From Diatrype stigma (taxonomy: Eukaryota; Ascomycota; Sordariomycetes; Xylariales; Diatrypaceae), in the NCBI GenBank assembly GCA_022225965.2, contig JAKJXP020000078.1:124001-188000 (forward strand): a DNA stretch of 64,000 bases, in the 5' to 3' direction. Positions 1 through 64,000 of this stretch are shown piece after piece (positions within the stretch are counted from its first letter, which is position 1; every line of letters begins with the position of its first letter). Under the pieces are notes generated by a model. It was not told where the DNA came from and did not search any database. It saw only the letters and a program-made list of their open reading frames with translations. The position numbers and the translations under genes are program-made.

Positions 1-496
1 TCCTCTGTAGCTTTACAGTGGGTTTCCGTTGAGCAATGGGTTTCCGCTTGGGCGAGTCCTGCTGAGGCAAGTCCTTCTCATCCGAGCTTGCTGTCGGCGC
101 ATCCTGTTCTGTTGCACCTTGTTCGGGCAGACCGTGCTTAGGCGGACCGTGCGTAGGTGAGGCTGCGTCTTCACCAGAAGCAGCCGGCGGCAGCGCTTCT
201 TCCTGCTTCTTGAGCGAGTCGAGGTGCTCGGGTGTGGAGAACTTGACTGATTTCTGCTTGGCCTTGCCGAGGGACAGAGGTGCTGGGACTAGTAGGACGG
301 AAGGAGTTGAAGGAAATGCTGTTGGTTCGGGGGTCACATACGGACGAGTCTCTGGCAGCGGTTCTTCCATAGACGTCAATAGTCTCACTCCGGCGTGATT
401 GCCCGCCGAATAGGAGGGGGTATGGAAGTCACTGTCATCATCGTAGGGTGGGAGAGAGTAATCGGGGGGTCTCGTCGGCGTTTCCGGTCTATCCAT
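1..496 (-). CDS. Hypothetical Pro/Ser-rich protein, N-terminal part (runs off left edge)
   Basis: Reading from the ATG at 496 down to base 1 gives an uninterrupted frame of about 165 residues that continues beyond the window. The protein begins MDRPETPTRPPDYSLPPYDD and is rich in Pro, Ser, Glu and Asp, with a Lys-rich stretch near the window edge. No upstream in-frame ATG occurs before a stop at 544-542, which fixes the start. I see no catalytic motif, signal peptide or membrane segment; the visible part looks intrinsically disordered, as in regulatory or scaffold proteins. Function is not recognisable from this fragment. The regular codon structure and the long open frame argue that it is a real gene rather than chance. 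Confidence 0.5.
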   Translation of the reverse strand, partial: MDRPETPTRPPDYSLPPYDDDSDFHTPSYSAGNHAGVRLLTSMEEPLPETRPYVTPEPTAFPSTPSVLLVPAPLSLGKAKQKSVKFSTPEHLDSLKKQEEALPPAASGEDAASPTHGPPKHGLPEQGATEQDAPTASSDEKDLPQQDSPKRKPIAQRKPTVKLQR

Positions 497-2223
497 GATG
501 GCCTTAATCTTGTCGGCCAAAAATGCCGAACAACACGTCTGCTACGACACTCAATGGAGTAATATATGAGCTCGGGGCCCAGATGGGAGTGTCTTGGTGA
601 TGTTGAGATGGAGTGGATTCAATAGGTGGTCAACGTCAGTGCGGTCAACCTAGGTAGAATCCTCAAACAAGACTGGACAAAGCTTCTGTTTATTTGTCTT
701 TGCAAGTTGCAGGAGTTCGCAGGTGAGGACTGTCCCAGAAGAAAGCAATGGCAGTGCCAGTGTCAATGTCAATGCCTATTCCTGCACAGCCGGGTTGGTC
801 GCCATAACTTTGGGTACGTTGTGGGGAGCTCCAAGGTGGTTAGATCCATCAACTAATGTAGGGGCAGACCAAGGTAACGTGGCAGCTGCGTGGGGATTGC
901 GTAGGCAGCTCCTAAGGTGAACAAGCGTATTGTTTGCATATCGGCATAATTCCTGGTTGCCCAGCAACGGCCAACCTCCGGATGGTCAGCCATTCGCCAT
1001 TACGCCCAGGTACGTACCTAGGTACGTTTTTCCTGTTAGAGCTGGATTTTGGTTTACCATACGAAGTAACCTGCTCTGCCACTGCAACCCCTTGATTCGG
1101 CTTGTTTGTAGCCAATCGATGGGATGAGGTGATGAGGTGAAACAGAAACGCCCTGCACCCCACACATTCAATATTTGATAGGGGCAGGGCTTTGGACCTA
1201 GAACTTGACCGCCGCCGCCGGATTATCGCAGTTATGCACATTACTTACCGTAGTTACGCACATTACAATTACCTACTATGTACTATGTACTGAACTACAC
1301 ACCTTAACGCGCGGGTAAAGCCTAGTTGGTTAGTAAAACTGTCATTAACTACTTCGTACAATCAATCTAATTGTTGTCAGATATCTTAGTCTGTCTGCTA
1401 CTGTAACAACTGCCCCAAGCCCGTGCAATGCGGTCACCTTCTTCAGATCGAAGCTATAAGCACTTATGTTTTGACGCAGCCGGAATCTGGTATAAGATCC
1501 GCTCACCTTTCGGGGTTCATGCCCATTCCTTTATTCTCTTATGGAAATACTCAAGGCATCCTCTAGGCAGACGAATACCTAGCCAAGTGAGCTATCATCT
1601 CTCCCCAGCCCTATTATCACGATCACTGGAGATCACGTTATGTAAACAGTTAAAGAGCATAATAGTAGAGACATCGGGGAGAACGGCCCCCGCTTCACAT
1701 GGCATACCAGAGCAATCTACTACGCATCATTCGTTGACACAAGTGGAGATGCTCAGCTAGCCCGCTGTTTAAAGCAGCCCGAGTTTTATATTTAGGCACA
1801 TCTACGCCCAAGGCGGACTAGCCAACCGGGATCATGGGTATGTATCAAGACGGAATGCTTCGTAGGGTCGAAGCTGCGCCGCCAGCATCAAGCATCATGT
1901 ACCTAAGCGACATCCCAGCTGAGGCCAGCGTGCTGAAGACTCAGACTCGCTTGCTTGCCCGCGTGGCCTGCGGGTTACGTCCGACTTGGCTGGTTGGCTA
2001 GCCAAGGCGCAGTAGTAAACCGCCTATGCAGCTATGTAAGTTTGTCCTTGTCCTTCCTCTCTTGTGCCAGGCCAGAGAGTGGAGGTAGTTAATTGCCGTA
2101 GGTAGTCGATTTGTTAGAATCTCATCTCATATATTTCGTTTCTGGCTTCGATCTTCGCGTAAATACCTACCTACCTACCTAGGTGAGATATACGCATACG
2201 TCCAGTAAAGTAAGTAGGCAACG
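497..2223. other. Intergenic, no supported gene
   Basis: Several short overlapping frames occur on both strands but none shows a recognisable domain or splice pattern. A perfect 16-bp palindrome built on TACCTAGGTA lies at 1012-1027, and a run of CTAC units ending in the same motif lies at 2163-2183, just upstream of the next gene. Confidence 0.6.
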
Positions 2224-3897
2224 ATGGCCCATAATGCCCAGTCGGGTTCGGGTGGCGGCGGATACGACGACGGCAGCTACAGCACACTAGAGGTCAATAC
2301 TTCGCAGCCACAACCGCCACCGCCAGGGTACAGCTACAGCGATCTAGAGGTCGACGATTCGCGGCTACCCGAGTCCGTCGTGACGGCGCCTTCCGTCGTC
2401 GCGTCGTCTAACCCGGACCTGGACTACCCCGAGGTCGTCTATCCAGCCGGATACCAGGGGGTGAAGGCGTACGATGGCTATGCTGGCGCGGCAGGAGGCG
2501 CCGAGGCGGCTCCGATGCTGGCAGGAGGAGCGGCGGCGGCGGCGGCGGCCGGGGGACCGCGGATCTTGGGCCTAAGAAGGAAGACGTTTTGGATCCTAGT
2601 GGCCGTCGGCGCCGTAATCATCGTCGCCGTCGTCGTCGGCGTTGCCGCCGGCCTGCTCATACCTCGTGGTAGCTCGGCCAATGCGAGCGATAGTGACGTT
2701 AACGCCACCGTCCTTCTGTCCAATACGAAGCTGGCCTCGGCGAACTTCACCGACGCCCAGAATAATGACAACTACATCGTCGTGTATCAGCTCCAGAACC
2801 GCGCCATCTACCTGTCGGCGTACAACTCGTCCACGAACAAGTGGGTGGTGTCACCCGTCATAGACAACACCACGTCGATTAGCGTCGATACTGTCCAGGA
2901 GGAGACTGGGCTGGGCCTTGATGTTTATTTTCACGATGGCAACGTTAGTCCTTTTGTTTTCTTTTTCTTTCTTTCCCTTCTTTTCAACCTGCAAGTCAAA
3001 TGCCCCCGGTACTTAATTACTCCTTGATGCCTTGCTAATGCGCCGTCACCACCACAGACACGAGACGTGCACCTCTACTGGCAGGCGCCAGACAGCACGC
3101 TCCGGACGGCGATGTACCGGAGCAACCTGAGCACGACGGCGGCGCTGGATCCGTCGCGGTGGGAGGACCCGTACAGCATCCAGGACCGGTACAGCGGGCT
3201 GTCGGGGTCGTCGCTGGCGTCGTACGGGCACCAGTGCGACCAGTGCACGCCGTGGACGTACTTCTTCTGGCAGGGGGCCGAGGGCGCCGTGCACGGGGCC
3301 TGGCGCACGACCGACTCCGAGGACGGCTGGGGCGACATCACGTTCACGCAGGGGGTCACCAAGCCCGTGGCCAACACGTCGCTGGCCGTCACCAACGTGC
3401 CGTCGACCGACGCGACGCGCCGCTCCATCGACGTCTTCTACCAGGCCAGCTCCGGCGTGCTGACCCAGATCGCCTTCGACGGCGAGGAGGGCTACCAGGC
3501 GACGGCGCTGCCGCGCGGCGACCTCGGCGAGCGCGCCTCCATCGTCGCCTTCGCCACGGGCTGGGACGAGTCCGACACCGACGCCAACACGGACCTCGAG
3601 CCCGTCGGCTTCCAGGTCCTGTCCGTCAACCGCGACGACTCCGGCGCCGGCGGCAGCGTGCAGCTGACGTACTACCAGGACGGCAGCTGGACCGCCGGGA
3701 GCGACGTCGCGGAGCTCGCCGACTGCGCGACCCACGCGTCGATGGCGGCGAACCTGGGCCGCAGGGTCTACTGCGTCGTCGACGGCGACGGGGACGTGCC
3801 CCAGATCGTCGAGTGGAGCTGGGCGGCGACGCCGACGGGCAATACGGCAGACTATACGAATTACAAACGTGTTGGCGTGGTTGACACCCCCGTGTGA
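2224..3897 (+). CDS. Type II membrane protein with fucose-lectin-like beta-propeller ectodomain
   Basis: Two exons, 2224-2943 and 3058-3897, give 519 aa. The 114-nt intron starts GTTAGT, has a TGCTAATG branch site and ends CACAG, and it joins the frames in phase 0. Residues 1-115 are a Gly/Pro/Ala-rich cytosolic tail with repeated YS/SDLEV-type motifs. A single hydrophobic helix (FWILVAVGAVIIVAVVVG, about 122-146) follows basic LRRK residues, so the C-terminus should face outside. The ectodomain has repeated Trp/Tyr-rich strands (VHLYWQ, YFFWQG, IDVFYQ, LTYYQDG, VEWSW) and several N-x-S/T sites, as in fungal fucose-specific lectins. That family binds fucosylated glycans with six-bladed propellers; here it is attached to a membrane anchor. 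Ligand and blade number are inferred, not shown. Confidence 0.7.
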
Positions 3898-4729
3898 ACG
3901 AGCTGGGTCGGTGGGATGCAGCCTTGGGTGGGTTTTGGAATGTTTACATAAAAGAAAGGTCTGGCTATTTGGCGTTCTGTCTTGGAGCGATGCATTTTGT
4001 AGATAGGATTGGTCTTAGTAACATGGATATATGTTAATGTTGATACCCTATTTTGATTCTCCCGTTAGGAGCTCATTTACCCTCGGGTTATGTCTATAGT
4101 TTCACGTGCCTTGTGTGCTGTAAACACTGGAAATGATATGTCAGAGCAGGGCCCAATGGATGCTCTGCCCCCTTCATGATCAATGAAAGCACCTCTCTCC
4201 GTGGAATTGTCGGGTGAGAGCCATATCTTCTGGCATGATGGTATATCAGAGATTGTATGGAAAAGCAGACGGAGCACATTATGGACCGAATTTTCGTCGA
4301 ATGGCTCCGGTTTCGGTTGCGTAGAGCTTGGCCAGTACGTACTACTATTTCACTCGATTGTAATGGCAAGCCTTGATATATACTTGTCTTGTTTTCTTCG
4401 ATTGGAGTATACCTATGATTTGAGTTGGTATCACGGGCTGGTAATACCCATGTGATGACAAGGGTACATAGCGTTTAGCCTTTGATACTTAGTTCGCACA
4501 ATATGCTTTCGACCCCTATACATAACCGATACGAGCAAGCTCACCACTTTTTTCCATGGACTATGTTCCCGCCACCCTGAAGCTCTTTATAAATAAGTAT
4601 GCCGAATTTCTCTTTCTAAAGGGCTACACCAGATCATTCGCTCTCAGGAACCACAGCATTTATTCATATATCATTTCCTGTCTCTGTGGACACGTCGTCA
4701 CTCTCCTCCCCTCGGCTACTCCAAGCCTC
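3898..4729. other. Intergenic between convergent genes
   Basis: This is the 3' flank of the lectin-like gene and the 3' flank of the minus-strand ABC gene. Short open frames here have no family features. Nothing else is visible. Confidence 0.6.
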
Positions 4730-6844
4730 TCACATCCCCCAAATCGCCCTCCAGCTCTTCTCATCCCTCGCCATCGGCGCATCCGCGACGCCAAAGCGAG
4801 CGGGCTGCCCGGAGTTGGCCTCGGGGAGGCAGATCCACTCGCGGACGCAGGGCGGGATCTCCTCGCGGACGTGGCTGATGCAGATGAGGGCCTGGCGGTC
4901 CGAGAGGCCGGGGACCCGGACCTCTCCTCTCTTCGCGGCCTCGCTGTCGACGATCGGCTTCGCGTACTCTCCTCCCACTCCTGCTTTTGTGGTGGCGTTT
5001 GCGTCGGCGTTGGCGGCGGCATACTGCTTCGCCTCGCCGTGCTCCAGGAACAGGAGGCACCGATCCCGCACCCCGTCATCCATGCCGCTGCACGCCTCGT
5101 CCAGCACCACGATGTCGGGCCCCTTGATCACCGCCCGCAGGAACAAGGCCACGCGCTGCGCGCTGAACGACAGTTCGCCGAACTTGTAGTAATCGGCCCA
5201 CTGCAAGCCATTATCACCATCGCCATCTACCGCTCCAGCTCCAGCCCCAGCCTCAGGATTCAGATCGGCGTGGAACCAGCGAAGGCAGGCGTCGACCTTG
5301 GCACGGGCGACCGCGTCGAGAGCCGGCTTGCTCCGGAAGGTGTCGGCCCAGGCGTTCTCGAGGACCTGGCGGACGGACAGGCCGCGGGGCATGTGCTGGT
5401 GGATCTCGGGGCTGGAGTGGCCGACGCGGGCCTGGATGTCCCAGAAGGTGAGGGGCAGCTCCTTCGAGCTCGAGCCGGGCTCGGGCAGGCGGCTGCGCCC
5501 GAACAGCTTGATGGGCAGCGAGTACGTCTGCGGGTGGTCGGAGCACAGGAGCGAGACGATGGTGGTCTTGCCGGAGCCGTTGGGGCCGAAGACCCCCCAC
5601 CGCTCGCCGCGTCGTACCGTCCAGACCAGCCCGTCTTTTCGCTGGCCGTCCGCGGTCGTCTGCGTCCAGTTGCCCAGCGCGATCTTGCCCTGGTACTGCA
5701 CCTGGCAGCCGTCCATCTCGACGACGGGCTCGCCTATGTTGCGGACTTTCGCAGCAGCAGCAGCATCCGCCGTTTCCACCCCATCCTCCGACGATCTCTT
5801 CCCCTTCTCCTCACTACCCATCAGCGCCTCGCCCTCCACGCCCCCCGCAGTCAGCGCCCTACCCACACGGACCAGATGGCCCACCGGTAGCGCCTCGTCC
5901 TCCCTCTCGACGCCGCTCCACACGTCGCGGACGTACCCGCGCAACGTCTCGAGCACGGCGTCCTTGGCGCCCATGGCGGCAACCTGGCAGTCGCCCCGCA
6001 GGTACGCCAGGTGGGTGACCCAGTCGGGGATGGGGTCCTGGGGCCGGGCGCTGAGGACGAGGCGCGGGCTCGCGCGCCGCGCCAGCCCGTGCAGCAGCGG
6101 GCTCAGCCCTGCCACGGTCGGCGGGTCCAGCCCCATGAACGGCTCGTCCAGGAGCAGCACCTCGGGGCTGGCGAGCAGGGCGCGCGCGATCCGCGCCCGC
6201 CGGCCCTGGCCGTTGCTCAGGAAGGCGACGGGCAGGTCCAGGAGGTCGGCGAGCCGCAGGTCCCGGACGACGCGGTCCAGGAGGGCGGCGTCGATGGCGG
6301 CGTCATCACCAGTGTCACCAGTGGTGGCAGTGGTGGGCTGCGAGACGAGCGGGTTCAGCGACGTGTTGCCCAGCAGGAAGTCCCGCAGCGAGAAGTCGGT
6401 GCTCTCGCGCCGGGACTCGTAGCGCGCCGACAGGTAGGCCGACGTGGTGACGCTGCCGCCGAGGGCGCCGTCCCCGTCGCTGAAGCCGACGTAGCGGATG
6501 GCGCGCTCGGTGACGCCGCGCAAGCGGTGCGGCACGGCGTCGGTGGAGAGGAACGGGTACCGGCGGGCGGCGGGCGGGAAGCACAGGTGGCGGCCCTGCA
6601 GGAGCTGGAGGAAGGTGGTCTTCCCGCTCAGGGAGGGGCCGACGACGTACCAGTGGGCGGGCGGGTCGGTGGCGGAAGGGAGGCTGAAGTTCAGGTTCCG
6701 GAACAGAGCCGGGTTGTGATTGTGGTTGTGAAGGGGAGTGCCGGTGGTGTTGGGGTGGTGACGGTAGAAGGTGCCATTGGTGATGCTGATCACAGGTGGC
6801 CGGAGCGTGGAGGAGGATGAGGATGGTAGGGGTGGTGGCCGCAT
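4730..6844 (-). CDS. Soluble tandem ABC-family ATPase (YDR061W/ModF-like)
   Basis: A single exon encodes 704 aa with two nucleotide-binding domains and no membrane segments. Domain 1 has Walker A GPSLSGKTT (69-77), signature LSNGQ (209-213) and Walker B VLLLDEP (229-235). Domain 2 has a classic Walker A GPNGSGKTT (420-428), an unusual signature LSFSAQ (558-563), Walker B VVLDEA (579-584) and a late ISH that would be the H-loop. The arrangement matches the fungal family of yeast YDR061W, which resembles bacterial ModF/PhrA ATPases and has no assigned transport role. The N-terminus is Ser/Pro-rich with Arg residues, so mitochondrial import is possible but unproven. The start at 6844 is the first ATG of the frame. 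The long frames on the plus strand here are antisense shadows. Confidence 0.85.
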   Translation of the reverse strand: MRPPPLPSSSSSTLRPPVISITNGTFYRHHPNTTGTPLHNHNHNPALFRNLNFSLPSATDPPAHWYVVGPSLSGKTTFLQLLQGRHLCFPPAARRYPFLSTDAVPHRLRGVTERAIRYVGFSDGDGALGGSVTTSAYLSARYESRRESTDFSLRDFLLGNTSLNPLVSQPTTATTGDTGDDAAIDAALLDRVVRDLRLADLLDLPVAFLSNGQGRRARIARALLASPEVLLLDEPFMGLDPPTVAGLSPLLHGLARRASPRLVLSARPQDPIPDWVTHLAYLRGDCQVAAMGAKDAVLETLRGYVRDVWSGVEREDEALPVGHLVRVGRALTAGGVEGEALMGSEEKGKRSSEDGVETADAAAAAKVRNIGEPVVEMDGCQVQYQGKIALGNWTQTTADGQRKDGLVWTVRRGERWGVFGPNGSGKTTIVSLLCSDHPQTYSLPIKLFGRSRLPEPGSSSKELPLTFWDIQARVGHSSPEIHQHMPRGLSVRQVLENAWADTFRSKPALDAVARAKVDACLRWFHADLNPEAGAGAGAVDGDGDNGLQWADYYKFGELSFSAQRVALFLRAVIKGPDIVVLDEACSGMDDGVRDRCLLFLEHGEAKQYAAANADANATTKAGVGGEYAKPIVDSEAAKRGEVRVPGLSDRQALICISHVREEIPPCVREWICLPEANSGQPARFGVADAPMARDEKSWRAIWGM

Positions 6845-7112
6845 GGTGGTGATGTGAGCGATTGGATCATCGCAACCTCGCAGCTTTGCTTCTGATGACT
6901 ACTTTTTGTATCTGGAACCTGGATCTCACCTGAATATCTACGACGACGCATATTGATACATATTTATATGCTCAAGTAAATGAATAACTCAACGGCCCTT
7001 TCGTCCTGCTTTACTTCTTGGTCCCTATGGGGCTGACGGAACGGAACTAAAGAACTCGGAGAGATATCGGAGCTTCACTTATGATGCAACTTTTATTGAT
7101 GCAGCTTCCATT
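6845..7112. other. 5' flank of the ABC gene, up to the transposon
   Basis: About 270 bp between the ABC start codon and the transposon target site. No coding signal is seen; it becomes AT-rich towards the element. Confidence 0.5.
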
Positions 7113-7114
7113 TA

Positions 7115-7160
7115 AGTTAACCACTTTTTTAATGCATAACCCCCCCAATGCATAATGCTT
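7115..7160 (+). repeat. Left terminal inverted repeat of the Fot1-like element
   Basis: About 46 bp matching the right end (9002-9047) in inverted orientation, preceded by TA at 7113-7114. The differences are almost all T for C or A for G, as RIP would leave. Confidence 0.85.
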
Positions 7161-9001
7161 TATACGCGACGCGCCCAAGACCATCCCCCGCCTTTAACAA
7201 CAATATATACCGACTTTTCGAAAGCGTATTAAAAAAATAAACCTATTTTTGTATTCTTTATTTTCTGGCAATTCTAACGATATAATTCGCGCTGCATAGG
7301 ACCGAGTTCTTAAGGCAATTAACGAAATTCTAAAAGGGAAGTTCTTTAATGCCGCATTTAAAAATAACTACGTCGAACGCATTTATTTAAAACGAAAAAT
7401 CGAAAATATACGGACCCGTAAAAAAGAATGCCAGCGGCGTTAAAAGGTTTCTAATTAAATGAAAGCTTTTTTAGTTAAGTGGTTTATTATTTAAGGCAAC
7501 CTAAGTTACGTATCGCCGTATGCCCGATTTCGGTATTTCGCGTAACGCCTTTTGATTAACTTTGGGAATTCCCAGGTACTGGGAAAGAAATGGATAATTC
7601 GATTTTTAAAGCGCTATTTCGAAGTTCGAATTATTAAAGGCGTTGCGTTTAATTATAAACGCCTAAATGGCGCTTTTTTAAAAACCTATAAGGCTTTATT
7701 TAATTAATTGATTTTATTCGAAATAAAACGGATAATTAAACAAAACAGGATTAATATAAACGAAATAGAAATAATAAAAAAAATAAAAGAAAACTTTTTG
7801 GTTTTTGAAAATGCCTTTAAGAAAACGATTTTCCTTAAGGATGCTTATAAGCGTTAATGGATTTCGATTATCGTATGTATTAATGCCGACGGCCGTACGT
7901 TTTCGTTATTAATTATTTTTAACGGCAAAAACGTTTAATAATAATGGTTTAACGATTATTTTAATAATTACGAAAACTGGTATTATATTATATTACCTAA
8001 CGGCTAAACGAATATCGAAATCGGGCTTAAATAATTAAAAGAAATATTTATTCCGTATATTAAGCCTTTTTATTTTAGCCAATAAAGACTTATTATTCTT
8101 AATAGGCATAATAGCTATATTTTCGAGGAATTTATGATTTTTTGCCTTTTAAATAAGATTTACGTATTATATTTCCTAATATATAGCTTTTATGCATAAT
8201 AACCGTTTAACGTTGGGGTATTTTTTTATTTTAAACGTCGCTTTCGCTTTTGGTTCCGTAAAAAGTGCTTTAAAAGGGTTTCGAAAGTAACCGATAAAGA
8301 TAATTTTTTTTAGGCGCTTATAAAGGCTTAAAAAAATACGTTTTCGACCTTAAAGTTTATTAAAACGGGCTTTTAGGCGAATGGTTTATGGCCCGTTTCG
8401 AAAAAAACGGCTTTGAATAATAAGTTCGTTAAGAAAGGGCCGCGTAACGTACGGATATCGGCGAAAAAAACGAAGCTTGCAGCTATTCCCCCGGATTTCT
8501 TGGATTTTATGGCTGGAATGGCTATTAAAACGCCTAAATCCTCTAAGGACGTCGGGGATTTGCAATAAAAGTTGTCAAAATTCGACTTTAATTTCGGTAA
8601 AGCAATTACCCGTTTGTTGTTTCGTAAATTAAGCAAGTTCTTTAATATTATAATCTTCGATTATATAATAAGCGAATAATAAAACGAATAATTATTTGCC
8701 GCCTTAGAAAAAGCGAAGCCGAAAAAAAGGAAAAAGGTTATTTCCGACTTTAATGCGGCTTTTATTAGGCTTTACGATATCGCCAAAATAAAGAAAGAAA
8801 TAAAGGCACTTATTTTTTAAATTATCCGCATTATGCGGTTATAAAAAGTTTAAATCGAAAAAGAAAAAAATAGCGAAAAGAAAAGTAATAAAAAAGGAAA
8901 AGTTATAATTAAACCGCAAAAGGTTTGAATTAATTTACTTAATTATTCGCTAAGATATAATGAATTGAAATTTAAGGGGAGGGGTTATAATGCCTTCGAA
9001 A

Positions 9002-9047
9002 GCGCACTGAGCGTTGGGAGAGTTATGCGTTAAAGGGGTGGTTGATT
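9002..9047 (-). repeat. Right terminal inverted repeat of the Fot1-like element
   Basis: The inverted partner of 7115-7160, followed by TA at 9048-9049. This copy kept more cytosines than the left one, so it is closer to the ancestral end. Confidence 0.85.
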
Positions 9048-9049
9048 TA

Positions 9050-9521
9050 TAGGCTAATTCGTTAGGTATTTATACTGCTATAGTAATTAAGCAATGCACT
9101 TATATAGAGATATGGCTGTATCTGGGCAGCTAGAGCTAGCTAGCGCGGGAGCCAAGGCGGCAAGCAAGGCTCCTTGGTACCTACTACGGGATCCACTCAG
9201 CCGCTACCACAATCGGGAAGCTACGCGTGGGCTGGAGCCTGACTTGCGGACCTCCAGCTGCTTCTGCTTGCCTTGCATCAGCTATCAACCAAAGCTCTAG
9301 GCCTAAGCAGCAGCAACGTCCAACTAACGCCATTCAACCACCAAGCACCCAACACCCAACACCGAACAACATCCCTACCGTCCTTTTCGACCGAACGTCA
9401 CGATACAATCCAGAACACCTCCGCACAGCCTTTAGAGCCGACGGTTGCAGATCACACGACTGTACAATAAAGCAAAATAAAATAAAATAAAATAAATCAG
9501 CGTCATCCCACAACCGCCAAG
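9050..9521. other. Intergenic between transposon and UMP1, with an AAAAT microsatellite
   Basis: This holds the presumed promoter and 5' UTR of UMP1. A run of AAAAT units lies at 9474-9496, about 25 bp before the start codon. Short frames here are not convincing genes. Confidence 0.5.
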
Positions 9522-10110
9522 ATGGTAAGCTACAACATATATACCCTCCCTCCAACTAGCTAGTCCACCTACCTACCATACAACCCCCCAGCTCAACAGC
9601 CAGCTAACCACCGCCACTACTACACAGTCGATGCGCATCGTCCCCGCCGCCTCCCACAGCAGCACGTACTCGCACGGGGCTCCGACGACCTCGGCCCCGT
9701 CCGCACCAGGGGTCTACGACACGCTGCGGCAGGGTCTCGGCCCCGCCTCGACGCAAATCCCAGCCACGACGCAGCACGGGGAGGCGATCGAGCCGCCGTC
9801 GTCGCGGCACCCGCTGGAGGCGCGGCTGAAGTCGTGGGAGGCCACGCAGGAGTCGGCGCGCATGGAGATGCTGCGCAAGACGTTCGGCATGGCGGAGCCG
9901 ATCCGGCGCGGCATGGAGCTCAAGACCGTGCGGGAGGGGTCGTGGCGCCCCGCCGCCCTCGGCCTGCACGGCTCCGCCTCCGCCAGCGTCCACGAGGACA
10001 TCCTGCGCGGCCGCGACGCCTTTCTCGACTGGGAGGACGTCTTTACCGGACAGGAGCAGCGCGCTGCTGTCGGCGTGCATGATGAGATGGAGCGGAAGCT
10101 GAAGATGTAG
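9522..10110 (+). CDS. UMP1: Proteasome maturation chaperone UMP1/POMP
   Basis: Exon 1 is only the ATG (9522-9524), followed by GTAAGC. The 103-nt intron has a CTAAC branch site at 9604-9608 and ends CACAG, and exon 2 (9628-10110) gives MSMRIVPAASH in frame, 161 aa in all. Family hallmarks are present: GVYDTLRQGLG, HPLEARLKSWEATQE, FGMAEPIRRGMELKTVREG, HEDILRGRD, WEDVFTG and a C-terminal MERKLKM. UMP1 is an intrinsically disordered chaperone of 20S half-proteasome assembly and is degraded when the core particle matures. An intron immediately after the start codon means that an annotation without splicing would place the start at the Met at 9631, two residues late. The transposon ends 474 bp upstream. 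Confidence 0.95.
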
Positions 10111-11318
10111 AGGGGCGAGGGGGAAAGGTGGTCTGGTCTGGTCTGGTCTGGTCTGAGGATGCAAGGAAGGAGTGCGGTTTCCATCTTCGATTCTAGAATG
10201 AACGAACACACGACAAGTCGATGACTGGATGGGTCAGAGACTTGGAGGGAGGCTAGGCTATCATGTCAGGGCCGACGATGAGATCGAGCCGTAGTAAAGA
10301 ACCGCACTACCGGACTTCTTACTTTACGGCAAGAGCTACGGTATACATATCAATAAATACCTCTGACTCTAGATTTCGCATACTCAAGAAACAACGAGCC
10401 ACAACCTGTAGAATGCAGCCAAGAATAGCGTGTCAAACCCGTTCCTGTCATCCTGGAGTAAACCTACTGATTAAATTAGCCTATGAGTCGATCTCGTACA
10501 ACATTCCTGCGATACAGAAACCTTCCCATAGACTGTTCGTTCCATCGTTACTTAAGACACGCTGACTAGGTACACCACTACAGCTAGGATGGTGGATGAG
10601 TTCCCTTATGAATCCTGACTATCACTCAGTCATTGCTAATCGATTGAGCAGTACGTAGTAGTTCACAGGGACTACAATCGGACCATACGTTTTCGAAAAA
10701 ACAAGATTGTAGATATATAGATGACAATGCTGACCCTCCCTCCGCTGTTCTTGAAACAGATGATATTCGACACTTGGAAAGAACAAACAAGAAAATTAAC
10801 AGTCAATCAAGGCCCTGTCTGTCGGCTAATACTAAGCCTTCTGTGGTGGTGATGATTTTTCGGGGATTGCTGCTGCATGCCTATATACAGCATTCGTACA
10901 TGAACAAAAACATGTTAGGAATCCTCCAACACTACTTCGTTCTTACTACAAATACTACTCCTCCAATTCTCTATCGGATACCCTTGATGACAGAGATTGT
11001 CGGCGGATCCGATGTGCTGATAGGTAGGTATGCTCTCGTCTTCGTCGTTCGCCGCTACCGCCGCCCGTCGCCTCCGCCGCTGCCGCCATCGCCGCGGCTT
11101 AGTAAGATACCCGCTGGATGAACATATCAAATGACAACAATAATAGAATAACTCCACCATTTCGCGCCAGTTCCATGCTCCGTAATCCAATGAACCTTCG
11201 GCGAGTCCTCATGCGTTCTCGCCCCGTGTCCCGTTCGTTGTTATTCGGTCAATTCGGAAGGTGCTGTTATGGGCAACATTCCGAAGTGTCCGTTTCGTTC
11301 CTATGCCACACAGGTCCA
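10111..11318. other. Intergenic between convergent genes, with a GGTCT repeat
   Basis: A (GGTCT)n tract of about 30 bp lies at 10127-10156 in the UMP1 3' UTR region. No gene is supported in the rest. Confidence 0.5.
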
Positions 11319-12277
11319 TCATAAGATGACACAGCAGCCGCTGCGGCCGCCGTGGTGACTAGACTCCTTGACCTTCTTGGCCGCTTCCTCTTCGTCTATT
11401 ATGTCCTGAGGCTTGACGGTCATGTGCACAACGTTTCTCGAAGTATTGCTGAATTGGTAATCTAGATTGAGGGGATACATTTGTTAGCATCAAATGCCAT
11501 CCCATCACGAGGAATAGATCGGACGATCAAATTGGGAGGGGCTGGGAATGGATGGAAGGGAGGGACGGAGGGAAACTCACGGTTAAGGGGCATTCTATCC
11601 TCTAACATCCGACCGAAGTGGATCAACCGGATCGCGCTCGGCTCTCTGGGCGGCTGGTCCCACTCCTTCCGCCAGTCCCGCAGTATGAGCTCCTTCAGCG
11701 TGTAGACGGTGATGCTGGATGGGTCTGTCTTGCCCTCCTCCGTCTTGCCGGTCACCGTGACGTTCCGCTTTGTGAGGTACTTCTCGTCGATCCGGAACGG
11801 GTGTCTAGCGCCTGTGGTTAGGAGCAGCATAATCTCAACGGAGATGTCTGAAGCTGCGGCGTCAGATGAGTCGGCATCAGCGGCAGTGGCAGCAGGCTCT
11901 ATGGTTAAATCTGCGTTCTCGGCGGTGGTCGTCGCGGCGGTAGTAGTGATAGTAGCGGGAGCTTTGTCCTGGGCTTTTCCCGACGGGTCGTCCTCGGCCT
12001 TGTCCTCGGCCTTGCTCTGGCCTTCATGTTCTCCACTATTCGACAGTGCGCCGAGGGCGGGACTGGGTATCGCGGCAGCCGGGAGCTCCGCATCGTTGCG
12101 CTGCGGCGACGAAGGCGACAGGGACGGCGAAGCGGGTGGGCCGTCGGGATTGGCAGGCTTGGGCTGGATACTAGATAGGTCCTCCATCTCTACGTCGCCA
12201 GCGGGTTGGTGTATTGACAATTGCTCTTCCTTGGGTCCTTGGTCGCCACCTGCCGAAGGGCCAGCCGTCTCTGCCAT
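11319..12277 (-). CDS. Prenylated ubiquitin-fold protein (Rad60-SLD_2/UBL3-like)
   Basis: Two exons, 12277-11581 and 11461-11319, join across a 119-nt intron (GTGAGT...CTAG) to give 279 aa. Residues 1-160 are a disordered, acidic, Thr/Ala-rich tail. The C-terminal third is a ubiquitin-like fold: EIMLLLTTGARHPFRIDEKY, YTLKELILRDWRKEW, IRLIHFGRMLEDRMPL, then after the junction HYQFSNTSRNVVHMTVKPQ. The protein ends GCCVIL, a CaaX-type prenylation signal with an adjacent Cys. This is the arrangement of UBL3/membrane-anchored ubiquitin-fold proteins, which in other eukaryotes act in protein sorting at membranes. I chose the ATG at 12277 (MAETAGPS) over 12331 because the 18 extra upstream residues do not look like family sequence; this choice is uncertain. 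Confidence 0.85.
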
Positions 12278-14954
12278 TATTGTCTGTCGGAATCGAATCG
12301 ACGCAGGTTGAGGAGACACGGAATGTCTCAATTCGGAAGTTCACTGCGAGGCGATAAGCAGCGATGAGATTGGCGTGCCGTATCGGAGAAAACAAATACA
12401 GCGGCGGGTGGGCAAATTGTAACTAGGCGAACGAAAGGCCGAACAAGAATTTGTTCTATGTCTATGTGTCGGGACTCAGGTTCGGCTAAGTGAAGCCGTA
12501 TAACGGTAATAGAGTAGTGGTGGTGATTGGCAATCGCAACTGGGACGCTGTCCTTGTTGTTCGGTGGACCATGGACTTTCACTAGGCTCTACCTAGGTGC
12601 AGGTGTAGGTCGGTTTGAAAGACTATCACTAACGAACGAAGACGCAATGCGAATGAACCGGGGATGCGGATGCGGATGCGGATGCGAATAGAAATGGAAA
12701 TGGGAATGGGAATCGTGTAGAGTGAACAAATGAGAAGAGCGATCGAACAAAATGTTAACGACGATAATTCTGGTTTTGTTGATCGTGACAAGCCGGGCGA
12801 TATTGGCCGGCTCTAGGTGGGTTAGGGGGAAGAAAGGTCGGGATAGGTCGTCTGGTGGTGGTGGTTTATTATTAGTGAGTTTTATTGGATTGAGTTCGGT
12901 CGATGAACAGGGCTGAACTCTGACTGATAGTGATGGTGGTGATGTTCTTTGGCGTTATTAGTGGTCTTCAGTGGTTAGTGGTCAGTGATCAGTGGTCGGT
13001 GGTTGCTGTGGTGGACCGTGGCAGCTGCATGGAACACCGAAGTTGGTTTTGATGGCTTCCTTGGATTCAAGGACAGGCAGAAGTGGATTCGGGTCGACTT
13101 GGTTAGATAGGTACCTAGGTACGTATGTGTGTATGTATGTATGTACCTAGGCTGCTAGGCAAGCCGATAGGTACCTCAGGGTGGAGACGGGACTCGCTGC
13201 ACACTGCTCGCTGCACACTGCAAGCTGCACCCTTGTTCCCCATGGTTTAGCGACAACCAACTGCTGTTGCTGCTAGTTACTGCTGCTGCTACCGCTGGCT
13301 GCATGTGTTACCTGCACAACCGGTAGCCCAGTAACAGCCTGGAGCATTGGATATCTAGCTGATCTAGGTACATACAAGACATATACCTATGCATACCTCT
13401 TTACCTCACGCTTCTTACAAAGATTCCAAATCACGCAGTCTGGCTTATTTCTTGGGGTTGGGAATCAGACAGCACTGCCACAGTTGATCCCAAACCTCCT
13501 GCATTGCAAGGTTGCAGCTGTGTATGTCCAGAGCTACCGTGTGCCATGTAACTCGTGTCATGTGGCATCGCGGCAGTAACGCTCAATACCCGGCAGGCCT
13601 GCCCAGTGCCCAGGGACAACTTCTCCAACATGTCCTGTCCTGGGGTGCCTGTCCTGGGGTTACAACGCCAACTGGAAAAAGCAGAAACTCAAGAAGAAAG
13701 CCCCTTTATTATTTATTAGGGGCGATTGTCGAATGGCCATCTTGTTAGTTAGGCCCGAACTTATGCAGACATTAGTGAGCGGGACAGCGGGAACAGCCTC
13801 GACTCTCGACGCAATCAATCACATCGAATCGCTAACTAGATCCAGATCAAACAATTACAGGTCCAGGCTATCCCGGTGAATGCCGAGTGGTGACCGGTCA
13901 AGAGCACTACTGGTAGAAGCGTCTTCGGATACTCTCCCCTGCCTACTCAGTCCACCTACAGCTGTATGAAATGTCCGAGGCCCTATGTTCTCCAAGAGTC
14001 ATATACTATGCCCATGTATTAGCCCATATTGTTGAATGAAACGGTTCTCTTATCGCCTGGCTGCCTTTTGGAGTACGGGAAGTGGCCAGTATCACATAGA
14101 GCTCCGATGAAGCAGGTCCTCTGGTGGTCCTTCTTGAATCTTCGCCACTCAAGCTGCCACCCGCTAATTCGTACTGCAGGCCTATGATACTTAATATATC
14201 ACCCCTGAGTGACAAAGTCGGGTATATCGTTTAGATTCAACCTGATATCTTGTCACAACCCAATTCTGGAGCGGTCTGTTATCACTCTTTCCCGATACTA
14301 TTTCTAGAAGACATACCATGGTTCTAGGCCGGACGCTACCGGGCCGGCGGATCCGGCCTGCGGTAAATGGCATGCCGGTAGAGCGCCATGTTAGCTGACT
14401 GTTCAGGTTCTATCGTTGTGCTACATCGTTTGCTGTACGCGGACTGGTACCTGAAGATTTTGAGCTTCGCCATAGTCGACCTGCCGTGATAATCAGTTCT
14501 ATGGCCCATGAGACCTCCGGTGTGAGTGGTTACCGTTAGGGTCATGAAATCAAGATGCGATGCCTGAATGATCAATTGGCCTAGTCCGAGCATTCTGTTG
14601 GCCTCTAAACAGATGATGTCTATAAAAGAAGGTTGAATTACTGACTGAGAGAAGCCCCTGGAAAACTGTAAAGGTCTTGCCCCTTAACTTTTCGATACCC
14701 CTTTATCGAGCCCTCCTAACGTCGCATCATGTCACATCAGTGCTAGGCGTGTTATCTCCGAATTTGTAATCAGTATCCCACCATTGGTCATCATTCATTT
14801 GCTGGGTGAACTACACACCGTTCTCATTATTCTAAAGATTGAAGGCTACGAACAAATTTACCATTCTTGGAGATGATAGAATAGGGGTAGGGAGAAGAAA
14901 GGAGAGGGAAAAAAAGGAAAGAACTCTTTGGATCACATTGCAGGAAGCACTGTC
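12278..14954. other. Intergenic, 2.7 kb, with microsatellites
   Basis: A (GATGCG)4 tract lies at 12663-12686, TACCTAGGT motifs at 12590-12598 and 13112-13121, and a GTAT-rich run at 13123-13145. Poly-trinucleotide CTG/GCT stretches occur near 13260-13300. The short frames have no domain or splice support. Confidence 0.5.
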
Positions 14955-17900
14955 TCAGTCAGAGTCCGTATCTTCCTTCTTCTTCGAAGACTTCTTCTCA
15001 GCTTTGTGCTTCTTTCTGGAAGACTTCCCACCCTTGCTGCTGCTGCTGCTCTTCGCTCCTTTGGCCGCTTTGCCCTTGCTCGACTTCTTCTTTTTCACCT
15101 TGTCAGAATCATCAGAGCTTTCTGAATCGCTTTCCGACCCTGCAGAATTGCTGTCGTCCTCCCCCTCGTCGTCCTCCTCCTCTTCCGAGCTGCTATCCGA
15201 AAAACCTCTGAACGCGAGATCGTTGGAAGGAGAGAATTTCGTTGCTCGCATGAAGTCCCGCTTTGCCACCATGTCTTCGTCCGCTCCGTGCGTGTGGAGC
15301 AAATACTCGTTGAACTGCATAGATGCGTTGGCGACAACCTTGAAAAGCTTCTTGGTCACAACAGGATTCTGCGGTCCGCTGGGGCGCTTTGCGTGAAACT
15401 CGGCTAGGGCGAGGACAGTCTGGAAGGTGTTGCGAATCTGCCGGCCGTTCCAACTGAGCGGCTTGTAGTTGTCCTTGGCCCAGTCAATTATCCCCTTTTC
15501 CGAGTCCTTATACTGGAATGGGACCAGTCCATTCTTCTCGCGGTCGATATTGATGTCGCCCACCCGCTCAAAGTTTTGTTTGAAGATCTTTTGCGTTTGC
15601 TTCTTCGTCAGTTTGGGATAGTACAGCATTAGGTGCAGTCGTGACCGGAACGCATCATCGAGAGCTCCTACTCGATTCGTAGTGAGGAACAGGATACCCG
15701 AGTAGTACTCGAGAATGCGCAGGAATACTTAGATACTGTTAGCATTCAGGGTCGTAAGGGATTGAGCTAGTATCTGGTCTATGATATAGTTTACCTGATA
15801 CCATTCCATTTCGCTGTATGTCCCTCTGCTGTTCAAGGTCAGCTGAATAAGTCGCGCAAATAGGAGTATGATACTCACATCACGTTTCGCAAGAAAAACA
15901 TCCGCCTCGTCAAGCAAAAGCACACAACCCCATCTGTGTGCTAGCTTGAAGTGGCTTTCCATATTTCTTTCTACATCTTCCGGTAGATAGCCGATATCAC
16001 CTGATGGCACAACGAACTTTAGTCTACCTATACGTGAGAGCACCTGCTCCCCTAGGGGGTAAGGGGCTCGTTTGGGCTTCCACTTACCACAGGTTATGGG
16101 GTAAAGTGGCTTGTTCGTATGGGCAGCAACACATTCTATAAGGAGTTGTAGTTGTCAATATGTACCGATACCCTAGTCCAATGGATATACTGACCCGCCG
16201 TAGAAGTCTTGCCTACCCCTGGAACGCCATGCAAAAGGATTATACATCCCCTCCCTTGACAAGTTAATCAGCATCAACGACAAAATGCGATAAAAATCTG
16301 GGTTACCAACTCACCCTTTCCCTGAATCAAGTCCATCCCAAACTTGGTGTCTTTGTTAGCATATAGCTCCTGCGTATGAGTCTGCGTATGAGTCTCGACC
16401 ATCGCTTGGACTAATTCCCGGTGTCCAGTTGGCAGGACTAGCTTGTCCCACTCATTGTTTTGTTGGACCGGTCCAAGTTGGTTGAGGTCCAGGAGAACTA
16501 CGCACATCGACATGTTAGTAAGTCACTATATGGGTGAATATCGAAGATAGTCGTAATTACCCCATTTCCTGTTCCTTAAGGCGAACGCCGGTACCGACCC
16601 AGGTAACAGCCTGATGAGATCCTTACTCGCCATCAGCTTCCTGAAATGTTCCAGACCTTCCTCACCTCTCTGCTTCAAGTTCTCGTATTCTTCGAGCACA
16701 AGCTTAACTTCAGACTCAATCTTGCCTCGCTGTTCTTTCTGGGAGTCATAGTACAGATCTGTACAAGCACCCCAAGACCACTTGAAACCAGGGTCCCCGT
16801 AAATCTCACCAACCTGGTCTGGGTCGCTCGTTAGCCAGAGACTCGTAGGTGATCTGAACGCTGGGATCTCAATAGATCCTTTCTTCGTCTCGGATCCACC
16901 TTCAAAGGCTAGTCTCAGATCCACGACTACCGGACTATTGATCTAAAGCTATCATGTCAGATTTGCGGATCGTTATGTTATGTAGATGGCGGGCAATAAG
17001 ACCTGCCTCTTCTCGAGTGCCCCCAACAGTGAGTCCTTCGTGCTGTAAATGAGAAATTCTTGTGCATCTAAGGAACCTCTCACCACGGTCATGGAACTTG
17101 TCTTCTGCTAAGTAGCGAGTGGGGTATGCTTGAAGACTTCGGATTTCTACTTCTCCTTCAAAAGGTCTAAAGTTGAAGACTTCTGCGACTGTTCCATAAT
17201 CCAGTCCGTGGAAGTCGATATAGAAGCAGTACACGTATAGATGTGCGTAGCTGTCCCTAACCTTGCTTGGAACAGTGGTAGGCTGTATGAAAGTATCAGA
17301 GATCCCCTGATCTTCAGTCACATGCCCTGTCCGTAAGGATACAGGGATTGTGGATCTTTCTAACCCCTTTGGATAAAACGTCGAAGCCAGGGTTCTTTGC
17401 AAAGGCAATCCTTCCGTAGTAGCCACCACCCGATATGCCTGAGGCGTGTGCCGTCGTATTGGTGAGTGTTTATCCCCGTCACGAGGGAAGTATACTTCAT
17501 TTGCAGCTTCGCGGAGCGGACAGCATATGGTATCATTGAAGCCAAACAACATCCAGAGGTTTTCGAAGGATACATGTTGCTCTTTCCCCTGGCGATAACG
17601 TTCAAAAAGTTGGATCTGCTCATCCAGGTACTCATCGACGAAGTCGACAAATGCCTGGAAGTGAAGAAGAGCTATGGGCTGATCGAAGATCTGAACATCG
17701 ACCTCATCATTTGCCACGGATGCGAAAGGAAGTGCTTCACTTTCGTCGCGGTTTGTTGTCGCCTGTTGGCTCTCATCCTGGTTCTCTTGGGATATCCAAG
17801 ACTTATCCGTGCCATCAATCGACATCCGCCTGAAAAAATCACGTTAGTAACTATAGGGGTCATGGTGACGCTAAAACAGACCCATAAGCCCTTTTCAACT

Positions 17901-18885
17901 TCTTGAGCTGTTCCCTGACAGGACCGAGGTTCCGAAGCACTGGTCGAAAAGGCTTCATGAACCGGAGAATATGGTCAGAATCCACTGCAATATCCCACTG
18001 TTTCGCAAAGAATGTAGCAATAGCTTCCGACGAAACACCGAATTGCACAATGTCGATGTCGGCTGCTTTTGGTGGCTCTAGGTCTGCTTCTTTCCGTGGC
18101 TTTGTTCCGTCGTCCAGTTTCTTATAGTAAAGTACCCGGATAAGGTGTTGAGTGTCATGGTCACACACGAAAGTGCCTTTCTCGGTTTCCCTGAACACCT
18201 CAGGAAATGAACCGTCTTCATTCAGGTAGAACGTGGCGTGGAAAAATTTCACGGAAACCTCAATCGCTTTGTCACCCTTGGGTTGCTGTATGGTTGGTGT
18301 TGTTGGAGGCTTTCCGCCAATTTTGGAGGTTCCTGTCGTTCCCAATCGAGTTTCCACTTTGCCGATACGATCATTCATGACTCTCATATAAGTCAACAGT
18401 TCCCCTAAAAAATGATCGTCCCGGGTCTGTCGTTTCTCGTATACCTTAAAAATATTATTCAAATGGATTTTGGCAGCAGACTCTTGGGGACTCCAGTTAC
18501 GAGCTGTCAATTCGCCCAAGTCTGTATCCAAATCTGGGCTGTCATCTGAACGGACTTCATCGCCTAGATCTTTCTTCCCAGACCCGATGGCAGTTTCTTG
18601 TTCCCCCTTTGTCCCCCGGGCGCTTGGTGGCTTCGCATTGGGTTCAGAGGTTTCTGCTTCGCCCGTCACTGGCTTGTCGGAGTTGTGTACCGTGTGGTGC
18701 TTTGGGGCTGACGACCGTGACGTCACCTCAGAGACTCCTACGCTTGGAGCGGTCCCCATGCTGCGTTGATCGCTTGTGCTATATGATGATGTAGGGCCTG
18801 GTACAGCGTTAGTAATGATGGGTAGTATTCGTCTATAGTCCACTGTCATGTGGAGTAGGGACATACTTCTTTCTTCCTCCGTCAT
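14955..18885 (-). CDS. AAA-family ATPase with N-terminal DUF7025-type region
   Basis: Nine exons: 18885-17882, 17829-17007, 16942-16561, 16497-16315, 16254-16195, 16135-16088, 16000-15879, 15825-15795 and 15727-14955. They sum to 3,426 nt, exactly 1,141 aa plus stop, so all phases agree. The middle (about 300-650) resembles the DUF7025 region found before the ATPase in fungal proteins. The AAA core has Walker A GVPGVGKT (807-814), Walker B CVLLLDEADVF (Asp864, Glu865), RDIQRNGMVS, and a sensor-like ILFLTTNRVGALDDAFRSR. The last 80 residues are acidic Ser/Glu runs followed by Lys/Ser repeats. Substrate is unknown. The intron at 17006-16943 starts GC rather than GT. The gene faces the DUF7708 gene across 1.1 kb. 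Confidence 0.85.
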
Positions 18886-19986
18886 TTTGTTCTAGCACGC
18901 CTAAGTGTAAGCGGATAGATGACCAGAAAGTACGATATACGTCGGCATGAAATTATGAATAAGGAACAAGGGTTCATAAGACGATATACTTACTTGGAAA
19001 TGGAGCTTATCACTCAGTAGGCCCCCGATGCCAAGCGGTACACAACCTTTCGCGATTGCCTAGAAACCCTGTTTTAGACGTCCTTGAGGCTGCGTGTAGC
19101 ATGCAAGTATTGTCAAGGGCTACGTGGTATGGTAGGGACAGAAAAAAGGAAAAAGACCTTCAAAGTATCAATTGCTATGTGGACTTGTAAAACTAACTAA
19201 AGCGTTCGTTGGAAAGGGCGAGAGGCAACACTACGGACTTCCACAATAAAGGGTACATGCAATGTAACAGATCATGACCAACTCCTTATGCAGTTGGTAG
19301 ATGGTGAGTGCCGTGCAGGACCGTAAAAGATGTTAGCTAGGACTACCCCCCCCCCCCTTGAAATATTACTCCATATAGATACTAGCCTGTAGTAACACCA
19401 TTCTACAGCAGTCATAGAGATACACAGTAGTTTTATTAAATCACTTTTGCTGCCTGACCATGAAGAAAGTTTGAAACCAGAACTGGCATGATGGTGTCTA
19501 CATGAATAGATGTTACTGCCATGACGACAAGGTTTGGAAAGAGGACATAGAGACATAGAGACAGGGGTTTTATGATTGGAGCCTAGAGGCTAGAGCACCC
19601 AATAGTTGGAAGAACCACGCAACTGTGGGAGAGGTTGGGAACCAGCTGTTTACCTCGGTGGCTTATGGGCAGCTTACAAGGTTTCCGATAGGCTAATTCA
19701 ATGCAGCAGCAACATAAATGCGACATTCCCATGTCATGAAGTGGGGTCTAGGCACTTCAAGAACGCACTGCCTGCCATCACCTGCCCGCACGTTCGAATC
19801 GGGGAAAGGTTGGACGGGAGGCCCTCTTATGAACATGCGAAGCTCACAGCCCCATTGTATTGTGCTATAGACAATCAGTAGACTTATTTCCTGGCTATAT
19901 TAGATCTCCCTTTGCTAACTTTCCATAGCATAGCAGATGGTTACTCACTGTCTACAGATCAGATTTATTGTGTCTTGGTCGCTATC
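18886..19986. promoter_or_regulatory. Shared divergent promoter region of the AAA and DUF7708 genes
   Basis: A 1.1-kb spacer between two divergent start codons. It includes a run of 12 C at 19346-19357. A frame at 19606-19881 has no family features. The segment 19912-19986 is open in frame with the DUF7708 gene, but its codons look unlike protein, and a TCTACAG at 19952-19958 could be the end of a 5' UTR intron. Confidence 0.4.
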
Positions 19987-22399
19987 ATGGATCCTCCCAG
20001 CCCGGCAGTCTTGCGCCGAAGGCTTCTCACGAATTCTGCAGCGGAGTTCGTCGAAAAGGGTGCCAATATAGAAGCAATATTGAAGCTAGAGGATTCTCCT
20101 GAAGCAACCCTGGACTTGCCAGATGCGGAGTTTATGCCTGAGCTAGATAAGTTCGTTCATAAAGGGGTTGTCTTTGAGTAAGTATTGAATTACTATTATG
20201 ACATGCCTGATTCAACAGTTTAATCATATAACTCAGTTCTACGAGGTGTTATGAGAAATCCCGGGAGATCACGGCGAAATTCCGTCCGACACTGACAAAA
20301 TTTGGTGTCATCCTCAAAGAACGAAAGGTGGACACACAACTTGATATAAGGATTGAAGACCCCAATGACTTCACCATGGATTACGTTTTCGGGATTACCA
20401 GGAGGATTAGTGAGGGTGGCAATGTTACTGCCAAGACAAGGTCATGCAAGAACTTCATTCAAAAATGCTACCGAAAAGTAGAAGACAACAGGAACGTCAT
20501 CGGAGGCATACTTGGTATGCTTCCTAACGACACCTATGGTTCTATGATATCAGGGGGCTTCACATTGATAATGGCTGTAAGTCTATCGACGAGCTTCATG
20601 AAAGTATCGGAGAAAGTGTAGTTTGACTTACCTCTTTGGTAGGCAGTGGAAAAGCACGCCGAGCAACGAGAGAGAATTCACAGTATTCTCGCTGAGATTC
20701 CCGAGAAGGTAGGGACGATTCGACGCTTGTCTGAAATACACCACGCCTCTGCCTCATTGCACTGTTGTACAGATGCTGTTGTGGTTGCCATCTTCGTTGC
20801 TTTGACAAGTATCATGGAAGACCTTACCAAGACATGGAAAAGTAAGTCAACTTCGAATCCTCCCGGGAATCAATCGACTGACTCTCTGTAGTCAAGTTAA
20901 CTGAGAACTTCTCAAGGCTGAAGAAAGGTCTTGGGTTTGTCTCGCAAAGCAGGCGGGGCAACCAAAAACTCAAGGTTGATGGTAGTGGCGGGCTGCATAG
21001 CACGGTCGAAGCAGATAATGAAGATGCCCATGAACAGAGCATGACTGTGACCGATGCTTTAGATGAACTACAAAGCCGAATCGATTCCTTCCAAACGGAG
21101 GTAGACATCTGTGCCCAAGAAAGGCTTGGCAGAGTCGAAGCGGGAATTGGTGATGTGAAGAAAGGCTTGGTCTTCATGTCAAAGCAAGCTGCATGTGAGT
21201 ACGCAAGTCTTCATCCAATCTTAACTCTACATTTGTCGTGTAGGAAGGCTAAGTAAGACAGGGGTTGAGGCAATGGTGAATGAGTCCAGAAGCAGATTTG
21301 AAGAAAACATCACAGAAGATAAGCGGGGCGAATTGTTTCTGCTTTTCAGTGATGCTTTATATCGGTTCTTTACTAGCACCCCGAACTTCAACTCGAGAAC
21401 GGGCGAGGGTAGGATTCCCCAGCTTGTATTGGTGATACTCCTAATACTGATAAAAGGTATGCAGTTGATTACGAACAAGCGAGGCTCCTCCAGCAAAAAA
21501 AGGAAGTAGCTTCCATCCGTTCCCGGCAAAAGACCAATGGCAGCATATCAACGAAATGGTCCAAGAGGCTCAAAGGCATTGGTATCTGCGACCCGGCGAG
21601 TGATATAAAGGACTGCCTCGAGCATTTGGAAAAGCTTGACCATGACGACAAGAATATTTCTCAATATATCCTACACTCAGAGGAGCTCAACTCCTGGCTG
21701 AAGGAGGCACAATCAAACGTAATCGAGATCAATCTCCATACACCACCGTCCTCCCTAAGCAACCCACTTTCATTCAACAGCGCTCTATTCGCGGAGACAC
21801 TTCGAAGCACGAACCAGTTTCCCGTGCTTGCTTTCTTCTCCATGCACAGAAATAATGAGTCTATATCTCAGGAGGTCTCAGGCCCGGTGGCCCTTGTCCG
21901 CAGCCTGAACGGCCAGCTTCTCAAATTCATAGCGGCTCATCGACCCTCAGTAGATCTCTCGGCACTGAAAGATCAGGGGCTCTTCTTGGAAGCAAAGAAG
22001 AGTCTCAGACATGGGCTACGACTACTGAAGGGGCTGATTCTCTCTCTTCCCGAAAACGATGCCCTTTTCCTCATCATTGACACTCTCTCCTGGCTCACCG
22101 GAACCGAGTGCGATCAAGACAAAGTCTTCAAGAAGCTAGGAAAGATCGTTGAGGAAACGGAAAACGTAGTCCTCAAGATCATGGTCACCGGCACACTTCC
22201 TGGCTCTTACGCAAAAAGCATTGCGGATATATCGCTTTTTGTACATGATGTGAGTAGTGGGTTTGGTGGCATTGATATTGCAGAGAGTGGTGGCCAAATA
22301 TATAAGCGAATCAAGGGTCGGCATGTGAAGCAAGGAATTGGAGATGCTGCCACTATGACCGAGGATGACGATGGAGAAGAAGACAGTGACGAGGATTGA
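19987..22399 (+). CDS. DUF7708 protein with STAND-like C-terminal domain lacking a clear P-loop
   Basis: Six exons (19987-20177, 20237-20576, 20643-20841, 20892-21194, 21262-21408, 21465-22399) sum to 2,115 nt, 704 aa. Five introns of 50-67 nt have GT donors and AG ends. Residues 45-230 resemble the helical DUF7708 region found at the N-terminus of fungal NACHT/STAND proteins (EQRERIHSILAEIPEKVGTI, then LHCCTDAVVVAIFVAL). A coiled linker follows. The C-terminal half has alternating alpha/beta pattern with VIEINLH, FPVLAFFSMH and a Walker-B-like DALFLIIDTLSWLTG, but I find no GxxxxGK[ST]. The protein ends in an acidic tail (EDDDGEEDSDED). Related fungal proteins are suspected in incompatibility or immunity; that role is inference. 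Junction 21194/21262 is the least certain because an earlier AG would create a stop. Confidence 0.75.
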
Positions 22400-22596
22400 T
22401 ACACTGGGGTATGATTTATGAATGAAACAGACATTGGCTATTGAGACTTCAACAATGCTATTTTCTGGTACATCAAATATTCGACGTAAAACTTTACGGA
22501 AAACGTCTATCAGAATTAATCTGGTTACGAACACATACCCTTGTATCCCAGTTCTAGTTCTATCGTAGATCTAATAGTTTATAGACGAATGACCAT

Positions 22597-23697
22597 TCAT
22601 TCATGGCATCCCCAGAACGCTCGAACTCTCTCCTCGGCCACCTTGCCCACAAGAAACCCCTCAATATTCTCCTGCAGCGCCCTCTGTAAGTTTATATTGG
22701 TGTCCATGCCAATCCAAGCCATGTGTGGGGTCGTCACGAGGTTCAAGCCCTGCACTGCATCCGGCTCCAGCAAGGGGCTGGTGTCGGGGCCCGCCGGCTC
22801 CGCATCAAAGACGTCTACTGCAGCGCCGGCGATCTTACCCTCCCGCAGCGCCGCCAACAGCGCCTCTTCTACCACGACGCCTCCGCGCGCCACGTTAACG
22901 ATGACAGCATCGGCTCGCATCGTGGCCAGTTGCGGTTCCGAGATCATGTGCAGCGTGTCGGGCGTCCGCGGGCAGCACAGCACCAGCACCGTCGCCATCT
23001 TCAGGGCCTCCTCGAACGGCACTCGTTCCGTGGTTTTTGGTTTTGCTATTGTTGCTGAATCTGTCGTTGTTATTGATGATGGCGACGACGATGATGGAGG
23101 ATTATTCGCCGCTGCTGCTGCTGCGCTCTTGCGCGCCGCGATCACCACCCGCATGCCCAGCGCCGACAGGAGCGCCTCGACCCGGCGGCCCACGGCCCCG
23201 TACCCGACGACGACGGCGGTCTCGTCGCGGCACCCGCGCGGGGCGGCGCCGGCGGCGAAGGCGCGCGTCATGAGCGAGCCGCGGCGCGGCCACTCGCCGG
23301 CGCGCAGGTCGGCCATGGTGGGGACGAGGGACCGGCGCGCGGCGAAGTACAGCGCGACGGCGTGCTCGGCGACGGCGTCGGCGTTGCACCCGGGGCTGTT
23401 GAGCACGCGGATCCCGCGCGCGCGGCACGTCGCCAGGTCGACCGAGTCGGTGCCCGAGGCCAGCACCACGACCAGGCGCAGGTTGGGGGCTGCGGCGGCG
23501 GAGAGGGCGTCGGCCCGCAGCGGGATGATGCATGTGATGAGGATGTGGGCATCTTGGATGCGCGAGGGGAGCTCGGCCGGGGTGGTGCGGTTGTAGGAGG
23601 TCAGGGTGAAGGTGTGGGGGGAGGGGACCGTGAGAGGTGGGAGAGGGGTGAAGAATGTCTCCAGGGCAACGATGTTGAGGTGCGTGGGCAATGCCAT
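22597..23697 (-). CDS. D-isomer-specific 2-hydroxyacid dehydrogenase
   Basis: A single exon of 366 aa. The NAD-binding Rossmann motif is VVVGYGAVGRRVEALL, and the catalytic set is complete: Arg in VNVARGGVV, Glu in DVFDAEPAGPD and His in TTPHMAWIG. The N-terminal part has LRLVVVLASGTDSVDL, typical of the family. It should reduce or oxidise a D-2-hydroxyacid (glyoxylate/hydroxypyruvate type) with NAD(P); the substrate cannot be read from sequence. An odd low-complexity insert of roughly 35 residues (Ala, Asn, Pro, Ser, Thr) follows the second Rossmann strand (MRVVIAARKS), where most homologs are compact. The gene is convergent with the DUF7708 gene, the stops lying about 200 bp apart. Confidence 0.9.
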   Translation of the reverse strand: MALPTHLNIVALETFFTPLPPLTVPSPHTFTLTSYNRTTPAELPSRIQDAHILITCIIPLRADALSAAAAPNLRLVVVLASGTDSVDLATCRARGIRVLNSPGCNADAVAEHAVALYFAARRSLVPTMADLRAGEWPRRGSLMTRAFAAGAAPRGCRDETAVVVGYGAVGRRVEALLSALGMRVVIAARKSAAAAAANNPPSSSSPSSITTTDSATIAKPKTTERVPFEEALKMATVLVLCCPRTPDTLHMISEPQLATMRADAVIVNVARGGVVVEEALLAALREGKIAGAAVDVFDAEPAGPDTSPLLEPDAVQGLNLVTTPHMAWIGMDTNINLQRALQENIEGFLVGKVAEERVRAFWGCHE

Positions 23698-24478
23698 TTT
23701 GAGAGGGGAATGATGTCACAGGAGAAGAAGAGGAGGTATACCGTATCACGAGACGAGGTTAAGCATGAAGAGGCATGTTCGGCTTCTCTAGATAGGGTGA
23801 AATGTCACTTGATTGACTGTGTATGTGGCCATGTTTTCCCATAAACTTATCGACTATACTACTAACTAGCCCCTTTTAGATAGGCAAACTAGACCTATAG
23901 CTTTGCAGCATTATCCACCTTGATAGGAGTACCTAGCTGGTAGTACTCTTAGATATTACTAATATAGTTGATTATTTTGAGCGTCACACGATTGGGCCTG
24001 GGTCACTCCCTATCAACTATTATATATGTAAGTAGCTAGTTATAGCAGGGTTACTTATCTCGTCGATGCTGCATCGATATACCAGTGATTCATGATTGCC
24101 CCGACCATCGGATCATTCTTGCAGACTTATAGTCGTATCCGGAACGCATCCGTCTCCGCCGTCTCCACATTCCGATCTATACTTCCAAGTGAGGCCGCGC
24201 CGTGTGCTTCTCGGCTGCCTTTGCCCCTCCTTCCACCACTCGCCTAGTGGCCGAGCTCCTCCTCCAAGTCCATATGGGCTGTCTCTCCCCTCAGTGATTG
24301 GATTTCCTTCCCTTGTCCCACTGTGTGATGATTGTGTCTCTTTGCCACTTAGGTGCGTCCCCCCTCAGTACCAAACATATACACTTCTATAGACTTCAAC
24401 AAGTTAGATTAGGTAGTCGTCGAAGACAGCTTCCGCCAAAATTAAACATCATCGTGACTTCTTCCTTCATCCACCATA
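23698..24478. other. Intergenic between divergent genes
   Basis: Promoter region of the dehydrogenase (minus) and the aldolase-like gene (plus). AT-rich around 23870-24060, then CT-rich before the ATG at 24479, as is common in fungal 5' UTRs. No gene is supported. Confidence 0.5.
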
Positions 24479-25627
24479 ATGGCTCCTTCTGCGACTAGCC
24501 CGGCCCCTATGCCCGTGAGCAAAGGTACTACGAGCCAGCAACACCGCTCAGGAGACCCCTCTCTCGCATTCGTTCCTGATGCCGAGACTGTACCGCCAGT
24601 CTTTGAAGACAAGCACGAGGAACGCAGGTTCCTGAAGCACAGACTTGCTATCGCCTACCGAATTTTCGCCCAGTTTGGCTTTTCCGAGGGCGTCGCTGGC
24701 CACATCACTGTTCGAGATCCCGTGGACCCCACAAGCTTCTGGGTTAATCCGTTTGGTAAGCTTCTACGAGAACGGTTGAGCCATACACACGTAGTTCACG
24801 TACTGATAGGTCATGTAACTATGCTCGACAAGGCTTGCATTTCTCATTAATCACGGACGACGATTTGATTCGCGTTGACCACAGCGGCAAGGTTGTCGAG
24901 GGGGGGAATAACTTGAGACTAAACTATGGTAAGATAAACTTAGGTCTATCATAAACATGAGTTAGATCAGAAGGGTGCCCCTGTCTTAACTAATATGATG
25001 ACAGCGGCTTATGCGATCCATGCCGAGATCCACAAGGCGAGGCCGGATGTCCTGTGTGCTGCTCACTGCCACAGCGTCTACGGACGGGCCATGTGCGCAA
25101 TGGGCAAGGAACTGGACATGCTCACCCAAGACTTTTGCACGTTCTACAACGATCACGTCCTGTACCCGTAAGCTACACTGATATTTCCTCCCAGTCCACA
25201 CCTTCCAAATCAAGCCAACTCTGTAGAGATTCCGTCTTCAAGCTGACCTCTCACCTCAAACCTCAGCAACTTCGCGGGTCTCGTTCTAGCCACCGACGAA
25301 GGAAAGCAGATCGCCGCCTGCCTTGGCGATAAGAAGGCAGCTCTGTTGGGCAACCACGGTCTGTTGACCACCGGGCCGAGTATCGAGGCTACCGTAGGGT
25401 GGTTCGTTCTACTAGAGAAGTGTTGCCAGGTCCAGCTGGCGGCGGACGCCGCTGCCGCCGGCACGGGAAAGCCGCCCCTGGTCATTGGGGAGCAAGAGGC
25501 TCAGAGCACCTGGGAGGCTATAGGGACTAAGAATGGCGGCTACTTCATGGGATTGCCACTGTTCCAGGTTGCTGAGAGGGAATTTGGTGAAAGGACCTAT
25601 CTTGGCAGGGGGTTGCGTCCCATTTAG
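24479..25627 (+). CDS. Class II aldolase/adducin-family protein
   Basis: Four exons (24479-24755, 24833-24928, 25005-25167, 25267-25627) total 897 nt, 298 aa. Introns of 77, 76 and 99 nt have GTAAGC/GTAAGA donors and AG ends. Family features are FGFSEGVAGHITVRDP, FWVNPFG, LITDDDLIRVDHSGKVVEGG, the metal-ligand block CAAHCHSVYGRAM, and a later GNHGLLTTG. Class II aldolases use a divalent metal held by His residues; many fungal members of this size are uncharacterised and resemble meiotically up-regulated gene 14 type proteins. The actual reaction is unknown. The gene lies head-to-head with the dehydrogenase, so a shared small-molecule role is possible but unproven. Confidence 0.9.
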
Positions 25628-26955
25628 ATTGCCTGTGCCTGCGAGAACGAGAATGCGATCAAATCAAATGCTGAATGCAAATAGGGAGATGTGAAGCGTT
25701 AGGCAATGAGTGGGAAAGTAAGTTATACGGCCCAGAATTGATCATATATTTTAGTCGAGTACATTCTCCTTGCACGTGGCTGTTGATGGTGCTGCTCTTG
25801 GTGGTTGTATCTGCTACCCGAGAGTCACGGCAATGGTTTGGAACTGTTGCATAACAGTAGATGCGACGAGAAAGGGGTGGACCTGCTGAATGTTGCTTAA
25901 TTGCGTCCTTATTAGTCTTTAGAGTGGGTATGTCCGCTGACATCGCGAGGCCATCTGGTATCGGACATTTGCGACGTAACATCCTAGCAATTATCATATC
26001 AATTGGAACGGGTGCCATCCAGTGTATACTCTGTCGAGTCGAACCGAGCCGAACAGCCGACTGGTATAAGCTGTCAATGGTAACTACGGGTTGGAAGTAC
26101 GCTGTCACTCTGCAGTCTGCACTGACCCCTTACCCTTGGAGCCCCTATAATTCGTTTCTCTGAAAGACTCATTGTGGTGACAAGTCAAGAGATGCGGAAG
26201 AGAGGGTACCGATGACAGAAGGGATATACCAGGCTTCAGATGGTGGATGCAAGCGGCTGGCCCTACGGAGTGAAGCAATTGGAAAGGTATTGAGTGACAT
26301 GATCTTGGGATGATTACAATCAATTCTATAAGCCTCTACGGATGGGTCTTTCCAAGACCACACAGGAGCAAGGATAACGCCATGTCTACCGTATCCTTAC
26401 ATCATAGTCCAGCGGGTCCTCAGAATGCGAGACTCCGGTGCCCATCTACATAACGGCGGACCGAATGAGTGGCTGTGGGTGGAGGGATAAAGTCATGTGG
26501 GCGGAGATACCTGTCGTTGAGGGTTGGGGTATAAGTTCACCAGGTAGTGAGATAGGGGCTTCATTACCTAGAGAACTAAGATTAGCCAGTAAAGCCAATC
26601 ATGGAGTCTCGACTGGAATGTTTCTTGGGTTGGCTTGTAAGGCGGCATCAGGAGACACCAGTGACCAAGTACTCGTTGAAAATTGACTCTTACAGCTGTT
26701 CAAAGGACCACAGCGTATTTCACGGAGTCGACTGTCACATGAGCTCAAGTGGAAAGAAAGTCGGGACACCAAGATAGGCACAAGCAAGGGCGTATTAGTG
26801 CATCATTTACAATTGAATATCAACCTAACCTCACAGAAAGTCTATATGCCTCAAATTAACACTGCCCCCAGATGTCCAGAGCCAGGTACCCGAATGCGCC
26901 CTTTTCCTGCACACATGACATCACCAGCCAGTCGGCCGCTCGCCGCCATAGGTGT
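25628..26955. other. Intergenic, 1.3 kb
   Basis: 3' flanks of the aldolase-like gene (plus) and the GH17 gene (minus), which converge here. Several frames of 60-150 codons overlap on both strands without domain, splice or codon support. Confidence 0.5.
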
Positions 26956-28305
26956 TTAGAGCAGGGTGAAACCAGCAGCTGCGAGCGCCAGACCGGCATA
27001 CGCGGCGAAGGAGACCAGCTGGGTAGAGGCAGAGGCCTCGACAGAGGGATAGGCGGCCGAGGACGAGTCAGCAGAGCTGGCCTCCTCGGAGGATGCTGAG
27101 TCTCCAGATCCAGAATCGGCGCTGCCAGTGGAGGATGGGGATGAGCCACCTGTCGTTTGTGCGTTAGTACCTGACGTAGCGGAAGGAGACGTAAGAGACG
27201 AAGAGATCGTGACACTAGAAGAAGAATCGGAAAGAGAAGAATCGGAAGCAGTCGTACCAGTGGAGGTGGCGGTGGCGGAACCAGTCGAGGAACCAGTAGG
27301 CTTGGAGGTGGCGGAAGCAGTGCCGGAAGCAGACGAGGACGGCTCATCGGCTGTGATGCCGTCGCAGCTCAGGTCGAAGAGAGGCTCGGTGGTGAGGTCC
27401 TTGGAAACGGCGAACTTCATCTCGTTGTCGGGGTTCGAGTCACGCAGGTTGTACCAGAAAGTGGGGGTCTTTCCGAAGAGCTTCTTGCAGCCAATGTCCT
27501 GCCAGTACTTCTTAGCATTCTCAGTGCTGGGCACGGCCTGATCCCAGTCCGGACCAGTGGTGGGCCAGCCGGTCTCGGTCACCCAGACGGGCTTGCCTCC
27601 GGCAGCCGCAATAGAAGCGTCATATGCCCGGCCGAAAAGCTGGCCGGCGTTATCGATGCTGTTGCCTTTGCCGGTCTCGTAGTAAGGGTACTCGTCAATA
27701 CCGAGCCAGTCAACGGCATCGATAACGGCCTTGTTAGTGGTGTTGGTCCAGGCATCCCAGGTGTCAACGTGGCCGATGGGGACATCGGAAAGGCCGGTAT
27801 CCTTGACGGAATCTTTGAAGTCCTTGATGAAGCCAATAATGGCGTCGGGGGAGGCGCCCACGCCGGACTTGTTCTCGATACCGGTAGCGGAATCGCGGTA
27901 CAGATCCTCGCTTCCAATGGAGATACCAATGACGAGGTCGGTGAGCTCAGTTCCATACTGCTTCACAGCGTTCTGTAGAGCGGTGAGCTCCTTGTCGATG
28001 TTGTCGGTGCCCGAGGTCCAGATGCCAAGCAGGATCTTGGTCTTGGTCTCGATGGCAGCCTCGAAGGCCTGGATGGGGTCCGTCTCGGAGTAGGCCTGGA
28101 TATTGGTGTACAGTCGCACGGCGTTGAAGTCGCCCGGCGCACCCTTCAGACCCTGCGCCGTCTTGAACTCGGCCAAGAAGTCGTCCTTGAACTTGGCAGA
28201 CCGGTCAGCCTTGGTGGCTCCCGAGTTGAAGCCGAGGTAGTTCTCGCCGTCGGCGTAAACGGCAGTGGCAGCCGCCGCCAGAGAAAGCGTCGTTGTGAAG
28301 CGCAT
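26956..28305 (-). CDS. eglC: GPI-anchored GH17 beta-1,3-glucanase (EglC-like)
   Basis: A single exon of 449 aa. It starts with a signal peptide (MRFTTTLSLAAAATAVYA) and continues with GENYLGFNSG. The GH17 barrel shows VRLYTNIQAY, ILLGIWTSG, the acid/base Glu in GISIGSEDLYR, DEYPYYE and the nucleophile Glu in KPVWVTETGWPTTGPDWDQ, then FWYNLRDSNPDNE. A Ser/Thr-rich stalk follows from about residue 320, and the protein ends in a small-residue omega site region plus a hydrophobic tail (VSFAAYAGLALAAAGFTLL), the signal for a GPI anchor. Such enzymes act in the cell wall or at the plasma membrane on beta-1,3-glucan during wall remodelling. Confidence 0.93.
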   Translation of the reverse strand: MRFTTTLSLAAAATAVYADGENYLGFNSGATKADRSAKFKDDFLAEFKTAQGLKGAPGDFNAVRLYTNIQAYSETDPIQAFEAAIETKTKILLGIWTSGTDNIDKELTALQNAVKQYGTELTDLVIGISIGSEDLYRDSATGIENKSGVGASPDAIIGFIKDFKDSVKDTGLSDVPIGHVDTWDAWTNTTNKAVIDAVDWLGIDEYPYYETGKGNSIDNAGQLFGRAYDASIAAAGGKPVWVTETGWPTTGPDWDQAVPSTENAKKYWQDIGCKKLFGKTPTFWYNLRDSNPDNEMKFAVSKDLTTEPLFDLSCDGITADEPSSSASGTASATSKPTGSSTGSATATSTGTTASDSSLSDSSSSVTISSSLTSPSATSGTNAQTTGGSSPSSTGSADSGSGDSASSEEASSADSSSAAYPSVEASASTQLVSFAAYAGLALAAAGFTLL

Positions 28306-30540
28306 GATGATGATGATAAGAACGATGTTGATTTATATGATCGGAAGGCAAAAAATAGAAATCGTCGCTCCTGTTTCACGTGTTTGACCGTAGCGTGCAA
28401 GATTAGTTGGTCGCGTCGCGGATCACACGATTAATTATGCTGAGCGACTGGGAAATGTGGCACCGAACGTAGGTAGGTATCAATAAAGAATGACGAGAAA
28501 TACCAAAAGACAGGCTGCTGCGGTTTGGAGGAAAAAGGAATGTCGAATTGCCAAAGCGAATACAAAAAGAGTGTCAGTCGGTTGCCTTGAATGGTTTTAA
28601 TGATGAGAAAGTCGAAAGTTTGAATAGGAAGAACAAGTCAAAAAAAGGAGAAAGGAAGGCTCCAGCTCGCTCGGTGTCCACTGTGGCACTGTCCCACTCC
28701 AGCCGTCCACTGTCCACCTGGGCACTATCGAGGTGTCAAAGCCGCAGGAGGCCTAACTAAAGAGAGTCCCTAAACAAGTGTGATTTGCCTGAATAAGACT
28801 AGCTCGCTATTGTCCCCCAGCGCTGTCCAGTGGATGCAGAGTGGCAGAGTGGCAGAGTGGCAGTAGTGGTAGGGCGCGGGCTGCAGCTAGCGCCTCTCGT
28901 GCCTGTCCCATTTCCATAGGTTATTCTTAGACGGGGATAAATCATGCAACCCAGGCATTCTACACCAATCACCGCGCTCTCTCCGTCTGTTAGCTTGTAA
29001 TTGAAACACCGCAAACACCGCCACGCCCCCCGGGGACCCCAGGCGCAATATCGTACACTGTTAGAGCGAGTCCGGCATTCTTCTCGATTTTGCTTTGTTG
29101 CATGCCAAGCTTGGCGATACGATACACGATGGGCAGTTCCAAGGCGAATCATCTCACCGGATTTACAGTTGGTGTCCCGGCTACCATGTAGTTAGGTTTA
29201 CTAGTTACATAGTAGAGCACGTTCTGTTATTTGTTCGATACATCTGTCTCGTATATACTACAAGACATTCTCGAGAGGCACGATGACTTTATTGCTGGCA
29301 ATAACATCAACTGCCGGACTACCTAGCCTAACTAGTCAGATACCTGGCCATACGATGTAAGTTACATACCTCGTATATGTCGCACAGGCTACATACGGAG
29401 TCTACTACTCTAGGTAAGTAGCTAGAAGTAGTTAGTTACGAGAGTTACCGCTCGAATGTCAATGTCCCTGGCTAGCAGGCCGCTAGACTAGGACGTAGCA
29501 AACGTTTATGTAATCTGGAGCGATCTGGATTCAGGAACCATCTGAATTTCAGTATTTCAGTATACGAGCGGCATTGGGCATCTACGTCGCTTACATACAC
29601 AAGAATGTAGGTATGACCTTGAGTTACGGCAAACAAGCCTTCAACAGACCTCCAAATAAAAATATGGTGTCATCTCAAGGCAGAGATCGTGTCATACAGG
29701 ATAGATACTTAAGTGGTGTTATTACTCAAAAAGAGGAAGGATGATAAGGTATTATTATTGCTATTAGTACGGTCATCCCTTGTGCTTGTGTAGCACCTTC
29801 TTGAATGTGTGTATGTATGTATGTATGTAACCGCCTACCTCAGCAGCCTTAGTACGGTATCCCTAGCTCCCGGGCCTGAGCTGTATCGGGGCCGACTTTA
29901 TACGGCCAGGTGGCAAAAGCATCGCTATATTCCAGGTTAACATTGATTGCCCCCTATCCAGGTAGACATGGCAGCAGGCCTCTCGCTAATTATACCGGTG
30001 ATCGTCTCAGCCAACTCGTTGCTCGCCTCCCTTCTCCTGCCAAAGTCTCGAACTCTGCAGTGTCATCTTGGGAAAAATTCATCGAGGTATCCTCGCTCCC
30101 ATTCGTAGTAGTGCATCCATCCATCCTCCCCAGACTACCGGCACCCGGCACCTGGCACTGTTTCATAGGTAGTTCTCCAGTATCGGAAAGCGTTCATCGC
30201 TTTTTTTGCGCTTGCCCGGAAGCGACCTCGGACCTCATCAAGGCGTTTTCGGCCGCGGCGCAACAGCATTCGGTTCTCTTCGGGCATCATCATGGTTTAT
30301 AGGTACGGATTCTGTTTAGGTAGGTATCCGGTCTCTTGTCGCCGCGTGATGACGCCTGGCCTGGTTGTGCGGTCCCGTCGCCGCCGCGAAATTGACCGGC
30401 GTGATGGATAGCACACCGCAGACTGCGCTGCTGAGTGCCTTGGCTCATAACTCCCTTCGGATTACGGGATGTTTCTATGGGATGGCGGTATAGCAGTATA
30501 GCGGTTGTAGAGTTGAAAGTTGTCGCTTCTGCTGTTTGGC
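28306..30540. other. Intergenic, 2.2 kb
   Basis: Promoter of the GH17 gene and 3' flank of the GT31 gene. A (GTAT)n tract lies at 29810-29829. A 130-codon frame at 29910-30302 has no family features and I do not call it a gene. Confidence 0.5.
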
Positions 30541-32058
30541 TCAAGGAAGCACCCATTCCTCACGGTGGCACGACGCATCCATGCGCTTGACGAAGTCGTG
30601 GACGCGCTCCACCATCCACCCGGAGACCACCTGCGCTTCCCCGGCAGAGGCAAAGTGTTGGCGCCCCAGCTTGATAGCAGGCGAGGTCCTGCAGGTTCGG
30701 CCGGTGAGCGAGAATTGGATGCACTTCGGGTCGTTCTCGCAGATCTGCTGGCACTCCTCGAAGGAGCCGCTGCCCGGGCCCTGTTCGGTGTCGGACAGGT
30801 TGTCCCAGTCGTCGTACCGAGGCCGAATCCTGGGGAGTACGAGTGCCCGGAATATGTCCTTGTGTCGCAGCATCGCAGTAGTCTTAATTCGTTTCAACAA
30901 GCACGGTTGTTAGTTTCGGGTTTATTTATTTCTACGATGGCATCGATAAACGAAGCAGTGGGGAAGAGATAGGAAATGCATGCAACAACTCACCTGGGCA
31001 TTCCACTCTTCCTCGAAATCAGCCAGTTGAAGGACCTCTTCGGTAGTGAGGTGGTGGTAGGTGACGGCGTAGTGACACCACAGCTTTCTGGCATTGCCGC
31101 CGAAGGAGTCCTCGAAGTCCATGGCCAGAGGGTTCTCGCTAATAATCGTCGGCCACGACCAGAAGAGGTCCACGCCCGCGTCCTTAAGCACTTTCCCCAA
31201 GACGCAGTCGCCAGCCCAATGGATAGACGTGAAATCATCATAGAACGTTAGATTCGTATTTCGATGTTCTACTAGATTTTCTAAGGCTGCGTGGGAGAGG
31301 ACGACGCCCGCGCCACCGTAGCCGAAGACGATCTCGCCGATCTTCATCTGCAACCCCATGTAGTACGGCTTGGAGGCGTCGAAGTGCGAGAGCCATTTGG
31401 CGACGTTCTTCCAGATGATAAAGGTATCGGCCTCGACGAAGATGTACCATTTGGCCTCGACGAAGATGTACCATTTGGCCTCGGGTCGGTGTCGGAGCGC
31501 CTTGTCGGCCATGGGCAGGAACTTCCACTTGTCCAGCTTCCAGCCGGGGCTGTCCCTTCCGCTGCGTGTGTTGCCCGCCGACGCCCATTCGGCCAGTTGG
31601 GCTGCTGAGAAACCCTCCATGCCGTGCGCTTGGAGCTGACGGTAGTACTCGAAATCCGGGTGCTGCGCCAGGATTGCCGGATTCACCTCGTCGAGGACGT
31701 TATAGACATGGTGGCCCTCGATGGTCTCCTCCAGATCCGAGTAGACGACGTAGTGCGGCACGCAGCGCAGCGTTGTATCGAAGTGGGCGGGAAGCTTCTC
31801 GCGCGCCTCGTTCGCCCCGGTTTTGAGCACGACTAGCATGTCGTTGAGACCGCGGACGCCGGTGGCCTCACATAAGGGTTCGGAACCATATTCTCTATCC
31901 ACGAACCACGCACCGAGCGACTGCCGGAGCTTAAACATCTGGAGCAAGATCAGGAATGCTAGGCCGACGCTGACAACCCGGTACACAAATCGAGCGTTCA
32001 CCGACGGCATCGACACCGACGGCGTGGACACTCCCGACGAGCTCTTCGAAAGATACAT
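30541..32058 (-). CDS. GT31-like Golgi glycosyltransferase with PAN-like tail
   Basis: Two exons, 32058-30994 and 30882-30541, with a 111-nt intron (GTGAGT, branch ACTAAC, end TTAAG), encode 468 aa. A single N-terminal membrane helix (VYRVVSVGLAFLILLQMFKL, about 24-43) predicts a type II Golgi protein. The lumenal part has MLVVLKTGANEAREKLPAHF, VYSDLEETI, WKLDKWKFLPM, WYIFVEADTFIIWKN (the metal-binding region of this family), FGYGGAGVVLS and a late WAGDCVLGKVL. The C-terminus has a Cys pattern, FEECQQICENDPKCIQFSL, like a PAN/Apple module. It probably transfers galactose or a related hexose to protein or lipid glycans; acceptor unknown. An 8-residue unit (AKWYIFVE) is repeated in tandem just before EADTF. 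Confidence 0.85.
31429..31476. repeat. In-frame 24-bp tandem duplication inside the GT31-like gene
   Basis: Two perfect copies (31429-31452 and 31453-31476), followed by 7 more matching bases. They encode AKWYIFVE twice, directly upstream of the EADTF metal-binding motif. Confidence 0.95.
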
Positions 32059-35000
32059 GACTAGCCAATGATCCAGCAGAGGCGTGTTTTTTCGACAAAT
32101 CTATGGAAACATGTAATTATGTATGATCGATTGCGAAGTTCCCGGACAAGCTGCAAGTAAATAGATGGGAGAATCGAAAAAGAGAATAACTACGCAGGTC
32201 TGGGGAAGGGATGTGGGAGCTGATCATGATCGCCATGGTGTTGTGGGCGCGCGGCGCCTACGTAAGCTACATAGCAAACTAGAGAGAGACCGGCCCGTTC
32301 GCTGACGCGAATCAGCGTTTTGCGTCATCGTTAAGTCGTTGAAACTACACTGTCCGGAACAGCCACACATGGGTGATGATCATCACCCCTTTCATTCGGG
32401 TGTCGGCGGCAGTTGTCGGCCGTCATTTGGTAGCGAACTGATTTCATTCCATTGGACCCGGTTTATCACATGGCCCAAACGTCTGCCCTATCCGACTTGG
32501 CTGGCTCTCCCCGCGCGGCCGCCTACCCAGATCGCCGGATGCTTTTGAAACACACTTGTGTCGGGTTCCACGGTAGTTACGGAATCTGCAGGGGGTGAAT
32601 CGTTCACAGCGGCTTTGTTCCAGGAACACATTGGATAATCACCAAGTTACCAGCTAATTAGGCCACCCAGAAGAAATACACGTGATAACTAATAAGTTAT
32701 CGACATATAAGTATAGCCACGATAGCTTGCCATTCCCGTCCTATTTGCTAAGTTATACACAAACTTATACACTACATTGCGATGCCCGCGTTCTCGACGC
32801 AGCCGATATCCGAACCCGGCCCGACGCACACTTCGGAGCGGGCAAGGGTTCGGGCTTGGCGTAAATTACGGCAGCACACGCATCCATTAAGTCGTATGTT
32901 TCCAGTTGCTTACGACTAACCGAACCACATCCTTTCAGCACAACGCGTCAAGCTATTCTGGACCAACAAACAGCTTTTTGGGATGTCAATGCATTCATCG
33001 GTGCCGGGAGGCGCATTCGGGATCAATAGCACCGTCTTATCAACGGATCTCGAATCCTGACGTTTAGGTTTTAGTTAAACCTTGTGTAGCTGCGCAATTC
33101 CCCGTACCCGCCTAGATTTATTGCGTCGATCCGGGTATTTCCTAATAACCGGATCAATCATCAGATCGATGCAATGACCTTGTCTACATAGGTGGGTAGA
33201 CGTCGCCGTCCGTGTATTAGTATTAGTTCCCTGGCGAGTGCCTGGTTCGTTTCCCCCTTGTCAGTATATAGCAATTGCCAGCGCTTCCTATAGAGACTTC
33301 CACCTGTTCTATATAGGCGTTTGCGATGATGTGGCGATTCCCAGGACTTCGCTACCCCATTTGATAACAACCGAGGGGCAACGCCGCTTCATACGACATG
33401 GCAGCACGATGAACATCAGATAAATCATACTAGAGAGGGTCATAGCAAACGTCCTTTATATATGATATGGATAGGAGGTCGCAACAGGTTCGATGAGGTC
33501 GTTACGGTGGTTAGTCAGTAGTTTTGTGAGCGCAAACCTCTCCTATATCTATGGAAGTCATTCGTGGACTGTCGTTGATGGGTATCACTAGTATAAATAC
33601 AAAAAGGGGTCCGTGGTAGGCAGACTCACTCTCATATCGGATTAAGTTTAATTCCTTGAGATTGCCTGGATGATACCTATACAACTCGTCCCGTTCGCTT
33701 CATGAACAAGTCTGAATCAGCTCCCTGGATACATTTTTTTGAGCTTAGGCAAGGAATCAGGGCTTGGAAGGGTGGTAGATTGAGGACAACGAATAATAGT
33801 ACAAGCTACAATATAAATAAAACCATAGGTTACTTACGTTCATATACATATTTACCCCCTGATCACAAATAAAAGCGAGGCGGAATATTGCTTCAATTTG
33901 GGTAGATATGTGCCTTGGAGTGTAACTATGCAGTAAACCGCGAAATAGAATACGTGACGAAAAGTTCGACTTAGTGAGCCGTCGAAATCACGCCATGTGA
34001 TCACCCAATCACGCCTGAATTGCTAGAGTAGTTTGCAGAACTAGGCTGCACATTTCGAGCCGGCGGCATAGAACGCGACATAGGAGTTGTTGGTGGCGAG
34101 CTTGAGCTCGACCTTCTACCTAGAAGCACAAAACCCCCGCTGTCGTATCATCCTCTCGGAGGGCATTGACGTTGCGGCCGTTAACTACGAGCCCAGGTTC
34201 AACAGTAGGCTTTGGCTATAGCATAGCTTGCTGTTCCCAAGGTAGACACTGCGTTCCCTGATTGTTTTTTGTGGGAGTTCTGACGTCGAGAGCCACCTCC
34301 GTGATGAGCCACCTCCGTGATGCGACGGCATCCAATGGGCGCGCGTGTAATGGGGGAATTCGACGAAGCCCTTGAGATCGGCCGACCCAGAGGGGGGGAT
34401 CTCATCTCAGCGTACTTAGCCTGGCTTGATTTTGACTTCGCACCCGGTATCGGCCTTAGCCACGACTACGACACGATTAGCGGAGACCAGCGATATTGCT
34501 GTGGTGGTGGAAGACGGGTTTAAGTGCTGATTCGTGTCAGTATCTTGAACCTGAACAGAGAAGATCGCTCAAGTTTGTAAGGTATCGTGCCCACGAGTAG
34601 TGAAGGTGTGTGTGATGATATCGTTCAAGCTAACACTTGATCTCTGCGTGATTTGATGTGTGATCTATGCAGTCTACTGAGGTCCTTCCTGTATGGGGAT
34701 ATTTATACCTATGCTTTTTGGTAGCCTTGAGTAGGCCGTGGTAAAGAAAGTCACTAGTGTCTTCCTTCCATATATGTGGTATTTCCATCAATAGATGAAG
34801 GAGTACACGCTCGGTATTCTAAACCAGCAGGCCTTCCGGACTGAAGGGGGCTGAGAGATGCATATGCAAGCTAACGGCCTAGGTATATGTCGAGATGACC
34901 GATACTATATATTTCCACATCACATTTTAACTATCGGCCGACAATCATGTATAACTCGTACGCTCGAGGAGTTACTCACTCATGCTGCTGCTGCGAGAAG

Positions 35001-36019
35001 AGCTTCATGGCGATGTCCATCTACCTGGCTTACCTACTGGCTGGTCTTGCAGTCGGAGCATACACTTGAAGGCCTATCTCTCGCAGAACCAAGTCATCTA
35101 TTTGAGCTAGGCTGTCAAGCTAGGATGAGATATAAACTACTACCTATAACCAGCCAGCACCAATGAAATACCCAAGGCACACTGCAAGAGCTGACACCCC
35201 CCATCTTGTATTTATGGATCCTTGTCGTCTAGATATAAGAGAAACTTCCCACTGGCAAGCAATATTTGTCATCTTTGCCATGAAACCTTTTCTAACCTTT
35301 ACGACAAGGCGGTCTTTCCGGAAATCAATAATCAAGAGTTGAGATATCTCCTCTCTGCACTTCTATGCGGACCTACAGTGATATGGTCAAACGATATAAG
35401 TGGTAAGCGCATGGTGGTTCACAGATCTACGGTACAACCCTTGCAACGATCGGTGTGCTGTGAGACTCCCCACGGGGAAGCTCTAAAACTGTCCCGCATT
35501 ACTGATGATGGGTAGGGATCTAGAAAGGATATGATCCATAGTTGCCGTCACCTTGTCTGCTTGTTACCAATTTCATCGCGTTAACTGGGTGTTGGCGTCT
35601 TTGCCTCTGCCCAGAGTCCATTCTTCTGTGCTGCTGGTTCCATTAAAAGTCATCGGGTTACTATTCTCATTTTACTCTGCCGTTGATAACTATTTACGTA
35701 ACCGAAGGGGGGGGGGGGGGGGGGGGGGGCGGGTTAGAATTCAACATTTGACACTCTTTGCATCTTCAGGGCTTTTGAAGCGACTCGATGTTGCCCTCGA
35801 AAGCCAGTTGGCGTGACGTACACTCGGTTGAGACTACAGCTAATGTTCCAAGGACGAGTGCATTTCTCATGTAATCGAGATCAGTACATGGGAGACAGGT
35901 TTACAAAGTTTGATCTACTTTATTGTGATTATTAATACATTGTAATGCCGTATGAAGGCATTCTCCCTCTTTCGTCATTTATTTGTTTCGTTTATTCATT
36001 TATTCATTTCTTCCCTCAC
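32059..36019. other. Gene-poor intergenic stretch, 4 kb
   Basis: No complete gene is supported. A run of 23 G lies at 35707-35729. Between about 34040 and 34550 the minus strand has pieces that read like protein (for example ATNNSYVAFYAAGSKCAA before a stop) but they do not join cleanly and may be a decayed gene. Everything else is short overlapping frames. Confidence 0.5.
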
Positions 36020-36386
36020 TTAGTTCGTACTTCCTCGTCCACCTTGACCTCTGTCGGGTCCTTGTGCCAGACCTTGGCTTTGGCCTCCGCTTGCGTTCAG
36101 ACCCTGGAGGCCAGCTCCGTGTTCCGGCTCCGGTAGGGGAGCGGTCTTGTCTGCCCGTGCGACGTGGGAGTCCTGCGTAGAGGTCGTTAGTTCAGGTACG
36201 ACCCAATGCTGCGTCCCAATGCTGCGTGCCGTTGGCTGAGCCGCATGGAGACGTCGGCTTATGGGAGGTGATATAAATGCAACTTACCTGCGGTGGGTTG
36301 CCTGCTGCGCCGTGGACAATGTGGTGGTCTGTCTCGTGGCCGAGCTCCTGGGCGTTGTGGGCGTGTCCGCTTCCGTCGCGAGGCAT
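36020..36386 (-). CDS. Small two-exon Gly/His-rich protein, 83 aa
   Basis: Exon 1 (36386-36288) encodes MPRDGSGHAHNAQELGHETD and ends at CAG before GTAAGT. The 115-nt intron has a CTAAC branch site and ends TACGCAG. Exon 2 (36172-36020) continues in phase 0 with DSHVARADKTAPLPEPEHGA, then a Gly/Gln-rich tail ending RGSTN. The consensus splice sites at both ends with matching phase make this a convincing gene although neither exon is long. It is hydrophilic, with no signal peptide or membrane segment. Short fungal proteins with an RDGSG...VHGAGG...DKTAP...EP pattern are familiar to me as uncharacterised or stress-linked; I assign no function. Confidence 0.7.
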
Positions 36387-39300
36387 TTTGATTGAAGTGT
36401 TGGGTTGTGTTGGTGTTTGGTAAGTTAAGGGGTATCTTGGAGTGTTTTGAAGAGTAACACTTGAGTCCTTGGGTTTCGTCTGTGGTTGGATTTGTTTTTG
36501 GATGTCTATTCTGCGTTCTGTAAAATTGGATTGTTCAGTTGGATGGGCTTGAGGCCTCTATTTGAATGTTCTGAATGTGCTACATCCTCGAAGTCCTTGA
36601 CGTCATGCAAAGCTATCTCTAATACTAACTTCGATTAAATCTACGGAATACGTCATGCAGGGTCATGATAGCCGATAGGGGGAGTCTAGAAAGATCCCTT
36701 GTAGATCGCGCAGTGGGGAAGCGGCTCGTTTAGACCCGCCCAGCCGCCCTGCCGGCAACGGCCGTTCCTGGGTGAGCACCCCTTATAAAGTGCCCCCCTA
36801 ACGCGCCCCCCACTGGGTTCCTGCAACCGCTGTGGGGTGATTGACGACAGTGACGTTTATACTCTGGACCTACCGAGGTACCTAAGCTAAGACTCGTTGA
36901 GGGGCAGAGGGGCAGCGGGGTCACAGGTATGTATTGTAGTTACTTATTGCTCACTGCTGGTGCTGGATGAACTCGCTGCCAGCTTCTACTTATTACTCTA
37001 CCGTAGCTTTCTGATCTCTGCCTAGGTGCGTTGAGGTCGGCCATTGTTTGAACTACCTACGCGAATTTACCTTTCAGGATTTCAGGGGTAACAATTCCGA
37101 TTATACACTTGATCCTTCATTACCCTTCCAGCATCCCTTGGTAAATCGATCGGCGGTTTCGGTTGGTGATATATTTCCAATATGGATTATGAAATGAACT
37201 AGACCACCACCTTGTTGTTAAGTTATTGGCTGGCCTTGCTAACGTACGTAGCCTTCCACTTGAGTATCAAACGGAAATCTTACTGACTACTGTCTGCCTA
37301 GCTGTTATTACCTACGCTTTCATGTCTATGTGATTGGGAAGTCGCAGGCAGCCATCAAGGCGCAGACAGCGACGGTTTTTTCTCCGGTCATGGTCATGTC
37401 TGTGTAGAACTCTCTCCGACTCCCGAAAAGCGCATAATGAATCGCCTGATCGCTAAGTTACGTGGTCTTACGGGAGGCTTCAACAGATTACATGCCCATT
37501 GCCGGTCAGTCCAGCTGTTCCGATCGGCTTCAGTGAGATAATTATCTGCCTAAATCAAGTGTAACCGAAGTACAAGGATATCGCTACTACCTACTCATGC
37601 ATGAGGGGGGTCGCTTGTGGTATGACCAATACTCCACCACTCCCTTGCAAGGACACACGTGGTAAACCGGGATACGAATCGTCGACTGCCGTGTTGTGTG
37701 TTCATGTCTCACCCGCCTAAAAAAGCTCAGCTACCGAACTGGGGGAGCTCAAGAACGTCACATCTCAAGATTCACGGCCGTGAGCGGTCGTAAAGCATTG
37801 ATTGTCCATCGTGACTACTGGGTGCCTGCAGTTCATCCCAGATTGTTCAGGTGTACGTCCGAACGAGCTGTTGAGGTGCACGTCTACGTGGTAAGCCCAA
37901 GATGCATCGGTCCCAGGGCAGGTTTTCATCGGTGATTGTGTATGCACAGAAGCAGGTACGCATAAGTTGCCAACCGAGAAAATCTCGCCTGCTCATACCA
38001 GTTCGCTTGCTCCTCCGGTAACCACACCGGTGCCTGCGAACCCAGGTGCTTGAGTATTACACGTACTGCTTAGGAACGGATGCTATGCACTGGAGCCCAA
38101 CCTCATGTTTCGCTGTTCACACAGACGACCGGCCTCACCCGTTTAGCTGTAGGTAGCCGAGGCCATGACTCATGTATGAAGTAACTCATAATCATGAGAC
38201 TGGACGCTGTGAGGATACGACGAAGATTATGCTGAAATACCTTGAAGGACTCGCCAGGCCGGAACCGATATCATGCCTAACATGGTCACCACATTCCTAG
38301 GTGTACGCACACATATACTGGCCTCCTGTGGTTAAGCGTGCACAGCCGCAGCCCGCGGATATAGGAGGTGCGTGGCCACCGCCAACTGGCGCCACCAAGG
38401 CTAGCAAAGCAGCGAGGCCCAACTAATCATCAAGTTTGTTGCGCTCGACGACTCTGGTAGCGGAAGTTCCCTCGGTGTCCACCTATGGCTCAGATGAATG
38501 GAGATTATACAAACCCACTGCAATTTGATAACTTTGGTCTATAGGTTGCATCTGTCTGCGCTTCACTTAGCTAGCTTTCTGTTCTTTCTATATCCCCCTC
38601 GGACGGCTTCTTCGACAATGACAAGTACGGCGGCGTATGGCGTATCGTCTACGCATCACACAACACTAGATCAGGCGTCAGCTCCTCGCTAGCTCGTGGT
38701 AAGGCAGACACCATGCTTCCATGCTGAATATCCATATACAAAAGAAGAGATAATATTCGGGGGCCGGGATTTTGTCCACATACAAGGCGTAATATACAAC
38801 TTATTGTTGCGTCCGTATAATTCCGAAATCAAAACCTCTGATGCGCGCAGTATTCTTATATCTACTACTAATAGCCCCCATGTCATTCGATTGGAAAGCG
38901 CGGCTAAAATAAACCTGTAAGACGCGCGGTGATACAAGCCTACCGTGTTTACTTGTGTTGCCTTAACAGGATGGTTGAGGCGACCGGGCTGGAGCCGGCG
39001 GCGCATGCCGACTTGGTAATGTTGACTTTCTGCTGCTCTGCCGAGACTGGATGGCTTGGGGACCAAATATATAAGCAACCGCAGGCTGTTTTCAGTGTTT
39101 TTGCACATATATCTGACATTATGCAGGTATAAGCGCCCCTCCCACCCTCCGAGGGCCGGGCCAAACACTTTGATCTTACTTGCTGCAATCAATCAATATT
39201 ACCACGTACCGGCAGTGATTCTATATTCTGCAGCGTAAAATGCGGCCTGCAGCGGACGCCTCGCTAGCAAGCGCAGAGGCAACCGTCAGACTGTCAGATG

Positions 39301-40446
39301 AAGACAATTATGTTGTAGTCTCCGGCGGTTCGGCATGTTGCGCCTCCCCCACACCGCTGACAAAGGGGTGCAGTGGGGGATTGTTGCATGCTATAGAACA
39401 TTGTCTCTAACTCCAGCTCAGGCTGACCGATAGTTGATTGTAATGTGCAGAAATAGAAGTTAAGAAGTCGAATTAACGCAATTAGGGAAAGGGGGCTGAA
39501 AGCTCGGCTACAGTATGATCTTGGTAACATATTCGTATACTTTCTGCATTTTCTGGCTGACTTCAGAATCCGCCAGCTAGTGATACAAGTGCACTTCCTG
39601 TCGTGTTCGATGACGAAGACTATCGAAGCAATTGAGGCCTGGACGTGAACCGTTTGCTTTGGGGATTCCCTAATGGCATTATAATTCAAATGTGTTTATC
39701 CACAGTCCAAGAAATATTCCTGTTGAAGGCGATGCTAACTTTCAAAGTTCTGTACGACTGGCATGTCATCTACAGATGTGGTGTCAGCCAGATCTCGAGT
39801 GTATAGTAGCCTGGTCCATGTTCGATGGCGCAACGTGTGTCAGTAAATATAGCCATTTTCGGTGAGGCATGGCTACATAGCCAATTATCGAGCGGTGTTT
39901 CTGTAGTAGCACCGCAGCCGCTGATGTGTGACAGCAAAGCATAGGATAGTTCTGCAATGGCTGAATATTTCGATGCTCTATATCAGAAGTCTAGCCTTAT
40001 ACGGTACGGTACGCAACTGGCTGACAGAAGTCCTGGATGTGTAAATATTTTTTGTTAGAGAATCTGATGGGTGCCATCGGGCCAGCTTCATCGAGCCCCC
40101 GGAGAACAGGTCTCACAAGTTGACGCACAGCCTTACCGTTCAACGGTTTCATGGCTGGACTCACCTATATATCGAAGGCCTCAATTCTATTGGCAAGAAC
40201 GGACCGGCCGGGTGAAACCTCACTGGTAACCTCGCTAGGTATTGTTGTCCGTCAAAGGCTATGCTACTTATCTGCCACCCCCTCCCCCAGGTTCTTGCCA
40301 TACAACTCCGGAATATAAGTATGACTATCTAGGACTACGCTCGAAAGACCCCCAAAGTTCGCTTCCATCAGCCATCAAGATTCTCCCTCTCCCCCCCCCC
40401 CCCCCTCCCCCTTAACCTTACAGGCCCTCGGCTTGTACTTATCATA
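36387..40446. other. Gene-poor intergenic stretch, 4 kb
   Basis: The first 100 bp are the T/G-rich 5' UTR of the small gene (CT-rich on its own strand). A frame at 38971-39132 has the look of an antisense tRNA 3' end (see findings). A run of 15 C lies at 40391-40405 just before the next gene. No other feature is supported. Confidence 0.5.
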
Positions 40447-42073
40447 ATGCCCCATCACGTGAGATACGCCAGGGACAGTACGAGGAGGCCAGAATGGACT
40501 CCTCATAACAGAGACATGTGTCAGGTCGAAGGTTGTCCCAATAGGGCCTTAGACGGCAAACGGGCCTGTAGCGATCATATATGCAAGGCCGATGACTGCC
40601 CGCTTCCGTCCAAAAAGCATTCCGCCTTCTGCAAGTTCCATCTGTGCGAGATTCCTGGGTGCTCGAACGAGAGAAAAAAAGGTGCCCGATGCCACTATCA
40701 TCTGGACTGTCTTTCTCCCGGCTGCCAGGGTTTTCGCCTTGTCCAGCATGAATCCGGGCAGTATATCGTGCAGCCCTACTGCGAGACCCGTGAGTAACAC
40801 AATTTCCGGGGCGTAAATTCATCAATTACGTGGACTGGTTACACTGACTATATTAGACATGACCTGTCGATTCAAGGGGTGCAACGATATACTCAAGGAT
40901 AGCTGGAAAGCGTATTGTGACAAACACACTTGCCAATTCAAGGAGTGTGAAAGAGGGAGAACCGAAAAATCAAGATTCTGTTCAAAGCGTAAGAACAGGG
41001 CTCCTTTTCTCCCTTTCGTTCTGCTCCACCCATTTTCACCATCTACCCAAGACTCGTGCTGACAGCCCCTATCTTCTATTGTTCTAGACAAGTGCCGGTA
41101 TCCCGACTGCGCCGGTCCAGTCAGTGGTGCCAGCGACTACTGCGATGACCACCGCTGCCGGGAGCTGTCGTGCCGGAATCCCCGGGACCCCGGCAGCCGC
41201 AGCTGCAGCGTGCACGCCTGCGTCAAGCACGGGTGCCACCACGAGCGGGCGGGCGACAGCGACAGAACGCTGTACTGCGCGCGGCACGAGTGCAAGACGG
41301 CGGAGTGCCGCAGCGAGGCATCGCCCGCGGGCGGCCACTGCGTTGAGAACGGGCACGCATGCAGGGTCGAAGGCTGTCTCGGGGCGCGCGCGGAGCCCCG
41401 CGGCACAGGCGACGCGGCCCGGTGCGGCGTCCATCTGCTCGACATGCTCGACCGGCTAGACAAGCGCAACGCGAGGGAGCTCCGCAATCTCGAGCGGGGC
41501 CGCGGCCTTTTGGAGGAGGAGAACGGCCGCCTGCGGGAGCGGGATACCCAGTGGCGTGGAAAGGTGGCGGAGCTGCGCCGTGAGCTTGACGACGTGCGGC
41601 GGACGGTGGACCAGAAGGAATTGAAGATTAAAACGCTGGTGGCGGAAAAGGAGGATAAGCGGCGGCGTCGACCACCATCACCACAACCGCCGCCCCCGCC
41701 GCCGCCCCCACAGTCGCCGCGTCGCCAGCATCGCCATCGCCATCGTCCTCGCGTGCATCAGGAGGAGCAGCAGCAGCAGGATCGTGACAGCAATGAGTGG
41801 GACACTGAAGTAGAGGTCGAAGTTGGGATCCCGCGACGATCACGCCGGCACAGCCACTATTACTACCGAGAGCGGGTGCCGGAGATGAACGAGCGACGCG
41901 TCAGGCGCTCGTTCCGCTACAGGTCTGTTTGGCCCGGGAGCGCGGACGGCTACGTGCGACGAGTGCGGAGACCCGAAAGCCCCTTGTTCAATGTGTCGTC
42001 GAGGTCGAGTTCCGAGACGAAATATTATGGTAGTAGTGACGGGTCATGCATTGTCAATACTTTCAGTATGTAG
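40447..42073 (+). CDS. Protein with eleven tandem C-x4-C...C-x2-H units and a coiled coil
   Basis: Three exons (40447-40789, 40857-40988, 41088-42073) sum to 1,461 nt, 486 aa. Residues 25-274 are eleven back-to-back units of C-x4-C-x(9-18)-C-x2-H, each separated by one or two residues, for example CQVEGCPNRALDGKRACSDH and CRYPDCAGPVSGASDYCDDH. The tenth has C-x4-H. Each could bind one zinc ion. A charged heptad-like coiled coil spans about 275-345, then a Pro-rich and His/Arg-rich region, then an Arg/Tyr/Ser-rich C-terminus. No signal peptide or membrane helix. Both introns split the His codon (C|AC) ending unit 4 and unit 6. I do not recognise a named family; nucleic-acid or protein binding is inference. 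Confidence 0.85.
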
Positions 42074-43038
42074 TATGTGAGTTTTCACGGGGGGTTAGGG
42101 GGTTAGGGGTACAGGACGTAATGCATTTTCTGGTATTTGGGTAACGGAGGTTGCAAGATGGGCTTGTGCTACGGTAATTTGTCATTCTCTGATCAGACAA
42201 TTCGGTATTTCCTTTCTCTATGATACACATTGGCTTTCTGCTCATTCCGAATCGAGGGGTTGAAAACTTGGGAGGATTTTGTGGATGATTTACCCAAATT
42301 GAAGAATTCTTCCAATTCAGACAGGAATTTAACACCTAGATCTCGGCATAGGCAAGACTGCATTGCCTATTGATTATCAGGATAGGCTTTCTTCTCTCTA
42401 GTCTAGGCTCAAGTTGAATTGCTCCTTGCTGAGAAAGGGGCGTGGTCTGTATGGGAAAGGCCGGCAGGCCTCTCATTAGCGAACCGCGGATCCCCAAGCC
42501 AATGCTCGTGGATGAGACTCGGGCAATGTGAGGTTCTTCGAACTGTGAAGTCGAACACAACGCCAAAACATTAAGACTTGTCTTCATTAACCAGGTGAGA
42601 AATTAGCGGCAATACCAGAATAGTGTCCTTGCCATTCTCACCGCGACCTCCTTTGTGGTGGCCCATAACCCATCGCCCTCCAGAAAGGACAGGGTATCAG
42701 GGGCTACGCGAACGTTCCGGGGTAGGCCACGGGCCTCATTTATCGGAGAGACCCCCTCAGGGGGCTGCTGTTCGAAAGCCATTGTTCCTTGCTAAGGTTC
42801 ATGTTGAGTCGTTTCAGACTACTTCCTTCGAAGGCAGTGTCAACTGGATTGATCACAGCGGCGTACAAGATTGACCCGAAGTTCATGTGGTAACCACTGC
42901 CTGGTCAACGAGGTCGTGGACATCTCCAACAGTTTGCTACAATCTTTATACGCTTTTTAATGAGACCTCCTAAAGTTTACCTCTTCTGTATACAGGCTTT
43001 CATTGACGGCAAACGATACTCGGCCAGCCACTATGCCT
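42074..43038. other. Intergenic between convergent genes
   Basis: 3' flanks of the Cys/His repeat gene and of the nitrilase gene. Nothing supported. Confidence 0.5.
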
Positions 43039-44291
43039 TCAGCGATTTTCAGGAAGGCTTGCACCCCCTGCCGCCCTTTCATCGTCCGCCCACATCGCGT
43101 CTCTACACACCTCCAACTTGAGGATCTCTGGTCTCTTATAATGTCCATTGGCATCAATCCACACCTTAACGGTGCCAAGCTGGGCTGTGTCGACCTCTGC
43201 GTCGACGAACGCGTCGCCTTTTCCTCCCCCTTTCACGGGCCCGGCGAGGACTTCGCAGAAAGGATGGATCACGGCACTCCAACCACCGCCGGCTTTCACC
43301 AGGTCCTGGGGACCGAGCTTTTCTTTCATCCAGTTCAAGCAGTAGTCATCGATGTAATTGCTAGCGCAGATGACGTAGCACTGGCCGGTCAGGGCGTGGT
43401 TCTTCATCAGGGCCTCGATCTGCGTGTCCGCCACAGTCTCAAACCCGGACATGGTACTAAGCGCTGGCCACGCGCCCGCGTGGATCTCTTGCCCCTCCTC
43501 AATGAGAGTTTGTCGTGCTAGGTTCATGGTATTCTCCCAGCAGGCCAGTCCCCTGTGTAGATGAGCCTTTAGTGATGATTCCCGTCCATGAATATGACGA
43601 ATAGTAATCGAACGTTCAACAGTCGTGAAAGGAAAACTAGGGACTGTGAAGACTCACCCAATACGGCCAACGCTAGATGGCCAAGTGCGTAATGTGCGCC
43701 CCCCTCCTTGTGCCCAGACTGCCCGCTCGACATAAGTAGGCTGTAGCTTGCGATGAATTCCGAGCAAGGTTCCGTCAGAGTCTATAAAGGCCTGAGAGTT
43801 GAACAGGGTATGTCCTAAAGCACGAAGTCAGGAAGAGATCTCAGACAATGCAATTCATTATGAACTAACTACCTTCGACAACTCTTTCAGAGATACCAAG
43901 AGCTATTGCGACTCCTGCATCTTTGCAGGCGTCCATGATCGGTTTCAGTTCACCTCCATCAGGGCCGACGCTGACACTCTGCTCGGCATACTGAGCCAGG
44001 GCACCAACTATGGTAAGCGGTGGGTAACATTCTATAAAATACTGGCCGATTCACAGTAAAGGGGTAAGGTCATTAGCCTTGTTCCTGGGAGAGCCGCGGG
44101 AGGTAAGACATGAGGAGGAGGGGGGGAACAGAACTCACGGGATATCCCGGGACGAAAGTTTCTGGAAACACTAGAAGATCAAGCCACCCCTCTGCATCTT
44201 CAATGAATTTGATCACTTTCGCGATGGTTCCAGATTTGCTCATGAAAACCGGGGTGGCATGGACGGCAGCCACACGTAGTTTGCGCCCCAT
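43039..44291 (-). CDS. Nitrilase-family C-N hydrolase
   Basis: Four exons (44291-44139, 44041-43873, 43814-43658, 43552-43039) sum to 993 nt, 330 aa, in consistent phase. The nitrilase triad is complete: Glu44 in LLVFPETFVPGYP, Lys130 in LLGIHRKLQPTYVERAVW, and Cys164 in GLACWENTMNLARQ. The second exon YFIECYPPLTIVGALAQYA follows directly on PGYP, confirming the first junction. Spacing of these residues matches plain nitrilases (nitrile to carboxylic acid plus ammonia) more than amidases. The C-terminal region ends in GGASLPENR. No targeting signal is apparent, so a cytosolic enzyme is expected. Substrate is unknown. Confidence 0.92.
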
Positions 44292-44980
44292 TATAAATAA
44301 TACCTTCGGTCACGGATCTAAACGTATATCTTTCGCAAGCCACAGCTTATAGGAAGGGTTTATGCATCTGGAAATCAAATGATCTCCATCGGTGTTCTTC
44401 CGGGGAACATGCAAAAAGAACAGAGTCGCTCAGTTCGTAACCTGACCCATCAACTGCCACGAGGGGCGTCAGAACCCCGCAGACGGTGATACGTTAAAAA
44501 GCCCCCGGAATTGCGTAAACGTCTTCAACTGGCTGGGCGAACCCCGATATTACGTTATAAAACATTGTAATGGGCACCCCTTTTCAACATATGTCGACGT
44601 GGATCTATCTCCGGCATCTGTTTCTTGTTGCTTAATACGACAGGAATTCGCGGTCATTGGCTGTCATCTCCAACTTACCAATGGTCTTTACGTTACGTCA
44701 GCGAACTACGAGTCCAGGGGCGAGATAAGTACGAAGTACTGACAGCAGTTCTCTTGAATCTCATTATCTTGACGCTTAACAAAAGACGATGCCTCAAGAT
44801 GCCACCGGAACCATAGCTACTTAGTACCTAATTAGTTCGTTTTACTTCGAAACCCCGATTAAATCCGCCCACCTAACTCCCTCCGCATGCCCCCCGCCAA
44901 TCAATCCCAATATGGCCGCAAACCCCTGAACCCCTGAGCCCCTGGAGCCAACACTCTCTAGGTTCATAGGTTCAAAGACA
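44292..44980. other. Intergenic
   Basis: Promoter of the nitrilase gene and 3' flank of the esterase gene. A small frame at 44625-44816 has no support. Confidence 0.5.
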
Positions 44981-46264
44981 CTACAAACTATGCTTCCTAA
45001 AAAACGCCATGATCCACTCGCTAGCCTCGAAATTCGCCGTGCCCAACTCCGTAGACATCCACGCGTGGCCGACATCGTCGCCGGCGTAGACCAGCGTGAC
45101 GAGCCCCTTATCGCCATCATCATCGTCGGCCTCACCACTATTCCTCCCACTACCAGTGCTGTTGCCAAACCGCATAGCGACACTACTCCCCTTAATGGTC
45201 TGGTTAGCCGGAACATCGTCCAGCCCATCGGCCGCGACCCACACGTCGACGAAGTGGCGGATGGCGGGCAAGCAGGCGCCGCCGCGGAACCCGCCCTCGT
45301 AGTGTATGGTGTCGTCGCTGCCGCCGTGGAAGGCCATGAGCGGGGTGGCGCTCGACCCCTTCGCACCGGCGATGGCGGCGCAGGCGATGTCGACCGTCGC
45401 CGGCGCGCAGTCGGCCTCCTTGTCGACCTGCCGCTGGTAGTAGGCGCCGGAGACGGGCGCGTAGGCCGCGAAGCGGGCCGACAGGTCCGCCGAGCACGCC
45501 AGCTGCGCGCCGATGAAGCCTCCGCCCTGCGAGAACCCCGTCGCGTAGACGCGCGACGGGTCGATGCAGTACGCGGCCGCTACGGCGTCTAGTGCGTCCC
45601 GCGTGAAGGCCACGTCGTCCGAGTGGTTCTCGGGCGCGCCCTGCCAGGTCGTGCGGTCCGGGTCGTCGGGGTCGTCCTGTTTTTTTTTTTGTTCCCCTTC
45701 GTTAGAGAATATAATAACCACAGTAATGCTTTGTTTTGTTTTGCCACTTATTATTGGTTGCTGTTGTTTAAATAAATAAAAAAAATCATATTAAGAACTC
45801 ACAGCATTCCCCTGCAGGTACACGACGACATGATCGCTGTTGATGTCCGCCCTCGTCAGCCGGTCCTGGCCGGCCTGCTGGTCGACGTGCCCGCCCGCCC
45901 CGTGGTACGAGAAGATGACCGGCGCCGGCGTGTCCTGGTCGTAATCCCGCGGCAGGTGCACCTTGTACTCGCGCCCGGCCGCTGTCGTGTAGCTCTTGGC
46001 CGCGCCGTCGCCGATGTCCGGGGTGCTGCCGCAGCCGGCGGAGGCCGAGCGTGCTGCTGCTGCAGCGGTGCTTGGGCGACGCCGGCGATGCAGGGGCCGG
46101 GACTGTGGTTGCTGCAATGGTGGTGATGGTTGTCTCCATCCTAAGCCCCCTTCTTCTCCTCCTCTGCCTATTGCTGCCGCCGAGGGCGCGGCTAGAGCAC
46201 CGCCTGTTATGGAACAGAGAAGGGGGAGAAGGAGGGTTATGGATCTCGGAGACCCGAACATCAT
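44981..46264 (-). CDS. Secreted CE1/PHB-depolymerase-like esterase (feruloyl esterase type)
   Basis: Two exons, 46264-45803 and 45676-44981, joined across a 126-nt intron (GTGAGT, branch CTAAC, poly-A then CAG) in phase 0, give 385 aa. The start at 46264 (MMFGSPRSITLLLPLLCSIT) gives a good signal peptide; an upstream in-frame ATG at 46423 would bury it. A low-complexity Ala/Arg/Gln region (about 30-75) precedes the domain, which begins SAGCG and has YKVHLPRDYD and VIFSYHGAGG. Exon 2 carries the nucleophile in YATGFSQGGGFIG, the Asp in FHGGSDDTIHYEG and the His in GDDVGHAWM. These define an alpha/beta-hydrolase of the LpqC/feruloyl esterase B group, which frees phenolic acids or other esters from plant polysaccharide. 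Confidence 0.87.
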
Positions 46265-48816
46265 CACGAAAGAGTCGTACGGTTTACAGGTACTGACTGG
46301 CTCCAAGACCACTGAGTCTAGAACAGATCGGTAGACTGCGACGCAAGTTGAGGGCAGGCAAGTATGTAAACAAAGGAGGGTGGTATAGATTGAATTTAAT
46401 CTATATTCCCCGGTAGCTGGCACGTAGGTATATGTGCAATTGCGCCCCTATCATGCTCGGTCCTTGTAGATAGTTTGATAGATGCCTGCTTTCTATCCAT
46501 ATCCATGGGCGTATTGCAGGCCATTGAGTTCTTTATATATATACGTGTTATTGGCGGGAGACGTAACGCACTATGCTTCATTCCTACCTCTCCTTTCTCT
46601 TTGTTCCCACTCCAACTCTCCCTCTCCTCCTGATACTGCCCTAACCCCCCACCCATCCAGTCCTTCCTCATTCAATCATACCCAACCACAGTCGCTAGTA
46701 GCAGCGGAAGACGCAGCGCCAGCGGCATGGGAGCGGCAGCCGCAGCCGCAACGGCAGTGCAGCGCATGGGACTTGCCTGCTTCGAATGCTGGTAGGTAGG
46801 ATAATTAGGTACATCCATCCCATTCCATCCCATCCCACATAGTACCTACCTAGGTCGCTTGAAGTGAGATTGCATGTGGACGAGGGGTAAGAGAGGGAGG
46901 AGAGATGAGGAGTCAGGTAGGCTGGCAGGCTGGCAGGGGGTGGTATTCGAGACGTCATCTGTCATCTGTTCACCAGATCCCCCCCGTCCAACTACCCCAT
47001 CCGTTCCCATATTTTAGAGTCGCAAATCCGTGGATCCTCCCGGGGACCCCTGGAAGGCTGGCTCCTCAAACTCCGTTGTAGATGCGTAGGGAGTTATGTA
47101 TGGCCCGTATGCGTGCTGACTTGCATGTAATAAACTTCTGTCCTTGTTGGTTACACGGCTGGTTATCCTCCATTCCTTGCCAGCCAGCCTGCCTGCAGAT
47201 CTATATCTCTCTCTCTGCCCGTGCTAATATCTTGCAGATTCTCAATGCCTGCCAGCAGCCTGCCCGCCCGTCCGCCCGCATTCCCCTCATTGAAGTAGCA
47301 TCGGACCGGCCTCATTCCACCTCGCCTACTTGCGATTGCCGGAGTGGGAGTGCGATAGGAGTAGTCACATCGCATGTTTCTTGTTTTCCTGCTTCTCTCC
47401 TTAGTGTAGATTGGGCTCTCAGCTTGCTCCAATCAGGCTCAGCTATACGCCACTCAATAAACCAGCCGAAACGAGACCAGTGGGACTATCTATGTAGGTA
47501 AATACGGAGGACGAAACGGCGCCGATCCCGGTCCCCTGTCACTGCACTCTATGCTTCTTCCAACGATATATGACTGGGTAACTAGCAAAAACCTCCAACT
47601 CGTTATGCGGTAGTTGAGTCGCCTAAGGGTCCTAGTCACAGGGGCAGACGGGCAGAGGGGGTAACAGGGAGCGATCCGGAAGTGCAGCATGCAGGCTGCA
47701 TCGTTCCATTTATTCCATCGATGTCATGCCTTAGTTGTTGATTAATATCCTCGTGTCTAGTTCCTTTTTTCCTTCCTTCTTTCCTTCGTAGCCAGCATCA
47801 TCGTAGTTGGCGGATGAAAGGGCTCACTCCACTACCTGTCTATGCATTCCACTGGAGCAAGGCTCGATCGGCGAGAACCGGGACAATAAAAGCTTAAGTT
47901 TATTTTCCGAGACGGAAGAGGGAAAGCTGGAGAATGATCGCCATGATCATGCAGCGGGCATCACATCATCTGTCTGTCACGTTGGCCGGCACTCAAAGTT
48001 CGCTAGCCTGCAGTCAGTCTAGTCTATTCGTTGCGATGAAACCCTCCCTGCATGAGCAAATGGGGATGGCGAATCCGTTACTGGTGACACCTGATAGCGA
48101 GCTAGGTAGGACTAACCTCTACTACCTATACACTGATCATATACTGACCACCTACTGCCCGATGATGATGACGTCGGGGCTCTATAGCAAAAGTCCAACT
48201 CATGATATAGGTCAAGGTCCCCCAAGGCTAAATTCATCAAACCTGTTGAGAACTTGGCCTCTTCTGTTGGTAATCATTACCAGGTAAGCAAGATATTTGG
48301 CCTACCTAGATAGAGATACACTATAGGTAAACCAGTAGATATTTAGGACCTATGGGATGAAGGCCTGGAGACGGACAGAGGGGTAAATTGGTTGTATTGG
48401 GAAAAAGATCAACGCATCCGGATAACGGCCCGAACTTCAAGCAACGACGTTTCAGTTGTACAGAGCTATTCGACGCTTGGCTGCATTGCTACTGAATGGG
48501 TCCAGTATATGCTTGTCTGCTTCGTACATATAGTGATTAGTCGCCCAAAAAGTGTCTTGCCACATGTGACACATGAAGATCTATTCCTTGTCTTGGAAGC
48601 TGCTCGAAAAAAAGAATCCTCAAATCACAGGCATCGTTTGAGATAGATGACTGCCCATGACCCTACTACACTTGGCACATATTTACCTAGGTGAGGATAA
48701 GTAATCATTGGTGACAGGCTCTTGCGCCTTGCAGAAGAAGCGATCAGAGCCCGAGCCTCTGTCATTCCACTCGTTATGCTAGGAACTTAGGTACACTGCC
48801 TCACTCGTACGTAGCC
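46265..48816. other. Intergenic, 2.5 kb
   Basis: Promoter side of the esterase gene and the 3' flank of the GlnRS gene. TACCTAGGT motifs occur at 46846-46854 and 48684-48692. Frames such as 46482-46799 and 47082-47501 are Pro/Ser/Cys-rich without domains and I do not call them genes. Confidence 0.5.
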
Positions 48817-51591
48817 TTAACTTTTTCCAACGTCCTCCTTCAAGCCTACGATTTTGTTGAGCACCAGCTTCTCATCCGTAGAATCCGAGTCCATGGCCTA
48901 TACACACAGCACGGTTAGCAACACCCCTGAACCTCTGTTTCCTGGTGGACGGACAGGATAACAAAATATTGGGAGACTTACAAAGTAGGCAATGCGCATC
49001 GCTTGGAACCTCACCGACTCGGGACCACCCTTGCCAAGCTCGCTTTCGCCAGCAGCCTCGGGCCAAGGCGCTCTCCTCTTCACTTCCTCAAAGCCAGCGG
49101 ACTCGATGAGCGCGTTGGGGTAGATGACTTCGCTCTCGGGGTTGAGATCGTTCAGGAACCCTCCCTCTACATCGTCTGGCTTCTCAGACTTGAAAAGGGA
49201 GTTGTGGATCCGCACCTCGGCCTCTTTTGAGCCCGAGGCAACCCACTGGATATACGTCTTCGGCTTCTTGCCTTCCTTGTCGAACACAGCGCGAACCTCT
49301 GTGACTTGTCCAGTGGCCTCGTCCTTGCTGAATGAAACAGCCTTAATCGGATACGGTACCTGGAGGAGACCGACCGACTTGTTGGGTGCCAGGCGGAAGT
49401 AGTCCTTGCTGTCGACCTCGCGGAAATCGCTTCGATCGATGTACACCGTGGGCGTGAACTTGACTTTGTGAGAGCCCATAGCGGGAACCCGGGGTGAAAA
49501 CGGCACATCAACCTCTAGTTCCTCAGCATCTTCGATCACGACCGGTATGGGATCTAGCACGAGCATGAGACGAGGAACTGTCCGCTCAAGATAACGCCGG
49601 ATTGACTGGTCGAAACGGTGCAATTGGATGACCGAAGGTGCTACAGTGACCCCGAGCTCGTTGATAAATTCTAGTATTGCCCCTGTTTACGAGTGATTAG
49701 CCTTTGATCGTACAAGTAGAAACGAGGATTGTTAAGGTTTTATAAGAACGCATCGCGGCCCTAGCTTCAAGGGTACTCACCAGGAGGGACACCACGTCGT
49801 TTGATAGCAATTAGGGTAAACAGCCTTGGGTCATCCCAGCTGCGCACATAGCCCTCGTTGACCAGCTTCAAGATCTTACGCTTAGAGAGTACAGTGCCTG
49901 TTATGCTGAGTCTGCCGTATTCTCTCTGCATTGGCTCATATACACCTATAGTCGCGTAGTTAGCACCCTTTCACCAGTTCGAGTGTGTTAAATACTGTAA
50001 TGTATATCTACTTCAAGGCTGGATTGATCACGCACCAAGTGTTTTGTTCAGCCACTCGTACGAAACTCTGCTTTGCACGAACTCAGTGGTACATAGGGAG
50101 TGCGTGATCCCCTCAAAACTATCACACAAGCAGTGCGTGAAGTCATAGGTGGGGTAGATTCTCCATTGAGATCCAGTCCGATGGTGAGGCTTTTCGAGTA
50201 CTCGGTATGCTGCAAGGTCCCACATCCTGTTACATGTTAGTGAGCTGTGCTTAAGTCTCGGGTTTACCTTCATCCCTTGCTTGGTGATACTGGTATGATA
50301 TGGATTGATGAGGAAAGGCACGGAACATACTATAGAGAGGTTAGATTATAGTACCCTAGTGACTCCATAGAACCATTACGTACCTGGGGGTTTCCGTCTT
50401 CAATATCCTGCAGCATTCGAAGAAAGGCTTCTCGGGGCTTGTATTTTCCGTCCCTCATGCCCCTGAATTCAGCCAGGTTGTATTCCACGCTCTGTTCGGC
50501 ATGAGCACATCTAAACCGCGGTCCGCCGTGGTTTGCGCCACCTCGTTGGGCTTTGATTTCCTCATCTAAAACCAGAAGTTTCAGTACTTCTCATCAATAT
50601 TTTCATATATAGTCACAAAGCGCATACCATTGCACTGGCAAACATAAGCCTTGCCAAGCTGAATGAGCTTCTCTGCCAAATCGTACTATAATAAATAGCA
50701 TCAGCCTACATCCCAAGGAATACGGCGGGCAAGGAAGAGACCCGTAAGACTATGTCATCGTACCAGCTTTTGGAAGTTGTCGCTCGAGTATGTGATCTTG
50801 ACCGGGGAGAAGCCCAGCCACCGCACCATCTCTTCAATAGCGATGAAGTATTTCTCATCCTCGGCTTCGGGGTTCGTGTCATCGAATCGCAAGTATGTTT
50901 GGCCGCCGTGATGTCTCGCAAATCCGAAATTTATCGCGATTCTACAGTCGGTCAGAAATAGATCATTCCAATAGAGGTACATCCGGGAACGTATGAAATA
51001 CGCACGCCTTGGAATGGCCAATATGGAGGAAGCCTGTGGTAAACTCGGATTAGTAACTGCTATTTCTCGGTGTTTACTGGTGATAAGCTAGCTCCAATAT
51101 AAAAAAAGTATAGCTATCAATGAATATATAAATATGCTTACCGTTGGGCTCCGGTGGGAATCGCGTTACCACGGGCTTGACAGGTCGCTCCTTATAGACA
51201 TCATCTAGGAAACCTTGCTTGAACATGGCATCGGGGTCGATAGCCGGTTCTTCAGTCTTCTCCTTCGGCTTAGGCGCATTCTGCTTCGCTGCGACTGGTG
51301 GTGCTGCTGCCTTCGCTTGAGCACTTGCAGCCTTCTTTGCTCGCTTTTGGGTCCGCTCTATTCTGGTCAGATCGCATTCGCGGAAAGGGGACCTTCTTCA
51401 TGAATGACAATACTCGGAACGGTCGTCTAAGCACATACTACCCAAGGATTAGCAAGGAGAAAAGAGCCGGTGGTCAGCGAAGTTTGACTACATCCTCGTA
51501 CATACCTCTTCAATTCGTTCTTAGACACCATCTCACCCGTCTCCTCGTCCAGCAACAGCTTCGCTGTGCCTTCGGTGATAGCGTCCGCCAT
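48817..51591 (-). CDS. GLN4: Glutaminyl-tRNA synthetase, with a one-base frame anomaly at one junction
   Basis: Ten conserved exons: 51591-51506, 51362-51142, 51033-51006 (28 nt), 50941-50764, 50685-50628, 50565-50384, 50226-50036, 49945-49781, 49682-48982 and 48897-48817. Together they give about 629 aa if one base is discounted. Class I features: FPPEPNG then FLHIGHSKA (HIGH motif), [46 protein letters not shown] (KMSKS-type), [16 protein letters not shown], and a GlnRS anticodon-binding domain with [20 protein letters not shown]. It charges tRNA-Gln in the cytosol. Between exon 50565-50384 (ends NPQ) and the MWDLAAYRV exon no GT-AG intron keeps the frame (see findings). The N-terminal extension of yeast GLN4 is mostly absent. 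Confidence 0.88.
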
Positions 51592-53494
51592 ATTTGCTGG
51601 AAGACGATGCGACGTGCTGCCGGGCAGTTGTAGGTTCGGTCTGCTTGCGAAAATAAGCGAGAAATATGGTGGTGTATTCTATCAGTTAGATTCTGTTAAC
51701 TCTCAGGTCGGGACTCGGGTCAAGATTCAGGTCAAAGCTCAGGTCACCCCCGATGACTCAAATTCCAAACATCAAAGTCGAAGCCCGAGCAACAACATAC
51801 AGGCAGTGACAGGTCGCGCAAAGCCGCATGGAGGGGCATGGAGGGGCAGAGGACCCAGTTAAAATTCATTGAGCCTGGTGGCTGAGATAAGATAAGCATT
51901 TAATTAAGCTTATCTGCCTATAGGATCTGATCGTGGTCTCTGATCGTCCCTGCTGCTGATCAATACTTAGATAGTCTGAGTGCCCAGATAGTATACATAC
52001 CTGGTATGTAGTATATTAGGTATGTATGTAGGTAGCGATCGTGGACTCCCTGAACCTACAGACTTCCACCTACTTGGTTGGACTCGCTCGAATAGGGTCT
52101 CCTCGAATAGTGCCATACTAGCCTCTAGGGGCAGATAGGGGTAAGAATAACGGTGGTATATCTTAGGTAGGTATCATGCGTCTTGCTCCAGCAAAGATTA
52201 TGGAACAGCAAGGAACAGCGGCGTATATTGTACACCGGGGATTCATTTTACACGCCTAGTCTAGGAGGCTCGACAAAATAGTAGTATAGTGGTATAACTT
52301 ATACCTATGTAGTAACTACCGTATAATTGCCCAATCGTTGTCCTCAACGATGTTGTTTACAGTAGAATGTCGTTCGACTTGCATTGCCTCCTTTACATAG
52401 TACTGGCCATTACTCTCAAAATTGGTGTCCATCAGGATCCTGTTTCTTCAAGCCAGATAGTTAACGTTACTAGCTGATCTAAGTACCTACCTATCTTCGC
52501 TAAACGGGGACACCGAACAGTTGTTTCAGGGGCGGTCGACGATAACCAACTTAATGCTTTACAACGAGCAACAGCACCGGAAAACACGCATTCGACTATT
52601 ACCACAGAGATCGTATTCTAATATTAGCACAAGCCTCAACCAAAATAGGAATCATGGAGTCCATCAAGTCGAATTTTGTGATTTTGATCAACGTGAAGAA
52701 CGGAGACGGCGCGGTGAGTTATTTAAACCGGCATCATGCTGGTGTTTCCGATTAAACAACAACAGTAAGCACGTTTAGTCATCTGGCCCGTATACGTACG
52801 AAAGCAGAGTAGCCACGTTCACGTTGACTCCATTTGCAACATGCTGAATGAGGCTGGTGAACCTGATGAAACCGACCAAGATCGATGGTGAAATCTCCCA
52901 CAATCGCCAAGTTTCCTGCGCGGGAGGGCACTTGGATCTGCTCCACACCAGCCAAGCCAACCTCGAACTGCCTAAACGGGCAACACGCCAGGGTTCCGTC
53001 GCTTGATCCCACGGGAGCACGACAGGCACGTCGCCCAATCATGGGGGGTGCTCCCTCACGAGGCCCGACGCATAGGGGAGGAGGACGAGGGCAGTAGGTA
53101 GTAGCGGCGGTGAAACCCCTGCCCTGTCCGGCCTGCTTCTGCACGTCGTCGCTGTCGCTGTAGCTATCTATCATCGGGACTAGTCAGGGCCCGTGGAGCC
53201 AGGAACGCTGTCAACACGAAAGCCGTTACATTGCCTATATAAGTCCTGGTTGGACTCGATCCCATCTGTCTGTTTGTCTGTCATGTTTGACCGATGTTGC
53301 GTAAACGTGACGGCACACCGTAAAGGGTCCCGAAGTCTGTGAAACAGCCGAAACAGCCAACGGCGAAGCTCGAAGATTCTTGACGGGTAACCGCAACCGA
53401 CGCTCTTTTCAACCTATCGTCCATCTGCCTCTGCGACTCGCTGGTGGTGCTTAGCTGTATCGGCACTCTCCCGACTGGACGGACCGACACCAAG
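51592..53494. other. Intergenic, 1.9 kb, with a doubtful short spliced frame
   Basis: Contains GTATG and TAGGTA repeats near 52010-52040. A possible mini-gene on the plus strand (52654-52713 joined to 52779-52847; donor GTGAGT, acceptor TTTAG) would encode 42 residues starting MESIKSNFVILINVKNGDGA. It is too short to assert. The 52480-53280 segment is otherwise without recognised coding. Confidence 0.4.
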
Positions 53495-54578
53495 ATGAAG
53501 ACGACGATGCAAGGACGCATCCTCCAGGCGCTGCTGGCCCTCACCTCGGCCGCCGGGGCCGCGATGGCGCAGGACGACTCGGCCTGCAACGGGCACGTGG
53601 AGCTGTGCGACAAGCGGTACAGCGAGGTATCGTTCGCGGCGGCGCACAACGCGGCCTTCGTGGGGACAAGCCCGTCGCACAACCAGCACGAGTACCCGGA
53701 GGGGCAGTTCGACCGCGGGGTGCGGGTGTTCACGACGCAGACGCACGACAAAGATGGGGCCATCGAGCAGTGCCACTCGGACTGCCTGCTGCTGGACGTG
53801 GGGCCCTTCTCGGAGCTGCTGGCGTCGCTCAAGGGCAAGCTCGACGCGAGCCCGCGCGAGGTCGCCACCCTGCTCATCACCAATGGCGCGGACAATATCG
53901 ATATTGAGAAGTTCGGCGACGCCTTCGTCGATGCTGGTCTTGATGGCTACGTCTTTCAACCCGATGGCGACCTGGGCCTCGCAGACTGGCCTACGCTTGG
54001 CCAGTTAATAGATGCCGGCACGCGGCTTGTGGTGTTTATGGGTATGTTCACGACTGTCTAACACTGCCTACTAACCCCCAACCTGGCACCATGTTAGATG
54101 AATACACTGGCAGCATGTGTACTAATACATCGACTAGATTACAATGCGGATACCTCCAAGGTTCCATATATCCTAGGTATGTAGATCACCCGGCTGCAGA
54201 GTGAATCAGTGCGTACAGCTGCGGCTGACACCGACTAGAGGAGTTCAAGTACTTCTTCGAGACGCCGTTCAGTCCCACAGACGACAACTTCTACCAGTGT
54301 GACATCGACAGGCCGTCCGATGCTACGGCGGACAACATGATGATTTGGGTGAATCACGATCTGAACGATAGCATCTTTGGCATCCTGGTCCCTGCCCAGG
54401 ACGACGCGGCGGACACGAACTCACTGGATGCTATCACCAAGCAGACTGATATCTGCCAAAGCAACTACGGCAGGGTCCCGAATGTAGTAATGGTATGTTT
54501 TCCCACCTATATCGTCAGACACAAATCCATCCCTCGGGGGGGGGGGGGGGGGGGGGAAGAAAAAATAGNNNNNNNNNN

Positions 54579-54658
<80 letters not shown>

Positions 54659-54757
54659 ACCAAAAAATAGGCCTTGCTAACGAGGATCTGTTCGCAGTAC
54701 GATTTCGTGGACAAAGGGGATGTTATCGCTGCCCAGGATAAATTCAATGGGTTTTAG
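53495..54757 (+). CDS. Secreted PLC-like phosphodiesterase (PI-PLC X-domain fold)
   Basis: Four exons (53495-54041, 54138-54176, 54239-54492, 54698-54757) total 900 nt, 299 aa. Starting at 53495 gives a signal peptide (MKTTMQGRILQALLALTSAA); the upstream ATG at 53444 would not. Mature features are CNGHVELCDKRYSEVSFAAA followed by HNAAFVG (active-site His region), FDRGVRVFTTQTHD, QCHSDCLLLDVGPF, LVVFMDYNAD across the first junction, and DNFYQCDIDRPSD. This is the fungal PLC-like phosphodiesterase family; catalytic activity on phosphoinositides is not established for such secreted members. The third intron contains a 21-G run, ten N and an 80-C run, so its length in the genome is unknown, but its donor (GTATGT) and the TTGCTAACG branch site and CAG end are intact. 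Confidence 0.88.
54536..54658. other. Assembly gap: poly-G, N10, poly-C
   Basis: G x21 at 54536-54556, ten N at 54569-54578, C x80 at 54579-54658. The nonamer AAAAAATAG occurs just left of the gap (54560-54568) and just right of the C run (54662-54670), so the two contig ends may overlap. Confidence 0.95.
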
Positions 54758-55856
54758 AGATAGTGAATATGCGATGAGTACATTTACAATATATATAGAA
54801 TGACGATTCATGTCACACCTCTCCGGTCCCTCATTCAATCCCAACTGATATAATGACCATCGGTACCACACGATTAAGCTGAAAAAGGGGGTGAGGGGTC
54901 GGGACGTATAATCTAGCTAGGTTCCCATCACTAGATAAGGCTTCACCTGGTTGCCTCTGGATTCCCAGCTGAATTCAACATTGACTATGACATGTCTCGG
55001 CACCTTGGTTTACCTTGGTGATCTGATGCATCCCCCAACTCTCTTTTCCCTATATATATCTGCATGCCATCGTGTCATTCCTGCCCAAGCGACTGTGTTC
55101 AAAAGCGATAATATACCGATCCTTTGACTGTACGCCAACAACTTCAGGACGGCATGAAATATATCCAATGCACGTAATTATCCTTACATAATATTGAGAT
55201 AGAAATGACAACTTCAATGTCACTTAATCAGTGTAAGATCTCCTATTCTTCTACACCTTGAATTATAAGCGTCTTGTACAACTACTGCGAGGTGGGGTTC
55301 GCGTTAAGCGGTGCACCAATGAACGCTGAACAGTCGAACATACGATGCTTGAACAGGTTAGCAATTTACCAGATGAGGCAAAAAGCGGATCTCCGAGTTA
55401 TCCGCGGCGTCCTTAGAGCGACGGGCGACGGCCGCGAGCAATATCGCGCAATCCCAACAACCCGGGTGGCCGAAAGGATGTGGCTGTTTTTCGGCTGTAG
55501 GTCCACGGGTGCTGCTGATGATTGGCTTAAGGTTGTTGGCTGGCTAACTACAGACGTAAGCCACGATGCGTAAGCTCAAGCCACACCCATTAGCTGTTTT
55601 CCTGCCGTGCGCTGCTGAACATGGAAACCGAATTCCATTGAAACTTCTCCGATTGAAAAAAAAAAAATCCACTTGCCCACCCACACACGATCGTCCACAG
55701 CACAAGCTAGTCGTGGTTACTTATCGGAATTTCAGCTCCATCTCTACTTACAACTTCCCTCTTTCCGAGACAGGTTTTCTCTCTTAAGCAACTCGTCGTA
55801 CATTATACCTACATTGTTCCCCATTATCCTTACACACCAACTAGACTTCCTTCAAG
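54758..55856. other. Intergenic
   Basis: Promoter and 5' UTR of the malate dehydrogenase gene lie in the right half. Frames at 55274-55573 and 55566-55787 have no supporting features. Confidence 0.5.
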
Positions 55857-57232
55857 ATGATCGCGCCCATAAGAGCTGTGTTCGCTGCTGGCCAACGCCG
55901 GGCCTTCTCTGCCTCGGCGAGAGACGTAAGTGCAGCAGCCCCTCTCCCCTCTAGCTAGTTAGGTGCCGGAGTTAGCTCGCCTTGCAAACGAAGCTATTCC
56001 CGAGTTGCGCAGCTTCGCACTGGTCGAGATACAACAATTGCCTTGTGCCAATGCCAATGCCAATGACAATGCCAATGACGTTTGCTTGCAGTGAGGAAGC
56101 GAATGCTGACGGTTGTCGTGTAGCTCTCCAAGGTTACCGTCCTCGGTGCTGCCGGTGGCATCGGTCAACCTCTTTCCCTCCTTCTCAAGCTGAACCCCAG
56201 AGTCACGGAGCTTGCTCTGTACGATATCCGTGGCGGACCTGGTATGTGAGAGTTTCCTGTCTGCTTGGCGCAGTCCCCGGCGGCAATTGAGCGAGAGTAT
56301 GGGATTGCGTCGCTGCTGCTTACCCCCTCCATTGCGCCAATTCCTTGAAATGCGCTCATTAATGCTGACCCGATAATTGCCGCAAACCACCAGGCGTCGC
56401 TGCCGATATCTCGCACATCAACACCAAGAGCTCGGTCAAGGGCTACGACCCCACACCCACGGGCCTGGCCAACGCCCTGAAGGGCAGTGATGTGGTCCTG
56501 ATCCCGGCGGGCGTGCCCCGCAAGCCCGGCATGACCCGCGACGATCTCTTCAACACCAACGCCTCGATCGTGCGCGACCTGGCCAAGGCGGCGGCCGAGT
56601 CCTCGCCCAACGCCAACCTTCTCATCATCTCCAACCCCGTCAACTCGACCGTGCCCATCGTGGCCGAGGTCTTCAAGGCCCGCGGCGTCTACAACCCCAA
56701 GCGCCTGTTCGGCGTGACCTCGCTCGACGTCGTCCGCGCCAGCCGCTTCGTCAGCGAGATCAAGGGCACCGACCCCAAGGACGAGAACATCACCGTCGTC
56801 GGCGGCCACTCGGGCGTCACCATCGTGCCGCTGTTCAGCCAGAGCAGCCACCCCGACCTGACGTCTAACGCCGAGCTCGTCAACCGCGTCCAGTTCGGCG
56901 GCGACGAGGTCGTCAAGGCCAAGGACGGCGCCGGATCCGCCACGCTGTCCATGGCCATGGCCGGCGCTCGCTTCGCCGACTCGGTCCTCCGCGCCGCGCA
57001 GGGCGAGAAGGGCGTCATCGAGCCCACCTTCGTCGACAGCCCCCTGTACAAGGACCAGGGCATCGAATTCTTCGCCTCCAAGGTCGAGCTCGGCCCCAAC
57101 GGCGTCGAGAAGGTCCTGCCCGTCGGCGAGATTGACGGCAACGAGAAGAAGCTGCTCGAGGCCTGCCTGGGCGACCTCAAGAAGAACATCGAGAAGGGCG
57201 TCGCTTTCGTCGCGGCTAACCCCCCCAAGTAA
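55857..57232 (+). CDS. MDH1: Mitochondrial malate dehydrogenase
   Basis: Three exons (55857-55925, 56124-56241, 56394-57232) sum to 1,026 nt, 341 aa. Exon 1 encodes an Arg/Ala/Ser presequence ([20 protein letters not shown]) for mitochondrial import. The enzyme follows with the NAD-binding [34 protein letters not shown] across the second junction, the substrate Arg region [23 protein letters not shown], and the catalytic His in [13 protein letters not shown]. It interconverts malate and oxaloacetate in the TCA cycle. Codon use in exon 3 is strongly biased to C-ending codons, as in highly expressed fungal genes. That bias creates a 497-codon antisense frame (57658-56165) which is a shadow. Intron 1 holds AATGCC/AATGAC repeats. 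Confidence 0.95.
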
Positions 57233-58819
57233 GCGAACGACTAAGCGAGCTTGGCCCCCCACCCCCGCGAAAGGGGGAATGGAAAGAGAAAACAGGGGTC
57301 GGTTGCTGATTGACTTGGATGCGAAATGACTGAAAGCTGGCTGGCTTTGTTCTGCCCTACCTCCGTATCTAGATGCATTGCATGCGACTTGTAAGATAAA
57401 ACCGAGTCTACAGATAATGATGATACCTTTGCTCTCTTGCGTTGTTGGTTCTACCAATTCTACTTGGCTACCCAGTAGTGTGCGTTGCGATCCGTCCTTC
57501 CCTCCATAGTCCTTACCCCAAATTGAGAAATGATCATATTTTTTGATATACATAACTCTACTCATATATTTAATGGTGAACTCATCGGTGCTCGCTCTAG
57601 CTAGGCCACGAGACGACGGTATTGCACAACGGACAGCAAGTTCCGTACTCCCGGGCATGAGTTACCGACCAGCCGAGGAGAAACTTGATCACATAATTTC
57701 ATGCTACAACTGCTTACATATATATGTAGTAACTGTAACTGACAGATATATTCCATGCCCGATCTGTCTTCTTCTCAATCGCATTGTGACGATGTTATCC
57801 CCCATTACGATCTGTCCTCTACGCCCTCCCTCCCACCCGCACCCCTAACTCTGAACGAACATATATCCTCTGTGAATATGAAGGTAGCGGAGTGTTCGAA
57901 AGTAATCGAACATCCCACCGCCGAAAAAAAGTATGTACCTAGCCGGAGCCTGATCACCTACCTTTTGGCCGCTACCTTCGTAAGCAGAAGGTGTTGTGCC
58001 TCCAGATGTCATGTTCAGATGCCATGTTACTACAAGCTATTTGATTTGCAACAATCGTCAAATAATGCCCGGGACTTAGGCAGTGACTGAGGCCATAGGT
58101 AAGTACATGCAGTTGGGCCGATAGCAGCACACCAGACGCTACCAATGGAGGTGTCACTGCCCAGGTGTTAACTGTGCCTCGCCTTCAGCTCTCCGGGCTA
58201 GGCCGCATCTCACCGGCTGGCCGGTGCGAAACGACATACATGTATGCTGTACTAGTCACCTAGTTAGGCAAGTACCCACATAGGAAGTACATGTAGGTAT
58301 GTATGTATGTGCTAAGGTATCCCAGGGACAGTTACTGGTAAGTCGCCTAAAGTTACTGGTCAGACATTGCAGATATACAAGACCAACTTCATGCTGTGTT
58401 ACTGATTCCATCAATAAGGGATACACAACTTCTACATCAGTTACGCAATCTCATACCTCCAGCATCTCAAAGTCCTAAGTCGGCATCGAGTGGAGGTGGC
58501 TGTGCTGCATCTGACTCTTGACTGCCTCGTCTGTCTTCCTAGCTTACACTTCCATCCGAACGTTTACTTCAACAACTACCCATACATATGCTAGGTAAGA
58601 GGTAATAGGTAAGAGATAGGTAAGTATTAAACGCCCAGCTGCACGATCCGGAGTGCTCATGAACTAATATACAATATAGATGAGAAGAAAGGCGAAAGAT
58701 ACATATCAGATCTGAAGTTACATTCAACCAGCCAAGCAGTCCGTCACCTAGCCCGCCAGCGGCTTAGCCTTAGACAGTCTCAGGAGATAGACAAATATCC
58801 ACAAGAGCTCATCTAGAAG
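57233..58819. other. Intergenic, 1.6 kb
   Basis: MDH 3' UTR, then non-coding sequence with GTAT repeats near 58296-58312, then the 5' region of the CofD-like gene. No gene is supported. Confidence 0.5.
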
Positions 58820-58845
58820 ATGTCATCACCAACGCACGCCCAACC

Positions 58846-58880
<35 letters not shown>

Positions 58881-61270
58881 CGCGGGGCATCGTGGTCTTC
58901 GGCGGCGGCACCGCTACGAACAGCCTCGTCGACATCTTCGAGCGCATCCGCGAGCAGCGCGGCTGCTCCCTCAGCTACGTCATCCCTATTAGCGATAACG
59001 GCGGGAGCTCGTCCGAGCTGATCCGCATGTTCGGGGGGCCGGGTGCGTACTTACTTCGCTACATCCTTCGCAGCGTACACGGACAGAAAGCTGACCGGAG
59101 GTATACTTGACATCGTGGGTATATACAGGCATAGGAGATGTACGCAGTAAGTCAGACATCAGTTGCTATCATACTGTGCTCTCCTCCACCCCTCTCTCCC
59201 CCCTCCTTTCCTTCACAAACCTTCCCGGGAAAGGAAGACGAAAGGGGCCTTCTCGCTAAGACAGCCCTCTCCAAAATTAAAGGCCGTCTCGTCCGCCTGA
59301 TCCCAGGCTCCGACTCGGACCCGGAGCCCCGCGCGCTCCGGGAGCTGTTCAACCACCGGCTATCGTCGGACCCGGAACAGGCGCGGATGGAGTGGCTCGA
59401 CGTGGTCGAGGGCCGCGACCGCCGCCTCTGGGGCGACCCCGACGCCAACGGCAACCGAGGTACCGGTAACGCCGCAATTCCTAGCGAGAAGCGCGAGCTC
59501 ATCCGTTCCATCTTCAACCTCATGAACCTCGAGATCGTCAAGCGCGCCCGCCCCAGCTCCACCTTCAACTTCGCGCGCGCCAGCATCGGGAACTTCTTTC
59601 TGACCGGGTGAGTGGAGCCGTGATACGTTTGCCCTCTTCTTTATTCCATATTCATTATCTCCCTTTCCGTACATTTTCTTCTTCAGTCTGTCCGAATTAT
59701 CGTTCTGGGGATTTTTCTTGCTGATACTTCATGGAACGCCCCCTGCCTTGTTCGCAGCGCCCGCGTATTCACCGGCTCCCTCGAGTCCGGCATCTACCTG
59801 CTGAGCACCATCTGCTCGGTCCCGGGCACAGTGACGGTGCTTCCAGTGATCAACAGCAACTTCACGCACCACATCAGCGCAGGACTGGCAGACGGCACCA
59901 TCCTCGCGGGGCAGAATTCCATCTCGCACCCGTCAGCGCCGACGTCTCTACCCTCGGCGGATGACCACCACGATGGCAAAAACAACAACAGCAGCACCAA
60001 CAACACCAACAACAAGGGCATGCCCCAGCTGCTGATTTCCCCACCTCCGACAGGCGCCGAGAACACGCGGAGTTCATCGCCAGTCCCGTCGGCGCTGGAA
60101 AAAGAGACCGCGGCCCACGACCTCATCGAGGACGCCACGCTGCCGGGCTCCCTCCCCGAGCTGCGGAAGCCGTACATCAACTTCAAGAAGGCGGGTGCGC
60201 CTCGGGGTCGCAGACGCAGCAGCGCCGCCGCCGCCGGCGGGAACGGCAGTGATGTCAGAAAACACACCGATGGTACCAACGAAAGTGACAGGAACGGCGA
60301 TGCCGATAAAGGGGTAGAGAATGGTGACGATAACAATAACGATGGCGAAGGGGAGGGCGACGAAGAAGAAGACGAAGACGAAGACGAAGAAGAGCAAGAC
60401 CTCCCCTCCCGCATCGACCGCATCTGGTACATCAACCCGTACGGGCACGAGATCCGACCGGTGCCGAACCCCAAGGTGCTCGCCGCCATCCGCGGCGCCG
60501 CAGCCGTCGTCTACAGCATAGGGTCGCTGTACACGTCCATCATGCCGAGCATCATCCTGCGCGGGGTCGGGGACGCGATCGCCGGGGTCCCATCAGTCGA
60601 AGGGGCGACAGCATCGGCCGCTGGCAGTGCTGGGCAGCAGCAACAGCAGGCACAGGGACCGCGCTACAAGATCCTGATCCTGAACAGCGCCAACGACCGC
60701 GAGACGGGACCCCGCGCCTCGCCCTTCACGGCGGCGGACTTCGTGCGCGCCATCGCGAGGGGCGCCGGCGCGGAGAGCAGGGGCGAGTACTACAATCGGC
60801 ATCTGCAGCAACGTAGCGGCAACAGCAGCAATACCGTCACCAACCCCTCTGGGGCAACGAGCAGCGCCGCTGCCACATTGGACATAACAGGACCCACACC
60901 GACACCCACACCCACGCCAGCAGACCAGGAGAAAGAAGAGAAGGAGAGGGAAGCGAAAGAGAGGGAGGAAGTCCGGCGCTACGTGACGCACATCATCTAC
61001 CTGGAGAGCGCGAGCGCGGGCGCGGCCATCCCGCGCGTGGACCGGGACGAGCTGCAGCGCCGGCTCGGCGTCGAGTGCGTCAAGGTGTACGGGCGGCGCG
61101 ACGACCCCGACGACCCGGCCGCCATGCTGAAGTACGACGAGACGGCGCTGCAGCGGGCCCTCGAGGCCATCGTCGGCGTGGGGAGCGGCCGGCCGACTGC
61201 GGATCCGCTGGCGAGGGGTGGTGGTGGCGGGGTTGGGCATTGGCGGCGGAATACATATGAGTGGACGTAG
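58820..61270 (+). CDS. CofD/UPF0052-family protein (YNL011C-like) with long disordered insert
   Basis: Four exons (58820-59042, 59129-59146, 59283-59607, 59758-61270) sum to 2,079 nt, 692 aa; exon 2 is only 18 nt (GIGDVR). After a poly-Gln tract come GIVVFGGGTATNSLVDIFE, IPISDNGGSSSELIRMFGGP, GDVRSRLVRLIPGSD, FNLMNLEIVKR, FARASIGNFFLTGARVFTGS and LPVINSNFTHHISA, the pattern of the CofD/YvcK superfamily. A low-complexity segment (roughly 250-370; Ser, Asn, Asp/Glu runs) interrupts the domain, which resumes at RIDRIWYINPYGHEIRPVPN and VVYSIGSLYTSIMPSIILRG. Bacterial relatives either transfer a phospholactyl group or bind UDP-sugars; the fungal protein's role is unknown. Confidence 0.88.
58847..58875 (+). 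repeat. (CAG)n tract encoding poly-Gln
   Basis: About ten CAG repeats at the N-terminus of the CofD-like protein, just after MSSPTHAQPQ. Likely length-variable between strains. Confidence 0.9.
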
Positions 61271-61980
61271 GTACCACGATCGGAGATGGATGGAAACGAA
61301 GGAAGAGGCTTGTAGGGAAGGAGTGGTTGGTTTGGTCGGTTCTATATCTGAGGGAGGTGCTTAGCTTTAAATAGCTCGTTGCTTACTTTCATATATATGT
61401 ATAGCTAGAATCGGGTTGCTATTTTACTTTTCATAGGCAACAAATAGGGGGTAGCTGGAGTATTTATCATGCGAAGGACACGACATTCGGCGATAAATGA
61501 TCGTTACAATACAATACAGTACAATGCAACATGTTTTCACGGTTGTATGCTTGCTCCCTGCTGAACGAACCTATGACAACTTCCTATAGGGCATGAGTAG
61601 GTATATATAGTCCAGCATGTACTTAAACCTACCTAGATAAGGGGCAACCTAGCTACCTTACTCACAGAAAGGGGGTTCACGAAATTTTGTCTTTTTTTCT
61701 CATTTTCATTTATTCTCTTCTGTATTGATACAAGAGCAGAGAAAGGCTCTGTCACTGTCTGCCTCCCTCTATCTCTTCTGTCTAGTACCTGTCTACTCTA
61801 ACCCAACCACCACACGAGGTCGCCTAGTAGCACATATATGTAGTCAGTCACATAGATACAATACAGCTGCCATCTGCGGCCAAAGAAACCCCGGGGTCGT
61901 CGTCACCTATCCATCCATCCGTCCATCCGCCCAGCCATCTTTCCCATCCGCCCTATTCATTCATCCATTTGGTCAATCGT
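61271..61980. other. Intergenic between convergent genes
   Basis: 3' flanks of the CofD-like gene and the SPF1 gene. Contains a CCATC-rich stretch at about 61908-61970. No gene is supported. Confidence 0.5.
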
Positions 61981-64000
61981 TCAATTCTGACCACTCGCCC
62001 CCGCCCCCGCAGTCACAGCACCCGGCTTCCGGCCCTCAGCCCACGCCTCGATCTTCCTCCTGCGCTCCTCAACCTTGCGCTCGAACTCGGCGACCTTCTC
62101 CTGCTGCCTGCGCTCCTCCTGCTCATCCTTGACCTTCTGCTCCTCCGCCTTGCGGGCTTGCTCTCGCTCGTCCTGTTCGGGCCGGCGGAGGGCGATGTCG
62201 CGGGGGCGGAAGTCGCTGAAGAGCATCTTGAGGACACGCTCGACGACCCAGCAGCCGCCGTAGTCGAGGACCATGACGGAGGTCATGACCAGCTTGAACT
62301 CGTCGGTGAACTTGACCAGGCTCATGCGCTCGTTGATCTCGGGCACAAACTCGGTCGAGCACGAGAAAGCGATGGCCGTCACGCCGATGATACCGTAGAA
62401 CATGCCCTTGTTCTCCGAGAGCGACTCCCGGAAGGGGCGCCCCTGGTAGTTGACGGCGAACGTCGAGATCTGCTGGATCAGCTGTAGGAGGTACACGGCG
62501 CTGTTGAGCAGCGAGGGCGCGAACTCGGCCTCGAGGTCGACCTCCTCGGATCTCCTGCAAGATGTAGGTTAGTCTTTTGCATGATACTATACAACTCGGA
62601 ATGGAGGAGAGGTACAACTTACGGTGCCAACTTGTCACAGAATCGAGCGATGTAGATGAGTGTCACGATGTGAATGGCGAATTGGCCAAGGATCGATCCA
62701 ATGATGTAAAAGTTGAAGATGTTGGGTTGAGGGCGTTCCTTGGACAGACCCTCGACCGATCGCGCTCGGGAGATGGAGAGGAAACACACGCTCATCAGCA
62801 TTCCACTAATGGTAATCTGACTATCGCCGAATTTGATACCTTCCAGGTAGAGGACACTGAGACTGTACGCACTAATCAGGCAGTTGAGAGCCAGGATCTT
62901 GTACATCTGGATAGTAGCGACGAGAGTACAACGGCCTTGACGGATGATGTTAGGAATGGCAATGACGTTCCGCAGCTTACTGGTGAAAGGCGCAGCAACG
63001 GACGCGTCGCCAAGCTTGAGGGTTGGGGGCTCATCATCGCCGAGGTCCTGTTCCATCATTGCGCTAGTCATCTTGTCGGCAAATCCAGCAGCCTTCTTAG
63101 CAGCCTCCTGTTGCTTTGCTTTCTTGGGGTCAGTAGCAACAGGCTGTTGAACAACGGCGGGGTGTGCAACTGCGGTCAGGTCGTGGCCGTAACTCTTAGC
63201 AAGCTCTTCAACAGTCGTGCTCTTCTTCTTAGCTTCACGCTCCATAGCCTTGAAGTAGTTGGGGTTGGATGGGCCAGGCGGGTACAGATGAGCAATGAGG
63301 ACTGGAACAGGTGGCGGGGGCTGGTTGAACCGCTTCATGAGATCGACTTGCTTCTGGTAAAGCTCCTTCATTTTCGTGTTACGGGCATGCTCTGCAATCT
63401 TGGTCAAATCCTCTGGCGTGCCATTGAGTAGTGCGATACCAATATGGGCTTGCTTCAAGGCGCCAACATCGTTGGTACCATCACCAGCCATAAGTGTGTA
63501 GTATCCCATATCCTTGAGACCAAGCAGAATCTCTTCCTTCTGTTTTGGTGAAACACGCGCATACACCCATGTATATCGTAGCAGTGATTTCCAAGCCGAT
63601 TCGTTGTCCTTGAATTGGGCCAGCGCATATCCCGTGACGCAGATATCCTTTGACTTCAGTATCTCCGGATCAATAGGCTTCGAAGGGTCGACTGAAACAT
63701 TGGTCTTGTCATCCACGCTTCGCCATACGAGCTTACGCCCACCATCGTCTTGTTCGGGGGCATCGAGGATGAGAACATCGCGGTCTACTATCTCTACCTC
63801 GCGAGCAACATGTACGGCCGTAAGGGGGTTATCTCCTGTAATCATCACAACGCGGTGGCTGCTCTCGTTGAGCATCCTCACTGCCTGCTTAGCATCATCC
63901 TTGAGAGGACATTGTAGTACCAGGAAACCAGCAAAGGTGAGGTCCGCTTCAACCTTCTCTCGCTTCAGATCGTTGATTTTGCCAGAGCCCAGTTCGTTCT
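61981..64000 (-). CDS. SPF1: P5A-type P-ATPase SPF1, C-terminal part (runs off right edge)
   Basis: Two exons are visible: 64000-62623 (open at the window edge) and 62554-61981, joined across a 68-nt intron (GTAAGT, CTAAC branch, TGCAG) in phase 2. The first carries FLVLQCPLKDDAKQAVRMLN, the hinge VVMITGDNPLTAVH, YARVSPKQKEEIL and MAGDGTNDVGALKQAHIGIA of P-type ATPases; the phosphorylated DKTGT lies outside the window. A charged loop with PVPVLIAHLYPPGPSNPNYF and six or so membrane helices follow. The second exon begins SEEVDLEAEFAPSLLNSAVY, matching the P5A group, and ends in a long charged coiled coil (about 60 residues) before GASGQN. P5A ATPases work in the ER membrane as dislocases for mis-inserted helices. 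Confidence 0.92.

Follow-up and report, generated by a model that had tools for sequence, protein, structure and literature searches.

Short motifs of cysteine and histidine that resemble the repeated unit discussed in this work have been filed in several separate families. The WRKY19-type finger of plant proteins (PF24906) has the skeleton C-x4-C-x10-C-x2-H and a longer, glycine-rich linker to the next cysteine, where the fungal units considered here mostly have a single residue. The EsV-1-7 motif (PF19114), which occurs in brown algae and in viruses of these algae and is known from the IMM protein, likewise repeats C-x4-C ... C-x2-H, with loop and linker lengths that differ from those of the fungal units. 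In the portions of the literature that bear on them, EsV-1-7 repeats are placed in viruses and in a protein of brown algal development whose function is not known (PMC7457493, PMC12993054). Among fungi, the text concerned with Pleurotus describes CxC5/CxC6 regions as multicopy, often near Copia elements and not found with intact KDZ elements, and DNA binding is only suggested there (PMC7641404). As for the way in which repeat arrays are laid out in genes, EGF and immunoglobulin domains, with exon borders in linkers, and nebulin, with borders in repeated blocks, appear in the pertinent pages of PMC1553488 as arrays whose exons are in register with the repeats. The array described below resembles them in this register, and differs in that it belongs to a fungus and that the border falls inside the codon of a probable metal ligand.

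The gene that we analyse here lies in a stretch of 64,000 nucleotides of Diatrype stigma DNA, hereafter the window, which corresponds to C78:124001-188000 of a 49-Mb assembly whose gene content and homologs are fungal. Together with a single known paralog it represents a family that has no name and has so far been met only in Xylariales. On balance we lean towards seeing in these two genes a family of C3H zinc-knuckle arrays that grew from symmetric exons of one unit each, most of which were later fused. If this is right, an undescribed family of long zinc-knuckle arrays, of 11 and 17 units, is added to fungal proteomes, and the presence of two intron-containing paralogs in one genome offers a direct test of exon duplication against intron insertion. 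The initial annotation, made from the window sequence only, had made the right observation, which turns out to be larger than it reported; its interpretation was partly right, and the intron pattern is unusually clean.

The window gene and its eleven units

Spliced in silico as the join of 40447-40789, 40857-40988 and 41088-42073 on the forward strand, the window gene (40447-42073) gives a frame of 486 amino acids, with its ATG at 40447 and a stop codon that ends at 42073, once two predicted introns, 40790-40856 (67 nt) and 40989-41087 (99 nt), are removed. Residues 25-274 of the product form an array of 11 tandem units C-x4-C-x(9-18)-C-x2-H, each of about 22 residues, whose borders, like those of the paralog, were set by hand. 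All eleven begin with C-x4-C and all end with a histidine, the ending being C-x2-H in 10 of 11 and C-x4-H (CVENGH) in unit 10; the count of eleven announced by the initial annotation is therefore confirmed, while the skeleton that it took as constant is not quite so. Between the second and the third cysteine the gap is of 9-18 residues, linkers between units have one residue in eight cases out of ten and two residues in the other two, and the array holds 33 cysteines in 250 residues. Nine regular units were observed in residues 21-276; with the same expression, 2000 shuffles averaged 0.32 regular units and never gave more than 3. Tandem Repeats Finder (40400-42100, score of at least 30) returned rows in the proline-rich tail only and none in the array, which is thus no young DNA duplication.

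Exon 1 (40447-40789) encodes, from the start codon on, 24 residues that precede the array and then units 1-4 down to the first base of the unit 4 histidine codon. Unit 1 (40519-40578), with the skeleton C-x4-C-x10-C-x2-H, is followed by unit 2 (40582-40641), unit 3 (40645-40701) and unit 4 (40708-40858), which has a loop of 18 residues and a histidine codon split as C|AC by intron 1 (GTGAGT...TTAG, with a branch-like CTGAC). Exon 2 (40857-40988), of 132 nt and phase 1-1, carries unit 5 (40865-40927) and unit 6 (40931-41089), and the histidine codon of the latter is again split as C|AC, by intron 2 (GTAAGA...TCTAG, also with CTGAC). Exon 3 (41088-42073) holds unit 7 (41093-41152; 45% identity to a unit of Eutypa lata), units 8 (41156-41215) and 9 (41219-41287), whose best counterparts in the paralog are its units p15 and p16, the variant unit 10 (41291-41356; 77% identity in Eutypa lata) and unit 11 (41360-41434), with a loop of 15 residues, before the helix, the tail and the stop codon. 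Enumeration of splice pairs, within the donor and acceptor ranges that were tried, gave 12 frame-keeping GT-AG pairs for each of these introns; a single pair in each dozen combines a consensus donor with a branch-point motif, and it is each time the C|AC one. Enumeration and spliced frame thus agree with the initial claim that both introns interrupt this codon at the ends of units 4 and 6.

A second gene and its relatives in the Xylariales

A protein search of the same genome uncovered a second locus on contig C36 (L006:4384-6602, reverse strand); with four protein queries, loci were found on C78, in the window, and on C36 only, these counts being lower bounds. The spliced frame of the paralog has 595 residues and 17 units (p1-p17). 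Its three introns, 120, 116 and 194 nt long, split their codons as C|AT, C|AC and C|AC; a CTRAY motif is missing from the second of them. Exon 2, of 72 nt and phase 1-1, spans exactly one unit. Units are looser than those of the window protein, with C-x4-C in 14 of 17 and p3 ending in C-x3-H. At the three junctions the linkers of the paralog model have lengths of 2, 1 and 4 residues, and since the deposited Monosporascus protein has identical lengths there, the splice model is supported; the lengths in Microdochium are 2, 1 and 5. In p8, p9, p11 and p15 the loops are longer than in the Monosporascus counterparts, and often rich in glycine or alanine. Near this locus, a weak Myb match (L006:7866-9170) reached 24.0 bits for a cut-off of 24.4.

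Homolog searches, which reach proteins that share short words with the query and are of similar length, found three relatives, all from genera placed in Xylariales. P0001 of Eutypa lata covers window units 7-11 and the tail at 39% identity, P0002 of Monosporascus sp. is 47% identical to the paralog and keeps 17 of 17 units, and P0003 of Microdochium nivale is 29% identical. In P0003 all 14 units sought by script are present in order, 7 of 14 with C-x4-C, and the three terminal ones were recognized by eye. This recurrence of the units in P0002 and P0003 makes the 17-unit layout common to three genomes. Units 15-17 of P0003, in the C-terminal half of the protein, have very long loops rich in serine, arginine and glycine, and the array therefore also changes by loop expansion. 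P0001 begins just before unit 7, at a place that, to judge from the protein letters, would fit an AG|AC acceptor. Read by eye, the record seems to lack units 1-6 and to start inside an intron, and is probably a truncated gene model. A search with a four-sequence profile brought no new member, and no prokaryotic or viral relative was confirmed among genome contigs, viral contigs and phage records. Among the matches listed, no paper describes the family; the proteins being nameless, this is weak evidence of absence.

Helix, tail and possible role

After the array, and overlapping the end of unit 11, AlphaFold2 predicts a long helix (41411-41659), which spans residues 108-190 of the piece encoded by exon 3 and has block means above 90 from about residue 121. 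The coiled coil that the initial annotation had placed here thus finds its helix, and the pairing of two chains through it is probable. The tail that follows (41660-42070), proline-rich and then rich in arginine, serine and tyrosine, is much as had been described; residues 351-486 have a pI of about 11, and the tail is probably disordered as well as basic. The window protein and that of Eutypa lata have in common the stretches RVPEM-x-ER and FNVS, and a KRRRRPPSP stretch in the window tail has the look of a putative nuclear signal. Since the paralog has a glycine-rich tail and no helix, the array is the part that both paralogs share.

On the units themselves, AlphaFold2 gave block means of 31-49, both for exon 3 with the homologs and for a piece of two units aligned with further units and with P0001, and searches of solved structures with the window protein and two unit profiles returned nothing better than E 1.2. 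Judging from the spacing of the residues, we infer that each unit would be an independent C3H zinc knuckle, with the cysteine pair of C-x4-C and the cysteine and histidine of C-x2-H as ligands, and that linkers of mostly one residue would join these knuckles into a chain. Such a protein would most likely act in the nucleus as a multivalent binder, its target being either nucleic acid or a partner protein.

Affinities of the unit

For the whole proteins (the window protein, the paralog without its last residues, P0001, P0002 and P0003), no Pfam family reaches its cut-off. Short pieces were more talkative. The scan covered 33 of the 42 two-unit pieces of the window gene, the paralog and P0002, those of at most 62 residues (nine longer ones were dropped, and pieces of Eutypa and Microdochium were left out), and at E of at most 1 it gave CxC6 seven times, TRM13-CCCH five times, the WRKY19-type finger four times, C3Hc3H three times, and DUF5763 and EsV-1-7 twice each, together with nine further families once each. 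In one set of shuffles of the 33 pieces that kept the skeleton, none of the six families matched, and eight others came up once each, among them zf-HIT and zf-CCCH_tandem. Because pieces and shuffles both yield such one-off families, single weak Pfam matches mean little. Elsewhere, two of the 33 pieces matched the NCBIfam GvpO model (best 2.1e-4) and two a Cys-rich RiPP model (0.021), and two unnamed PHROGs families had one match each.

The likeness to CxC6 (PF18721) extends along the profile over two successive units, residues 2-43 of the exon-2 piece matching positions 11-57 of 66. Against a cut-off of 27.5 bits the whole window protein reaches 11.2, and the best printed piece score, that of units 1-2, is 20.5; and here we are dealing with 11 or 17 units followed by a helix or a glycine-rich tail, and with a gene at two loci only. 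The WRKY19-type likeness is of the size of a unit, the best Monosporascus piece scoring 22.3 bits over positions 9-22 of 24 and a window piece 15.6 for a cut-off of 27, but the window protein has no WRKY domain; a genome scan with this profile gave 7 matches, none above the cut-off and none in the window gene or the paralog. For EsV-1-7 the two matching pieces reach 10.9 and 10.1 bits, against a cut-off of 25. With the TRM13 CCCH finger (PF11722), zf-C3Hc3H (PF13891) and DUF5763 (PF19067), the likeness concerns the half that contains C-x2-H, or else the first unit. Whole proteins fail the TRM13 cut-off of 20.9 (paralog 7.0, Monosporascus 15.4, window protein unlisted), and one Monosporascus piece passes it with 24.7, over positions 14-28 of 29; the fungal proteins differ from TRM13 in having no methyltransferase match. 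In short, the unit looks like a C3H zinc knuckle and appears to belong to none of the six families that were tested. The initial statement that no named zinc-finger class fits the array holds for whole proteins in Pfam and was too strong in view of this weak C3H-type likeness. There may even exist a distant link among the CxC6, WRKY19-type, TRM13-type and EsV-1-7 motifs.

Two other identities have to be weighed. That the protein is a domesticated or decayed transposon protein, its unit being a cluster of the CxC6 type that stems from KDZ or other elements, is improbable in our eyes, even if no other Pfam family matches as many of the pieces as CxC6 (7 of 33) and if, of the two matches of a genome scan with its profile, the best is the exon-2 region of the window gene (18.9 bits, E 0.09). 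The other match, on C25, seems fortuitous, since it overlaps a frame of 832 residues that runs on the other strand. Every CxC6 score stays below 27.5 bits, no transposase was recognized by Pfam among ten open reading frames (nine from the window, one next to the paralog), and the two loci found by four protein queries, a lower bound, are not clearly multicopy, as the Pleurotus regions are in the account cited above, which does not find those with intact KDZ elements either (PMC7641404). Still less probable is a disulfide-rich or metal-buffer protein without any zinc array. The 33 cysteines in 250 residues would suit it, yet the spacing is regular with a histidine at each unit end, a hydrophobic N-terminal leader is absent when looked for by eye, a long helix and a basic tail follow, and the pieces lean to zinc motifs. 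Moreover, C-x-C pairs are typical of metallothioneins, and there is none among the cysteines of the window protein.

Origin of the array and of its introns

The equivalence of the intron positions, proposed for two introns by the initial annotation, extends to all five predicted introns in the two genes (units u4 and u6 of the window gene; p2, p3 and p12 of the paralog): each falls after the first base of the unit-final histidine codon, in phase 1. They have one phase and sit at the equivalent point of different units, as in repeat arrays with symmetric exons. Were introns placed uniformly over the arrays, the probability of five out of five at such points would be about 2.6e-10. A less demanding expectation follows from simple arithmetic on site counts: 11 of 18 in-frame CAY codons in the window array, and 17 of 29 in that of the paralog, are unit-final, so that five out of five would be met with a probability of about 0.08 if in-frame histidine codons were the targets, and of about 0.014 if C|AY could be a target whatever the frame (23 and 43 sites). 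The pattern therefore ties the introns to the histidine codon, and not to one origin.

How did this come about? Most likely, the array would have arisen by duplication of a symmetric phase-1 exon coding for one unit, with its border inside the unit-final histidine codon; later intron loss would fuse most exons, leaving two introns in the window gene and three in the paralog. That the ancestor had an intron in every unit at the ligand histidine codon, that both arrays come from single-unit exon duplication and that the remaining introns are relics is a tentative reading, to which we give somewhat less than an even chance; if true, it would rank among the few clear examples in which exon shuffling gave fungi a new zinc-binding protein. 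Several facts are at odds with our general account of the array. Only 5 of 28 units carry an intron, and up to about 21 losses are therefore needed. The intron-bearing units form no subgroup and the introns are unlike one another. In P0003 only 7 of 14 units have C-x4-C, the units of the paralog are looser, its second intron has no CTRAY motif, and AlphaFold2 offers no confident fold for the units. Across the two genes the evidence for inheritance of intron-bearing units is mixed: compared with the paralog and homologs averaged, u4 has as its best match among 17 the intron-bearing p12 (2.9), then p4 (2.5), but this depends on which sequences are averaged, the paralog alone favouring p4 (4.4, with 3.0 for p12); and u6 matches the intron-bearing paralog units poorly (1.4, 0.5 and 0.5). 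A correspondence of u1-u3 with p13-p15 was also considered, and did not stand out once homologs were averaged.

Introns may instead have been gained repeatedly, after the array was formed, at a short target, the C|AY of the histidine codon. We consider this unlikely, while it deserves to be taken seriously: within a gene, the intron-bearing units are no closer to each other than to the remaining units, their introns are unlike, and the five-out-of-five placement is not rare if in-frame histidines were the targets (less so with any frame). The preferred insertion site of introns has a consensus in which the donor side ends in AG; here it ends in C, the arrays contain 43 MAG|R sites that received no intron, and exact reuse of one base of one codon five times in two genes would require an unusual target. 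The initial annotation had proposed, besides such insertion at a repeated target, that the array grew by duplicating a unit that already carried an intron. Taken as copying within each gene with the intron carried along, this accounts for the equivalent positions and is nonetheless distinctly doubtful, more so than insertion: u4 and u6 are unalike (Z of -0.1, for a mean of 0.83), as are p2, p3 and p12 among themselves (0.6, 0.0 and -0.2, for a mean of 0.64), the introns have in common splice signals and chance words only, and no tandem DNA repeat is seen in the array.

Neighbouring frames

Two other frames of the window were recognized in passing, both on the reverse strand. Downstream of the window gene, and thus opposite to it in direction, a frame at 43042-43653 matches the C-terminal part of a carbon-nitrogen hydrolase profile. 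At 30922-32058 lies a Fringe-like glycosyltransferase frame in which AKWYIFVE occurs twice in succession, a small in-frame duplication.
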